Positions 1 through 64,000 of a stretch of DNA of 64,000 bases are shown here, in pieces. This stretch comes from Porodaedalea pini (taxonomy: Eukaryota > Basidiomycota > Agaricomycetes > Hymenochaetales > Hymenochaetaceae): NCBI GenBank assembly GCA_002794775.1, contig NBAY01000010.1:620001-684000 (forward strand). Direction: 5' to 3'. A program made the translations under genes and the position numbers. The notes beneath the pieces were generated by a model. The model was not told the DNA's origin. It was given only the letters and a program-made list of their open reading frames with translations, and made no database searches. Position 1 is the first letter of the stretch. Each line of letters starts with the position of its first letter.

Positions 1-146
1 AGTAAGACACAGCAAGACTGACAATGGATTGGAAGGCCATGAAATTGTTGTTGAGAAATATGAGTACATGGAATCTAAAATCCAGTATTGCCAGGCAGCG
101 GGAGTGTTGTCACACTTGCAAATATGAAGAATACTTAGGAGGCTTA
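1..146. other. Left flank, no recognisable gene
   Basis: A reading frame runs from about position 24 into the foldback element, but the part outside the element (about 40 codons) matches nothing I recognise. It does not look like the missing first exon of the peptidase gene that lies beyond the transposon nest. Confidence 0.4.
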
Positions 147-1222
147 CTGCCCTTTTCAGAAGTATTGTCACACATGATTTCACTGATTTTCATGCCACAA
201 GAGCCTCAAAACACAAACATTTTCATATCTCAACCAAAAGTTGACCTTTTTGCGTCATCTAAGTTGATAAATTCATTGTTTTATCTCATCTTTCATATTT
301 CAACAAGAGTGATAAGAAATAGTCAAAATTGGAGTCCAAAACAGCAAAAATGCTGTTTTTGATCCCATTTCCCTTGTTCATTTTTTCCTGCACTCAGATT
401 TCACTGTACAGTGCTCCAGACCAGCCCAGAATTCCAGTATTAGTCTATTATGAATTTACAGGTTGATTTTGAGATGTATTGTGAGGTAGATGTGCTGAAT
501 TGGTGCATGCCTAAAACACACAAATTCCCTCTGTTTCTGCAAGCCCCCCAGCCCCCAGGAAAAATTCTTCTCAACTAAGTTCATGCATGTAAATTCATTC
601 AAAGTATATTGGAAGAGATTTGAGCAGCATCCAGGGCTCTAGCATCAACCAGTGAGCTGAATTGAGTACCAGATTCTGACTGTATGCACTATTCTTGTGA
701 ACATATCCCTGATTCATGAAGCAAGCCTGTATCCATGGATGCTGCTCAAATCTCTTCCAATATACTTTGAATGAATTTACATGCATGAACTTAGTTGAGA
801 AGAATTTTTCCTGGGGGCTGGGGGGCTTGCAGAAACAGAGGGAATTTGTGTGTTTTAGGCATGCACCAATTCAGCACATCTACCTCACAATACATCTCAA
901 AATCAACCTGTAAATTCATAATAGACTAATACTGGAATTCTGGGCTGGTCTGGAGCACTGTACAGTGAAATCTGAGTGCAGGAAAAAATGAACAAGGGAA
1001 ATGGGATCAAAAACAGCATTTTTGCTGTTTTGGACTCCAATTTTGACTATTTCTTATCACTCTTGTTGAAATATGAAAGATGAGATAAAACAATGAATTT
1101 ATCAACTTAGATGACGCAAAAAGGTCAACTTTTGGTTGAGATATGAAAATGTTTGTGTTTTGAGGCTCTTGTGGCATGAAAATCAGTGAAATCATGTGTG
1201 ACAATACTTCTGAAAAGGGCAG
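147..1222. mobile_element. Foldback MITE, Tc1/mariner-like, TA target duplication
   Basis: Two arms, 147-633 and 736-1222, are reverse complements in exact register (paired positions always sum to 1369) around a 102-bp loop. The ends read CTGCCCTTTTCAGAAGTATT and its complement. TA dinucleotides flank it at 145-146 and 1223-1224, the target duplication of the Tc1/mariner superfamily. There is no transposase, so it is non-autonomous. It shares its terminal 30 bp with the large element that begins 9 bp to its right, so both were probably moved by the same transposase. Confidence 0.9.
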
Positions 1223-1231
1223 TAATAATTA

Positions 1232-1746
1232 CTGCCCTTTTCAGAAGTATTGTCACACATCAAATTCATGTGGTTTTGACGTGTCTTGTGGCATAACTGC
1301 AGAAATTTGAGTAAATGACAATTTACTGTGTCAATTCCTCACGATACATGTTCACTAAGCACTCAAAAAATTGTACTTGCTCATCCAAATCCGAATCTGT
1401 AAAAATATCTGGGGTTAGATGAATGTTTTTGTCAAAATAAGTCAAACAATGTCGACCAGCCCTGTTTCAACACCTCACCCTCACTAATGCAAAAATCATA
1501 CCCCTTTCCTCTCATCCCATAATTTTTTTTTCTCCACCTGTAAATTAGGTCTACATGTATGGCAATCCCATGCATAAGTTTGGTGTCATTCTGTGCACTA
1601 TTCGTAGTGTAATGGGGATGTTTCTGTTCTTTGGACACCTGCTCTCACCTGGGTTTGGACAGTCCATTTCATACAGCTCTGCCAATTTGACAGGTAAAAA
1701 TACAAAACTTCTTGCATTACATAGACAATCCTATCTACTACAGCCT
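1232..1746 (+). repeat. Left 515-bp terminal inverted repeat
   Basis: Mirror of 16901-17399 plus 18061-18076. Similarity stops just after the motif acagcct at about 1746. It begins with the same 30 bp as the foldback element. Confidence 0.9.
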
Positions 1747-2330
1747 GATATATAGTGTGGTGTGAATAAAGACTTGTTCATGAATTTCCTTTTTTTTCTT
1801 CTTTTAAAATTCACAGAATGTAGAGCTGAGTTGGGAATAAAGGAGAGCATTAGTGTGAATGCCGGCATGTCTGGCATGCCCTCGTCATCCTTGTATTCGT
1901 GTGTGTCGGACATCACCCAGCAAAACTCATACCCACCAAAATTGAGCACAAAAGCAACACTCGCCCCGTCCAAATTGCACCTGAACACACACGCACCAAG
2001 CCCCACCCAGCCTTGGCACTGCGAATGAGATGCTGCGGGTGGTGCACAGTATACTGCCTATCCAGAGGTGCAGATGCCGGGCCAGACATCCAACAGCAGC
2101 AGCAGCCATGCTGCAAGGCATCATCGCCCACCGTCTTGTGCATACGGCGGGCGGGCGAGCATACCTGTCAAATCCGCTGATCGCTACTCTTCTGCCTCAG
2201 CCTCGGCCGTGCAGATGATGGCAACAGCGAGCCATGCACAGACGCTCCCTGGGGCTACACATCGCCAGCATGCAAGTGCGGTGATGACAGGCCCAGGGCA
2301 TGTGCAAGCTTGGGGGATGCAGCACATGAG

Positions 2331-2754
2331 TGTCAGGACTCAAACTTTTCCTTTCCTTTATTTTCCTTTTATCATTTCTTTTCTTTTAATCACACCTTTT
2401 CATTATATTTAACCTTCTTTCCCAATCATTTCCCACACTCCCTTTACATGACCTTCATTCATTCCATTCTGTTTACTTATGTAATGTTAGGTAATATAGT
2501 CTCATGGTCGTCGCTATATAAGGTCTCAGGAATTGCATGAACTCCTTGTTCTGCTTTTCCTCTTACCTCCGTGACAACCTAGGTGAGACTCGTCCCCCCT
2601 GTATTAGCTTAGACTTGTATTAATCCTCTTACATCCACGATGACCTAGCCTGAGTATAGCATGTCCTGAGTCCCCGCTTGAGTATAGCACATCCCAGACA
2701 ACAGTCAGCCAAGGCCTGCCCAGTCTGAGTCATCTCCCAGACTCCTGCCTAACA
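2331..2754 (+). repeat. 5' LTR of gypsy copy 1
   Basis: Starts TGTCAGG, ends CCTAACA. It contains a TATA-like box, CTATATAAGG, at about 2513-2522. It differs from its 3' partner mainly at CpG, TpG or CpA positions. Confidence 0.93.
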
Positions 2755-3241
2755 TAAAAGCAGAACCACACCCAGGCTCATCCCCAGTGTATGTTGTCGC
2801 TGTCGACTTGCCTTCACTTGGTCTAGAGGAGCACCCTCCTCGACGGAATTGATGTGCAAACCCCCTAAACGACAACCCTCAACCCTGCCCGGACATTTTC
2901 AGATGTTTCTGTATTACATAAACTTTCCAACCGACTTTCCCTGAAACAATTACCGCATTTGGATGCCAACTTGACCTTGGATGAGTTGCCGTCTCGATTG
3001 GGAAACCCTCTCCCACCCTGGCACTACAAATTAGCCTTTGGTGGAGCATGCACCTGACGTGGACGTGGGCAACCAGATGAATACAGGCTTCAATGGCAAT
3101 ATCGTTTGTAATCTCACTCGGCTCCTACTGCCTTGTCATCAACTTCACCGACAAACCTGTTCAATGTTAGCATAACCCCGGATTGAACACACAACCGATC
3201 CCTGTCCCTCCACTGTTATCAACATAGATATCACTGACGAA
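2755..3241 (+). other. Leader of gypsy copy 1
   Basis: Non-coding or decayed 5' leader between the LTR and the gag frame. No primer-binding site with the usual TGG start is visible beside the LTR; the junction reads AACATAAAAGCAGAACC. Confidence 0.5.
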
Positions 3242-4609
3242 CAACAACGGGCCCTCCCTTCATTGGCGCGTTGGGATCCAGATCGACCAAGTTACGTTGC
3301 AACTGACAACAGCGGCATCACACACGAAATCTGGTATAGTGATATCAACAAACATTGGTACTCAACGACTGCAGAAGGGAGAAGAGCCAAGTGGTCCCCA
3401 GCTGTCCCTCCATCGCCTACACTGTCGACTTTGACTGTCACATTACCACCGGCCCCAGGGCCGTATCATGAAACCCTTAGAGACCCATTACCTCTGACAC
3501 CATCTGAACCCTCGACGCCAATGCCCAAGCCAACAATGTCAACAGGCTTCAGCCAACAGCAGCTAGAATAGATCGCAGCAATCATCGCAGGTGCCTTCAC
3601 TGCTGCTGCTGCAAACACCCCAGTGGGTCAAGGGGCTGCCCCGACCCCCAATATTGACGTCGCCCAGCCACGTGAATTCACTGGCAGTGACGATTACCTA
3701 GACTTCAAACGTGAGGTCCTTCTTTTCGTCTCTGCAAACCCAAACAGATACCCCACATCGGAAAGTAAAATCTACATTGCCCTCTCCTACCTAAAGGGTG
3801 GCAATGCAGTGACATGGGCGCAAAACTACGTGGAGGAATCAACGACAGCCAGCATTGTAACCTTCACTGATAGTTGGACCAAATTCCAGGAATGCCTGGA
3901 TGCCTCGTTCGATGACCCGAACTGGAAGGAGAAGGTGCTAGCAGAATTCTGAACCAAGGTTCAGAAGGACCTCACCGCTGATGAGTTCTTCCAGAAACTC
4001 GATGTCATCATCACAAGAGTGGGTCTAATGGATGACAGCATCATCTGTGACCACCTGAAGCGGGCGATGAACATTGAGGTAGTCCGTGGAGTACTGAGGT
4101 CGACACCGGTCCCAACAACATATGATGCCTGGAAGAAGAAGGTCATCGAGATTGACTGAGGCAAACAACAGATCTGGGCCATCCAACGAGGTCGTGCATT
4201 CCCGACTCTGCCATGCCTGCAGCAACAGCAGGTGCCCCCGGCTCACTGTCCGGCTGCAGTCCCACATGTCGACAAGCGTGACGCAATGGGCATCACTTTT
4301 GGAGGCACTGGACAACCAATGGACGTCTCGATGAACAAGGTGTAATGACGACGGGCGTGCTGGATCTGTGGCCAGCTGGGTCACTTCAAGGACAAGTGCC
4401 CACAAGGAAAGGGGATCATGCAGTGCATGCTGCAGATGATGGCACCAGGTGAACATCACCTCCTCGCCGACGAGCTAGGTGTGATGAAGGAATCGGCATT
4501 CAAGGAAGTCGTAGATACTCAAAGGTTGACAGTGGAGGACTATGTGGAGGAGGAAGGAGATGACAAAGAGGTCGTCGACTCGCAGGATTTTGTGAGTGGT
4601 CAGGCGTAG
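3242..4609 (+). pseudogene. gag of gypsy copy 1, broken
   Basis: The frames at 3263-3571 and 3623-3952 and the fragments to 4609 correspond to the intact gag at 13850-14917. The zinc knuckle CWICGQLGHFKDKC (CX2CX4HX4C) is still readable near 4360-4401. In-frame stops interrupt it at about 3569, 3950, 4158 and 4343. The part before 3571 matches an upstream extension of the young copy's gag frame, so both copies share that extension. Confidence 0.85.
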
Positions 4610-4617
4610 CCATTGGG

Positions 4618-7600
4618 GTGACTGACCGAGAAGAACAAGGGACTTCAAATCTGGATCCGCTAAAATATAACCAACCGTCTCTACAATACGTAGATGCAAA
4701 TGACATCGATGGTTTTCCCAATTACAAAGTCCCCACCAGTGTGAATGAGAATAGCGAGTACAAGCAACTGTTCATGAGGGGAACTGGCGGACGCCAGCTG
4801 GACCTCCTCCTGAACATCGGATGTAACGTGGAGGGTGAAGTGAGAGAGGTGGATGTGCATGCCCTTGTGGATTCAGGATGCACAGGATCCTGCATCGATG
4901 TGAGGTTCATTGAAAGATATGGGTTGGAGACCAAGCACTATATCAGACCCCTTGCAGTGCTCAATGCAGACAGCACGCACAACAAGGCCGGTTTGATCGA
5001 GAGATATGTCAACGTCGAGCTAATGATTGGACATCACAAGGAAAGGATTGTCCTTGCAGTAACATCCCTAGCATCATCAAACATCTTCCTTGGCTATGAC
5101 TGGCTTCAACACCACAACCCAGAGGTTGACTGGAAGACAGGTTCGATTGAATTCACCTGCTGTCCAGAGGAATGTGTGATTGAGAAGGAGGTGGTAGAAG
5201 AGATGAGGAGGGTGAGAGAGGTGCAAATGGACAAGGCGTCCTGGCCTGCATATCTCAACGACTACACTGACGTCTTCTCAGAGAAAGGATTTGAGAAGTT
5301 GCCTGAACATCGACCCTGGGACCACGTCATCAACTTGAAGCCTGATTTCAAACCCAGTGACTGCAAGATCTACCTGCTCACACCAACAGAGCAGCAGTTG
5401 CTGAAGGACTTCCTCGATGAGAACTTGAAGTCTGGTCACATCCGATGGTTGATATCGCCCATGGCGTCGCCCTTCTTCTTCATTAAGAAGGCCGACAAAT
5501 CACTACGCCTGATTCAGGACTACCGTAAGCTCAACAATGGTACAGTCAAGAACAAGTGTCCTCTCCCCCTCATCAACGAGCTTATTGACAAGGTCAAGAA
5601 AGCAAAGTTCATCACTAAGCTTGACCTTCACTGGGGATACTATAATGTCCAGATCTGCGAGGGCAACGAGTGGAAGGCAGCTTTCTGCACAAATATGGGC
5701 CTCTTTGAACCAATGGTCATGTTCTTCAGTCTCTGTAATGCACCAGCAACCTTTCAGGCATTCATCAATCATATTTTCAAAGGACTGATCTATGACAACT
5801 TGATCATCGTCTATCTCGATGACATCTTGATCCTCTTGCAGACCCTCGAAGAACATATCAAGACATTGAGATGTGTTATGCAGATCCTTCGAGAAAACGG
5901 CCTATACCTGAAGTCTGAAAAGTGCGAGTTCAATGCCAAAGTTGTAAAGTACCTCAGCCACATCATTGGCAACAGCGAGATCAAGGCTGACCCGGCAAAG
6001 ACAGAGGCGATCGCGGACTGGCCTGTCCTGTGAAATGTTAAACAACTGCAGCAATTCCTCAGCATGGGCAACTGGTTACGATGGTTCATCAAGGACTACA
6101 GCAAGGTAGTCCACCTGTTAACATTGCTAACAGGCAAGAAGGACTGGGTATGGGAGACTGAACAGCAGGAAGCATTCGAGGAGCTGAGACGATGTCTCTG
6201 CTCACCTCCAGTCCTGGCCATCGCCAATGATGAGGGCCCTTTCCACGTTGAAGTGTACTCGTCAAACTTTGCGCTTGGTGGTGTGTTGTTGCAGAAGCAG
6301 GAAGGCAAGTGGAGGGTGGTTGCCTACAGGTCAGAGGCGCTCCTGCTGGCAAAACAAAACTATGAGATCTACGACAAGGAGATGCTTGCAATTGTTTCAG
6401 CACTCAAGGAGTGGAGGCAATACCTTCTCGGCGCCCATCATAAGATCGAAATCTGGTCTGATCATGCCAACCTCACGTACTTAAGGTTGGCACAAAAGCT
6501 GAGCTACTGTCAAGCTCGCTGGTGAACAGAACTCAAAGAATTCGACTTCCACCTCGAGCACAAATCAGGGAAGATGATGGGCAAGGCGGACCTGCTATCA
6601 CGCAAGGTGGGATATGATGAAGGCAAGGATGACAATGACAGTGTCGTGTTCATCAAGGAAAAGTGGCTGAACCTTGGGGTGGTGCAGACGTCATGTGATG
6701 AGGTGTTGGAGAGAGTGGGTGAAGCGCAGAGGGTGCAGAACGAGTCGGATAGGCCGACAGGTATGACGGAGGTCGACGGGTTGTGGAGAATGAAGGGCAA
6801 GGTGTACGTACCGGTGACAGAGAAGGAGGCCGTATTGCGGGAATGTCACGACTTGATCCTGGCTGGACATCCAGGAGCATCAAAAATGGTGGAACTCGTG
6901 CATCGTGATTTCTGGTGGGCCTTGATGTTCTCAGACATGAGGGCATACGTTTGAGGATGTGACTGATGCCAATGAACAAAGGCTTTGAGAATGTCAAGGT
7001 CAAGACCACCTCATCTGAATGCAATACCGGAAGGCCCTTGGGAGATCATCACAGTCGATCTTATTGGAGAGCTCCCCAACTCAAAGGGACACAATGCCAT
7101 CTGCATCTTTGTAGACAGATTCTCGAAGCAGATGCATGTGATCCCTACGACGATGAAACTGTCAGCAGAAGGCATGGTGCAGCTGTATCGGGATCATGTC
7201 TTTCGGCTACACGGTCTACCCAAGAAGATCATCCATGACTGTGGCACGCAGTTTGATGCCTCAATGATGAAGGAGTTGTACAAGCTCCTGCACATTGAGG
7301 GCAACCCATCAATGGCATACCACCCACAGATGGATGGTCAGACAGAACACATTAACCAAGAGCTTGAACAGTACCTTCGGCTCTTCATTAACCATCAGCA
7401 ATCAGACTGGAAGGACTGGCTCCCCCTCGCAGAGTTCACATACAACAACCACGAACACTCAGCGGCAAAGATGTCTCCCTTCTATGCAAATACAGGGCAT
7501 CATCCTCTGAGCTTCGACACGACATGAACTTCATCTGCTAACATGTCAGCGGAAGAATTTGCGAAACACATCAAGGAGACTCATCGCATCATGAAGGACA

Positions 7601-8190
7601 ATCTGGTCAAGGCAGCTGAGGACATGAAGCGCTACCATGACTGGATGGCAGGAACTTCAGTGGAGTACAAAGCTGGAGACAAGGTCTTCCTCGATGGGTG
7701 AAACATCAGTACAGATTCACCAACGAAGAAGCTAGCCGACAAGTGGTATGGCCCCTTCAACATCATTGACAAGGTAGGAGTGAGCACATATAAGCTCAAG
7801 CTCCCGAAATGATGGAAAAAGGTCCACCCTGTCTTCAATGAGGCCTTGCTGAAATCCGCTGTCGAACCGTCCTTCGAAAGTCAGAAACAGCCACCACCAC
7901 CACCACCACCCAACATCGTTGATAACGAGGAAGAATATGAGGTTGAGGAGATTCTGGACTCACGTTTGCACCAAGGAAAGCTACAATACCTCGTCAAATG
8001 GGTTGGATACAATGAACCAACCTGGCAGCCCGAAATGGACTTCGGCGAGAACGCAAAGGAGGTGATCGCTGAATTCTATTGAAGACACCCTGGAGCTCCT
8101 CGAAAACTCAACATTCCTCACCAATGACTCCATCCACTCTTCGTTGACACCGAACCAGGCAACCGTGATCTTGGTTGGTCGGGACGCCCA
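4618..8190 (+). pseudogene. pol of gypsy copy 1, broken (PR-RT-RH-IN-chromodomain)
   Basis: Collinear with the intact pol: protease motif VDSGCTGSC, reverse transcriptase YLDD (about 5812-5823), an RNase H region, integrase HHCC and DDE regions (including HDCGTQFD near 7236) and a C-terminal chromodomain (YLVKWVGYNEPTW, about 7987-8025). Stops fall at about 6031, 6523, 6952, 6963, 7525, 7699, 7810 and 8080. At several of these the intact copy has an arginine codon. The long stretch 4618-6033 is still open, but the element as a whole cannot make an integrase. Confidence 0.93.
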
Positions 8191-8209
8191 GCCTTGAGGG
8201 GGGGGGTAA

Positions 8210-8633
8210 TGTCAGGACTTGAACTTTTCCTTTCCTTTATTTTCCTTTTATCATTTCTTTTCTTTTAATCACACCTTTTCATTATATTTAACCTTCTTTC
8301 CCAATCATTTCCCACACTCCCTTTACATGACCTTCATTCATTCCATTCTGTTTACTTATGTAATGTTAGGTAATATAGTCTCATGGTCGTCGCTATATAA
8401 GGTCTCAGGAATTGCATGAACTCCTTGTTCTGCTTTTCCTCTTACCTCCGCGACGACCTAGGTGAGACTCATCCCCCCTGTATTAGCTTAGACTTGTATT
8501 AATCCTCTTACATCCACGACGACCTAGCCTGAGTATAGCATGTCCTGAGTCCCCGCTCGAGTATAGCACGTTCCAGACAACAGTCAGCCGAGGCCTGCCC
8601 AGTCTGAGTCGTCTCCTGGACTCCTGCCTAACA
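8210..8633 (+). repeat. 3' LTR of gypsy copy 1
   Basis: 424 bp, same length as the 5' LTR, ends TGTCAGG and CCTAACA, followed by the ATGAG target duplication at 8634-8638. Confidence 0.93.
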
Positions 8634-8638
8634 ATGAG

Positions 8639-9368
8639 GATGCTTCCTGCGGACACACTTGCGATGGGGATGGCACGGGCGGCGCAACCAATCCCGAGAA
8701 GAATGAGTGAATGGTATGATTATTGGTATCCTGCAGACAACAATGATGATGATGACGATGATGATGAAGAGGAGGGGGAAGAGGACAAAGAGGGGGGAGA
8801 GAACGAAGAGGAGAATATATCTTCCTGACAGCTGCACAGCCTGCAAAGGAGAAGGCAAAAGAAGCAACAAAAGAACAGAAGAAAGAACGCAGTAGCATAG
8901 ACCGCATGCATGGATTGATGGCGCACGACATGCTGGGTCATCTGAGCGTGATCAGGACCATGAGGCAAAGGGGAAAGCAAGTGCAAAGTCACAATCACAG
9001 TCCCATCACTCTGCGCCTGTGGACGACTACAGCGAGCAGCAGGAGTATGGTGTCCGCCCAGAGTCTGCGGCGCATTTTGTGTGTGAGTGAGGGCAAGAAT
9101 GAGATGAGGCTTTAAGACACGCATCTGTGCCTGACCAATGCATGGCCCACCAGCGATGGCTATGGCAACAAGCCAGAACCAGAATGCAAGTTTTGCAGGG
9201 TTTGGGATATCTGGGATCACAGAGGAGCCAGGGGACATGCATCAGAATTATCAATCCCAGCAGCAATCCCAACAGCAATCCCAACAACGGTGCCAACACC
9301 AGCATCAAAGTTCATACCAAGAACGGGAGCAGCCACCACCAGATGACTTGTCCTCATCAGAGTCGTCA
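8639..9368 (+). other. Interior of the long-TIR element, second segment
   Basis: Contains fragments of low-complexity protein in all three plus frames: Asp/Glu-rich to 8831, Ala/Lys-rich at about 8832-8910, Gln/Ser-rich with repeated SQQQ at about 9138-9374. The frame shifts suggest one decayed gene. No known domain is visible. The Gln-rich frame runs across the solo-LTR site into 16130 and stops soon after. Confidence 0.4.
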
Positions 9369-9810
9369 TGTTAGAACTCGAACTCTCATCTTTTCTTTTA
9401 TTTTTCCTTTTACCATTTCTTTTCTCTTAAAACCGCCCCTTTTCATTATAATTAATCATCTTTTCAATTATTTCCCACACTCCTTTCACATGACCTTCAT
9501 TCATTCCATTCCGCTCCCTTTATGTAATCTTAGACAATTGGGCAACCGGTTCTCATGAGGTGATCACTGTATATAAGGAAGGAGGAATCACATCTGAACA
9601 CCTGTTCTGCTTTTCCTCTTACCTCCATGACGACCTAGGTGAGACCGCGTCCCCCTCCTGTAGTAGAGTACATTGTATTAATCCTCTTACCTCCATGACG
9701 ACCTAGCCTGAGTACAACGTGTCCCGAGTCCCCACTCAAGTATAGCATGTCCCAGATGACAGTCAACCAAGGCCTGCCCAGTCCGAGTCGTCTCCTGGAC
9801 TCCTGCCTAA

Positions 9811-10223
9811 TGTTAGGCGGGAGTCCGGGAGACGACTCGGACTGGGCAGGCCTCGGCTGACTGTTGTCTGGGACGTGCTATACTCGAGCGTAGACTCGGG
9901 ACACGCTTACTCAGGCTAGGTCGTCGCGGAGGTAAGAGGATTAATACAAGTCTAAACTAATACAAGGGGGACGAGTCTCACCTAGGTCGTCGCGGAGGTA
10001 AGAGGAAAAGCAGAACAAGGAGTTCATGCGATTCCTGAGACCTTATATAGCGACGACCGTGAGACTATATTACCTAACATTACATAATGAGTGGGAATGG
10101 AACGAATGAAGGCAGTGTGGGAATGATTGTGTAAGATGGGTAAATATAATGAAAAGGACAAATATAATAAAGGAAATGGTAAAAGGGAAAATAAAGGAAA
10201 AGGTGAAAGTTCAGGTTCTAACA
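9811..10223 (-). repeat. 3' LTR of gypsy copy 2
   Basis: 413 bp; in element sense it starts TGTTAGAACC and ends GCCTAACA. The promoter box TATATAAG is at about 10042-10049, minus strand. Confidence 0.95.
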
Positions 10224-10236
10224 TTACCCCCCCTTC
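10224..10236 (-). other. Polypurine tract of gypsy copy 2
   Basis: In element sense CTTGAAGGGGGGGTAA lies directly before the 3' LTR. This is the expected site of plus-strand priming and also encodes the last residues of Pol. Confidence 0.75.
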
Positions 10237-13200
10237 AAGGTTGGGCGTCCCGACCAACCATGATCGCGGTCGTCAGGCTCGGTGTCGACGAAGAGTGGAC
10301 GGAGTCGTTGACGAGGGATGTCGAGTTTCCGAGGTGCACCGGGATGTTTGAGGTAGAACTCAGCGATCGCCTCCTTCGCGTTTTCGCCGAAGTCCGTCTC
10401 AGGCTGCCAAGTAGGTTCATTGTAGCCGACCCACTTGACAAGGTACTGTAGTTTCCCTCGGTGTAGACGTGAGTCTAAGACTTCCTCGAGTTCGTACTCC
10501 TCCTCGTTGTCGACGATGTCTGGCGGTGGCGGCGGCGGTTGCTTCTGGCTTTCAAAGGACGGTTCGACGGCGGGTTTCAACAGGGCTTCATTGAAGACAG
10601 GGTGGACCTTTTTCCATCGCTTCGGGAGTTTGAGCTTGTACGCGCTCGCTCCTACTTTGTCGACGACGTCAAAGGGGCCGTACCATTTGTCTGCGAGTTT
10701 CTTTGTCGGCGAGTCCGTGCTGATGTTTCGCCCGTCAAGGAAGACCTTGTCTCCAGCCCTGTACTCCACTGAAGCTCCTGCTGTCCGGTCATGGTAGCGC
10801 TTCATGTCCTCTGCTGCCTTGACTAGGTTGTCCTTAGCAACGCGATGAGTCTCCTTGATGTGCTTTGCGAATTCTTCCGCTGACATGTTAGCAGATGAGG
10901 TTCGCGTCGTGTCAAAGCTCAAGGGGTGACGTCCTGTGTTCGCGTAGAAGGGGGACATCTTCGTTGCTGAGTGTTCGCGGTTGTTGTATGCGAACTCTGC
11001 GAGGGGGAGCCAGTCCTTCCAGTCCGATTGCCGATGGTTAACGAAGAGTCGAAGGTACTGTTCGAGCTCTTGGTTGACGCGTTCCGTTTGACCATCCGTC
11101 TGTGGATGGTACGCTGTTGACGGGTTGCCTTCAATGTGCAGAAGTTTGTACAGCTCCTTCATCATCGACGCATCGAACTGCGTGCCTCGGTCGTGGATGA
11201 TCTTCTTCGGCAGGCCATGGAGGCGGAAGACATGGTCGCGGTACAGCTGGGCCATGCCTTCTGCTGACAGCCTCGTCGTCGTCGGGATCGCGTGCATCTG
11301 CTTCGAGAACCTATCCACGAAGACGCAGATCGCGTTGTGTCCCTTGGAGTCCGGGAGCTCTCCGATTAGGTCGACCGTAACAATTTCCCAGGGTCCTTCA
11401 GGAACAGCATTTGGATGGAGCGGTCTAGACCTCGACGTTCTTAAGGCTTTCGTCCGTTGACAACGGTCGCATCCTCGGACGTATGCTCGGACGTCGGAGA
11501 ACATCGATGCCCACCAGAAATCGCGACGGACGAGCTCTACTGTCTTCGACGCTCCTGGATGACCAGCCAGAACCGAGTCGTGGCACTCCCGCAACACGGC
11601 CTCCTTTATCGTCGATGGAACATACACCTTGCCTTTCATCCGCCACAACTCGTCGATCTCCACCAAACCCGTAGGCCTTTCCGACTCATCCTGCGCCCTC
11701 TGCGCTTCACCCACTCGTTCCACCACCTCGTCGCGCGATGTCCGCACCACCCCACGGTTCAACCACTTATCCTTGATGAACACGACCCCATCGTTGTCAT
11801 CCTTGCCCTGATCGTAGCCCGCCATGCGCGATAGCAGGTCGGCCTTGCCCATCGTCTTGCCCGACTTGTGTTCAAGGTGGAAGTCGAATTCTTCAAGTTC
11901 GGTCCGCCAGCGAGCTTGGCGATAGCTCAGCTTCTGTGCCGATCTGAAGTAGGTGAGGTTGGCGTGGTCGGACCAGATTTCAATCTTGTGGCGAGCGCCA
12001 AGGAGGTATTGTCGCCACTCCTTGAGCGCCGAAACGATCGCGAGCATCTCCTTGTCGTAGATCTCGTAGTTTCGTTCCGCCGGTTCAAGTGCCTCTGACC
12101 TGTAGGCGATCACCCTCCACTTCCCTTCCTGCTTCTGCAACAACACACCACCGAGCGCAAAGTTCGACGAGTCCGCTTCTACGCGGAAAGGGCCCTCGTC
12201 ATTGGCGATGGCTAGGACTGGAGGTGAGCAGAGACGTTGTCTCAGCTCCTCGAACGCTTCCTGCTGTTTGGTCTCCCATACCCAGTCCTTCTTGCCCGTT
12301 AACGACGTCAATGGTCGGACCACCTTGCTGTAGTCCTTAATAAACCGTCTCAGCCAGTTTCCCATACCGAGGAACTGTTGCAGCTCCTTGAGGTTCTGTG
12401 GGACTGGCCAGTTCGCAATCGCTTCCGTCTTTGCCGGGTCAGCCCTGATCTCGCCATTGCCGATGATGTGGCCGAGGTATTTGACAACCTTGGCGTCAAA
12501 CTCGCACTTCTCCGGCTTCAAGTACAGGCCATTTTCTCGGAGGATCTGGAGTACGCGCCTCGACGTGTCGATATGCTCCTCAATGGTTTCCGAGAGGATC
12601 AGGATGTCGTCGAGGTATACGATAATCAAGTTCGCGTAGATTAGGTCCTTAAAGATGTGGTTAACAAAGGCCTGGAACGTGGCCGGCGCGTTGCAAAGGC
12701 CAAAAAACATGACCGTCGGTTCGAAGAGGCCCATGTTCGTGCGAAACGCTGCCTTCCATTCGTCACCTTCGCGGATCCGGATATTGTAGTACCCCCAGCG
12801 AAGGTCAAGCTTAGTGATGTACTTCGCTTTCTTGACCTTGTCGACGAGTTCGTCAATGAGAGGGAGGGGATACTTGTTCTTGATCGTACCGTCATTGAGC
12901 TTACGGTAATCCTGGATCGGGCGTAGCGATTTGTTGGCCTTCTTTATGAAGAAGAAGGGCGACGCCATGGGCGATATCGACCGTCGAATGCGACCCGACT
13001 TCAGATTTTCATCAAGGAAGTCCTTGAGCGACTGCTGCTCAGTTGGCGTGAGCGGGTAAATCTTACAGTCGCTCGGTTTGAAGTCAGGCTTCAAGTCGAT
13101 GACATGGTCCCAGGGCCGGTGTTCCGGCAGCTTCTCAAAACCTTTTTCGCTGAAAACGTCGGCGTAGTCGTTGAGGTATGCGGGCCAGGACGCCTTGTCC

Positions 13201-13718
13201 ATTCGCATCTCACTCACCCTCCTCATCTGCTCCACCGCCTTTTTCACCCTGCCTAGGTCCTCCACCGTTTCCTTCTCAATCGCACATTCTTCTGGACAGC
13301 GGGTGAATTCGATTGAACCCGTTTTCCAGTCGACCTCCGGATTGTGACGTCGAAGCCAGTCGTACCCCAGGAAGATGTTTGACGATGCTAGGGACGTTAC
13401 TGCGAGGACGATCCTCTCCCGGTGACGGCCGATCACGAGCTCGACGTCAACATACTCCTCGATCAGTCCGGCCTCATTGTGCGTGCCATCGGCGTTGAGC
13501 ACCGCGAGGGGTCGAATGTAGCGTTTCGTTTCCAACCCGTACCTCTCGACGAATCTGACGTCGATGCAGGATCCCGTGCATCCCGAATCCACAAGGGCAT
13601 GCGCATCTACTTCTCTCGCCTCACCCGCTATTTCATGCTCGACGGTCAGGAGAAGGTCCAGCTGGCGTCCACCAGTTCCTCTCATGAACAGTTGCTCATA
13701 CCTTTCCTCTTTGTTCAC
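10224..13718 (-). CDS. pol: Pol polyprotein of gypsy copy 2 (PR-RT-RNase H-IN-chromodomain)
   Basis: A frame of 1164 codons; the listed start is a GTG inside an open frame that reaches back into gag, so translation most likely enters by frameshift. In order: aspartic protease (LVDSGCTGSC, residues about 43-52), reverse transcriptase with YLDD (about 393), RNase H (EADSSNFALGG, about 518), integrase zinc finger (GHPGAS...CDRC, about 720-760), DDE core (VDLIGEL; HDRGTQFD; DGQTERVNQE), and a C-terminal chromodomain (YLVKWVGYNEPTW, about 1100-1112) that in chromoviruses guides insertion to heterochromatin. The stop codon TAA ends one base from the LTR, so the last codons overlap the polypurine tract. 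No stops interrupt the frame. Confidence 0.96.
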   Translation of the reverse strand: MNKEERYEQLFMRGTGGRQLDLLLTVEHEIAGEAREVDAHALVDSGCTGSCIDVRFVERYGLETKRYIRPLAVLNADGTHNEAGLIEEYVDVELVIGRHRERIVLAVTSLASSNIFLGYDWLRRHNPEVDWKTGSIEFTRCPEECAIEKETVEDLGRVKKAVEQMRRVSEMRMDKASWPAYLNDYADVFSEKGFEKLPEHRPWDHVIDLKPDFKPSDCKIYPLTPTEQQSLKDFLDENLKSGRIRRSISPMASPFFFIKKANKSLRPIQDYRKLNDGTIKNKYPLPLIDELVDKVKKAKYITKLDLRWGYYNIRIREGDEWKAAFRTNMGLFEPTVMFFGLCNAPATFQAFVNHIFKDLIYANLIIVYLDDILILSETIEEHIDTSRRVLQILRENGLYLKPEKCEFDAKVVKYLGHIIGNGEIRADPAKTEAIANWPVPQNLKELQQFLGMGNWLRRFIKDYSKVVRPLTSLTGKKDWVWETKQQEAFEELRQRLCSPPVLAIANDEGPFRVEADSSNFALGGVLLQKQEGKWRVIAYRSEALEPAERNYEIYDKEMLAIVSALKEWRQYLLGARHKIEIWSDHANLTYFRSAQKLSYRQARWRTELEEFDFHLEHKSGKTMGKADLLSRMAGYDQGKDDNDGVVFIKDKWLNRGVVRTSRDEVVERVGEAQRAQDESERPTGLVEIDELWRMKGKVYVPSTIKEAVLRECHDSVLAGHPGASKTVELVRRDFWWASMFSDVRAYVRGCDRCQRTKALRTSRSRPLHPNAVPEGPWEIVTVDLIGELPDSKGHNAICVFVDRFSKQMHAIPTTTRLSAEGMAQLYRDHVFRLHGLPKKIIHDRGTQFDASMMKELYKLLHIEGNPSTAYHPQTDGQTERVNQELEQYLRLFVNHRQSDWKDWLPLAEFAYNNREHSATKMSPFYANTGRHPLSFDTTRTSSANMSAEEFAKHIKETHRVAKDNLVKAAEDMKRYHDRTAGASVEYRAGDKVFLDGRNISTDSPTKKLADKWYGPFDVVDKVGASAYKLKLPKRWKKVHPVFNEALLKPAVEPSFESQKQPPPPPPDIVDNEEEYELEEVLDSRLHRGKLQYLVKWVGYNEPTWQPETDFGENAKEAIAEFYLKHPGAPRKLDIPRQRLRPLFVDTEPDDRDHGWSGRPTLKGG

Positions 13719-13849
13719 ACCGGTGGGGACTTCGTAATCGGGAAAACCATCGACGTCATTTGCATCTATGTATTGTACAGACGGTTGGTTATATTTTAGC
13801 GAATCCGGATTTGAAGTCCCTTGTTCTTCTCGGTCAGTCGCCCCGATGG

Positions 13850-14917
13850 CTACGCCTGACCACTCGTAAAACCCTGCGAGTCGACGACCTCTTCGTCATT
13901 GTCTTCTTCCTCCACATAGTCCTCCACCGTCGACCTTCGAGTGTCCACGACTTCCTCGAATGCCGACTCCTTCATCGCGCCGAGCTCGTCAGCGATGAGG
14001 TGGCGTTCGCCCAGTGCCATCAGTTCCAACATACGCTGGATGATCGGCTTCGCCTGCGGACATTTGTCCTTAAAGTGCCCCAGTCCGCCGCAAATCCAGC
14101 ACGCACGCTTTCGTTGCGCCTCATTCATCGAGACGTCCATTGGTTGGCCGGCACCTCCGAAAGTGACGCCCGTCACGTCACGTTTATCGGCGTGCGGGGC
14201 TGCTACCTGTCGGCGTGCAGGAGGCCCTTGTTGAGGCGTCGGACGGGGCGTGAACGGCAATGTACGACCTCGTTGGATGGCGCGAATCTGCTGTTCGCCC
14301 CGATCGATCTCAATGGCCTTCTTTTTCCATGCCTCATACGTTGTTGGCACGGGCATCGACCTCAACACGCCACGGACCACCTCGATGTTCATCGCGCGTT
14401 GCAAGCGGTCACAAATGACGCCTTCGTCCTTCAGCTCTGCCGCCTTGATGATCACGTCAAGGTCCTGGAAGAACTGGTCGGCAGAGAGGTCCTTCTGGAT
14501 CTTGTCTCGGAACTTCTTCAGCGCCTTCTCCTTCCTGTTCGGATCATCGAAGGAGGCATCCAGTCGTTCCTGGAACTTGGCCCAGTCGTCCGTAAAGCTC
14601 ACGACGCCATTCGTTGTGAATTCCTGGATGTAGTTTTGCGCCCACGTCGACGCGTTGCCACCCTTGAGGTAAGAGAGGGCGACATAGATCTTGCTCGATG
14701 ACGAGGGATACCTCGTGGGGTTCGCCGAGACAAAGAGTAGGACTTCGCGCTTGAAGTCGAGGTAGTCATCGCCGCCAGCGAATTCGCGTGGCCGGGCAAC
14801 GTCAATCGAGGGAGCTGGAGCTTGGGCTGCAGGGGCGTTCGTTGCTGCTCGGGTGAAGGCGGCAGCTACGATCGCTGCGATCTCTTGTTGCTGCCTTTGA
14901 GTGAAACCTTCAGCCAT
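13850..14917 (-). CDS. gag: Gag of gypsy copy 2
   Basis: 355 residues from the first ATG. It forms the particle shell and binds element RNA. A capsid-like region with DDYLDFKREVLLF is at about residue 50, and one zinc knuckle CWICGGLGHFKDKC at about 270-283, of the CX2CX4HX4C type. The acidic tail ends at a TAG (13850-13852). The frame is open upstream to 15292 without an ATG, adding up to about 125 codons; the same extension is visible in the decayed copy, so the true start may be non-AUG or further upstream. pol lies in the -1 frame. Confidence 0.93.
   Translation of the reverse strand: MAEGFTQRQQQEIAAIVAAAFTRAATNAPAAQAPAPSIDVARPREFAGGDDYLDFKREVLLFVSANPTRYPSSSSKIYVALSYLKGGNASTWAQNYIQEFTTNGVVSFTDDWAKFQERLDASFDDPNRKEKALKKFRDKIQKDLSADQFFQDLDVIIKAAELKDEGVICDRLQRAMNIEVVRGVLRSMPVPTTYEAWKKKAIEIDRGEQQIRAIQRGRTLPFTPRPTPQQGPPARRQVAAPHADKRDVTGVTFGGAGQPMDVSMNEAQRKRACWICGGLGHFKDKCPQAKPIIQRMLELMALGERHLIADELGAMKESAFEEVVDTRRSTVEDYVEEEDNDEEVVDSQGFTSGQA
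13868..13874 (-). promoter_or_regulatory. Candidate -1 frameshift slippery site GGGTTTT
   Basis: In gag frame the codons read CAG GGT TTT, giving G GGT TTT, which fits the X XXY YYZ heptamer. It lies 15 nt before the gag stop. The pol frame is -1 relative to gag and is open from about 50 nt before the gag stop. In the decayed copy the site reads GGATTTT. Not tested for a downstream RNA structure. Confidence 0.6.
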
Positions 14918-15704
14918 CGCTGGTACGGGCGTATGTGTCAGGCACTCAGGGGGTGTCGGCGGTGACGAGTCTCTACGGGGTGTACGATAGCCTCCTGGTT
15001 CGCTTGGGAGGACGACCGACGATGTCGAGACTGTCGGTGATGATGGTGCACGGGGAGGTCGAGGCGCCCAACGAGTTCGCTCGCCGGAAGATGGGTCAGT
15101 CGAGTACCAGGCGTGCCTAGTGTCACTCCACCAGAGATTATGAGTGACGTGGTTTCTGTCGTCCGCTACGTACGATTGGCGTTCTGCGTCGTAGCGTGAA
15201 GAAGAGGGGAAAGCCCGCTGTTGTTCCTCGGTGAGATCTATCTTGACTACGTCGGGGGGGGAACAGGTAGGGGCTGGTTGTCCGGATGTATGTTACGCTG
15301 ACGAAGGACAGGTTCGTCGGCGAGTTTGATGACCAAACGGAAGGAGGCGACCGAGATCACAATTGACAACGACGTCGACGACTGTACACGGTGTGTTACC
15401 CACGTCCAGGTCAGATGGTTCCTCCACCAAAGAGAGAGACGGAGGGCCAGGGTGGGAGAGGGTTTCCTGATTAGGGTGTCAGGTCCTCCAAGGTCGAGTA
15501 GATGCCCGAATGCGGTAAGAGTCGGGGAAAGTCGGATTACTTAATACACGAACGTTCGAAAACGCCCGGGCAGGGTTGAGGGTTGTCGTTCAGGGGGTTT
15601 ACACGTCAAGTCCGTCGAGGGGAGCGCTCCTCTAGACCGAGTGAAGGCAAGTCGGCAGTGACGACGTACGCTGGGGATGAGCCTGGGTGGAGGTTCTGCT
15701 TTTA
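14918..15704 (-). other. Leader and 5' extension of the gag frame
   Basis: Between the 5' LTR and the first gag ATG. From 15292 to 14918 the gag frame is open and resembles the matching region of copy 1 (3242-3590), including a shared WYST motif, so it may be coding. 15293-15704 looks like untranslated leader. No standard tRNA primer-binding site is obvious beside the LTR. Confidence 0.55.
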
Positions 15705-16117
15705 TGTTAGGCGGGAGTCCGGGAGACGACTCGGACTGGGCAGGCCTCGGCTGACTGTTGTCTGGGACGTGCTATACTCGAGCGTAGACTCGGGACACGC
15801 TTACTCAGGCTAGGTCGTCGCGGAGGTAAGAGGATTAATACAAGTCTAAACTAATACAAGGGGGACGAGTCTCACCTAGGTCGTCGCGGAGGTAAGAGGA
15901 AAAGCAGAACAAGGAGTTCATGCGATTCCTGAGACCTTATATAGCGACGACCGTGAGACTATATTACCTAACATTACATAATGAGTGGGAATGGAACGAA
16001 TGAAGGCAGTGTGGGAATGATTGTGTAAGATGGGTAAATATAATGAAAAGGACAAATATAATAAAGGAAATGGTAAAAGGGAAAATAAAGGAAAAGGTGA
16101 AAGTTCAGGTTCTAACA
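15705..16117 (-). repeat. 5' LTR of gypsy copy 2
   Basis: 413 bp, read as identical to 9811-10223. TATA box at about 15936-15943, minus strand. Confidence 0.95.
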
Positions 16118-16129
16118 CCTAACACGTCG

Positions 16130-16900
16130 AGCAGCTCGAGTGCGAGTGCCGACAAGTTCAACAGGCCGCTCAACAGATGTTGGAGTTTGTGAGACAGGGA
16201 GCAAAGACAGATTTGGACACCACACCCAGTGCAGGTGCACTGCCTGCTCGAGCAGAGTGACACGCTTCACGTCGATGACAGTGCTGGTGCAGGTATGGGG
16301 ATGGCGACAGCAACGCAGGTGCAGGCACATTTGCCCTCACCCTGCAGCTTGTGCCAGTCAAGCCGCACCCTGTCTGCATGGCCTTCATATGAACAGGTGC
16401 ACACTGAGCATGAACAGGAGTGGACAAAGTCACTGAATGGGCACCTAATGACTGGACAATTGTCAGCATTGGCAGCAGCAGGAATGTATGGGTACAGCAT
16501 GCTGCCTATCACGCCAATGTGCCAGGAGTACGCACATCGTGCGGACATCCCACAGTTGCCATATGCACCTCAGCCATCATCTGCAGCAGCTGCAGCAATG
16601 GTGGATCCTGCACTGGGGTAGATGCCAGCAAGGCTGGCTTATCTGTACCACAGGAACAGCGTGTCATCATCTCCACTGTCACACCACGCAGTGTCAATGC
16701 AGCCGATATGCTCACCTGGTATGCCGGTGAGATATCTGTGGCCATCTCTTCTTGAGATGGAGTAGTACTTATGAAGCAACACATTGTTCCCAACTTCTAT
16801 ACTTCAGATGTGCAGATGGTGCATGGTGCTATAGCATGCAGGTCAAAAATAAATCACCACTACAGTGTCAAATCAAGGTGGAAGGGCCCCCAAATAACCC
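16130..16900 (+). other. Interior of the long-TIR element, third segment
   Basis: Continuation of the element interior after the nested LTRs. Several short frames are open on both strands, none longer than about 130 codons and none with a recognisable domain. Confidence 0.4.
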
Positions 16901-18076
16901 AGGCTGTAGTAGATAGGATTTTCTATGTAATGCAAGAAGTTTTGTATTTTTACCTGTCAAATTGGCAGAGCTGTATGAAATGGACTGTCCAAACCCGGGT
17001 GAGAGCAGGTGTCCAAAGAACAGAAACATCCCCATTACACTACGAATAGTGCACAGAATGACACCAAACTTATGCATGGGATTGCCATACATGTAGACCT
17101 AATTTACAGGTGGAGAAAAAAAAATTATGGGATGAGAGGAAAGGGGTATGATTTTTGCATTAGTGAGGGTGAGGTGTTGAAACAGGGCTGGTCGACATTG
17201 TTTGACTTATTTTGACAAAAACATTCATCTAACCCCAGATATTTTTACAGATTCGGATTTGGATGAGCAAGTACAATTTTTTGAGTGCTTAGTGAACATG
17301 TATCGTGAGGAATTGACACAGTAAATTGTCATTTACTCAAATTTCTGCAGTTATGCCACAAGACACGTCAAAACCACATGAATTTGATGTGTGACAATAC
17401 AGTCAAAGACGCGTCCTTTAAACAGGACTGTTCCTTTGAACACTTCACATTTTCTCCTGCAACACACAATTTCTGACTTTCAAAAAAAATGGTAAGTGTA
17501 TATGTAGTAGGACTATATATGTACCAATTTTCATAGGAATATGTTGAGTGATTAAATTCAAATAAATCAAAAACCATGAAAAACAGAGCAGGATTTGCAC
17601 AATCTGTGTTGTGCAAATTTGTTTCTATTATTTCTTGCCTAATATTTCTTTAATAAATCTAAGTGAGTGATGAAGCACTATCTTGGTTATCTATTGAATG
17701 CTTTTTTTTGGCAAAAGGATGTGATGTATAAATTATGGATGGCAGAAAGTGCCGGGAGGTCCTGAAATGTGATGAACAAGTAAGGCAATGGGATGACATA
17801 ATATGTTACCTTGCCGATTCCTAGCTTACAAACAGTGTAGTCTCACGGGTGTTCAAAGGAGTGGTTTCCGTGTCATAAAGCCTGTTTTTTTCTTGCCTTC
17901 AAATCAATTTCACTTGCACACTTCAAGGCTCAAAAAAATTCATGTAGATACTTTCGATATGGATCTCCACATTAATGTAAAAATTTAGCAAATAAATGTT
18001 GTGTAGACATTTTGCGGAAGGAATCCAAGTTGGTGTTCAAAGGACGCGTCTTTGACTGTACTTCTGAAAAGGGCAG
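16901..18076 (-). repeat. Right terminal inverted repeat, interrupted by a MITE
   Basis: Reverse complement of 1232-1746, split at a TA dinucleotide by the element at 17400-18058. The last 16 bp (18061-18076) complete the repeat. Confidence 0.88.
17400..18058. mobile_element. MITE, TA target duplication, 659 bp
   Basis: Ends CAGTCAAAGACGCGTCCTTT and its complement, flanked by TA at 17398-17399 and 18059-18060. A second, subterminal motif TCCTTTGAACAC (about 17430) recurs inverted at about 17849. No coding capacity. Its layout matches the MITE at 47110-47776. Confidence 0.88.
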
Positions 18077-18077
18077 T

Positions 18078-20515
18078 AACTGGACTGCTGTAAGCTAACT
18101 TCTTCATGTGGTATGAATCCCACTGACAATATCAGCAGCTTACGCCATCGACGTCACTGAATTGGACAACCTGCTACGATACTTTCCAATGTGCCAGGCT
18201 CGCGGTAAGTCTCACTCATACAAAACAAATTAGTTTGTAACTTATAACGACATCCCTTTCTTCCGTAAGGTACCTCTGCGGTATTCTGACCCGTCTGGAG
18301 AACAAGCTGCCGTAGCACTCATAAAGTCACCTTCTAATTTGTCGTCCACGGATGCAAGCTATCGAGGACCAATACTATTCAACTTTGGTACGTATATTCG
18401 TGCAGTTTAAAGGCGTTCAGACTAACTCGTTGGATTTTAGGTGGTCCGGGCGGCTCAGGTGTAGATACCATTCTCAGCTCAGCGTCTCTTTTCAGCGAGG
18501 TTCTCGGCACACAGTTTGATCTTATCGGGTTTGATCCACGAGGTACGTGCTTTAATTTTACGAACCGAGGCGTCTGTTTTGAAGTGCTTCAACTCGCCTA
18601 GGTGTCGGACGTACTACTCCGGCGTTATCTGTATTCGCAGACTCCGTCGAAGCAGGAACCTTCTTCGTGCAGCAGGTGCTGGATTTGAATTCCACTGAGT
18701 CTTCGCTGGGTACAGCCTTCGCCCAATCTGTGATCCTTGGTAAACTTGCCATTGAGCGTGCAAAAGACGTGGCAGAGACGGTTTCAACGCCTACTGTGGC
18801 GCGAGACATGCTTAGCATCGTTAATGCGGCTGGACAGGACAAGCTACAATACTGGGGATTTTCGTACGTCTGTTCATTAATTCCTCGTCAATTTTCTATT
18901 GACCTCCAATTTAGATATGGATCTGTTATTGGAGCGACGTGAGTAATGTTTTTTACGCTTTGTCTTTCGCGGTGTCTCAATCGTACTTGCCAACTCAGGT
19001 TTGCCGCGATGTTCCCGGTGCGTCCGATTTAGTTCTGTCAGTATTAACACATATCTGATCCCACGACTTCCAGAACAACGTTGCCCGCTTGATTATCGAC
19101 GGAGTCGAAGACTCGGAGGCATACTATGCTGGTAAGACGTCAGCCGTGATGGGTACCCTATTTTCGCCACTGACAAATGAAATTGACCAACAGGCAACAG
19201 GACTGGTGATCTTCTGGACACAGACAATGTGTTTACGAACATTCTTGATGCTTGTGTGGAAGCAGGACCAAAACTATGCCCTATCTACGAAAACAGCACC
19301 GAACTTGTTCGCTCGCGTGTCGACAGACTGTTGAACAAATTGCGCACCGATCCCGTGCCCCTCTTCAATTCTTCCGCTATCAACTCCGCCGTCGTCGACT
19401 ATGCAACGACTCGGGATCAAATCGCGTCGGCGCTTGACTTTCCCTACACACTCGGCGCCGACCTCACATTCGCACTCGCAGCGCTCGAGCAGGGAAATGG
19501 GAGCCTCATTTACGCCGGCTCGCAGCCAAGCACGTTTCATGCTCTCCTCACGAATGAGTGTCCGGGACAGACAAATGAGCCGTTCGTTGCGGGTCTCGGG
19601 GAACCGACGCTCGCGATCGGTTGCGGTGATATTGTAACGAATGGTGCGCAGAGCATCGATGATGTGCGCGCTGCGTACACAAATATATCTAAAGTTTCGG
19701 CCGATTTTGGAGGAACATGGCTTGCTGGTACTTTGTGCTCGTGAGTGGACAGTCTAACATGTTTCCTTCGACAGATTAGATAACGCTGACTGTGCCCAAT
19801 CAGAGGCTGGACAATCCGAGCTGACGATCGTTTCAATGGTATGTTGGGACATTCATTCGTGATACAAGGTATATTCATGCGTTGTCAGGCTCTTTCGTGC
19901 AGAATACGAGTTTCCCATTATTGCTCATTGGGAACGTTGCCGGTAAGCTCGTTTATGAAAGATTTATCGGTTGTCCTTTGTAATGGTATGCTTACTCTGA
20001 CGCGACAGATCCGGTTACGCCTTTGGCACAGTGAGCCCGTTTAGTATCCATTCACCACATAATTCTGACAGAGCCTTTCACAGCGCCCAAAAAATGTCCG
20101 AAGGCTTCGCAAACTCCGTCGTGCTTACTCAAAATTCGTCAGGCGTGAGCATGCAATGCAAATCTCTGCCAATGCTGTACTGACGATCCTCCACTTCTTC
20201 AATCCGGACTCGTTTTAGCATACCTCCATATCGGCGACGTCAACGTGCACGATGCAGGTCGTTCGCTCATACTTCGTGAATGGTACGCTTCCGGAGGCGG
20301 GTACCGTCTGCGAAGTTGAGAACACCATTTTCGGATCTTCCAACTCGTCGTCCAATCCCGCTAATGGGACAACGACGTCGGCGGTGCGGATCCGAGACGT
20401 CTGGATCGAGGAAGCGATTAATGATGGGGAGAGCGCGTTGCTGAAGGCTGCGCGCGGGCTGCAGATGGGTGGGATTGTAGCGAAGCGCAATGGTGTGGGG
20501 CGCAGATTCTTTTAG
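18078..20515 (+). CDS. TAP-like alpha/beta-hydrolase (S33 peptidase), 5'-truncated by a transposon
   Basis: Many small exons joined by GT-AG introns encode a protein of the TAP-like family (PF08386 type), related to Streptomyces tripeptidyl aminopeptidase; such fungal proteins are usually secreted or membrane-anchored. Visible: the oxyanion-loop motif NFGGPGGSG (near 18430), the nucleophile elbow GFSYG split over an intron (18860/18915), the acid in NVADPVTPL (about 19930-20020) and the histidine in SSGHTS (near 20220). The triad is therefore complete. Translation can be followed back only to NWTA at 18078, where the long-TIR element begins; the start codon, signal or anchor and first residues are missing. 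It is probably inactive unless a new start is used. Confidence 0.85.
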
Positions 20516-20835
20516 GGATCTGGACGTTTATCAGCGCTGGTTTCAAACGGACTGGATATGTTCTATCCACCTTTTTGGACACCTTGTTGAGAGTGGTTTA
20601 TATGCCTAGTGCGACCCAAATTGAATAGTTTCGAGTGCGGTCTAAGCGAAAAAATCTAAAAAGGCCCAATATGCGTGTTCTACAAACAAGATTAGGTACA
20701 CGGAATTGTATGACGGACATCCAATAATGCAAAGGGGTATATCTATCAAAGCTAATGAATATGTAGGGAAAAAAGAGCTTGGAAGCAAAACATGTCCGAA
20801 TCTCAAAACAAACGAGCAAACAAACAAACTCAGTC
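20516..20835. other. Intergenic, 3' ends
   Basis: 320 bp between the peptidase stop and the DHHC pseudogene. From about 20690 it matches 34520 onward, so the segmental duplication begins here. Confidence 0.6.
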
Positions 20836-22362
20836 TCAGTCCATTTTGTCCTCACTCGCAAGCTCCGCAGCCAACCGCGCCAGCATTCCCTGCGCACGCG
20901 GGTTGCGCGGGAAACTTTTTCCGTCTCCCGTCCCTCCTCCACCGCACAGAAGCCGGTACGCCCACCCGCGCCATCCGCGATTGCCCACGCCGACGAGCTG
21001 CGTCCAGTTCGCGCGTAGCCCTACATCGTACAGCCGGATGCGTCCGTGCGCGTGTCGCACATGCCGTCGCTGCGCCGCGCTGAGCTGGTACTCGTGCGTG
21101 GTGGGCATCGCGCTTGGCCCTGGTCCGTTAGATCTGTTGCGCGACAGGCTCTGCGTGCCGAGGAAGGGAACGGGGACGCCAATGCGTGAAGGGTCTGGGG
21201 GCGTGTTCGGGTGGGAGATTGGATGGAGAGGCATGGGGCGTGGAGGGAAGGGCGAGTTTAGCGAGACGCTACCCGCAGTTGGCGGCGGTGCTGTCACTCC
21301 GGCGAAGGCAGGAACAGAAGGCGGAGTTGGAAGGTAACGCGGCGAGAGGAGAAAGAAACATTTTCTATTGTAGTCTGTTTTGTAGAAATGAGTCAATGAA
21401 CTTGACCGAGCTACATATATAACTCACGAGGCGGGATAAACATGCCCGAGCAGGAACGAGCCGACAGCAAAAGAGAAGATTGCACCGTAGATTGGGAGGA
21501 AGAGGGTATGAAGGGCTGTTCGCTCGTTCTGCGCATATTATGTTACTGTAAGTTCCCGAGTCTTGTATGATTATCAATGTGAAACGCACCACGAGAAACG
21601 GATTTTAGAAAGCGACGTAGACGATTCGACCGGCGAGGAGAGTTACACAAAGAAGTGAAGGAAGGTTGTATAAGTCCAGTAGCCCTTGAAGACGCGTTAA
21701 AAGATAAATGAAGAGAATGCTAGCGTTAAGAAACGTACTACAGAGCAAGTCATGGGCAATGATGATTTGCACAGTAACGATGCCAGCAGCACAAATGGCG
21801 AAAGGCACGAAGCTATCGTAAGAATACAACGCCCGCAAGCGGAAAAAGATGTGTCCAGTACTATTTTTCCGGCGCATTGAAAACATAATCATCCACCGAG
21901 TCGGTCTTCGTTTTTGTCTTCGCTTTCTTCTGGTGCATAGGATGTGAGGCGGCATCTTCCCCAATTGAGCACGGATCCTACACGACGCATGCTAGTGAGC
22001 ACAAGACAAGGAAGGTGAAGAGATATATAGCAAGTAGGTGTACTGAGAAGAGAAACGGAGAGTCGTATATGTTCAGGTAATATGAGACAAGCATGACTAG
22101 AATGGAGTATTGCGGCGCGAACATGAGAACAAGCAGCACTACAGTTTGCAGTATACGAGTAATTGGCAAATAAGTTCATGAATATTTCTCAAAGAATATA
22201 CAAAGCAAAGGCAGGTAGCTCCTTTTGTGATGGACCATCGTCCTGGTCATCGTTGGCATCTAACAGTGTAACGCAGAGTCATCGTCGTCGCTGGTTGAAG
22301 AGAACTTCAGAAGTCTTTCGTAAGGAGCACAAGCGTTCGTTTCCAAGGTTAAACAACGGCAT
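20836..22362 (-). pseudogene. DHHC palmitoyltransferase pseudogene (copy A)
   Basis: The C-terminal part (to 20836) is still open and nearly identical to the intact gene at 34647-36313. The N-terminal membrane segments (about 21978-22169) are readable. The cysteine-rich zinc region at about 21830-21890 has lost bases and contains TAG; the catalytic block reads as NHHCP followed by a stop; and the TTxE motif is destroyed. No active enzyme can be made. Confidence 0.9.
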
Positions 22363-22589
22363 CGTAGAACCTCGTCGTCGGTCGAGCTTAGTGTTGAGGC
22401 ATGTATGTAGAAGATGGCTAGTCCGCCGTCGTCGCGGACAACTGCGTCTCGCGCCAATCGAATCGCCGGAGATAGTCACGTGCCGGCCGCGGTCCATGCC
22501 TTTCGCCTTCCTCTAATATCAATTACAAGTATACAAAAGCTCGTCAATATTATGCGCGTCTCCGTTCTCCATCTGCAACAGCGAGCGCG

Positions 22590-22727
22590 ATGCTCCGTCG
22601 GACCTATGTGTGCTCTCATGAGTCGCGAGCTTGCTCAAACTCCAGATCCTTCTCACACACACAGAGCAAGCAGGTCGCTGTGCTACTCAACGATGGGAGA
22701 CTCCTCGGAAAGGATGAAGAGCAAGGT
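22590..22727 (+). pseudogene. 5' fragment of D-lactate dehydrogenase (copy A)
   Basis: Matches the first codons of the intact gene at 36573, starting MLRRT. The similarity breaks off after about 45 codons; the sequence that follows is unrelated. No FAD-binding domain is present. Confidence 0.8.
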
Positions 22728-23111
22728 ACTTTTCTATCTTGCTTTGGTCCTAGTCTGCGACTTCCAGACTCCTTTGAAGTTTCCGAACCGTGACTTCACA
22801 CTGTTCTGGCAGCCATATCGAAAGCATTTAGTATGCACCGGCAAGCGGGTAGTCGATCCACGTCGCAGTTCCAGCAGCATCAAACAGCTCAATTGATCGC
22901 TCCTTGCTAATAGTGTACTCGTCTCTACCTGAGATAAATAGAAGAGATAATGGTTCAACTTATGGACACACAAGTCCATTTCAATAATATTATTCATGAC
23001 ACACTGTTGGCAATAAATAGTAATACGCAGTCTTTGAGTCCTCTGGAAGCACTGGACTGACGATGTTCCGTGTCCAGCCTGACAAAGTCAGGATGTAGCC
23101 TGGGTCTATTC
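22728..23111. other. No gene seen
   Basis: About 380 bp of AT-rich sequence between the duplication end and the coiled-coil frame. No recognisable feature. Confidence 0.4.
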
Positions 23112-23723
23112 TCACGGACGTGGAATTCCTGCGGCATCCATCTGCTTCTGAAGCTCTATTTGGAGGATCTCAACCTCTCCAAGTTTCTCAATCTTCTCTA
23201 GTTCAGCATCATTTTTTCTCTTTTCGAGGGCCTTTAACGCATTTTCAAGGCGTTGTTTATATTTGTTGTTGATGTCTTCTGTTCTTTGTGCAGGTTCACG
23301 CTTACGCCGGACCCTCTGAATGTTGCTAACTCTGTTGTTCAGCTGAGTTCTTTTTTCAAGTTTTTGCTTTTCTGTATAATCCTTATTCACTTTCAGACTT
23401 TCTCTTTCTTGTTGAATCTTTTCAAGTTTTTCTGATTGCTCTTTTTCCTAGCGTTCCCTGTCAGCCTCCTCCTTCTGGGCATTCCTCTCAGCAACTTGTT
23501 TATTTGTAATTGCCCCTTCTATGCTACGGTTGTATTCGTCTTCAGCTTCTTCCACTTTCCTATCGCAATTAGCGATTGCTTCTTTATGTTTCTTCTCCAA
23601 GTTTTCTAATCTTTTCTGTGCCTCCTCCGTGAAGTTGGAGGGCTGGGTACTGGCAGAGCTTCTGCCTCCTGTCACCTTGCCTGATTGATTTGACCCTTTA
23701 TTTGAGGCTTGTCTGCCGGACAT
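23112..23723 (-). pseudogene. Coiled-coil protein of unknown function, one in-frame stop
   Basis: One continuous minus-strand frame of 204 codons interrupted only by TAG at 23448-23450. The start follows a Ser/Gly/Gln-rich stretch; from about residue 30 to the end it is Glu/Lys/Arg-rich with heptad-like spacing, so a long coiled coil is likely. No known family recognised. A TATAAAT box lies 90 bp upstream. The single stop may be a late loss, or the gene may end there as a 91-residue protein. Confidence 0.55.
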
Positions 23724-23813
23724 GGCTGATGTGATATGTCTTTCTGAGCTTTAGATCAAGAGAGTGGTTGAAAAGTATGTGTTGATCTTGGAAGGAGTTC
23801 CAGATTGTAGGGA

Positions 23814-23820
23814 ATTTATA
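23814..23820 (-). promoter_or_regulatory. TATA box of the coiled-coil gene
   Basis: TATAAAT on the minus strand, about 91 bp before the ATG at 23723. Confidence 0.45.
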
Positions 23821-24506
23821 GTGGTCTGTAGGATGTATTGCATCCTCACATTCATTGCTTTGCTCATTACAATTTTGAATTAATGGAAGTTATATTTTGT
23901 GCTAGAGTCGAAAAAAAGTCATAATGCATGATAGATTAACTCATAAATTCCATAATATTAATGCGGCATCACTTTCTGCCTTATCCCAATGCAATCAAAA
24001 TTATACTTTGCACTGATATGGGTTTGGTACAGTACACCTTATAATGCAATATGTATTTTGCATTATATTAGCCTGAAATAACAACCCGACCAATGGATGT
24101 CTCAATATGGTTTGGTACGATACATTTCGTAATGCATCCAAAAGCTCATGCAATATTAATGGCAGGAAGGTCTCATATCTTGACGTTCTTTCGAAAAGCC
24201 AGGGAAATCAAAGGTACTATAAATGCTTGAGAATACTCAGGTCCATCCCCCCTGCTTACTGTTCGTTTGATCAACAAATCTGAGACTAATGAGAGCATAC
24301 TAGAATGCGTCAGTGATCACATTGAGTCTCACTGCTTCATCACAACAATTTGCACAGAATCAATTTCTGCTTATGGGGATAATAAATGCCATGTGCTTGA
24401 TAAAATTTGAATATTTGCTGTTATATTTGCATATCTGGTAATATACGTCAATATGTGTTCATGCAAAACTTTGTGATGACTTGCACTAGTACTAGACACC
24501 GGTCTT
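23821..24506. other. AT-rich spacer
   Basis: No open frame of interest. A plus-strand TATAAATG occurs near 24218 without a following gene. Confidence 0.4.
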
Positions 24507-24508
24507 TA

Positions 24509-26510
24509 CAGCCATTTTCATAAGTCCTGCGACACGTGCATTTCACATGAAATGAGCCACGTCTGAGCCAAAACATCGAAAAATAGAATAAATGTTGATT
24601 TTCTCTGTAAATTCTGCGCAGTACCTGCTCATTAAGTACTCAAAAAATAGGCATGGTTCTCAGGAGCAGAAATATGTAAAATAGGGAGCAATACATTGAC
24701 TGTGTAGGTGGGTGGAGATCAAACAAGTGCAGCCAGTCTGTTCTCTCATACATTTCCACTGAGATTCAAAAATTATGGCTCCCCTACATCTACCTATAAA
24801 ATTCTTTCCCATGACTGTAAATTAAGTATATGACTATACCAACAGCTCCTGCAAGTCTGAAGCCAATCCATGCAGTATTCATGGTGCAGCAGCAAGGTTT
24901 GTGTTCCACTTTGAGCTCTTTCCACCTTCCTCTTCTCACAACAGGTCTTGCAGCACGGGCGAGAAGACCGCTAAGATTATGATTCTTTTTGTGTAATTAT
25001 CGGACACATAAAAGCCATCTTCCCTGCAAGTTTCCTGTCCATTCGCTTTGTGCTTCGACTGCTACACTCAAATTTCTGTGCATACTACCAACACCTGTGA
25101 GCACGTGAGCACGTGTTAGCCAAGCCACCACCATGCAAACATGAAAGCCAACACTCTACTTCCTCCTCCTCTCAGGTCATTCCATGATGGTTTCAGGCAA
25201 GGCACTCTCAGACGATGCAAGACACATCATATTCAGACTGTATCAGTCACGACTCTTCACCATGCATGACCTGGCCAGGGTAATAGATATCCATCAAGCA
25301 ACAATCCACCAAACTGTTGCTCAACATGAGCACATGGGGCATTTATGACAGGAGGGCATGAGGACTGGAAGACCAAGGTTGCTTGATTATGCAGATACAC
25401 AGGTGAGTGCATTTTTTGAATTGTAATGACTCGCTGCAGCTAACTGAACTATAGTATCTCTTGAGCACAATAGAGCATCGCAAGGACCAGTACTTAGATG
25501 AGGTGAGGGAGGAGCTGGAAAGGGTAACAGGCAAGAAGGTTTTGGACACTACAGTATGGAGGTCTCTGCGCCGGGCTGGGTTCACTCTGAAGACAGTGCG
25601 GTGATGCTTATGGCTTCGCATCAGCAAACTTACTCTGCTCAAGATATTGAAAAGGGCACTTGAACGCAGCGAGTCCACTCAGCTCTGGTACACATTGAGA
25701 ATGGGATCTCAATATGAGGCAGAACAGCTCGTCTTTGTCAACAAGAGCGCATGCGACCGACATACCTTCTTGAGGAAGAAAGCATGGGCTTTGCAGGGTT
25801 ATCAGGCATGTCAGAAAGTGATCTTTACATGGGGAAAAAGGTGCGATGCTTACCTTTATGACTGCAGATCTGACTGCTTGCCTCTTCTAGGTATTCGATC
25901 TTGCCCGCAATCACTTTGACTGGCATGCTTGACTGTACAATACTGGAAGGATCCTTCAATGCCACCTCCTTCTCTGCATTTATCAGGGATCTCTTGGACC
26001 ACATGCAACCTTGGCCGGCCCAAAACTCTGTCGTGGTGATGGACAACTGCACAATCCACAAGTCACTGGAAATCCGCGAACTCATTGAGTCAAGGTCCAT
26101 CTATTTTGACCTGTCATGCTGCGACACAGGGCTCTTACTGATCTGACTCCACACAGGGGCATGAAGCTGGAATTTCTCCCCGCGTATTCTCCGGACTTCA
26201 ACCCGATCGAGCTGGCATTCTCTCTGCTGAAATCTCAACTTCGTCGGGTCAAATTCAGTGATGAGGAAACGGACGCTTCGGTATTTGCAAAGCTTTACGG
26301 TGAAACCATGTCTATCAGTGCTGCGGACTGTCGCACTTTCTATCATCATTGCAGTTATCTCTGTTAGTGTCGGGTTTCTTCATCGAGTGGATACAGGCTT
26401 CCTTGTCACTGTCTCAACTGGTCCAACAATGTAATATATTCTGTCTATATGATGTACACATAACTACTGTTCCTTGATGTGAGAAACATCCTCCTGCGCA
26501 TATCGAACAG
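24509..26510 (+). repeat. Left arm (terminal inverted repeat, about 2.0 kb)
   Basis: Reverse complement of the right arm. All encoded peptides I compared in the two arms are identical. Confidence 0.9.
25184..26367 (+). pseudogene. Tc1/mariner-type transposase, left copy, inactivated
   Basis: Five exons (25184-25402, 25455-25600, 25655-25840, 25891-26094, 26157-26367) with GT-AG introns. The N-terminal helix-turn-helix region is followed by RTGRPRLL; then comes the DDE core. Second Asp: VVMDNCTIHK. Third acidic residue: SPDFNPIEL. The first catalytic Asp is lost: FVNKS stands where the family has FVDES, that is, two G-to-A changes. A TGA at about 25347 (GHL-stop-QEG) also interrupts exon 1. 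Family and exon calls rest on the motifs seen; the inactive state follows from the stop and the D-to-N change. Confidence 0.88.
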
Positions 26511-26550
26511 TGTGAGTGAGTAATGCAAGACTTGTCTCGACCTCTGCATC
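26464..26550 (-). pseudogene. 3' remnant of gene Y
   Basis: The minus-strand frame ends VRYAQEDVSHIKEQ then stop, the same C-terminus as intact gene Y at 32392. Identity is high to about 26510, then weakens and ends. Confidence 0.8.
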
Positions 26551-26554
26551 CTTC

Positions 26555-26645
26555 GCTCTTGGACCATATGCAGTCTTGCCGTGCCCAAAGGCTATCGTAG
26601 CGATGGACAATGAGTTGAGCGGTGTGGAACATCGTGCACTCCATC
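26555..26645 (+). pseudogene. Transposase fragment
   Basis: The DNA resembles transposase exon 4 around LLDHMQ...VVMDN (26005-26050) but is diverged and broken. It suggests that an older transposase copy once lay next to the truncated Y. Confidence 0.6.
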
Positions 26646-26911
26646 ATCATGGTCACTTTCTAGCAGTAAACTTCAATCATTGAATAAATAAAATGTACAT
26701 TCTACACAACTAATCATACAAAACCCTGGTATTTCTGTATGAAAGAAGACTTAGTAGGAGGAATACAAAAGGAAATAGTAGACAAAAGGATTTGAGGCTA
26801 TGCGAGAGCATGTGTCTGATTGTTCAGACCGATTTGATCCACGCTGGAGTCCCTCCTCATTACCGCCGCTCCAGTGACCACCTTGGACGCCTCAAGGTCA
26901 TCATCGTGATG

Positions 26912-29900
26912 TCAGAGCAACTCTTCCGGAACTCTCTCAGTGATGTCCACGTCTACCCCCTCTTCTGGAGTAGCTGTATTCCCATCTCTGGTCATCTCTA
27001 TCCTCTCTTCTGAAGTGGTGGTTGTGTCTCCATTTCCGGTTGCTTCTACCCTCTCTTCTACCCTCTCTTCTGTAGTTCTTGTAAGTCTGATCCCAGTCAA
27101 TAGGGGGAGGTGGCCAGGATGAGGACGAAGTGAGGAGGGACTGGGATGTGTTTCCATGAGCTGTGCCTCCCCTTCCGGCATTAAACGAATTAGAGGGGCC
27201 TGGCTGGAGCAAGGATGAAGTGGGGGGGGATGGCGGGGACGTGTCTCCATGAGCCATGCCTCCCCTTGAATTAGAGGGGCCTTTGTCATGCGGGTAATCT
27301 GATCAATTCTTTTTTTTCTCTGGCCTCATCATAAGGGCATGATTGTCAGCGGGACGCTTGCAAAATGAGTTCGCAGATGATGACGGATAGGATTGCAATG
27401 CACTGGATTCCCGTTCACTGGATCACACCGCATTGTCCACATGTGGAAGGGGGAGCCCTACACTTATAGGTCCATTGGGGATACTGTTATGCATGTTGAT
27501 TCCCTGCTGGACGGCCAAAATCACTCTGAAATGTGGAGCACACTCCTTAAACTTCCCCTGCGAAACGCCATGCTCCTCCAATGCATTTATTGCAGCTTCG
27601 TAAGATTCCACAGGCTCAGACATATCATGGGCACCTCCATGTAATGCAATTATGAGTGAGTCATAGGCATCTTCCCGCAATAGAATGTCAGCAATTCCAT
27701 CCTCCAAGAGCTTGAGAGCTGCTGATAGCGCAGACAGGTCCTTGATGAAAGGCATATATGCCCTAAGATTCCTGTAATTCCTGGATAGCAAGTGCTTCAC
27801 ACTGCCCACTGGTGCACTGGCCTCTGCGAGAAGTACTCGGTCATCCAGTTTTTTGTATGACAAGCTTGCTTCATTACAAGGACCCACAAGAAGACCGGCA
27901 TATTCTCTCATTCAACTATCGGCCGACTTAAAATCATATTTTTCTGTTCCCTCCAGTTGCGGTATTGGAGAAGTGCTAAACAAGATATCCACATCCTCTT
28001 TTCGTTGCCTGAAGGTGAGACAAAGTATGTATGTGATTCGGTTGACAGAATCACGTGTAAGTCTCCCTTTCAAATCTAATTGCATGCCCAATACAGTATT
28101 GCAAGGGGTAGAGTCCATGTCAGAGAGTTGGGAAGAGTGTGTGGAGTAATGAGCAGAGCCTCTTTTAGGCCAACTCTTTTTATACTTTTGCTGATACTGA
28201 TTGAAAATCCACATCACTTCGTGGCCTGCAAAACTCTCGATTTTGCTCATAGTCTTGTTAGGACTCCAAGTGCGCATTCTCCCTTCCCCTTTCCTTCATC
28301 ATCTTCATCATCTCCAACATCCCCTTCCTCCCTCTCCCCACTGGACTCTGTCTGTTGTCGCTCCCTTCGCTGATGTCACCCACTTATCGATCGCGTGACC
28401 CTTGCATGTGGTCGCGGGCGACGTCGTCTGCTCATTAGTAAGAACATTCCACGATGTTCCATCACATTCCATTTCCCAGGAATGTCGTCCTCTTTATAGT
28501 AGTTAGGTCTCACAAGCACTGAGTATATAGGTAGCTCGTTCGCCTGTATTATCCCTCACCTCAGCATTCTTGGAATCCACTGCTGCTTACTCTTGATAAT
28601 GTTGTCCACGATGCTCATGCGTTTGACTCCTCCCCTCTTCGCTCTTGTGTCTGTGGGCATGGTGGTTGCCTGAACGGCACCCGCTATCGTTCTCCCATGT
28701 TGCTCGACCTCTGCCCGCGTTGTATGCAGGTATGGTGGTTAAGTGATTGTTGAGTACGTGGTCGTACTCTAACAAGTCTTGGGTTTCTCCTGTAGCTCCG
28801 TGGATATCTTGGATGCCTGCAGAAGTCTGCTCCTAATAACTTCTGCCAGAACATAAGCATCCACATTGTTGTATTGGGCCTGGCCGCAGAAAGCTTTGCA
28901 ATCTACATATCCTGCCTGTTCCACCCTCGTGGCAAAGGAAAGTGAAGCATTCATCTCCCAGAAACTCGGCTGTTCATGAGCACGCATAAAAGCAACTACC
29001 AAGTTGTGCAAGTTTTGGACTACCTTCTCTCTGTCGTAGTTCGGATAGAGTTGCCCAAGATTGAATGCGTAGTCTTTCATTATACTGGCGATTGATTTGA
29101 ATGCCTCAAAGGGCACACCAGGGCCTGCCTTTGGGGTTTGAGCGCACTGCACAAGGTCCCTCAAGACCCGTTTGGATGACCATGGGTCATACACTGTGTT
29201 TTGCTGAATACAAGGGTGGTCGATCGGGATGAAATAATGAATCCTTTTAGGCTTGCAGACATCCTCATTATTTGAAGTGTTTCCTGAGCAGTAGCAAATC
29301 TGCAGGACACGCTCTGCAACACTGAATCCCGTAAGGAGTATAATCTTTCCTTCCTCGATTAATTTTCGAAGGTGCAACTTATCCGCCACTTCAGGCTCCT
29401 AAATCAGAATGTGAGAATCAAGTAGAGTGATACTAGAGAAGGAGCTTTACCCCAAGAATAGCATCCGTATGAAGACTAAGTACACCACGTATTTCATCTT
29501 CTACTCGATGTGCATTGATTTTGCTTTGTTCACTTTTCTCCTCCAACATATTAACCCGATCCGTGACAATAAGAAGGCCAACCTGGGCCTCCGAAGAACG
29601 TGCCTCATCAGCTGCAGCAACATCTTGAACAGTTCGAAGCATGGTGGCCAAGCTTGTGTGGATTTGTGACTCAAGTTAGGTTATCCTAGCCAAGAGAAAA
29701 TCATAATTTTTTCTGGCGTGAAGACTTTTTTTACACCGCTTTGACTTTTCCTCAATCTGACCATGCTTAGCAACAGCTGCCTCCGCAATTACCACAACTT
29801 TGTCATAGGACTGTGATGCCTTCGCTTGAACGAGCTGCTTCTTTAGCGCTGCACTTTTGGACGCTGAAAAATAGTGCACAGATGCATCAGGACGATCCCG

Positions 29901-30211
29901 CAGCAATTGTATAAATAGTACTTATGGCTACTACAACTAGATTCCTCCCCTGAACTCTCTCAAGCCACTTCCTTTCCCTTTCCTTTTGAATCATTCTCTG
30001 CAGGTCCTTCAGAAGAAACTTCATCTGACGTCACGTCAGAAGGGCCCATGGAACTTACCAGGGAAGACATATGCTTACCAGATAGCACCTCTTGCAACTG
30101 CTCAGAGTCTTCCATGGTGTCTTCATGATCATGAACTTCACTGGGTGCTACACAAAATGCCTGTTTGTAAGCCACCAAAGACTTAGAACGTGGTGATCTA
30201 TTCCGTACCAT
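26912..30211 (-). pseudogene. Cargo gene X: large protein of unknown function
   Basis: Minus-strand exons form one long gene once the solo LTR is removed. 30211-29960: basic then acidic N-terminus. 29906-29433: a Lys/Glu/Gln-rich, probably coiled-coil segment ending at a GT donor after ILG. From 29404: a globular-looking part (KLHLRKLIEEGK...). After LTR excision the frame runs KPKT-MSKIES straight into 28250-27423. A probable intron then leads to a low-complexity acidic tail ending near 26912. Lesions: TAA near 29674, TGA at 27912-27914, and the LTR. I recognise no family; about 900 residues in all. It sits divergently from Y. Confidence 0.55.
28256..28774 (+). mobile_element. Solo LTR inside gene X
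   Basis: 519 bp starting TGTTAGGACT and ending CTCTAACA, with a perfect 5-bp target duplication AGTCT at 28251-28255 and 28775-28779. It contains TATA-like motifs near 28523. It is not the same family as the chromoviruses at 2-16 kb. Removing it with one duplication restores the reading frame of gene X. Confidence 0.88.
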
Positions 30212-30588
30212 TAACCATGACTATGTCACTGGAAGGATCCATAGGATGCCATCCAGCTTGTCCTTCCATAGCAATGGGTACTTATAGGGGTGAGCGATGA
30301 GGTGGGAGAGCAAGACTGATGGGGATGGGAGAAGAAGGACAAGAGATAAAGATGAGACCGGTGCATTTTGATGCCCTGAACCCTCCTTTTGTATTCTTGC
30401 CACATTGGGATAGCCAGTTCCCTACCTTCAACCTTGGTCCACAATGGCTCAGTCGGCATGAAAGCAATAGTCATGAAGGAGGTAGAGGTCGCCAACATCT
30501 TTCGGGAGGCTTAGGTATCAAAATATTCGGTAAGCAAAAATATCCGATGCTCTAAGCGAAATTGGAATGCATTTCTTTTCCTGACCCC
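30212..30588. promoter_or_regulatory. Divergent promoter region between X and Y
   Basis: 377 bp separate the two starts, which point away from each other. No clear TATA box; a weak CCTATAAG lies at about 30275-30285 on the minus strand. Confidence 0.4.
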
Positions 30589-32392
30589 ATGATGCCGCCT
30601 CAACATGTCAGAAAGAAGTCCAAAAAACTCAAAGACGGTGAAGAACTAGCTGTGGAATTAGCTGTGCAGATGAAGAAATGCCCTGTTGGTCGCCCCAGGA
30701 AAAATGAAGTCCCCAATCAGGTCCCCGAAACTCCCACAAAAAAGCAGTCGAAATCAAGTGGGAAGAAATATGCTACAACAGCAAAGCCGACCCGCTGAAC
30801 TGTGAGTTGTGAAATTTGATGCAAATGCTCTCTCTGACTGGTTTTCATGCCCATAGCCACACAAGAAGGGCAATGACAAGGATACAGTTGAACAGGAGCA
30901 TTCGCCTGAAGATCAGGGGGATATATCCATTGCGGACGTCGTTCAGGCTTCAGGACTTGGCTTGAATGACACTATGAATGAAACACAGGGTTTTGACGAT
31001 GACAGATCGGCCTTCGATGAAATTCCTGACTCCCCTGACAAGCCTGATGAGCGTTCTTTCCATCTTGATGATGGTACAAAACCTCCATTCATTGTTGCCT
31101 AAGGCTGTGGCTAAGAAAAGTATAGCTGGCGAGTACATGGACTGGAATACTCCCTCCCTTGGACATGCAAAAGCTTATGGATGGATCACATCAACACCAG
31201 CTGCAGAGAAAAAGCCCAAACTGGAAGTCATGGTAAAAATTCATGACAGTACTGGCGTGCGAGACATGAAGATCAACTCCAAGATGTCACTGGCTGATTT
31301 GATCAATGAAGCGGTTTCAATCACCCGGGGCCATTCTACATTTGACCAACTTGGTTACACAGCTTGCTGGTCTGTGAAGTCTGGGACAAAGCTCGAACCA
31401 GAATATTTGGATACACAAGACCAGTTGGACGCGCTGTTCAAACAAGTTCACAGGCATCAAGCAGCTGAAAAGAAGAAGAAACGAGGTAATGAAAACCCTG
31501 GAATTGTCATTCGGAATCTCAGTAATCAGGTTCATCTATAGTATTTGATGTATAAAGTGGTTCCTGACATGCAGTGAAGAATACATGCAGGAACAATGGG
31601 AACAGCAATAAACAGCAAAGTGTGACTAGAACGAATGTGACTCCTTCAGGGGTCACCGGTGCTAAGGAAGCTTATGATGCTGCACTCGAACAGATTATGG
31701 CGCAAATTGCAGCAGCATTCAAATGCAATAAACACGACAGCAGGCTCTGTGGTAAAATAAGAGGGTCAAAAGACCATCTTATGTATTCCAACAAACATCT
31801 TGTTGAACATGCAAAGCTGATTGTGAGTCCATTGACAAAGCGCAATCTCACCAGACTAAAAGCATACTTTGTCCAGTATAAGAATACTCCCAGAGTCAAA
31901 GTGAACGAAGTACTAGGGCAACTGAAAGTATTGGACAAGCAGTGGAAAGCAGCTGACAATGCCAGCACAGGAACTGGCTCTGACATAGCAACTGGGCCTA
32001 CAACATCCCTCCCCAACAGTGCTCCTGTGACAGCCAGAACAGTGGCAACTGTAGTGCCAATGCAACCTTTCAACCAGCTGGTCATTGCCCAGCACTACGA
32101 AATGCATAACTGGGTGGTAGCTGAGTGCAGGCCACGCAATTACCCTTCTGTTTGGAATTGGATTGAATCATTGCACGATGACATGGAGAGAGGCCGCGAT
32201 GACTACCAATACAGGTCTCTGCTACCTGTTTTCGAGGCCAATGATGTTAAGTGCTTGGATGACTTGGCTTACTTAGAATTTGGAAGGCTCAAGAAGATGG
32301 TTATTGATGAACAAGTGGAGGCAAGCATTGGGTTACTCAATCATATCGTTCGATATGCACAGGAGGATGTTTCTCACATCAAGGAACAGTAG
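30589..32392 (+). pseudogene. Cargo gene Y: AT-hook and SAM-like protein of unknown family
   Basis: Starts MMPPQH; an AT-hook-like PVGRPRKN lies at about residue 38. Exon 1 ends near 30802 after an in-frame TGA; the next exon (from 30856) is acidic. A change of frame near 31090 is needed to enter the segment AVAKKS...KKKKR (31100-31484), which looks like a small ubiquitin-like or PB1-like fold (inference). A GT-AG intron (31485-31574) leads into 31575-32392, whose C-terminus (RSLLPVFEANDVKCLDDLAYL) resembles a SAM domain. Two lesions suggest decay. A second, truncated copy lies at 26464. Function unknown; DNA binding and protein contacts are plausible. Confidence 0.5.
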
Positions 32393-34347
32393 TTATGTGT
32401 ACATCATATAGACAGAATATATTACATTGTTGGACCAGTTGAGACAGTGACAAGGAAGCCTGTATCCACTCGATGAAGAAACCCGACACTAACAGAGATA
32501 ACTGCAATGATGATAGAAAGTGCGACAGTCCGCAGCACTGATAGACATGGTTTCACCGTAAAGCTTTGCAAATACCGAAGCGTCCGTTTCCTCATCACTG
32601 AATTTGACCCGACGAAGTTGAGATTTCAGCAGAGAGAATGCCAGCTCGATCGGGTTGAAGTCCGGAGAATACGCGGGGAGAAATTCCAGCTTCATGCCCC
32701 TGTGTGGAGTCAGATCAGTAAGAGCCCTGTGTCGCAGCATGACAGGTCAAAATAGATGGACCTTGACTCAATGAGTTCGCGGATTTCCAGTGACTTGTGG
32801 ATTGTGCAGTTGTCCATCACCACGACAGAGTTTTGGGCCGGCCAAGGTTGCATGTGGTCCAAGAGATCCCTGATAAATGCAGAGAAGGAGGTGGCATTGA
32901 AGGATCCTTCCAGTATTGTACAGTCAAGCATGCCAGTCAAAGTGATTGCGGGCAAGATCGAATACCTAGAAGAGGCAAGCAGTCAGATCTGCAGTCATAA
33001 AGGTAAGCATCGCACCTTTTTCCCCATGTAAAGATCACTTTCTGACATGCCTGATAACCCTGCAAAGCCCATGCTTTCTTCCTCAAGAAGGTATGTCGGT
33101 CGCATGCGCTCTTGTTGACAAAGACGAGCTGTTCTGCCTCATATTGAGATCCCATTCTCAATGTGTACCAGAGCTGAGTGGACTCGCTGCGTTCAAGTGC
33201 CCTTTTCAATATCTTGAGCAGAGTAAGTTTGCTGATGCGAAGCCATAAGCATCACCGCACTGTCTTCAGAGTGAACCCAGCCCGGCGCAGAGACCTCCAT
33301 ACTGTAGTGTCCAAAACCTTCTTGCCTGTTACCCTTTCCAGCTCCTCCCTCACCTCATCTAAGTACTGGTCCTTGCGATGCTCTATTGTGCTCAAGAGAT
33401 ACTATAGTTCAGTTAGCTGCAGCGAGTCATTACAATTCAAAAAATGCACTCACCTGTGTATCTGCATAATCAAGCAACCTTGGTCTTCCAGTCCTCATGC
33501 CCTCCTGTCATAAATGCCCCATGTGCTCATGTTGAGCAACAGTTTGGTGGATTGTTGCTTGATGGATATCTATTACCCTGGCCAGGTCATGCATGGTGAA
33601 GAGTCGTGACTGATACAGTCTGAATATGATGTGTCTTGCATCGTCTGAGAGTGCCTTGCCTGAAACCATCATGGAATGACCTGAGAGGAGGAGGAAGTAG
33701 AGTGTTGGCTTTCATGTTTGCATGGTGGTGGCTTGGCTAACACGTGCTCACGTGCTCACAGGTGTTGGTAGTATGCACAGAAATTTGAGTGTAGCAGTCG
33801 AAGCACAAAGCGAATGGACAGGAAACTTGCAGGGAAGATGGCTTTTATGTGTCCGATAATTACACAAAAAGAATCATAATCTTAGCGGTCTTCTCGCCCG
33901 TGCTGCAAGACCTGTTGTGAGAAGAGGAAGGTGGAAAGAGCTCAAAGTGGAACACAAACCTTGCTGCTGCACCATGAATACTGCATGGATTGGCTTCAGA
34001 CTTGCAGGAGCTGTTGGTATAGTCATATACTTAATTTACAGTCATGGGAAAGAATTTTATAGGTAGATGTAGGGGAGCCATAATTTTTGAATCTCAGTGG
34101 AAATGTATGAGAGAACAGACTGGCTGCACTTGTTTGATCTCCACCCACCTACACAGTCAATGTATTGCTCCCTATTTTACATATTTCTGCTCCTGAGAAC
34201 CATGCCTATTTTTTGAGTACTTAATGAGCAGGTACTGCGCAGAATTTACAGAGAAAATCAACATTTATTCTATTTTTCGATGTTTTGGCTCAGACGTGGC
34301 TCATTTCATGTGAAATGCACGTGTCGCAGGACTTATGAAAATGGCTG
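32347..34347 (-). repeat. Right arm (terminal inverted repeat, about 2.0 kb)
   Basis: Mirror of 24509-26510. The innermost part overlaps the 3' end of gene Y. Confidence 0.9.
32489..33672 (-). pseudogene. Tc1/mariner-type transposase, right copy, inactivated
   Basis: Exact mirror of the left copy with the same five exons and the same two defects (the TGA in exon 1 and Asn for the first catalytic Asp). Shared lesions mean that the arms were copied from each other, or kept equal by gene conversion, after the transposase had died. Confidence 0.88.
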
Positions 34348-34646
34348 TAACAAAATTCTACAAAGGAGCGCATACAAAGTTTAGCTCAGATGGTTTGTAT
34401 ATGATACGAACGTCTGCGTTCTTGTTCACCCAACATGCAAAGAAAGGTCAAGTAAATTCATAGAAATAAATCCAATATGGATCACGGCTATCATCCAAAC
34501 GCATAACATATATTTGCTGCAAACGAAATTAGGTGCACGGAAATGTATGACGGATATCCAGTAATGCAAAAGGGTATATATCTATCAAAGCTAATGAATG
34601 CATAAGAAAAAGACGAGCAAACAAACAAACAAACAAACAAACAAAC

Positions 34647-36313
34647 TCAGTCCATTTTGTCCTCACTCGCAAGCTCCGCAGCCAACCGCGCCAGCATTCC
34701 CTGCGCACGCGGGTTGCGCGGGAAGCTTTTTCCGTCTCCCGTCCCTCCTCCACCGCACAGAAGCCGGTACGCCCACCCGCGCCACCCGCGATTGCCCACG
34801 CCGACGAGCTGCGTCCAGTTCGCGCGTAGCCCGACATCGTACAGCCGGATGCGTCCGTGCGCATGTCGCACATGCCGTCGCTGCGCCGCGCTGAGCTGGT
34901 ACTCGTGCGTGGTGGGCATCGCGCTTGGCCCTGGTCCGTTAGATCTGTTGCGCGACAGGCTCTGCGTGCTGAGGAAGGGGAAGGAGGTACTTGAAGGGTT
35001 TGGAGGCGTGTTCGGATGGGAGATTGGATGGAGAGGCACGGGGTGTGGAGGGAAGGGCGAGTTTAGTGAGACGCTACCCGCAGTTGGCGGCGGCGTTGTC
35101 GATTCGGCGAAGGCAGGAGCAGAAGGCGGAGTTGGGAGGTAGCGCAGCAGCAGGAAAGGAGAGATTTTCTCTATTGTGGTCTGGTTTGTCCTGTTCGTAA
35201 AATGAGTCGATGGACTTGATCGAGCTGCAAATATAACTCACGAAGCGAGATAAACATGCCAGAGCAGGAACGAGCCTACGACAAGAGAGAAGACCGCGCC
35301 ATAAATCGAGAGGAACAGGGCATGAAGGGCTGTTCGCTCGTTCTGCGCATATCATGTTAATGGCTCTCCCCGAGTCTTATATGGCTATCAACGTGAAACG
35401 CACCACGAGAAACGGATTTAAGAACGCGACATAGACGATTCGACCGGCGAGAAGGCCAATGTATGTGGCAAGAAGAGTTATACAAAGAAGGAAGTGCAGG
35501 AAGGCTGTATAAGTCCAGTGGCCCTTCAAGTCGTTTTGAGAGATAATTGAAGTGAATGACTGTTGGAGTGACATACTACACATTTCTGAGCAAGCCATGG
35601 GCAATGGTGATCTGTGTAGCAACGATGTCAGTAGCACAAACGGCCAAAGGGAGGAAGGCACGAACCCATCTTAAGAACACAACGTCCACAAGCGGAGCAA
35701 TGATGTGTCCTCTCTGGTTTCGGTGCCCAGCACTTTCTGCACCACTTGTGTGGTGCATTGAAGTCATCGTCAAACACTTCGGGCACGCCTTTCTTCGTCT
35801 TAGGGCTGGGAGTCATGCGAAGAGCATCCATCATATTCGTTTCTTCATTATCATCCTTGTTTTCTTCTGGTGCATTAGGATGTGAGCCAGCATCTTCGCC
35901 GACGCGAATTGCACCTGGGTCGCGCACGACGCATACGAGAAGCGAGCACAAGGCAAGGAAGGTGAAGAGATATATAGCAAATAGGTGCACTGAGAAGAGA
36001 AACGGGGAGTCGTGTATGTTCAAGTAATAGGAGACAAGCATGACTAGAATGGAGTATTGCGGTGCGAACATGAGAACAAGCAGCACTACAGAATGTAGTA
36101 TACGCGCAGTTAGCAAAGAAACTGATGAAAATTTCTCAAAAACATACAAAGCAAAGGAAGGTAGTTCCACCACCGCTTTCTTTTTTGTGGCGGACCATCG
36201 TCCTGGCCATCGTTGATGTCTAATACAGAGTCGTCGTCGTCGCTGGCTGAAGCGAATTCTGGAAGTCTTTCGTAAGGAGCACGAGCGTTCGTTTCCAAGG
36301 TCAACAAAGGCAT
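34647..36313 (-). CDS. DHHC-type protein S-palmitoyltransferase
   Basis: Six exons (36148-36313, 35666-36085, 35577-35611, 35404-35523, 35242-35342, 34647-35190) total 1386 nt, 461 residues. It attaches palmitate to cysteines of membrane proteins. Order: disordered acidic N-terminus, two membrane segments, a CRKC...HHCSACGRC zinc region, the catalytic DHHCPWLAQKC encoded mostly by a 35-nt exon, two more membrane segments (LHFLLCITLLATYIGLLAG; YGAVFSLVVGSFLLW), the family motif TTIE, and a C-terminal NWTQL...GWRGWAYRLL region. The start is the ATG of MPLLTLETN. It is head-to-head with the dehydrogenase gene. A broken duplicate lies at 20836-22362. Confidence 0.93.
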
Positions 36314-36572
36314 CGTGAGGAGACGTCGTTGTTCGAGCTCAGTGTTGAGGCATGTATGTAGAAGATGGCTAGTCCGTCGTCGTCGTCAACTGCGCGCTGT
36401 GCCACGGTCTCGCGCCGATCGAATAGCCGGAGACGGTCACGTTCTCGCGTCCGCGGTCCTTCAGTGAATCACCACGGCTTCGCCTTCCTCTGATCGCACG
36501 TAAATATAGGCTCGTGAGGACGATGCGTGTCTCCGTTCTTTCCGCTGACCATCATCTGCAACGGCGAGCGCG
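36314..36572. promoter_or_regulatory. Shared divergent promoter, DHHC and DLD1
   Basis: 259 bp between the two ATGs. No clear TATA box. The duplicated copy is at 22363-22589. Confidence 0.6.
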
Positions 36573-38992
36573 ATGCTTCGTCGGACGTCTGCGATCTCTC
36601 ATGAATTCCGAGCCTGCTCAAGTTCCAGGTCCGTCTCGCACGCACTCAGAGCAAATATTTCGCGTCGCTACTCCACGACGGGAAGCTCCTCGGAAAGCAC
36701 GAAGAGCAAGCTGCGTTTGTCAGGTCATGCCTTGTCCTTCCTACTAGGCTCTGTCGGAACTGTTACTCTCGGCGGTCTGTCATACTATTTCTTGGGCTCA
36801 AAGTTTAAGACGGACCCGAGAGGCATGAAAGTTAAATTCGGCACGGCATTGGACTTCCAAACAGCTGTTCGCGTTCTGTGCTTGACCTTTCCGGAGGATG
36901 GCAGAGTCACGACCGATCCAGACGATCTCTATGACCATGGTTTCTCCGTGTATGATTACCACCCTGGTGTGTACGCCGCCTTCACTCTTCATCTCATTTT
37001 CTAACTCCCTGGGATATAGGTGCCATACACAGTGTAATAGTCTATCCGGAGTGTACCGAAGATGTCGTCAAAATCGTCAAGATTGCGACAAAGTATAGAA
37101 TGCCGGTTATCCCATACTCTGGAGGCACAAGCCTGGAAGGCCACACCCGAGGTGTATGTAGGCTTGGTTATAACCATCTTTATTTCGTCGAGCTTGACGT
37201 CTCTAGCACAAATATGGCGGCATCTGTGTAGACATGTCTCGTATGGACCGGATAATAAAAATAAACGGTGAGCGACTTCTGATGTTCATCAGTTCGCCCT
37301 TTTATTGAGACTCCGAATGCAGAAGCCGACGGTGACCTAGTTTGCCAGCCGGGAGCACGATGGATGGACATCAATGAAACTCTCAAGGCCAAACGTACGT
37401 ATGTTCTTTTTGAGCCCCATTGTTTACTTGCTAAATTCGGATATCTGGTTAGGCATACCTTTATTTTTCCCTGCAAGCAATCACTCAACTTATTGCTGTC
37501 ATCAGTATTTATACATCTTAATTAGCTCGATCCAGCTCCTGGCGCTACAATCGGCGGAATGATAGCTACAGGTTGTTCAGGAAGTAAGCTACGTTATACG
37601 AAACACGCACGTGGGTATCGATGATTTATATTTTTTGTTTTCCAGCGAATGCTGTTCGTTACGGGACGGCAAAAGCGGAATGGTTCCTCAACCTCGTGCG
37701 AATTGCTTCGTCTCCGACTGCAGTAGATTGTGTTCATATGTTTCGTTTTTAGACTGTAGTGCTTCCCTCAGGAGAAGTTATCAAGACAAGAAGACGGGCT
37801 CGGAAGTCTTCTGCTGGTTTCGACACAACGAAAATCTTCATTGGTGCTGAGGGTACCCTTGGAATCGTAACTGAAGGTGCCTTCCTATACAAGTCCCGCA
37901 CACCTGGAACCTGATTACAGTTTTTCGAACATAGCGACTATCCGACTGGCACCATTACTTCCTACAACCGTGGCTGTCGTGCAGTTCCCTGATGTCCGGA
38001 AAGCAACTGAGGCCGTGCGAGATGTGATGACACAGGGCGTCGGCATCCGTACAATCCTTTTCCCTCTTTGAACCACAACACGCGTCTTGACATCACTTAC
38101 ACAGAATGTGTCGAACTCTGTGACGACGACTTCATGCACGCGACAAACCTATACGGCATGTCCATGCGCAAATGGCCAGAGAAGGACAGCCTATTCTTCA
38201 AATTCCAGGGTCACTCACCCGACGCACTGCGCGAGACGGCGCGCGTCGTCAAGAAGGTCGTGGAGCGGCACGGCGGCACGGGCTTCACGCTTGCGCGGAA
38301 CGAGCGCGAGGCGACAGACCTGTGGACCGATCGGAAAAATGCGCATTATGCAGGATGTGCGCTGGTAGAGGGTGCACGAGGCTGGCCAACTGATGTATGG
38401 TGCGTTCGAGTTCGACTCCCTCCTCCCCCCCTTTTTTTTTCAATGGTTCGTCTATGATTCTGACGTATAACAATAAACATAGCGTCCCAGTCTCACGTCT
38501 TCCCGAACTCGTGTACGAGACAAAGAAGGACTTGAAGGCGTCCGGGCTGGTCTCAACTATCGTCGGGCACGCAGGTGACGGCAACTTCCACGCGCTCATC
38601 CTATTCAAGGATGACGATGAGTTGTCCAAGGTGCGCGAGGCGGTGCATCGCATGGTTGAGCGCGCAATCTCGCTCGACGGGACATGTGAGTCTCGTATAC
38701 AACTCACTTTGTCGTTTAATCGATGAGGTTGACTGGCGCGTAAAGGCACGGGTGAGCACGGCGTCGGGATTGGGAAGAAGGAGTTCCTGTATGAAGAGCT
38801 CGGGGAGGGCACGGTAGAGCTCATGAAGTCGATCAAACGCACACTTGACCCACTGGGCTTATTTAACCCCGGAAAGGTGAGCGTGTATAAATGTATTTAC
38901 GGGTTCACTAGCGGGTGCTGACCGATGCGACGAAAAAATTGCAGTTATACCCAGACAAGCCCACCGAGCACCCTAAGCTGCTTGAGGGGTAA
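36573..38992 (+). CDS. DLD1: D-lactate dehydrogenase (cytochrome c), mitochondrial
   Basis: Thirteen exons total 1704 nt, 567 residues: 36573-36966, 37020-37153, 37207-37267, 37323-37394, 37453-37472, 37526-37583, 37646-37695, 37753-37876, 37935-38048, 38105-38399, 38483-38685, 38746-38876, 38945-38992. It oxidises D-lactate to pyruvate with FAD and passes electrons to cytochrome c. The Arg/Ser-rich start (MLRRTSA) looks like a mitochondrial presequence, followed by a hydrophobic stretch. The PCMH-type FAD-binding region includes [14 protein letters not shown]; the C-terminal oxidase domain includes [12 protein letters not shown] and NPGKLYPD. Intron 5 (37473-37525) uses a GC donor, and exon 5 is only 20 nt. 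Confidence 0.93.
37473..37525 (+). other. GC-AG intron in DLD1
   Basis: The exon ends TTCCCT, the intron begins GCAAGC and ends TTAATTAG; the coding frame of the whole gene closes only with this donor. Confidence 0.8.
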
Positions 38993-39321
38993 ATTGACTT
39001 GTACTCTGTTTGAAGCTGGAGGTGGCGCACGTATGAGGCTCGGAGAGCCGGAATGGAAATGGACCATGTACTAGCCTACACATTATGATGGGATACGGGC
39101 GCGTACCTTCTGTACACCTCTAAGTGTGTATGCAAGTGCGAATAAACATACAAAGTGGCAGAAAGCACGCAAAAGAAAACGAAAGAAGCCGGACAGCAGC
39201 GAGGGTAGTACAACAAACTAGGGTGAGCCGACGCTCTGATGGCCGCAAGCAATTTTATCCTGGCTGCATGTAAACGCAGCCAGCCTCCCTCTGCTTCAAG
39301 GCACCGAAGGGAAGGAGGATA
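38993..39321. other. Intergenic between convergent genes
   Basis: 329 bp holding the two 3' untranslated regions. No other feature seen. Confidence 0.6.
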
Positions 39322-40941
39322 TCACCGCGCACCCTCAACGACAGCAGGCTGTACATCGGTGCTCTGAGCAGGCTTCTCCAAGGCAGCTTTCTCCATCGCT
39401 GCGCCGATGGCCTGCGTGCGGAAGGCGAGGCCCCGCGTCTTCTCGATAACGGATTGATATACGGGTAATGGCGGACGGTTGATCTCGATGACATTCTGTT
39501 GACATATATGTGTTAGGTAGGGCTTGGAAATGGGAGAGAAGACTGTGCAACACACTTTCTCAAGATCGATTTTCGCATCCGCACCCATGCGCGTCTCACG
39601 GATGAGGTTGACGATCCACTTCTCGCCTTCGTCTCGTGAGAGGTTGAGACGCTCCGATAAGTCCCTAGTGTATACTGTAAATAAAAGCCTTCGTGTAAAC
39701 TCAAGAATAGCACTCACGCAATGTCGATTTTGTGGTGGATGCGGCAATACGCTTCGCTAATGAGATAACGTGCATTATCCAAGAACTCATCCTTGAACTC
39801 CTGAAGGAAGAAATCATTCTCGACAACCTGCACCGCCGTCGTCAGCTCGCGCTGCGCCGCCTCAAAGTCGAACTCCAGATAGAGCTCCTTCAGGAACTTC
39901 GTAATCGGATCACTGAACTGGTATTCCTCGGTCTGCACAACCTTTACAACCTCCTTCAGCGAGTGGCGCACGCGCGACGAGATCGTCCCGCCGGCAGCGC
40001 TGGCCTTGCGCGCAAGCACCGCGGCGGTCGCGAGGTAGCGCAGGATCCAGGGACACGCGGTCTGGATGGTGTTGAGATACGCGGGGGCAAGGAACGTTTC
40101 GAGCAAGAGCGTACGTCCCTGGTCGTGGTTGAAGTATACGAATAGCGACCAGTGCAAGAGCCACGTGCGCGCTTGCAGCTGTCCGAGCATGGCACCCTCC
40201 GCAGACATCGTAAGCGACGGCGAGGACGTGCGGGAATCGATGAGCTCGCGCAGTTCATTGAGCTGTTCGAGCGCGATGTCCCACTTTCCGGTGAGGATGT
40301 CCGACGCGAGCTTCCCCCAGAGCGCGGAAAGGTTCAGGTCGTTGTCCGTCGACAACACGCGGAAATGGTAGAGGTAGTCGGCGGCACCACTGTAGTTCCC
40401 ATATGAGTATTGGAATTGGCCAAAATGGTAGAGTGCGGTGATTTGTTCGAGAGTGAGCTATAAGAAGGATATGAATGCGTCTTCAAAGTTATGTCGAAAG
40501 TTTGCGCACGTTGTAATGATCCTTCAAGTACTGCAGATTCTGCATTTTATCCTGCCGCAGCGCCTGCGCAACGTCCGGGTTCTCGATCACATCTAAGACA
40601 GCTTGCGCATCCTGTTCCAATCGCTCATTTGTCGAGACTGCGTTTTCACGCTTATCCGCAAATTCTACATGCATACGATGTTATCAGTCCATCGGCCACA
40701 GCATAATGGATAAACAACATCATGAAAGCATACCTTGTGGAATGTCTTCCCCAGGGTGAAGCTGTTCAAACAGGGCGACCGAGTAGTCAACCATGTTCGT
40801 GCCCTTCGCGAGCTCATACTGTGCTGCACGAACTTGGTCCTCAGGGAAGAGAGCAGTTTCGGTAAGGTGAGCAAGGAGAGGGAAGGCGAGGTGGCGGTCG
40901 ACGTATGGAATAATCGTCTTTGTCAAATCGTATTCAGCCAT
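39322..40941 (-). CDS. INT6: Translation initiation factor eIF3 subunit e
   Basis: Five exons (40734-40941, 40510-40664, 39718-40457, 39556-39664, 39322-39495) total 1386 nt, 461 residues. eIF3e is part of the eIF3 complex that holds mRNA on the 40S ribosome. The start MAEYDLT...VDRHLAFPLL matches the conserved eIF3e N-terminus. A central helical region is followed by the PCI/winged-helix end (ADLSERLNLS...GEKWIVNLIRETRMGA DAKID). The last but one intron must end at CACTAG (39665) to keep the frame. Exonic CpG-rich, intact, no oddities. Confidence 0.95.
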
Positions 40942-41924
40942 TGTGGGTAATGTCGAGCTCGACGTCGGCGTTGCGTGCCTTCGTCGTACGCAGTGAGTCT
41001 TTTGGAAATTTAGAGTTCAAAGAGCCTGCGACTCAACTGCCTCCTTCGCTCAGCGCTGTCTTTGCGAGCATCTCGAATTCTTCACGTTTATGCATGACTA
41101 GCACCTTCGCGATCTTTCTCTGTGAATATCCGCGCATGTAACTTGGAAGGACCTCACTTGGAACTTGGAAATCTATTTAATGTCTAACTTTCGGTGGCGA
41201 GCCCGTGGATACTCACTGAACCTCTGGAGGGCAAAGCACGTCTCATTACAACACTCAACACTATGCTTATCTTGTGGTTAATGTTGAGGAAATTGTCTGC
41301 CTATCTCTCCAAGGCTTTTGGTCCTCATAAAGAAGAAACTGTAAGAACAAAACTGATCATTGTATGAATTCTGGTAAGAAAGTGTGCCGGATGCGATTTC
41401 ATCTTTGCTCTTCTCGCCACGTGGCACATACTATAACGTCGTTATAACTCAGCTACTTTTTCTCGGACGTTCTCCGATTCACCTTGCCATACTCCGTTAC
41501 CAATAAAGTAGTGGAAACTCTTTCATATCAACTGGACTGCTCAATATGCGGCGTGATAGGACGAAGAAATGAAACCAAGCCATCGACGGTGATGGCGCCG
41601 ACGGCCATTTAAAAGTGCAAAGTGCCGCCGTCGGGTGCGCTGCAAGAAGCATAGCTCGACCATAACACGCGTCCTAATGCCCTCATTCATCAGCGCATCA
41701 GCGTGACCTTCAGAAGTGTACCACTCGGGATGTGTCGGCATCGACTCAGCGACTATTCCAGTTTCTGGACGTACTCCGTCGCTCCGGGACTTCAGAATCG
41801 CGTCATGAAAAAGTGAAGCTATTTAAGCAAGCCTGGTCCTTGGACTGGATCCTATCGCCAGTCAATTGGAAATTTCCGATCCGCGCGACCCGCCTCTACC
41901 CTTCTACCTGTCTACCTGCCCAAC
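40942..41924. other. Intergenic, divergent promoters
   Basis: 983 bp between eIF3e and the small secreted protein. TATTTAAG at about 41819, roughly 100 bp before the ATG at 41925, is a possible TATA box. Nothing else is recognised. Confidence 0.5.
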
Positions 41925-42465
41925 ATGTCCTCCCTCCGCACCCTCTTCACGATCTTCACCGCCCTGACGGTTCTTTTCTCACTCGCGTACGCCTCGCCCA
42001 TCGGGCGCCGTGATGTGTGGGTGCCAAAGGTGCTCTACCCGCGCGAGAATGTTGCCTGGAAGACCGGCTACCGACACAACGTCACCTGGGACACGTCCTC
42101 ACAGCCTGCCGAGATCACAAATCCTACCGGCAGCATCCAGCTCCGCAAGGACGGCTCGACCTTCCGTGCGTACTCTTTGAACAGAATCTGTGCCGCGCTG
42201 AGCGAGGCGAGTGATACTGACTGGATGCCATACAGCTGACGTCCTGGCCGACGGTTTCCAACTCACTGATGGCCGCGTCGAGATCACGGTCCCTGACGTT
42301 GCGCCTGGGTGCGGCTACCAGATCGTCCGTAAGTAACTGCTCGTTGTTACTTACGCCACCATATGTGGCGAAGTCTACTGGTACTGACGTTCTCATCCCT
42401 CCGAAGTGTTCGGTGACTCTGGCAACTTCAGCCCTGAGTTCATCATCGTCGCTGAGGGCGACTAA
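41925..42465 (+). CDS. Small secreted protein, Kre9/Knh1-type (PF10342-like)
   Basis: Three exons (41925-42165, 42236-42328, 42407-42465), 393 nt, 130 residues. A clear signal peptide (MSSLRTLFTIFTALTVLFSL, cut near AYA-SP) is followed by one immunoglobulin-like domain of the kind found in fungal cell-wall proteins: YPRENVAWKTGYRHNVTWDT, GSIQLRK, then VPDVAPGCGYQIVLFGDSGNFSPEF. The family binds or helps build wall glucan in yeasts; here it ends right after the domain without a Ser/Thr tail or GPI signal, so it is probably a free secreted protein. One N-glycosylation site (NVTW). Confidence 0.85.
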
Positions 42466-43218
42466 TATTTCGGACCGAACGTCATTTGCAACTTTTCAGC
42501 GGGTAGAGGCAACAATAACAAATGACAACTGGGCGGGTCGACTTCTACCCTTCGTACTCTCCGTGACGACCGGCTTATGAACCTACTCACGTCCGGACAT
42601 CATCACTTGCATCTCGCACTTTCTTTACTATCTAGCGCATGGACTCGCGAAAATGGACTCGTTATCTCTTATCTGGACTATCATCTTTGAATCTCCTGCG
42701 TATTGGCTGTATCCTGTACATGTATCCTGTACATGGTGCATGGATTTTGTTGGACTTTGTAACTCTTGCATGTCGGACTTGACTCTTTTATATTGTTCTC
42801 CAAATTGTAATACATCGAGCTAGTTCCCTGATTTACATGATATTTGCAATTAGAAATGTACCGTCCGTTATCTCGGCTTACCTGTCTGTGACTCAGACAC
42901 GCACGTGAAAGAGTTTACATGCATTAACAGGAGTGTTGGTAAGGCGTGACAACCGCCCGAAATGAAGGCATGCATTCTAAAAAGACAGTACAGTAGCATA
43001 ACACACACAGTGTCAAAGCAAGAAGCATCCGCGTCCTTAAGTGTCCTCCTAAATTCGGTAGATTCGCCTGATCCATCTTCGTCTCCGTGTTACTCCAGAT
43101 GCTTTCCACTCCTCCACGGGAGCGCTGTGCGGATCCATCCATGCATCATTCGTGTAAATCCACCCGTCTATATTGAGGCGGAGTTCAGTAAGAACTCGGA
43201 AAAGGAAGAGAGGAAATA
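42466..43218. other. Intergenic between convergent genes
   Basis: 750 bp, no coding signal. A short direct repeat of about 13 bp (TATCCTGTACATG) occurs twice at about 42714-42738. Confidence 0.5.
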
Positions 43219-44620
43219 TCACGGACCATCATCAGATTCTGCGGGTGTCCACGACGCCTCGAGGTCCTTCCGCCAGTCCTCCGTCTCGACGAAGGCCCAG
43301 CCCACCTCGAGTGAGAACGTGAGGTTGCTACTACATGCGATTAGCAAGATGAAAGGGTCGTATAGGGGCAAGAAAAAAGATAACAGATGAACATGCACGA
43401 TCCAAATAATCATAAAATGAAGTCAAGAGATGTCACGAACCTAACGTCTCCGCTTCCATCCATCCCTGACTCACTCCACCCATCGCGCCCGCGCGTCCAC
43501 CCCTTCCGCTCGCCAACTCGAAGCTGCGCCTTCCCAAACACCAATGCGCCGCCGGGGCCCGGGCCCAGGCGTTCGTTCTCCCAAAGCTCGACCTCCCGAA
43601 GCACACTCTTCCAATGGTGGTCTTCAAGTCGGTCGTCGTCGACAAGTCTAGTTATTCGCATGCGCACCCACTTCATGTATGGCGTGACCAATGCAGGAAG
43701 GTATGCAAGGGTGAGCGGATGCGTGATCGCAAATGGTAAGAGTCCGAAAACGAGGAATACGGGGCGAAGAGGGATTAATGGAAGAATGAGGAGGAGGAGA
43801 AATAATGTTATGACGGTGAAGGCAAGGATACTGTGGGAGTAGGGTGTTGAGAAGGTAAGATGTGGTACGAGTGCATATAGGATTATGTCATGTGTGTCAC
43901 CCCTGCAATGAAGAATAGAGGTAAGCGTATATCAGTATGATGACCAGCCATAAAAATGCGAACACAACGCCCATCAAATTTTGAATGGCTTGCAAATTTG
44001 AGAACCATTCCGGGGAACCTTCCGTCGGCTGGGTGTAAGGTGGTGAGCTAGGCGCTTCTACTTGTCGAGAGGGCGATGGGTTGCGAGTTGAGTGGGCGGA
44101 TAAAAGAATATACAGAAGTATAGCGTGCGGTATCAGAAGAACTAGTCTTGGAAAGTAGCCTGATAACTTGTTAGTCGTCACTCGTGAGGGCCAACTGCGA
44201 AAATATACTCACACAAAAATGCGTATGCGGTCATCCAAGCTGTCGTAACCTTCCACCCTTCTTCCACATTAAAATTTCCTCGACCCGGTCTTCCAGCCAC
44301 CACAGCGGACCGCTTTTCGCAGCAAACCGCCGGAAATGTGCAGTCGTCGTTGGCAAACTAAGAGGCTCTCGCGTCGACAGCAGCTCAGGTGCCTTACGCG
44401 GTGAGCGTGGTGTTGGGCTCGGAATGGCTATTCCGGATGCAAGTATGGCACTGGATATATTGAACGACTGTTTCGCCGGAGATTGCGGCACAGAGGAGGG
44501 TGAGGACAGCGAAACCATCGCATGCTCTGATTTTGGTGGCTTAGTTGTAACATTTGCTACCTTCGAGGACGATTGGACATCAATTCGTGTCGCATAGCTG
44601 GGTATCTGTACATAGTCCAT
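43219..44620 (-). CDS. Pex24-domain peroxisomal membrane peroxin, with apparent frameshift
   Basis: At least four exons on the minus strand. Exon 1 (44213-44620) encodes a Ser/Pro-rich N-terminus, then STREPLSLPTTTAHFRRF and WWLEDRVEEILMW, typical of the integral peroxisomal membrane peroxins (PF06398; Pex28-Pex32 group) that shape peroxisomes and their contact with the ER. Exon 2 (from 44159) adds YFPRLVLLIPHAILLYIL; exon 3 adds hydrophobic segments and the first dysferlin half (WENERLG...GWT); the last exon (43219 to about 43350) adds EVGWAFVETEDWRKDLEASW. Near 44258 one base is missing between ILMWKK and WKVTTAWMTAYAFL; as read, translation stops at 44231. Confidence 0.82.
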
Positions 44621-45370
44621 GAAGGTACCTGGAGATGGTCGACGCAGAGTCCCAAGAGCATACAGTATTCACGAGCTAGACATATGTCATCATCAAATTC
44701 ATCACGTGATGTCGATGCGTGTCTCATTTGCGCATGTTTGTATACGCGTCTTGTTACTTTAGTAGTACTTATTGAACACCATTCATCCCTCGCAAGACCC
44801 TCATGCACCACCAATGTTCTTCTAGAAGTACGTAGTTCAAGTTGAAGATAATGATAAGAGAAAAAAAAAATCGTGCTATCACCGACTGAAAATATCACGC
44901 TAGCCAGGGATTTGATTCATTTGAAATCTTGGATCCTTTTTTGTTTTAGCAAGAGCTTCCCCATCCGAGAAAAGTGATGTGATTAAGAAATAACCTGGAA
45001 TGAACTGTTCTTCAAGTTCACTTGGATTTATGATGGATGTGCAATAAGGGGTTGTTGTGTTGATCTGTGCAAGGAGTTGATGTGTTCATGTCCCACTGGC
45101 CCGGGTGAGAAAATAGACTCATTGGGCTCAGAAACCTCAAGCTTCTGGTAATTATATCCAGCAGCTCAGACTTGTTCCGAGTTACTCATCTGACGAGGGT
45201 CAAGCATTGTGCGCTGGATTGGATTTCGCTTGTTCTGTGAGAACTGAAACTCAAAGTGATAGCATCGGAATCCAGTGCGCTATATGCGCACACAACATCC
45301 CAACTACTATACAGGCTTAAATCACCTGAAGAAATACATCTACTTCACTTAGGCAAATATGTAATCCAGT
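44621..45370. other. Intergenic
   Basis: 750 bp between the peroxin start and the 3' end of the TAP-like pseudogene. Nothing recognisable. Confidence 0.45.
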
Positions 45371-46882
45371 CTACAGAGCTGGCACAAAATAATCCTTCTG
45401 CAGCTTGCGAGATGCTTCCAGAAGCTTCCGATTCTTGACACTCAGCTCATTGACATTTATGTTGAGGGTTTCGTTGAATATACTGCTTTCAATTCCACAG
45501 ATAGTTCCCGGCTCTGGAAGCATTCCATTCTGGAAGTAGGCCCGAATGGCCTTGATAGTGCACAACGAGGTTGCCGATATTGAACAATGCTGTATGGTGT
45601 TCTAGTAAAGATAGAGATTAAGGTGGATAGTTAGAGAACAACGTATGCCAGGAGAGTCCTGAGTCAATACAATAGACTTAACGAACCCCTTTGACATCTT
45701 GTGTGCGCTAGCGAAAGAAATAAACATAAGATTCGAGTGTGCAACAATGCAACAGCTTGGCTTACATCCACAATGGTGTCACGGGATATCGATGTGTTCA
45801 GCACGTAAGTTTCTGTTGAGTTACGTACCAAATACGAACCTGCAGTGTTTCCGATGAGTAGCAATGGGAGGCTAGTGTTGACTTCAAATGATGCTGTCAA
45901 AAAGCAGAAACATTTAGCTTCAGTTACTCCTTAAAGGTGGCTTTCAAACCTGTGAAGCGCTCTTTAGCCCACAATTTCCATCCACTACCTCATAAGTCAG
46001 CTACGACTTAATCACAAGGAGTTGTCAGCATACGAGCAACCAGTATGTATCCACCACTTCTCTGCAAACATTGAATCTTGAGCCATCATGTCGTAGAACT
46101 TCCTTAGCCCGTCGGCATCCTCGTCAATTTGATCGCCGTATCCACAGGCAATAGAAAGTGTATTATCTATGCCATTCGCGAACGGTGCAGCAGAGCTTAC
46201 AGGCAGTCGCAGGAGGCACTGAGCATTTTCTGATATGACGACCGAAATGAAATCTGGTAGATTGGTTCGACGATCCCCTTCTCAAGATCAGCGAGAGCAG
46301 AAAGGAGTCTGCTTCCGAGCTCATGCGTCCTATACAGGACCTTGAACATTGCATGTTTGTCAACCGAGTAGTTGACTTCACCATATGCTCCCAAAGTCTC
46401 GTTGAAGAACGAGATAGGATGGCTGCACAGCTTCGCAATTACAGACTCAACACGACCATGGATTTCTTCCGCGCTGCTTTCATAAACGGGGCAAGTGAGT
46501 GGTCCAGCTTTTACATATGCTCAGTAAAGGTTATTGAGGACGGCGTCCGTGTCACGTAAGAGTGTTCTTGGACAATGCTGTATGAAAAAGTAGATCTCAC
46601 TGATGTCCAGTTAAGGTCGTACACATCATAAGTGCCTGTGGGTTTAGTTCCAATCATGACTTGGCCATCCTTGCGCTCCTTGGCAGTACTCAGTGAAAAG
46701 CACACTGGCATTGACCAGTGCAGATGTGAAACCCATCTTGAAGGAGCAGTAAACAGAACAAGGAGAACTAGAAAGACAAGCCAAAGGAATGCCTTAGTCT
46801 TCTGTGAATGCCTTCTGTCGACGTGAGACTTCTGTTCTATGAAGCTCGCATTGAAGAGTAAGTGTTTCGATGATGAGCTCAT
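45371..46882 (-). pseudogene. TAP-like peptidase pseudogene, internal deletion
   Basis: The N-terminus from 46882 has a membrane anchor (AFLWLVFLVLLVLF) and YDLNWTS, the start of the TAP-like fold. The next homologous sequence (46540) already corresponds to the DTDNVFTNIL region of the gene at 18078-20515, so roughly 200 codons including the oxyanion loop and catalytic serine are gone. An in-frame TGA stands where DACVEAG is expected (near 46519). The acid-residue region (SLPLLLIGN at about 45870) reads TAGSYLV instead of VADPVTP. The C-terminal part (AIRAYFQNGMLPEPGTICGI, to 45371) is well kept. Confidence 0.85.
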
Positions 46883-47109
46883 GTTGGAGGAACCATGCTT
46901 TTGACTTGAGGACGTTATAGTTCAAGTTCAAGATAATATTTGTGGATCGATCCTTCATCCAGCTTTGGCAATAAGGAAGGCTTTGGCACATAGTTATGGC
47001 GGGAAATGATCTATGATGAAAATAACGATCAGGCATGCCGGCTCAGATAGGTTGGAACGCGAAAAAGCCGGCCCTAAGTGCATACCGCATCGAGTCCCTC
47101 AGATACATA
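46883..47109. other. Intergenic
   Basis: Short spacer up to the MITE; no feature seen. Confidence 0.4.
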
Positions 47110-47776
47110 CAGTATACTATGCCTCCTTTGTACACCCCCATTCCTTCGTACACTGCACATTTCTGGGCTCAAATTGTGTTAAAATGCTCCAGAAAAAAAT
47201 CAGTACATTTATCCAACCCTGCTTTATACAACTGTAAATTTTGAGGATTAAATGATGAGTGCTTGAGTCAGGAGATGCAAAATGGTCGTGTTTTCTGGTG
47301 TTTCTGCAAGGTGAAGCTACTCTAAACCATCTACAATAATTTCATTACATTGATTCTCACTATTGCTAAGGTTCATGCAATTCTGCACATTCCTTCTCAA
47401 GAATAAACAGGGAAACTTCTGAGGTGTCCCTCCTGTTATTTTAAAATTGAAAAAGTGCTAGGACTTGGAAATGAATTTATATCTAAATAACTTAGGACTC
47501 TGAAGATTTGTCACAGCTACTGCTCCTTCGTACACCGTGACTCCTATCAAAAAACAGTTGCGCAGCCAATCGGAGCTCGCGTCAGAGCCCGTTTACATGT
47601 GTCGTCATCCAAAGCAGTCACCCTCACCACCCTTTCCTCATCCTTTTCATCTATTTAATTTCAAGCACTGAGTCAAATCCTCTGAAAATTTAAAGGTATA
47701 TCTGTATACTACTATTTGATGTATATGTGGGAAAAATCGAGCACTGTAAGGTGTACGAAGGAGTGGTAGTTTACTG
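47110..47776. mobile_element. MITE, TA target duplication, 667 bp
   Basis: Imperfect terminal repeats CAGTATACTATGCCTCCTTT and CAGTAAACTACCACTCCTTC, flanked by TA (47108-47109, 47777-47778). The motif CTCCTTCGTACACC recurs subterminally at about 47138 and inside at about 47521. Same general layout as 17400-18058 (CAGT start, CCTTT..ACA, then TTCCTT..ACAC and CACATTT). No coding capacity. Confidence 0.8.
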
Positions 47777-48026
47777 TAATAACAAGTCAAATGAGATGAG
47801 ACGCAGGCCCAAATAATAAAGTTATACACGAAGTAAGTGGCTTCCAGTTGACAAGGGCGAAGGACAGCAGCTCTATACGCTTTACTATTTCATTTCTTCC
47901 ACACTCGAACAAGATTAAATGCAAAATTCTCCAATTTACAAAACTATGCCCGAAATACAAGATATAAACACCATTTCAATGATTTCATATTGCTTTGATC
48001 CAATCAGATGAAAAGAGCGTGGTCAT
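47777..48026. other. Intergenic
   Basis: 250 bp downstream of Hsp20; no feature recognised. Confidence 0.4.
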
Positions 48027-48555
48027 TCAAGAAATAGTAATTCTCTGCGGTAATTGCTCCGGAGAGCTCTTTGGGAATGTGACAGTCAGAAGACCGTTCT
48101 CCAACGACGCTTTAATGTCAGCAGGCTGTAAAACCTTAGTTAGCCTCCTCCGTTGTTGCTAAATAAAAAGAGTTGTATCCTACCTGAGTGCCAGTCGGGA
48201 GTGGCAACGACCGCTCGAAGCGGCCAGTGCGTCTCTCGCGATGTACGAATCCCTTCTCATCGACGTCCTTATATGTCGCTTGTTCGCCAGAAACGACAAG
48301 GCGTCCCTTCTGAACATCAATCGAGACGTTCTCCTTCGTCAGCCCAGGAAGCTCAAGCCATGCGGTTACGAGGTTTGACTCGGGCGACTCATGGATGTCC
48401 ATGCGTGGCTGGAACCTACGCGCGAGGGAGCGCTGCTGTTGCCCATCGCGGTTTGTGAGCTGGCGCTCGGAAGGAACGCGATCGAAGGCGTCATCAAAGA
48501 ACTTCTGGAAGTCGTTGAGAGAGAAAAAGGGCTCGTAGAAGTAGACGGAAGCCAT
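48027..48555 (-). CDS. Small heat-shock protein Hsp20
   Basis: Two exons (48184-48555, 48027-48125), 471 nt, 156 residues. An ATP-independent chaperone that holds unfolding proteins. N-terminus MASVYFYEPFF, then the alpha-crystallin domain: RMDIHESPESNLVTAWLELPGL, VSGE, HRERRTGRFERSLPLP, and across the intron ASLENGLLTVTFPK. The C-terminal motif is QRITIS. An ATG 18 codons upstream (48609) is in frame, but it lies only about 20 bp below the TATA box, so I take 48555 as the start. Heat-shock elements lie upstream. Confidence 0.93.
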
Positions 48556-48629
48556 GTTTATGGGAGTGAAGAGGAGTGAGATTGCTTTGGCTGGATTTCT
48601 TGAGGACATCTTCGACCAAAGTCCACCGC

Positions 48630-48636
48630 TTTTATA
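48630..48636 (-). promoter_or_regulatory. TATA box of Hsp20
   Basis: TATAAAA on the minus strand about 75 bp before the chosen start codon. Confidence 0.7.
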
Positions 48637-48690
48637 ACTTCATGCAAGGAATTCTCTAGAAAGTGCATACTGAGCCGGGTGGACCATTAA

Positions 48691-48703
48691 GAAACTTCTC
48701 GAA
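48691..48703 (-). promoter_or_regulatory. Heat-shock element, perfect three-unit
   Basis: GAAacTTCtcGAA, the alternating nGAAn array bound by heat-shock factor trimers. It lies about 55 bp upstream of the TATA box. A looser GAATTCTCTAGAA is at about 48649-48661. Confidence 0.8.
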
Positions 48704-48760
48704 AGTACATATTCCCAAAGTGGAAAGTGCCAACGCGATTTGTACATGTTTGGCTAGAGC

Positions 48761-48778
48761 TTCTGGACGTTTCTTGAA
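48761..48778 (-). promoter_or_regulatory. Second heat-shock element
   Basis: TTCtgGAcgtTTCttGAA, one imperfect spacing; upstream of the first element. Confidence 0.6.
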
Positions 48779-49008
48779 GCGTCGGCATTCCGGGCAAGTG
48801 ACGACTATAACGTGCTCATTCTGTAAAAGCTAATATTAGAATTAAACAAATTATTGTAGTAAGGTACAATTATTGAACTGTCGAGTCACAGTAAGTATAT
48901 TGTCCGACATGTAAGACTGTATGCTTGATGCCGCCTTTCAGGCCTTCGGTTTCCTAATTTCGTCAATCGTCACGCCCGCCAAGCTCGACTCTGGAAACGA
49001 TGTCCGGC

Positions 49009-52000
49009 TTAAGTTGATGTGCGTATGTGTAAGGATTCCGCCGCACTGCCCTCTTCTTTCTGCACAGAGGCTGCAGACACAACGACAAGCGATCCTCTCT
49101 CCGCACCAGACGAGTCTACTGACCGAGCAATGTTGTCCGCAGACGAATCACCATCAAATAGCACGGCAGTCTCCTCGAGAGTGAGTCCTTTTGTCTCGAC
49201 GATGAAGAAACAGCAGTAAGCTAGCTCAAATGCCAACCAAGCACAGTAGACGATCTGCAAAGCGAAGGCGTACGCAGGGCCAGAGACAATTGCTTAGTGT
49301 CAAGAGTAGATAAATTTGGAATTTCACAAACATAGTATTTCCAACCAAGCGCCTGATCGAACTGATCAGATAAGATTGTACATAGTACTCTCAATCCTCA
49401 CTCACCCCAAGTGCCACAGGATTGACATATTGGTTGAAGATTAGGGAGAGCGTCACGACGAAGGTAGGATGGTCATTCCTTTCGCTCGAATTGAGTATGG
49501 CAGGATCTCAATAGAATAAGACACGATAAGAGGTGTAAATGCCAGACTGCACGACCCCATATTAGCGGATACGGCCGAAGTGGATCAGATGACAACACGA
49601 CGTACTCATACGCGGCGTAGAATAAGAAAATGCTTGCTATGACGGCATGCGCCGCGCCGGTGCTTCCGGTTTTCGCAAACAGTGCGGAGCATACCGTCTG
49701 CATTGTGAAAAAGGCTAGCATGCCAGAGCACGACGTGATGAACAGGAAGCATCTGCCCAGCCGGTCGACGAGGAGCGCCGCACCAACGGAGATGACGAGA
49801 TTCCAAATCTGCAGAAGGCCGTTGATAAGAAGCTGTATCGATGGATCTGTAATGCCGACCGTCGTGAAGACTTCGCTGAGATAGTACGACACGAGCCCGT
49901 TACCAGACCATTGCGAGAAGAACGCGAGGGCGACGAAGATACGAAGACGTCGCCTGTTCCCTGGCTCCGTGACAAAAGACGACCAACGACTATTCACATC
50001 GGTAGCGCTGCGGTCGGCTGCGATGGCGGCTTTGATCTCCTGAATCTCGTGCACAACGAGCGGGTCCTGCCTTGAGAAGAACTAGGTGTAAACGAGTGCG
50101 AATCTTAATATACATTTGACGAAGGCCACTTTCGACACAGCCACTTTTAGTCAGCGCTCCAAAAGGTAAATCCGTCCCTCCTGCCACTTCAGGCAGTCCT
50201 GCAAATCTCAAAAAAAAATAAACCCTCAAAGCGGCAACTCACAGATCACTGAAAGCCGCAACTTACAAATCGCTCAAAGCGGTAACTCCAACAAACCCTC
50301 AAAGCGGCAGCATGCAAATCATCCACACACACTTTCAGCTCAAACAATTCATTTCTCACTTGAAAATTTTCAGAAAAATCATCAAAAAAAAATTAATTAG
50401 GGAATTATTATGCCATCTTTGAAATGAGTATTGGTGTATAAACTGCCACATCACCTCAACTAATTTGAGCTTTCTTGATGATGCATAAGAGAGAGACTGA
50501 AAATACATACAGGAAAATTGTCTACTCACCTTTGTTGTTGTCAGAATGGGTTCAAATAGGAAGTATTATATAATGTGAACTGTACAGTACCAGTGCAAAA
50601 GGAATCCATTGAGAATTATTCTCAGAATATGTAAATCATCAGCATGACATGTGCTAGAGTATAGTGCAACTTGGCCTGGGTGCCTATGAGCTTCAGATGG
50701 GTCAGGGAACAAAGGGAATGTGAAATATATATGAACAGAACATAATGCACCAGGCTCCAAGGATCCAGAGGCTGTGCTGCTTCCCCAAGTCTTGGACTCA
50801 GAGTGGTCCTCATCTTGGCAAGCTTGCAATACATGCTAGAGTATCACTGAACTCAATGTGAGTGCATATGAGCTTTGGATGAGTTGGGGAGTAAGGGAAA
50901 TATGAAAAGGATATGAACAGAATATAATGTGCCAGGCTCTGAAGGTCTGGAGGCTGTGCTGTCACTGAGTCTCAGATTTAGACTTGGACTCAGACTTATC
51001 TTAATCACAGTACAGCTTCACAGTTGTATTCCAGAGTTTGTGTGTGCCTCAGAATGTCAGATGCTTGGTACCTCAGAGTCAAGTTATGATGTTCAGAAGG
51101 TTGGCATTATGTCAGAAGTGGTAAGAACACCCAGTGGGCTTTCAGTTTTGGCATAAATGGAATGCCATACAATAAAATTCAGATTGCTTTCAGACATGTG
51201 TATGTGATACATATATAGTTTTGAAATTGAGAACTCAGACTAATGGCCAGCAAGGAACTTTGAATAGATACAGCTTCAAGAGTGAGAGATTGTACTGATT
51301 AAATCTGAAGAACCAAAGAACTCAGATCAAGCAATGCCTAAAAAACTCGGATTGATGGCCAGCGAAGTTCCCGGCGAAGCCGGGAACTTCAGGGCTGGTC
51401 GCAATAGTGAGGTATAGCTTAACTGATTGCCGTCGGCGTAGTAATACGCCAGAGTTCTAAGGGCTTGCGCCTCTCTGTCTTTGTAAATTAGCCAACGCGG
51501 TGATTCAGGCGCAAACCACATGAGTAGGACTTGTGCTGCAGACGGTACACCTTGTACAAGGGAAGGCAGACGCCAGGCCCACGAACTCTGTAGCTTGACG
51601 CAGCCGAAGGTGGTCCAAGCAGCGCTGCACGACACAGTAGATGCAACATTTGCATGTCCCCGGGGCTATTTTAGGCTCAAAAATGAAGCATGGCGAAGTG
51701 ACTACGTACGAGATAGAGCCAGTGTACCACATGCAGTTGTATAGGGATGTTAGTGTTGCCCGGTGTGGAGGATATGCAATCTCTGACACCAGCATGGGCG
51801 CCGCATTCGCCGCAATCGTCGTCCCAAATCCGACAAGAAAGCTTGAACGCAGTTTGACGAAGGTAAATAATTCGGCCAGACCTTGAGGTATATCACTAGT
51901 ACTCACCGAGCACCAATGAACATACCCACGGAAGACGATGCAGTCTGGAGAATCGTGGCTCCCCAGAGAATTGTTGCACCTACCAAAATACTAGGTTTTC

Positions 52001-52500
52001 GCCCAATTCCGTCAGAAAGGTATGGTGCAAAAGGAAGAGCACCGAGGGCACCGATATTCTTCCGAACCAGAGAAGCAAACAAGAAATTAGCGAAACAGTA
52101 ATGCACGCGGGGAAGAACAGAATCACCTAGGAAACTTACCTGAACGGCGTTGAGAAGCCCGAGCATACCGCCCGTGGGGTGATTGAAGTCTTCCTCCCAC
52201 TGCTTCAGAGACTGTAGCCCATTCATCATGCTTCCATCGAAACCATTGGACGACGAAGTGATAAGACTGAATTCGATGGACATGTTTTGGCGAAGAACCG
52301 TATGCACATGGGTAAGGCTTACAAGAGGAATATCCAGGCATTGAGACAGATGAGTCTGGTTTGGGGCAGGTATTTGGGTGCTGAATCCACTAAAGATCGT
52401 GATAGGCTCACCTCCAGTTGTTGTAAGATCTGCGGTCTGGGTTGAGTAGTTCCGTCCAGGTTCCCTTTTCATTGTTCGCCACGATTGCGCCCACACCCAT
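49009..52500 (-). CDS. MFS sugar transporter, with intron insertion and apparent frameshift
   Basis: A multi-exon gene of the hexose/lactose permease group, normally about 520 residues with 12 membrane helices. The start MGVGAIVANNEKGTW is at 52500. Markers in order: NGFDGSMMNGLQS, GALPFAPYLSDGIGRKPSIL, GFGTTIAANAAPMLVSEIAYPPHRA, WAWRLPSLVQGVPSA, PESPRWLIYKDREAQALRTLAYYYADGNQ, NRRRLRIFVALAFFSQWSGN, LVDRLGR, ETKGLTLEETAVLFDG. The intron after DGNQ (donor GTTAAG near 51424, acceptor CTCAAG near 50074) is swollen by a Helitron-like insertion. In the exon after YDLAFTPLIVSY one base is missing near 49463, moving FVVTLSLIFNQYVNP out of frame. The rest is intact. Probably an inactive allele, unless the indel is an assembly error. 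Confidence 0.85.
50103..51398 (+). mobile_element. Candidate non-autonomous Helitron
   Basis: A 1.3-kb insertion in an MFS intron. It begins TC after an A (50102), ends CTGG before a T (51399), and has a perfect 12-bp stem GAAGTTCCCGGC with a GAA loop at 51364-51390, four bases before CTGG. No terminal repeats and no target duplication. Removing it leaves an intron of about 57 nt, typical here. These are Helitron hallmarks; no Rep/helicase is encoded. Confidence 0.6.
50228..50326 (+). repeat. Short tandem repeat, about four 25-bp units
   Basis: Units start with CTCAAAGCGGCAACT or close variants at about 50229, 50251, 50274 and 50299, each followed by an A-rich tail. Located near the 5' end of the Helitron-like insertion. 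Confidence 0.65.
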
Positions 52501-52966
52501 GACTAGTTTCTTGTATCTCTCAGGCAGATGAGTGTAATTGAACGAGTGTGTATGAGTGAAGGAGTGGAGTAGGCCTAGTCGTGAAGGAGGGTCAGAGTGA
52601 GGTGTCCGGGAGACGCGCGAGGAGGGATAAAAAGGCAGAAGGTGTCATATCGGTTCAGTATAAGTAGCTGGTGTTCTAGCGAAGAAGCGGATGGTCTAGA
52701 AGCAGTTTCTGAATCTCTAACGTTCCAACGCGCATCCAGAGATCGGCAATATACGCGTACGCGAGTTTTGCCGCCGGTACCCTTGGAGGCGATTTAGAAC
52801 AAAAATTTGTTTACTTGCCTTAAGTTCTTGAAGAGGACACGACAGAATTTGATACACACTTCCACACCTTTGAGTACAATATAAATAAACATGTTCAAGT
52901 CCCTGTTTTGTGAGGTACAGTCCATGTTGTAGATTGTAAGGTGTTGAAGATGCTACTGCGGTCCTC
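52501..52966. other. Intergenic
   Basis: Promoter of the transporter and 3' region of the next gene; nothing distinct recognised. Confidence 0.45.
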
Positions 52967-53988
52967 CTAAGACTCAGATTGCTCTGCAGCTTCCTTCGGG
53001 GAGTTCTTATCCTATATTTCAATAGAAGGTCGATGGGCGGAAAGTCAGTACTCCAACCATAAAAGGTGCACCAGAGTAATGCGCGAAAGAGCGTAGTTTC
53101 ACGGGTTTCGTGAAAACGCAACGCTCTTACTGAATAGAAAAGGAATGAATGATATCGGTCACATAGCGCTCACCTTAGCTTGTTTACGTGCTTCGCCTAA
53201 GTCCGTCGGTCCACTGGACTCAGTCTGAAGACTACCGCTACGCTTTGTTCCTGATGGTTTCTCCTTTTGTTCCGGCTTCTCCACATCGTGCACTTCCTCA
53301 GTCTGACCGGGTGCGCCATCGTCAAAACGCGAATCCTCAACAGCCTTCGCGTCCTTCGGGGAGTCCGCGTCCTAGGAAAGTACATGAGCAAGCATGAAAG
53401 GTGCGATAAATTACTAGGCGTACGAAGCTGTCCTTTGCGCTCTGGCTAACATCTGCTTCTGTACCCTCACTATCCTTCATGAGTTCAGGTACCGGATCCT
53501 CTTTCTCAGGAGGAGGGAGAGCGTTTTCTATTGGGGCTTTAGCGGCTACGGCAGCCGCGTGCGCTGGCTTTTTCGAGGGTGGCGCAAGCAAATACGCGGC
53601 CTGTCAATGGAAACGCATTCATTTTCCGCCATATGTAGAATGCAAACAATCGCATTCAAAAGTAGAAAGAAAGAAAAGTGCATAAGTAAACTTATGTCAC
53701 AGACGAAATCGAGCACGAAAACATACACCAAGAACAGTCACCGCACCAGAGCCAATCTGTTAAAGCAAAATACACCAGTAAGCTCACACTACTTGCACGC
53801 ATTTACGTCAAGGAGAAAAACAGATAGCAACGTACCAACCAAGGGGTGTCACTGGACTTTTTCGCACCCGTCGAGTACGCGTCCGAGGCCATGCCGCGCC
53901 TCGCGCCCAAGCGTAGGCTCGTCGACGCCCTCCGCGTACATGTCTGTGACGCCTGGGACAAAACGCGGCGAAAAGCAACGCTGGACAT
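52967..53988 (-). CDS. Putative mitochondrial membrane protein, unknown function
   Basis: Five exons (53836-53988, 53727-53756, 53424-53600, 53174-53371, 52967-53011), 603 nt, 200 residues. The Arg/Ser-rich N-terminus without acidic residues looks like a mitochondrial presequence. One membrane segment (WLIGSGAVTVLGAAYLLAP) is partly encoded by a 30-nt exon. The rest is an Ala/Pro then Asp/Glu/Lys-rich tail, probably disordered, with a repeated SPK(D/E)A motif in exons 4 and 5. No family recognised. Confidence 0.75.
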
Positions 53989-54246
53989 GATGGTTCAAGC
54001 TAAGAGGTACAGTAGGGTCGGGAGGAACGGAACAGCACGTCGGGAGGATTTATGGCGTGAAGTGATCATGTGACGTCATGATATTCGTTTCGCGGGTGAT
54101 CTTCAAAATTTTCAAGCTTGACACAAAACTACATAGTTTGGATGCTCATCTCAACTGTCACTGCATGCCTTTAGATCTCTTGCTTCAACTCCCACATGCT
54201 ATGCAAACGAGCAATCTAGACATTAGATCAACTCGCTTACATCCTG
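53989..54246. promoter_or_regulatory. Divergent promoter region
   Basis: 258 bp between the starts of the mitochondrial protein gene and the WD40 gene. No obvious TATA box. Confidence 0.5.
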
Positions 54247-56037
54247 ATGTCTCGTGATGGCAAACCTTTAGAATTACCAGGACTTTACTGGGACGATGCA
54301 CGGCGCAGATACTTCCCACTCGCGTCTAAACCTAAACGGAAAGCCATAGAAGAGGAGCCTGTAGGAACACAAGTTGCCGATGAGGATAGAGGAAGATCTG
54401 AAGGACACCTAGCAGCCACAGCCAGATATACGAAAGTCGTACGTGCTGGAATCAACAATTACTCGCAAAGGGCTCGGATTACCCAGTATGATCTCATCAT
54501 CGATGCTACGAATGCAACGCTAATTTCATTTCTTTAGTGAGATAGAAGGCGGATCGCTGGTGGACTCATATGTCGAGCTCGAACCGCCCGTCCGACCACT
54601 GTCCTGGCAGACAAGTAAAATAACCTCTTTTCACGTACGTGGCCTAGTCAGCATCCTTATTTCCCAATTCGTCTTACACTGGAAGTGAAATAGGCTGCTA
54701 CAATTGATGATACCCTGAACGTACTTGTCGGAGATTCTCGTGGGGTATTGCATTGTTCGCGGGCAGTAATCAAAACTGCCTCGGAAGTAAACGCCGAAGC
54801 TGACCGATTTAACAATAATTCACGGCTTTTCACGTCTTATCACCTGGGCCCGGGAGCTGCCGTCACACATATTGTTAGGTCTGGGCATGTTGCAGTGTAT
54901 GTAAATTTCTTGGACGTTCTTGAGTAAATTATCAGCTTATCTAGGATGGCTCGAACAGTGCTGTATCTAGTATGTGCGACTCGTGTTCACTAGGTGTGCG
55001 TGATTTGCAAGCTCCGGATTATTCTGGCGTCTCATTTGTAAACTCATTTTCAACAATTGAGCTTCGACGTATCATTGATTCTCTTTGACTCTAGCCGCGA
55101 ATAAACATCGCAGGAGATATACGCGCTGCAAGTCTCTTAGACAGACGCCTGGCTATAGGTAGGACAGAAACGTCTCGAGAAGTTCATCAATCGATCTAAC
55201 AATTAACAGGTATATCTGGAAGAGTAGTCTGGGTAAAAGACATCGGAGGTCCTATAAAGGGCCATACTAGCCGCCAGACCAAGAGTGACGTCCTTTCTGT
55301 AACCCAGAGCTCTGTAAGATCATTTTTTTCTTCCTCGAATACTTTCGACTTATCTTCTGTACTTATTAAGAGTACTATTACCGCCGGCTTGCGCAATGGT
55401 GAAGTGCGGCTCTTCGACATGCGCACCCGCAGTGACGTTGGCACAGAGTTACTGGGGTCACGCTTCTCTGGGAAGGGCAATAGAAATTCCCATTCTATCC
55501 GACATATAAAATCCAGGGATGCACACTCAGCCATTACGCACTTGCAGGACGTGAGTGAGTGGGAGATCCTCGTTGCGACAAGCGCTGGCGAGGTATGACG
55601 TTAGTGATCTGAAATTCTTTCACCTTGCTAACGTTCTCGAATGAAAGCTCGAGATGTTTGATCGGCGTTTTGTGACAGGCAGTCAAGTACAACCCACGAT
55701 AATTTTCAAAGGGCACGTCAACTCGTACCTCCTGGACCTCGTACGTCCTTTCTATCGACGCCTTCCCTTCTTAACCTTTAACTCGAGTTTCACGTTCAAC
55801 ATGAAGGGAATTACGACTGACCCATCTTCGTCGTTCCTCTTTGCTGCTGGCCAAGACTGTCGGGTACGCGCCTGGTCACTGCGGACCGGCGAACAACTGG
55901 GAATGCTCCTTGGAGGCGCTCAGCTGCATAGCCCCGCACGGGCATTGGCAGTGACACAACCTGATCATGCCCATGGCGCAAGACGGTTATGGATCGCGCA
56001 GGACGATGAGGTGCGCGTGGTTCGATTGGGAGGGTAG
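54247..56037 (+). CDS. WD40-repeat protein, DCAF4-like
   Basis: Nine exons (54247-54485, 54538-54634, 54694-54900, 54945-55037, 55095-55158, 55210-55313, 55371-55592, 55648-55740, 55807-56037) total 1350 nt, 449 residues. The N-terminal LPGLYWDDARRRYFPL resembles the start of DCAF4/WDR21, a substrate receptor candidate of CUL4-DDB1 ubiquitin ligases. Repeats are degenerate; recognisable blades include NGEVRLFDMRTRS, VATSAGELEMFDRR and AAGQDCRVRAWSLRTGEQL. Assignment to DCAF4 is by the N-terminal motif and general architecture only. Confidence 0.75.
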
Positions 56038-56747
56038 CCGCTTTCCACCAAAATCACTCGCGAGTCTATTCACGCTAAGGAGACCACCAACCAGCCCCCT
56101 CTCTGCATCTAGTAACGAATTGGTTGCCAACACCGGCTGAAACAGCGCATTATTTATCCGTACCCTCTAACCATCAGAGTCTACTTGCTTAGATGAATGC
56201 AGATTCAGTCGATGCTGCTCTCCACCATCTCTCTTTCTTCGTCGGAAATGTACCTGGTGTTGTGCATGTGTCTTTTATTTGATTCTGAACTGCGGTTATG
56301 AATCGTTGAAGGTGAGGGATTATGAAAACTCTCGGTATACGGTTGTTCCTTTACACTCCACTGTCGTATGGCGGGAAATAATCACTTCCTTGACGCCTGT
56401 CATTCGCTACACAACTAATCCGAGAGAATAGCTACCACTTCTCAGACTTTTGGTGTTGCTAGGGAGGCGTGCTCTTATATACCAGGGGCGAGTCGAAAAG
56501 GCATATTATCTCAGATAATGCGTTATGGGTATGTTCTGAGGCCGGGAAAAGCTGTGCCCCTCTAGCTTTAGAGTACTAGTACAACTTATGCGAAGTAGCT
56601 CTTTAAATTTTACATAATTGCTTTATGAATCAAAGAAAAGCTAGCGTGATGAATGCACATGTGACCGACTCTGAGTAACAGGTTGTCACTGCCGCGTCCC
56701 GAAACAAGCCGAACGGACCTACAACGCGTCTTCACTTTCGCTGCGAC
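56038..56747. other. Intergenic
   Basis: 710 bp between tandem genes; no open frame or repeat of note. Confidence 0.5.
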
Positions 56748-57455
56748 ATGGCGTTCACACCGGAGACGCCTTCCCCTTCAAACGAAAAAGAAAGGCCTTC
56801 GCCAGCTGACGACACTAAACCAATCGTTTCGGAGCAGCTGCGCTCAACAGGGGACAGATGGATGGACTTTAAACTCGCTGTACGGGTGCGCCTTTTTGCA
56901 CTTCATTCGCCCGCACAAACAAATACATGTCTGACACGCATTATTCTGTTTTGATATCCAAATCGTTTATTCGACATGCTCACGAAAATGCACATTGCAT
57001 GCGTAATGCGAAAGGAAGAGGATCTCTCTCTGGAATGATCTGCAGCACATAGGAGAAATTCCATGTGCGCGTAACAGCCTCCTCATGGGCATTGGTGCAG
57101 GCGCGGGCATCGGTTTCGTGCGCGGAATGAACGCCAGTGAGTGTCATAGTAAACAAACGGGTTAAGCATTAATGTGTGTCCTATGTTACATGCATCGTTC
57201 CCCAGAACCTTTCGTAGCAGCGAATTGGGCGATGGGCACATTCGTCGTGGTATCCGTCGGTGCATGGTATGCTCCTTAAAATCGTGTATTATCAAGAATT
57301 CCGGATCAAACTGTTGTATCATTTCTAGGAATGTGTGTCGAGCGGGAATCAGACGCGAGCGCGAGCAGGTGCGCGTCGTGGTTGAGCAGATGGCAGGACG
57401 GAAAACGCGGCGTGCTGAGCAGGATGGCAAAGCGGAGACGAACACAACCGATTGA
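56748..57455 (+). CDS. COX20: Cytochrome c oxidase assembly protein COX20
   Basis: Four exons (56748-56885, 57046-57136, 57206-57266, 57329-57455), 417 nt, 138 residues. COX20 is an inner-membrane chaperone of Cox2. The core is typical: GEIPCARNSLLMGIGAGAGI as the first membrane helix, AANWAMGTFVVVSVGAW as the second, then a basic CRAGIRREREQ tail. Exon 1 could instead end six bases earlier without changing frame. Convergent with the phosphatase gene 160 bp away. Confidence 0.88.
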
Positions 57456-57614
57456 ATATAGTTTGTCCTCGGCTTGGCGATACCAATTATTCAAAAGGGT
57501 ATTGATTATAGGTGGAGGAATATTGGGTGCGCTGGGAAAAACTGAGAGTCAGCCTGCAGCGTATGTTCGAGGCACCTCTTCGTTGAACACTGGAGTTTCG
57601 GACGTACTTGATAC

Positions 57615-58392
57615 TCAATAATACTGGTTATTCCAGATCTCATTGTCCCACGCCTCGATAAGTGTTCTGTCATTCTGCTTTGGAACATGAGTAGGAGTCT
57701 CGTCTTTAGTTTGGAATTACTCACTCGGTGGCGCAGCTGAAATTCCGTAAAGCCGCCGCGTAAAACGTATACATCGAAATCTTTCTCTTTCCCTTCTCTC
57801 TCCTGAAGTTCACTGCGCAGTTCGGCGTATATCTGCTCGAAGCAACATGTCAGGAAGTCTCGAAGCAATTAACAAGTATCGCAACGTACGCGAGCTGCCT
57901 TCGGACCTCTGTAAAAGCTATATGAGCTAAATTTCCATTGTTAAAATTCGACAAGAGACGGACCGCTGCTGGGATAAAGCACAATGAAAAATGACCCTTG
58001 GGACGTCTTTCGTCTTCTCCACGAGTTCCTGCACCTGATCCTGGAATGTGAACGAAGGCGAGTGCACGCTGTGCAAGATATGTCCGCCGATGCGGTCATC
58101 ATCCCGGACGTCTACGACGACGTAATCTGTATGCGCCTTCGCGTCGCTCTTCATCAACGAGACGAGCTCCTGTATCATCGTATTAGACGTGATTATGAGT
58201 TACGTCCTAGCGCATCGGTTTTGAGAATTGACGGCTCACGTCACCCTTCATGTATTTGTATGGCGGCAGAAAAGTCATTGTTGCAGAACTGATGATGCCT
58301 CTGAACCGTTGGTTGCCGTCGGGCTTGGTGTAACGGGTGAGCGACGAGGACAGAAGCTGTAATGGTCGACCGAGACGCGCAAGGAGCATCAC
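57615..58392 (-). CDS. Rhodanese-fold Cdc25/arsenate reductase-like phosphatase
   Basis: Five exons (58240-58392, 57964-58169, 57891-57906, 57725-57832, 57615-57677), 546 nt, 181 residues. Similar to yeast Ych1 and fission yeast Ibp1. The rhodanese fold shows VVVDVRDDDRIGGHI and the active-site loop HCALSQQR (CX5R), so a cysteine-based phosphatase or arsenate reductase activity is plausible. The exon that follows the loop is only 16 nt; it must start after ACAGAG to keep the frame. Two possible starts: MMLLARL (58392), which may add a mitochondrial signal, or the internal MTFLPPYKYM. Confidence 0.85.
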
Positions 58393-58433
58393 GCAAGTCC
58401 GTGTTTATGTTATGACTCATTGACTGTACAGTA

Positions 58434-59131
58434 CTGTAAGGTACTGTATGGGTACAACCGTAACGGTAACGCTGGCATAGTTGGGTTGCATACGTAACGC
58501 GTAACGCGGAGGGTCGGGTTGCCTCTATACATAGCGTTACACGAGAAAATATTATTTAATTCCAATAAATATTATTTATGCATGATTCCTACTCAGGAGT
58601 TGGCAAGCCGGATCCCCCCCAAGCTAACCGCGCTGGTCATCGAAACCCCAGATATTTTCTTCAACAGCACTAGGCTATCCAGACCCCATCATCCTCCAAG
58701 TTGTCTGGGTCAAGGCCAAAAAAAAGGGTTGACTCTGGCAGGTCAAGTGGTGAGTCTGAGGGCAAACCCTTCAGGACATCATGTAGGTAGTTTATTCTGG
58801 CTACCAGATCTGAAGATGCACCCGGCTTTGTTTTTTTACTTGCTTTTTTGGTAGATTAAACAGCTGAGACAATAGAGACAGATGGAGAGAGGGGCATTTT
58901 CACTTCAGACATTGCATTCTCTCATTTCCTTGATTTTTCTTGACAGAAATCATTACACCTGTCAATGTTGAGTACATTCAGAATTTTGGCTATTATTAAT
59001 ATTACTGACTGCATGCGTCGGGTCCGCGGCCGGTTGCCTAAACCCGGTTGTGTTACGCGTGCACTTGCCCGGTTGCCTAACTCATGCATGTAACGCACGA
59101 GGCTCGGTTGCACCCATACAGTACCTTACAG
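58434..59131. mobile_element. MITE, TA target duplication, 698 bp
   Basis: Terminal repeats CTGTAAGGTACTGTATGGGT on both sides with TA duplications at 58432-58433 and 59132-59133. The subterminal motif GGTTGCC or GGTTGCAT repeats several times at both ends. It lies 41 bp from the start codon of the phosphatase gene, so it occupies that gene's promoter. No convincing coding frame. Confidence 0.82.
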
Positions 59132-59133
59132 TA

Positions 59134-59692
59134 TATCTGTCCTCACGTGCTTTATTTTCTCCTTACAGGTTTCGGTTAACTTGGCATGGAACTTGCCCGA
59201 ATGCTCTGCTCGCTACTGTTCCTTTCTAGCTGATTAGACAATGATGCTCTGGACTCTGGTTGTTTTGATATCAGCGCACCGTGATAAATTAATTACTCGG
59301 GCTGTCTTCATTTCGATTTTACGGCACATCGCGAGCGGAAGACGACTAGCCATCTAATCTGATGAACTGTGCAACACTGCCCTACTTTTAGGTCCCACCC
59401 ATTGCTCGGGTGAAATTCGTGTGGGGTACTCAGGTAATGTCACTTCAAACGGGCATTCAAAATGCTACGATAGCGCTCTGAGTCGATTTCGAGTTTTCGT
59501 ACAAGGCGACATCATGCTATGGCACCTCTCTCACATGCCAGTAGGACCTCTCGTGCTGGTCTACGACATCCCTACTCCTTAACGCCTTGAAATTTGAGAA
59601 GGCGTTAGGTTTGTATCGCCCATATTCGACTCCAAATTTTTACAGCTGACACGATCAATTTTCTTTTTCCTTGCTTCTGACTTGATCTGCAG
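59134..59692. other. Intergenic
   Basis: 560 bp before the first recognisable DUF6533 exon; a first exon may lie here but I cannot define it. Confidence 0.4.
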
Positions 59693-61139
59693 ACGCGCAT
59701 CGGAACACTTTGAGGTAGCATCTACCAGTGATTGGGTTCCACAAGCGTTCATGTTTTCGCGTTATCTTTTCCTGCAGTAATCTTGCTCTACGATTATGTT
59801 GTAACGCTTGATTTGGGGTTTGAGAACATCTGGAGGCGGCTGCAGGCATCTGCGTTTTCAGGATATTTGTCATTTCTGCGTATAGCGATAAGTTTGGACG
59901 CATAGAACCGATATTTTTCTTTCATTTCCTACTTCTGGATTATCACAGGTACGTTCTCGTCAGTCCCGTCGGAGACGTCGTATTCAACTTTCTCAGCTTA
60001 TCACCAATCCTCATGGCTTTCATCCGTAAGTCTAGGTTTATATTTGAGCTTGGTTAGCGGGTTTCTGACCTTTTTTTTTTTGCTTTCAAGACGTATGTTA
60101 TGTACTCGATAAAAATACTCTTTCTTGTGCTCGTGTTCATGGCATTCATCCAGATATTAGACATGCCTATACTTCCCCTTCGTTATGACGACCGGTATCA
60201 TGAGTGGTGAGCATATTGTACATCTTAATATCTATAAACAGCGCTAACGTTACTTCTGCGCATGAGTTATTGTTGCACTCCGTCTATATGCCGTCTACCT
60301 CGGTGCACTTTGGGTACCTCTCGTTTTAGGCATGCTTATGCTGGCTCATCTGGCTTCGGGTATAGTGAGCTCTTATCATTTTTGTCTTTCGGCCTGAAAG
60401 CACTAAAAGATATGATCGCGTGCGGCAACGCGCATCACGCTGGCCCCCTCGTGTAGATGTTAATGGATGCATCTTGACAGTCAAGCGTCAAGCGGAACTT
60501 GTAAGCAGTGATTTTTAATGCTGAAAACATCTTTGACAGTCGCTCTTGTCTGTCCAGACATCTGAGTAGGTGACCTTTAGACCTGTCGCTAGAGGGTCAG
60601 ACTTATCAAACCAAACTCCGCAGCTTTCGCTTTGCTATGGGGAATGAGCTGTCTTTGATGCGACTATCTTTTTTATGACAGTATGGAGAACGCGACAGAG
60701 ATGGTTTGGCCTGAAGGAGACGGGAACTAAAAGATCTTTCGCGAGCCTTCTGTTTAGGGTTGGTTCTTTCTTCCCTTCGTCTTACTAAACGATCTGGCCT
60801 CCGAATGAATGGATAACTGCATTGTAGGTACGGTCTACTTTGCGTGAATCTAATATTTATAATTTCTGCTTTGGCCTGCTCTTTAACTAACTCATTTCAC
60901 AGAACCTAAGTGTTATGTCCTCTATCAACTGGACCTTCAACCACACACGCGCGTGCAGCCGTTGCTTCCTCCACTTCCGAATTCTCAGGCCAATACGAAA
61001 CCAAGCCTACCTCATTCTTCGGCGAAACAGTATCACAGTCATCATGATATCTCTCAACCTGCACGCAGAAGGCGAACAATTATCGCTGCCGCCGCATACT
61101 TGCAGCCAAGTACCTGTGCCAGCACTAGCTAGGAGATGA
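59693..61139 (+). pseudogene. DUF6533 membrane protein, decayed tandem copy
   Basis: Recognisable exons: EHFEVASTIILLYDYVVTLD (the DUF6533 signature, from 59693 and 59779), NRYFSFISYFWIIT (about 59907), AYHQSSWLSS, IVALRLYAVYLGALW (about 60270), LLWGMS then FDATIFFMTVW (about 60635-60700), and the end INWTFNHT...SITVIMIS to 61139. Lesions: a 2-nt loss between LLWGMSC and FDATIF (about 60655), and an intron shrunk to about 26 nt before NRYF. The family has about seven membrane helices and no known function. Confidence 0.7.
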
Positions 61140-61990
61140 TCTGGAACGTTGAACAATTGCACTTGAATACTCGCTGCAGTCGTAATACATCTGATCGTCC
61201 ATGTCTGCATGTGCTTCAGTTGCATAGTACTGCTTCTCTTGCTATGATGGCGACCATGATCCACCTATGCTTTCCAAAGCTTCTGTTTTTTTAGGCCTTC
61301 GCTTTGTTTCATGCTGCCTTCTCGCAGAGCCGCAATTTGCAGGCACGACCTTTGCGTTTGATCTCGAATTAACATCAAACGGCGCTAGACTGCTTCTCCC
61401 GTGATCTCGAAACAACATCAACAAATGTACCTATCTGGAACTGTCGGGCTGCGCGTCTGTCTTATTTCTTCTCACGCCTTCACCATCGGATGGATAGCAT
61501 TCCTGATGTAAAAGGGTCCAAGCGTTTTACTCTGTGAAGCCCGCTAATTCAATCCAGAAACGTTTCTGCATCACATCAATTCCTATGTATACCTTTTCCG
61601 ATGAATGCACTGTTCGCGATCAAGTCGGATCTGGATCCACCCTCACTTTATCCTCGTTTCCAAGCTGTTTTGGATTGGATCGTCGTCAGGCCTGCTTATC
61701 AAAATCTTCGAACCGGACATCAGGTTGTCAAGTCCGGGCGATGAAATCTTTCAATGCTCCGTATATAGCTTTCGTAACAACGAGTTCTGAGGGAATCTTC
61801 TCCTTCCATCGTCTCTTCGTGCAGCTCGTTGGTTTCGTTGGTTTTTGGTCTGAGGCTGCATGCAGAGCGTCTAGCTCGCTGGAAAGAAACGGCTCAAACT
61901 GGACTTGCACCCCTTCTGTTCGCAACAAATCCATTCTTCCCATTGATATTACTGAGCTGGACTCAGAGCTAGTCGCTATTTCGAACGGTC
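61140..61990. other. Spacer between tandem DUF6533 genes
   Basis: 850 bp. A plus-strand frame (61534-62001) and a minus-strand frame (61728-61943) are open, but neither shows a family or codon pattern I trust. Confidence 0.4.
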
Positions 61991-63804
61991 ATGGTCTTTG
62001 AGATCATATCGCAGGCTGACCTGGTGCGACAAGAGCACATTCTGTACGTGAAATGTCTTGAGTATACTGCTGAGCTGACATGACTTGTCACGGTTTTCAC
62101 AGCTTCATCTCAAAATACTATCAGCTTGCTTCGACCAGTAAGTGCGGACCCAAACAAGTCCACGCCATTCACTAAGCCTTATTTTGGACTTAAAGTCATT
62201 CTTTTGTACGACTGTCTTTTAACAATCGATCTGGAAATCGAAAGGGTCTGGAAACGCACGCTGACTGGCCCTGATCTGCTATTTGCTCTGGTAAGTGACT
62301 TCGTCTCCTGCTTGTCCTCGAATATGGCTGATATCTAATTCGTCAGAACCGTTATTTCCCGTTGCTTTCCTACGTATGGATAGTTAGTGGTATGTGTTGG
62401 GTTCTTTCTATGAGTGGAAAGGGAATCGGTCTACAGCATAATTTATAGCGTATCATCAAACCTCCTGGTCTTCATCTGTGAGTCGTGGACTTCTGTCAAT
62501 GGTAAATTTCTGACCGTTTGTGTATCTTCAGACGTGAGCCTTTTTGAGTCATACGAAAACAAGCTTATTTTCAACGGTCTTCAGATGCAATGCATTCTTG
62601 CACTTCCCCCTGGTCATGAACACTATCAGCGACTTGGTTACCAGTGGTGAGCCCTATGATCCGGCAGAACAAAAGGGCTTGCATTCTAACATGCACGGCA
62701 ATCAGCCATTGTGACTTTGCGCCTGTACGCCATGTATTTCCGAAATCGACGGGTGCTATTCTTTCTTGGTGCTCTCGCGACAGTCCAGTTCGCTTTCGGA
62801 GTGGTAAGCGTTAGCTTTAAGAAAGGAAGTGTCGTCATCTGGCTGATTTTCGCACTAGTGGACAGCTGCTAACGTCGCTCTTCTCGAGGTCCCAGTACAT
62901 TCAGGATGCATAATTACAGTTAAGGAAGACTCGTGAGTCTTTTACCGGTCCTCACATTTTCTTCAGTCTCCAAGTTGTTCTCGGAATCTCGGATATTTAC
63001 TTTCAGCTACTACTGTGAGTAGTCCATACGTATTCCCATAATGGCGGTGTTAAGCTGGCCATTTCCCTTTTGATAGTGTTTAGCTTATTATGGGGTTGGA
63101 GCGTCCTGTTTGACTCCACTATATTTCTCATGACGATATGGCGGAGCCTGCAACATCGATACGCCTCCAAGGGGATGCGGACACCCTTGTTTGATCTGTT
63201 GTTGAGAGACGGTGCGTATTTTCTTCCAGCCATAATAACTGCTTAAACTATTGTCTGAGAATGCGCTCCGATTCAATGGCATTGCACAGAAATAATTTAC
63301 TTTGCGTGTGTACAAGTTCAACCACTTTCACGTACCTAAAACTCACCTATAACCACAGCGTGATGTTTGCCGCAAAACTGGTGAACTTCATCGTCTTTTG
63401 GGTAGGGTCATCTTCACGTTCCTTGCAGAAATGCGCTCACGCTGAATAATGTAGATTGTTTCGGTGTGCACTTGTTATAAGCTCTCGACGTCGAGCTACT
63501 TTACTCACCTCGCTTTCTACCGTAGAGGGATCTCATTACTGTCAATTGGACTTTCAACCACACGTGCGTACGGTCCTCTTTCCCCGATCCTTTAAATCCC
63601 AGACATCTTCTTATACGTATCATTGGCTACACCCGCAATAGCGTCACCGTCATTATGATATCCCGCCTTTTCCTAAACGTCCGCGCAAAAGGGTGTCTTA
63701 TGGTCTACTCACCGCGATCGTCACTGTACAATAACGCTGTTGACTCGCCAATTCCGCTATCGGCATTGGTAGCTGCAAATCCAGAACGGGAATCGTTCGA
63801 TTAG
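61991..63804 (+). CDS. DUF6533 domain membrane protein
   Basis: Starts MVFEIISQADLVRQEHIL (61991-62043). Then, over short introns: FISKYYQLASTIILLYDCLL with IDLEIERVWKR (the DUF6533 signature), NRYFPLLSYVWIVS, AYHQTSWSSS, a poorly defined middle exon (about 62585-62650), AIVTLRLYAMYFRNRRVLFF, LLWGWSVLFDSTIFLMTIW, EIIYFAVMFAAKLVNFIVFW, and VNWTFNHTC...SVTVIMISRLFLNVR to the stop at 63802-63804. Seven-helix layout, abundant in Agaricomycetes, function unknown. The exon before AIVTLRL does not splice cleanly in my reading, so the gene may be damaged there. Confidence 0.65.
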
Positions 63805-64000
63805 GTAGGAGAGGAGTTCTATTCGAAGTGCATGTCGCAGACCTGAGGAGCAGCTTATGATGAAGTTCGTAGTACGAGACTTGTAAATACAATTCATGAT
63901 TTGGAGGCCGGATCTTCGTTTGAGAAGATGTAAGAGGCAGGAGCATGAGGAGCAAAGGCAATGCTAAAAGGGGAGGGGGATGCGCGAGGAATTGAAGTCT
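63805..64000. other. Right flank
   Basis: 196 bp of 3' flank; no feature seen. Confidence 0.4.

Follow-up and report, generated by a model that had tools for sequence, protein, structure and literature searches.

A Tc1/mariner-IS630 element family of Porodaedalea pini with a transposase gene in each inverted arm and two orphan genes between the arms

The 9.84-kb palindromic element found in the window, the 64,000-nt stretch of Porodaedalea pini DNA analysed here, is a decayed, dead member of a repeated family. By its transposase, its TA duplication and its inverted repeats, the element belongs to the Tc1/mariner-IS630 superfamily. We consider it likely that the family is a multi-copy, multi-gene DNA transposon of ~9.3 kb, in which the arm tips would be bound by the transposase and the whole unit moved by cut and paste. 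The two genes between the arms, X and Y, would provide element-encoded accessory proteins, e.g. DNA-binding or assembly factors, rather than host cargo. Arm identity would be maintained through arm-to-arm gene conversion, so that a change in one transposase copy would eventually be copied into, or erased by, the other copy.

Positions 24509-34347 form one TA-flanked unit, the flanks reading T-TA-[CAGCC...GGCTG]-TA-A, and the coordinates exclude the TA duplication. The inverted arms (24506-26550 and 32306-34350) measure 2045 nt and are complementary at 99%. When up to three mismatches are allowed, the window contains the 23-bp tip, TACAGCCATTTTCATAAGTCCTG, at two places, each an exact match at an outer end, and 100 shuffles of the window contain none. 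Arms, tips and flanks thus bear out the first-pass annotation in its description of a 9.84-kb unit with TA duplications and mirrored arms. Its further claim of a perfect mirror over about 2 kb stands as far as ~26496, up to which the arms have no difference, and gives way to a short cluster of left/right differences from ~26509 on. The features of the window copy are the following:

24507..24508, no strand: left TA target-site duplication (target T-TA-A; sequence, junction counts, empty site)
24509..26496, plus strand: left arm, identical to the right arm in the window copy; weaker mirror similarity continues to 26550
24509..24953, plus strand: outer arm part from which small derivatives are built (9 of 9 fetched derivatives)
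25184..26367, plus strand: left transposase gene, 321 aa, DD34E (exons 25184-25402, 25455-25600, 25655-25840, 25891-26094, 26157-26367)
26464..26550, minus strand: mirror of the 3' end of Y (its last 29 codons), in and just inside the left arm; the "second Y" of the first-pass annotation
26556..26610, plus strand: third-transposase relic covering part of exon 4 (55 nt, 79%, E 7.5e-8 in the window copy)
26937..30211, minus strand: gene X (exons 30211-29926, 29863-29451, 29398-26937; frames and copy alignment)
28256..28774, no strand: insert in X resembling a solo LTR (TGTTAG...CTAACA, 5-bp duplication AGTCT), foreign to the element (copy alignment)
30592..32392, plus strand: gene Y, 534 aa (exons 30592-30801, 30857-31073, 31126-31485, 31575-32392; frames and copy alignment)
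32360..34347, minus strand: right arm; weaker mirror similarity starts at 32306
32489..33672, minus strand: right transposase gene, mirror exons 33454-33672, 33256-33401, 33016-33201, 32762-32965, 32489-32699 (copy alignment)
34348..34349, no strand: right TA target-site duplication (sequence)

The window unit exceeds the typical ~9.3 kb because of the 519-bp insert inside X, a putative solo LTR by its end structure and duplication. All 55 distinct junctions in the fetched loci have T directly in front of ACAG, and the base preceding that T is T in 51 and C in four. A nested copy (at C12) lies inside a small derivative and is flanked by CATTA on the left and TAAGT on the right. The corresponding empty site, CATTAAGT, as found in an uninterrupted derivative and in the window arm, is split by this copy into CATTA...TAAGT, and we therefore conclude that the element inserts at TTAA, duplicating TA. 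As a separate observation, L023 and L024 have tips within or adjoining their arms, and the arm does not continue beyond the tip.

A transposase in each arm, as originally annotated, is confirmed by mirror-image DD34E genes, whose exon models were derived from frames and splice signals and applied to 19 aligned copies. Both window genes are inactivated identically, by a stop at codon 55 and by N in place of the first catalytic D. The transposase of an open copy, L009, matches DDE_3 (PF13358) with an E-value of 8.8e-31 and 107 bits against a cut-off of 28.6, and has the catalytic triad D151, D235, E270, with 34 residues separating the last two. Helix-turn-helix scores at its N-terminus (HTH_32, E 3e-6; HTH_Tnp_Tc3_2, E 4.7e-5) lie under the curated cut-offs, and transposase residues 6-319 share 32% identity with a cyanobacterial IS630 transposase, the triad being aligned. 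The element thus displays a DDE_3-type transposase with D, D and E, a TA duplication and terminal inverted repeats, all of which mark the Tc1/mariner-IS630 superfamily. Seven of the 19 aligned copies keep one or both transposase frames open, including one copy with N in place of the first catalytic D; transposase, X and Y are all open in none of the 19, and as far as autonomy is concerned this counts against the transposon reading favoured here.

The family is widespread in its genome (53.27 Mb, 201 contigs). Searching this genome with the main part of the X protein gave 51 match rows, merged by hand into 39 places with rechecked coordinates, and Y match rows lie at places corresponding to X places. 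Many genomic matches were also obtained with the arm's outer 1 kb, with the X side and with the Y side, their numbers being lower bounds (40 candidates scored per query). Each of the 40 long arm matches that were scored has an X or Y match no more than 9.2 kb away, and for 39 the distance is at most 3.5 kb, so that none of these long arms stands apart from X or Y. For about 20 of the 39 X places, the DNA was read over the whole length or nearly so. The 19 further copies that were fetched had been selected partly by X/Y matches, and so constitute no test of arm-X/Y linkage; wherever they match the window, they are colinear with it. Eleven of them are complete end to end, one with an inner insert of ~400 bp, and the other eight (L017, L018, L019, L020, L022, L024, L025 and L027) either contain an interruption or, in the fetched stretch, have an arm end missing. 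The 19-row alignment includes the window and leaves out L025, which has an insert and was restored for the comparison of identity by region. That the unit moves as one, an earlier proposal, agrees with X at 39 places, with the same order in the 19 fetched copies and with an empty site showing the TA duplication.

The window copy is not typical throughout. In two stretches of X, its best identities are 94.6% and 94.1% (to L025), against 94.9-98.8% and 94.1-97.7% among typical copies for the same stretches (best four and lowest four rows per region). Its arms and Y are typical of the family, unlike its X part, and the window copy is therefore a mosaic.

Recurrence of the unit also bears on two ways in which such a palindrome could arise. 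The mirror arms could have been created during assembly, a concern raised by the first-pass annotation. We found no evidence favouring an assembly palindrome, and we reject it as next to impossible: the copies are numerous, are spread over many contigs and have arm variants peculiar to each of them, and L011, L016 and L023 carry 13 to 16 left/right differences within alignment columns 1-1985. The element could also be a composite of two inverted, formerly separate transposons that now move together, as the first-pass annotation had suggested. The transposase in each arm speaks for such an origin, as does the relic of a third transposase immediately inward of the left arm, but the inner arm ends have no tips, both tips detected in the window being the outer ones, and arms and middle recur as a single unit, so that we regard a composite as very improbable.

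The relic itself, which the first-pass annotation had already recognised, is real: in copy L012, its local score is 61 against a maximum of 38 over 100 shuffles. The supposed remnant of a second Y, in contrast, merely mirrors the last 29 codons of Y, because Y extends into the right arm. The relic has the same orientation as the left transposase and adjoins the mirrored Y tail. This arrangement suggests that an older left end was at some time overwritten by a copy of the right end, comprising transposase and Y tail.

The arms provide a record of how left and right ends are kept alike. In the 11 copies used for arm statistics, the window included, each of the 22 arms has its own partner as nearest relative over 2015 columns: partners differ at 5-20 positions, whereas arms of different copies differ at 18-85 (mean 54.5, 220 pairs). 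When L023, in which both arms are present, is added for this comparison only, the own partner is nearest for 24 of 24 arms (12 of 12 copies), with 5-22 differences against 18-109 (mean 60.4, 264 pairs). Given that every arm compared has its nearest relative within its own copy although copies differ, the arms are homogenised in cis. In four of the 11 copies, among them the window, left and right show no difference within columns 1-1985. A short cluster of differences just past column 1985 recurs in all 11 copies and holds more than half of the left/right differences, thus marking where the homogenised zone ends.

The homogenising process is probably gene conversion between the arms. Strictly private changes occur in both arms in 62 cases and in a single arm in 18 (11 copies), and 93 further left/right differences, the recurring cluster included, fall at sites that vary among other copies too. 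Five copies were tested for clustering of left/right differences. Clustering is present in L016 (0 of 10000 draws) and in L013 (p=0.009), which points to conversion tracts; it is not clear in the other three (L010, p=0.33; L011, p=0.30; L015, p=0.09), which counts against our preferred explanation. Per kb, the arms have 2.8 shared and 0.4 single private changes, compared with 5.9 per kb and copy in the middle; for the window copy, the values are 4.5 and 0.25 against 19.5. This arm deficit, too, counts against our preferred explanation; a stricter criterion for private changes in the arms, together with the mosaic nature of the window copy's middle part, accounts for it only in part.

As the main rival on arm identity, the arms might be made identical by a copying step at each transposition, similar to LTRs, rather than by conversion in place. 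The four copies that lack differences within 1-1985, the rarity of single-arm private changes (18 vs 62) and the unclustered differences in three of five tested copies would all fit such a step. However, the arms of the window copy share dead alleles and its X and Y are decayed, X even holding an insert, yet no differences have accumulated between these arms. The clustered differences in L016 and L013 also argue against a copying step, and the Tc1/mariner-IS630 superfamily is known to transpose by cut and paste. A copying step is therefore possible in our view, if unlikely, and we retain arm-to-arm conversion as the preferred reading.

Between the arms, X runs leftward and Y rightward from back-to-back starts. 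Both were first described as long, unrecognised genes, and this description holds: each is open in three of the 19 aligned copies and has no Pfam match above the cut-off. X encodes 893, 893 and 908 aa in its open copies, with length steps of 45 nt, and is broken by stops and the insert in the window copy. Y comprises four exons and 1605 nt in 17 of the 19 aligned rows; its window copy has a stop at codon 69, and its 3' end lies inside the right arm. PDB searches gave no match for Y or for the main part of X (479 aa), the Pfam tyrosine recombinase domain is absent from X, Y and the transposase, and a search of viral contigs, which finds close relatives only, returned neither X nor Y. By eye, we noticed a GRPRK motif in Y, which we take to resemble an AT-hook, and in X what is presumably a coiled coil as well as an Arg/Ser-rich tail. 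A sterile-alpha-motif, likewise read by eye at the C-terminus of Y, was dropped on finding no Pfam match at E ≤10 and none in PDB. Matches to Cullin_Nedd8, L27 and RMI1_C and, on pieces, to Glyco_transf_15, Peptidase_M7 and DUF6669 were far under the Pfam cut-offs and were not used. Structure models from the window reached a mean pLDDT of 41.1 for exon 4 of Y and 41.7 for part of X.

Comparison with divergent copies yields dN/dS values of 0.35-0.45 for the transposase (two comparisons), 0.46-0.79 for Y (three comparisons) and 0.81-0.90 for X (three comparisons); the values for X are close to neutral and count against an accessory role. All of these values should be inflated by the decay that the divergent copies have themselves undergone. 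Among variants of X, the ratio of nonsynonymous changes (including stops) to synonymous ones is 118:38 for singletons and 118:76 for shared variants, i.e. those present in at least three copies (p=0.004). The corresponding differences are not significant for Y (53:17 vs 61:34, p=0.13) or the transposase (31:14 vs 39:21, p=0.83), a further point against our preferred explanation.

X and Y could be captured cargo that plays no part in transposition: two genes, from the host or another source, that became enclosed between two arms on a single occasion and have been carried along. The near-neutral dN/dS of X points in this direction, as do the lack of any known transposition domain in X or Y in the Pfam search and the existence of small derivatives that move without X and Y in cis. 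These derivatives could, however, be served in trans, and X and Y show some constraint. Moreover, none of the X or Y candidates scored in this genome falls outside the element family, and all 40 scored long arm matches have X or Y nearby. We judge captured cargo to be rather doubtful. It is more probable that the element encodes X and Y as accessory proteins for its transposition. The cargo-carrying lineage proposed in the first-pass annotation is thus sustained as far as two extra genes move with the unit, but "cargo" is probably the wrong word for genes that, in this genome, are matched only within the family and resemble element genes.

The small derivatives offer a further view of the arms. 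At up to two mismatches, the tip occurs 899 times in the genome (447 and 452), with 0 in the control. Forty of the 100 tip places listed form 20 pairs spanning 840-854 bp and, extrapolating from these 100 of 899 places, we estimate that the genome contains hundreds of small derivatives. The nine that were fetched measure 839-851 bp and are self-complementary at 90-96%; each consists of two copies of the arm's outer 404-448 bp, at 90-93% identity to the window arm, with the same tips and no room for genes. In seven of the nine, the two halves are mutually nearest, and the homogenising process would therefore need neither X nor Y in cis. The two exceptions count against our preferred explanation.

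A bolder version of this explanation can be formulated, in which the arms would serve as mutual repair templates for the twin transposase, and X and Y would form an obligate complex at TTAA that mobilises hundreds of derivatives. We offer it tentatively and think it more likely wrong than right. The proposed element may be likened to a Y-chromosome palindrome, the likeness being arm-to-arm conversion that would keep two matching gene copies, here together with the ends.

Elements of the Tc1/mariner superfamily usually have one gene. Tc1 elements, as far as the available parts of one account describe them, are typically ~1.3 kb long with one gene (PMC7325037). Multi-gene, long-armed Tc1/mariner elements are already known from ciliates, according to the available parts of two accounts (PMC3464196, PMC7325037). 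Sardine and Thon of Paramecium are multi-gene IS630/Tc1 elements, Sardine measuring ~6.7 kb with up to four ORFs, and resemble the present element in their gene number, long TIRs, hypothetical ORFs and solo-TIR derivatives. They differ from it in that their TIRs (425 and ~700 bp) are palindromes in their own right and in having a tyrosine recombinase and a DD35E motif, and the sections available make no mention of a transposase inside the TIRs (PMC3464196). The Tec elements of Euplotes and TBE elements of Oxytricha share the DD34E transposase and have three ORFs (PMC7325037, PMC4724952). Tec is also similar in its long TIRs of ~700 bp and differs by a site-specific recombinase (PMC7325037), whereas TBE has TIRs of ~80 bp (PMC7325037, PMC4724952); the accessory ORFs of TBE are under purifying selection (PMC4724952). 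Both are ciliate elements, and a transposase in each TIR is not mentioned in the portions available (PMC7325037, PMC4724952).

Closer in host, TIR_1 of Pleurotus ostreatus is a fungal Tc1-mariner element that shares the DDE_3 transposase, the TA duplication, an inverted repeat (a 214-nt TIR) and truncated non-autonomous copies; in contrast to the element described here, it is 1.6 kb long, and the available part of its description mentions neither a further gene nor a transposase inside the TIR (PMC4905642). Mariner elements with Fanzor1 or with an endonuclease/methyltransferase likewise combine one or two further genes with a TA duplication, but their further genes have known domains, whereas none was found in X and Y, and transposase-bearing arms are not mentioned in the excerpts available (PMC3627910). 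Judged by these descriptions, three features distinguish the present element from known systems: each 2-kb arm carries a transposase, two orphan genes are present, and the arms of any one copy are homogenised with each other. We recognised no fungal description of this layout in searches of the open literature, which omits most subscription journals. If our reading is correct, the Tc1/mariner superfamily builds complex elements outside ciliates too, and the dozens of copies in P. pini would offer a natural system to measure conversion between inverted repeats.

The copy of the element in the window appears to be of mixed ancestry, with its X part (26700-29700) seeming to belong to a different sublineage from the arms and Y of the same copy. 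X, one of the two further genes carried between the arms, also holds an insert, which has the appearance of a solo LTR:

28256-28774: solo-LTR-like insert with TGTTAG...CTAACA ends and an AGTCT duplication

Relatives of this insert (71-73%) are found within or close to other copies of the element (C82 and C23 in the same genome), at different positions. Outside the element, a 2-kb direct repeat has one copy on each side (20680-22733 and 34517-36718; 76-82% identity), the right one beginning approximately 167 bp from the element's end.

When the arms of 11 copies are aligned, most of the changes private to one copy prove to be C>T or G>A: 51 of the 62 that occur in both arms and 13 of the 18 that occur in one. 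This bias is what would be expected if methylated cytosines had decayed or some similar process had acted.

In the copies L023 and L024 (with L040), tips are located within an arm, at the arm's own TTAA site, and the arm does not resume past the inserted unit; perhaps, this arrangement reflects the joint use of ends from two units. At L038 and L039 (C12:416380-433900), a small derivative, i.e. a palindromic unit built of outer arm, hosts a 16.6-kb unit of the element family at the arm's inner TTAA. Given that this inner TTAA is also occupied in L027 (C19), L023 (C15), and L024 (C38), it may constitute a preferred insertion site.
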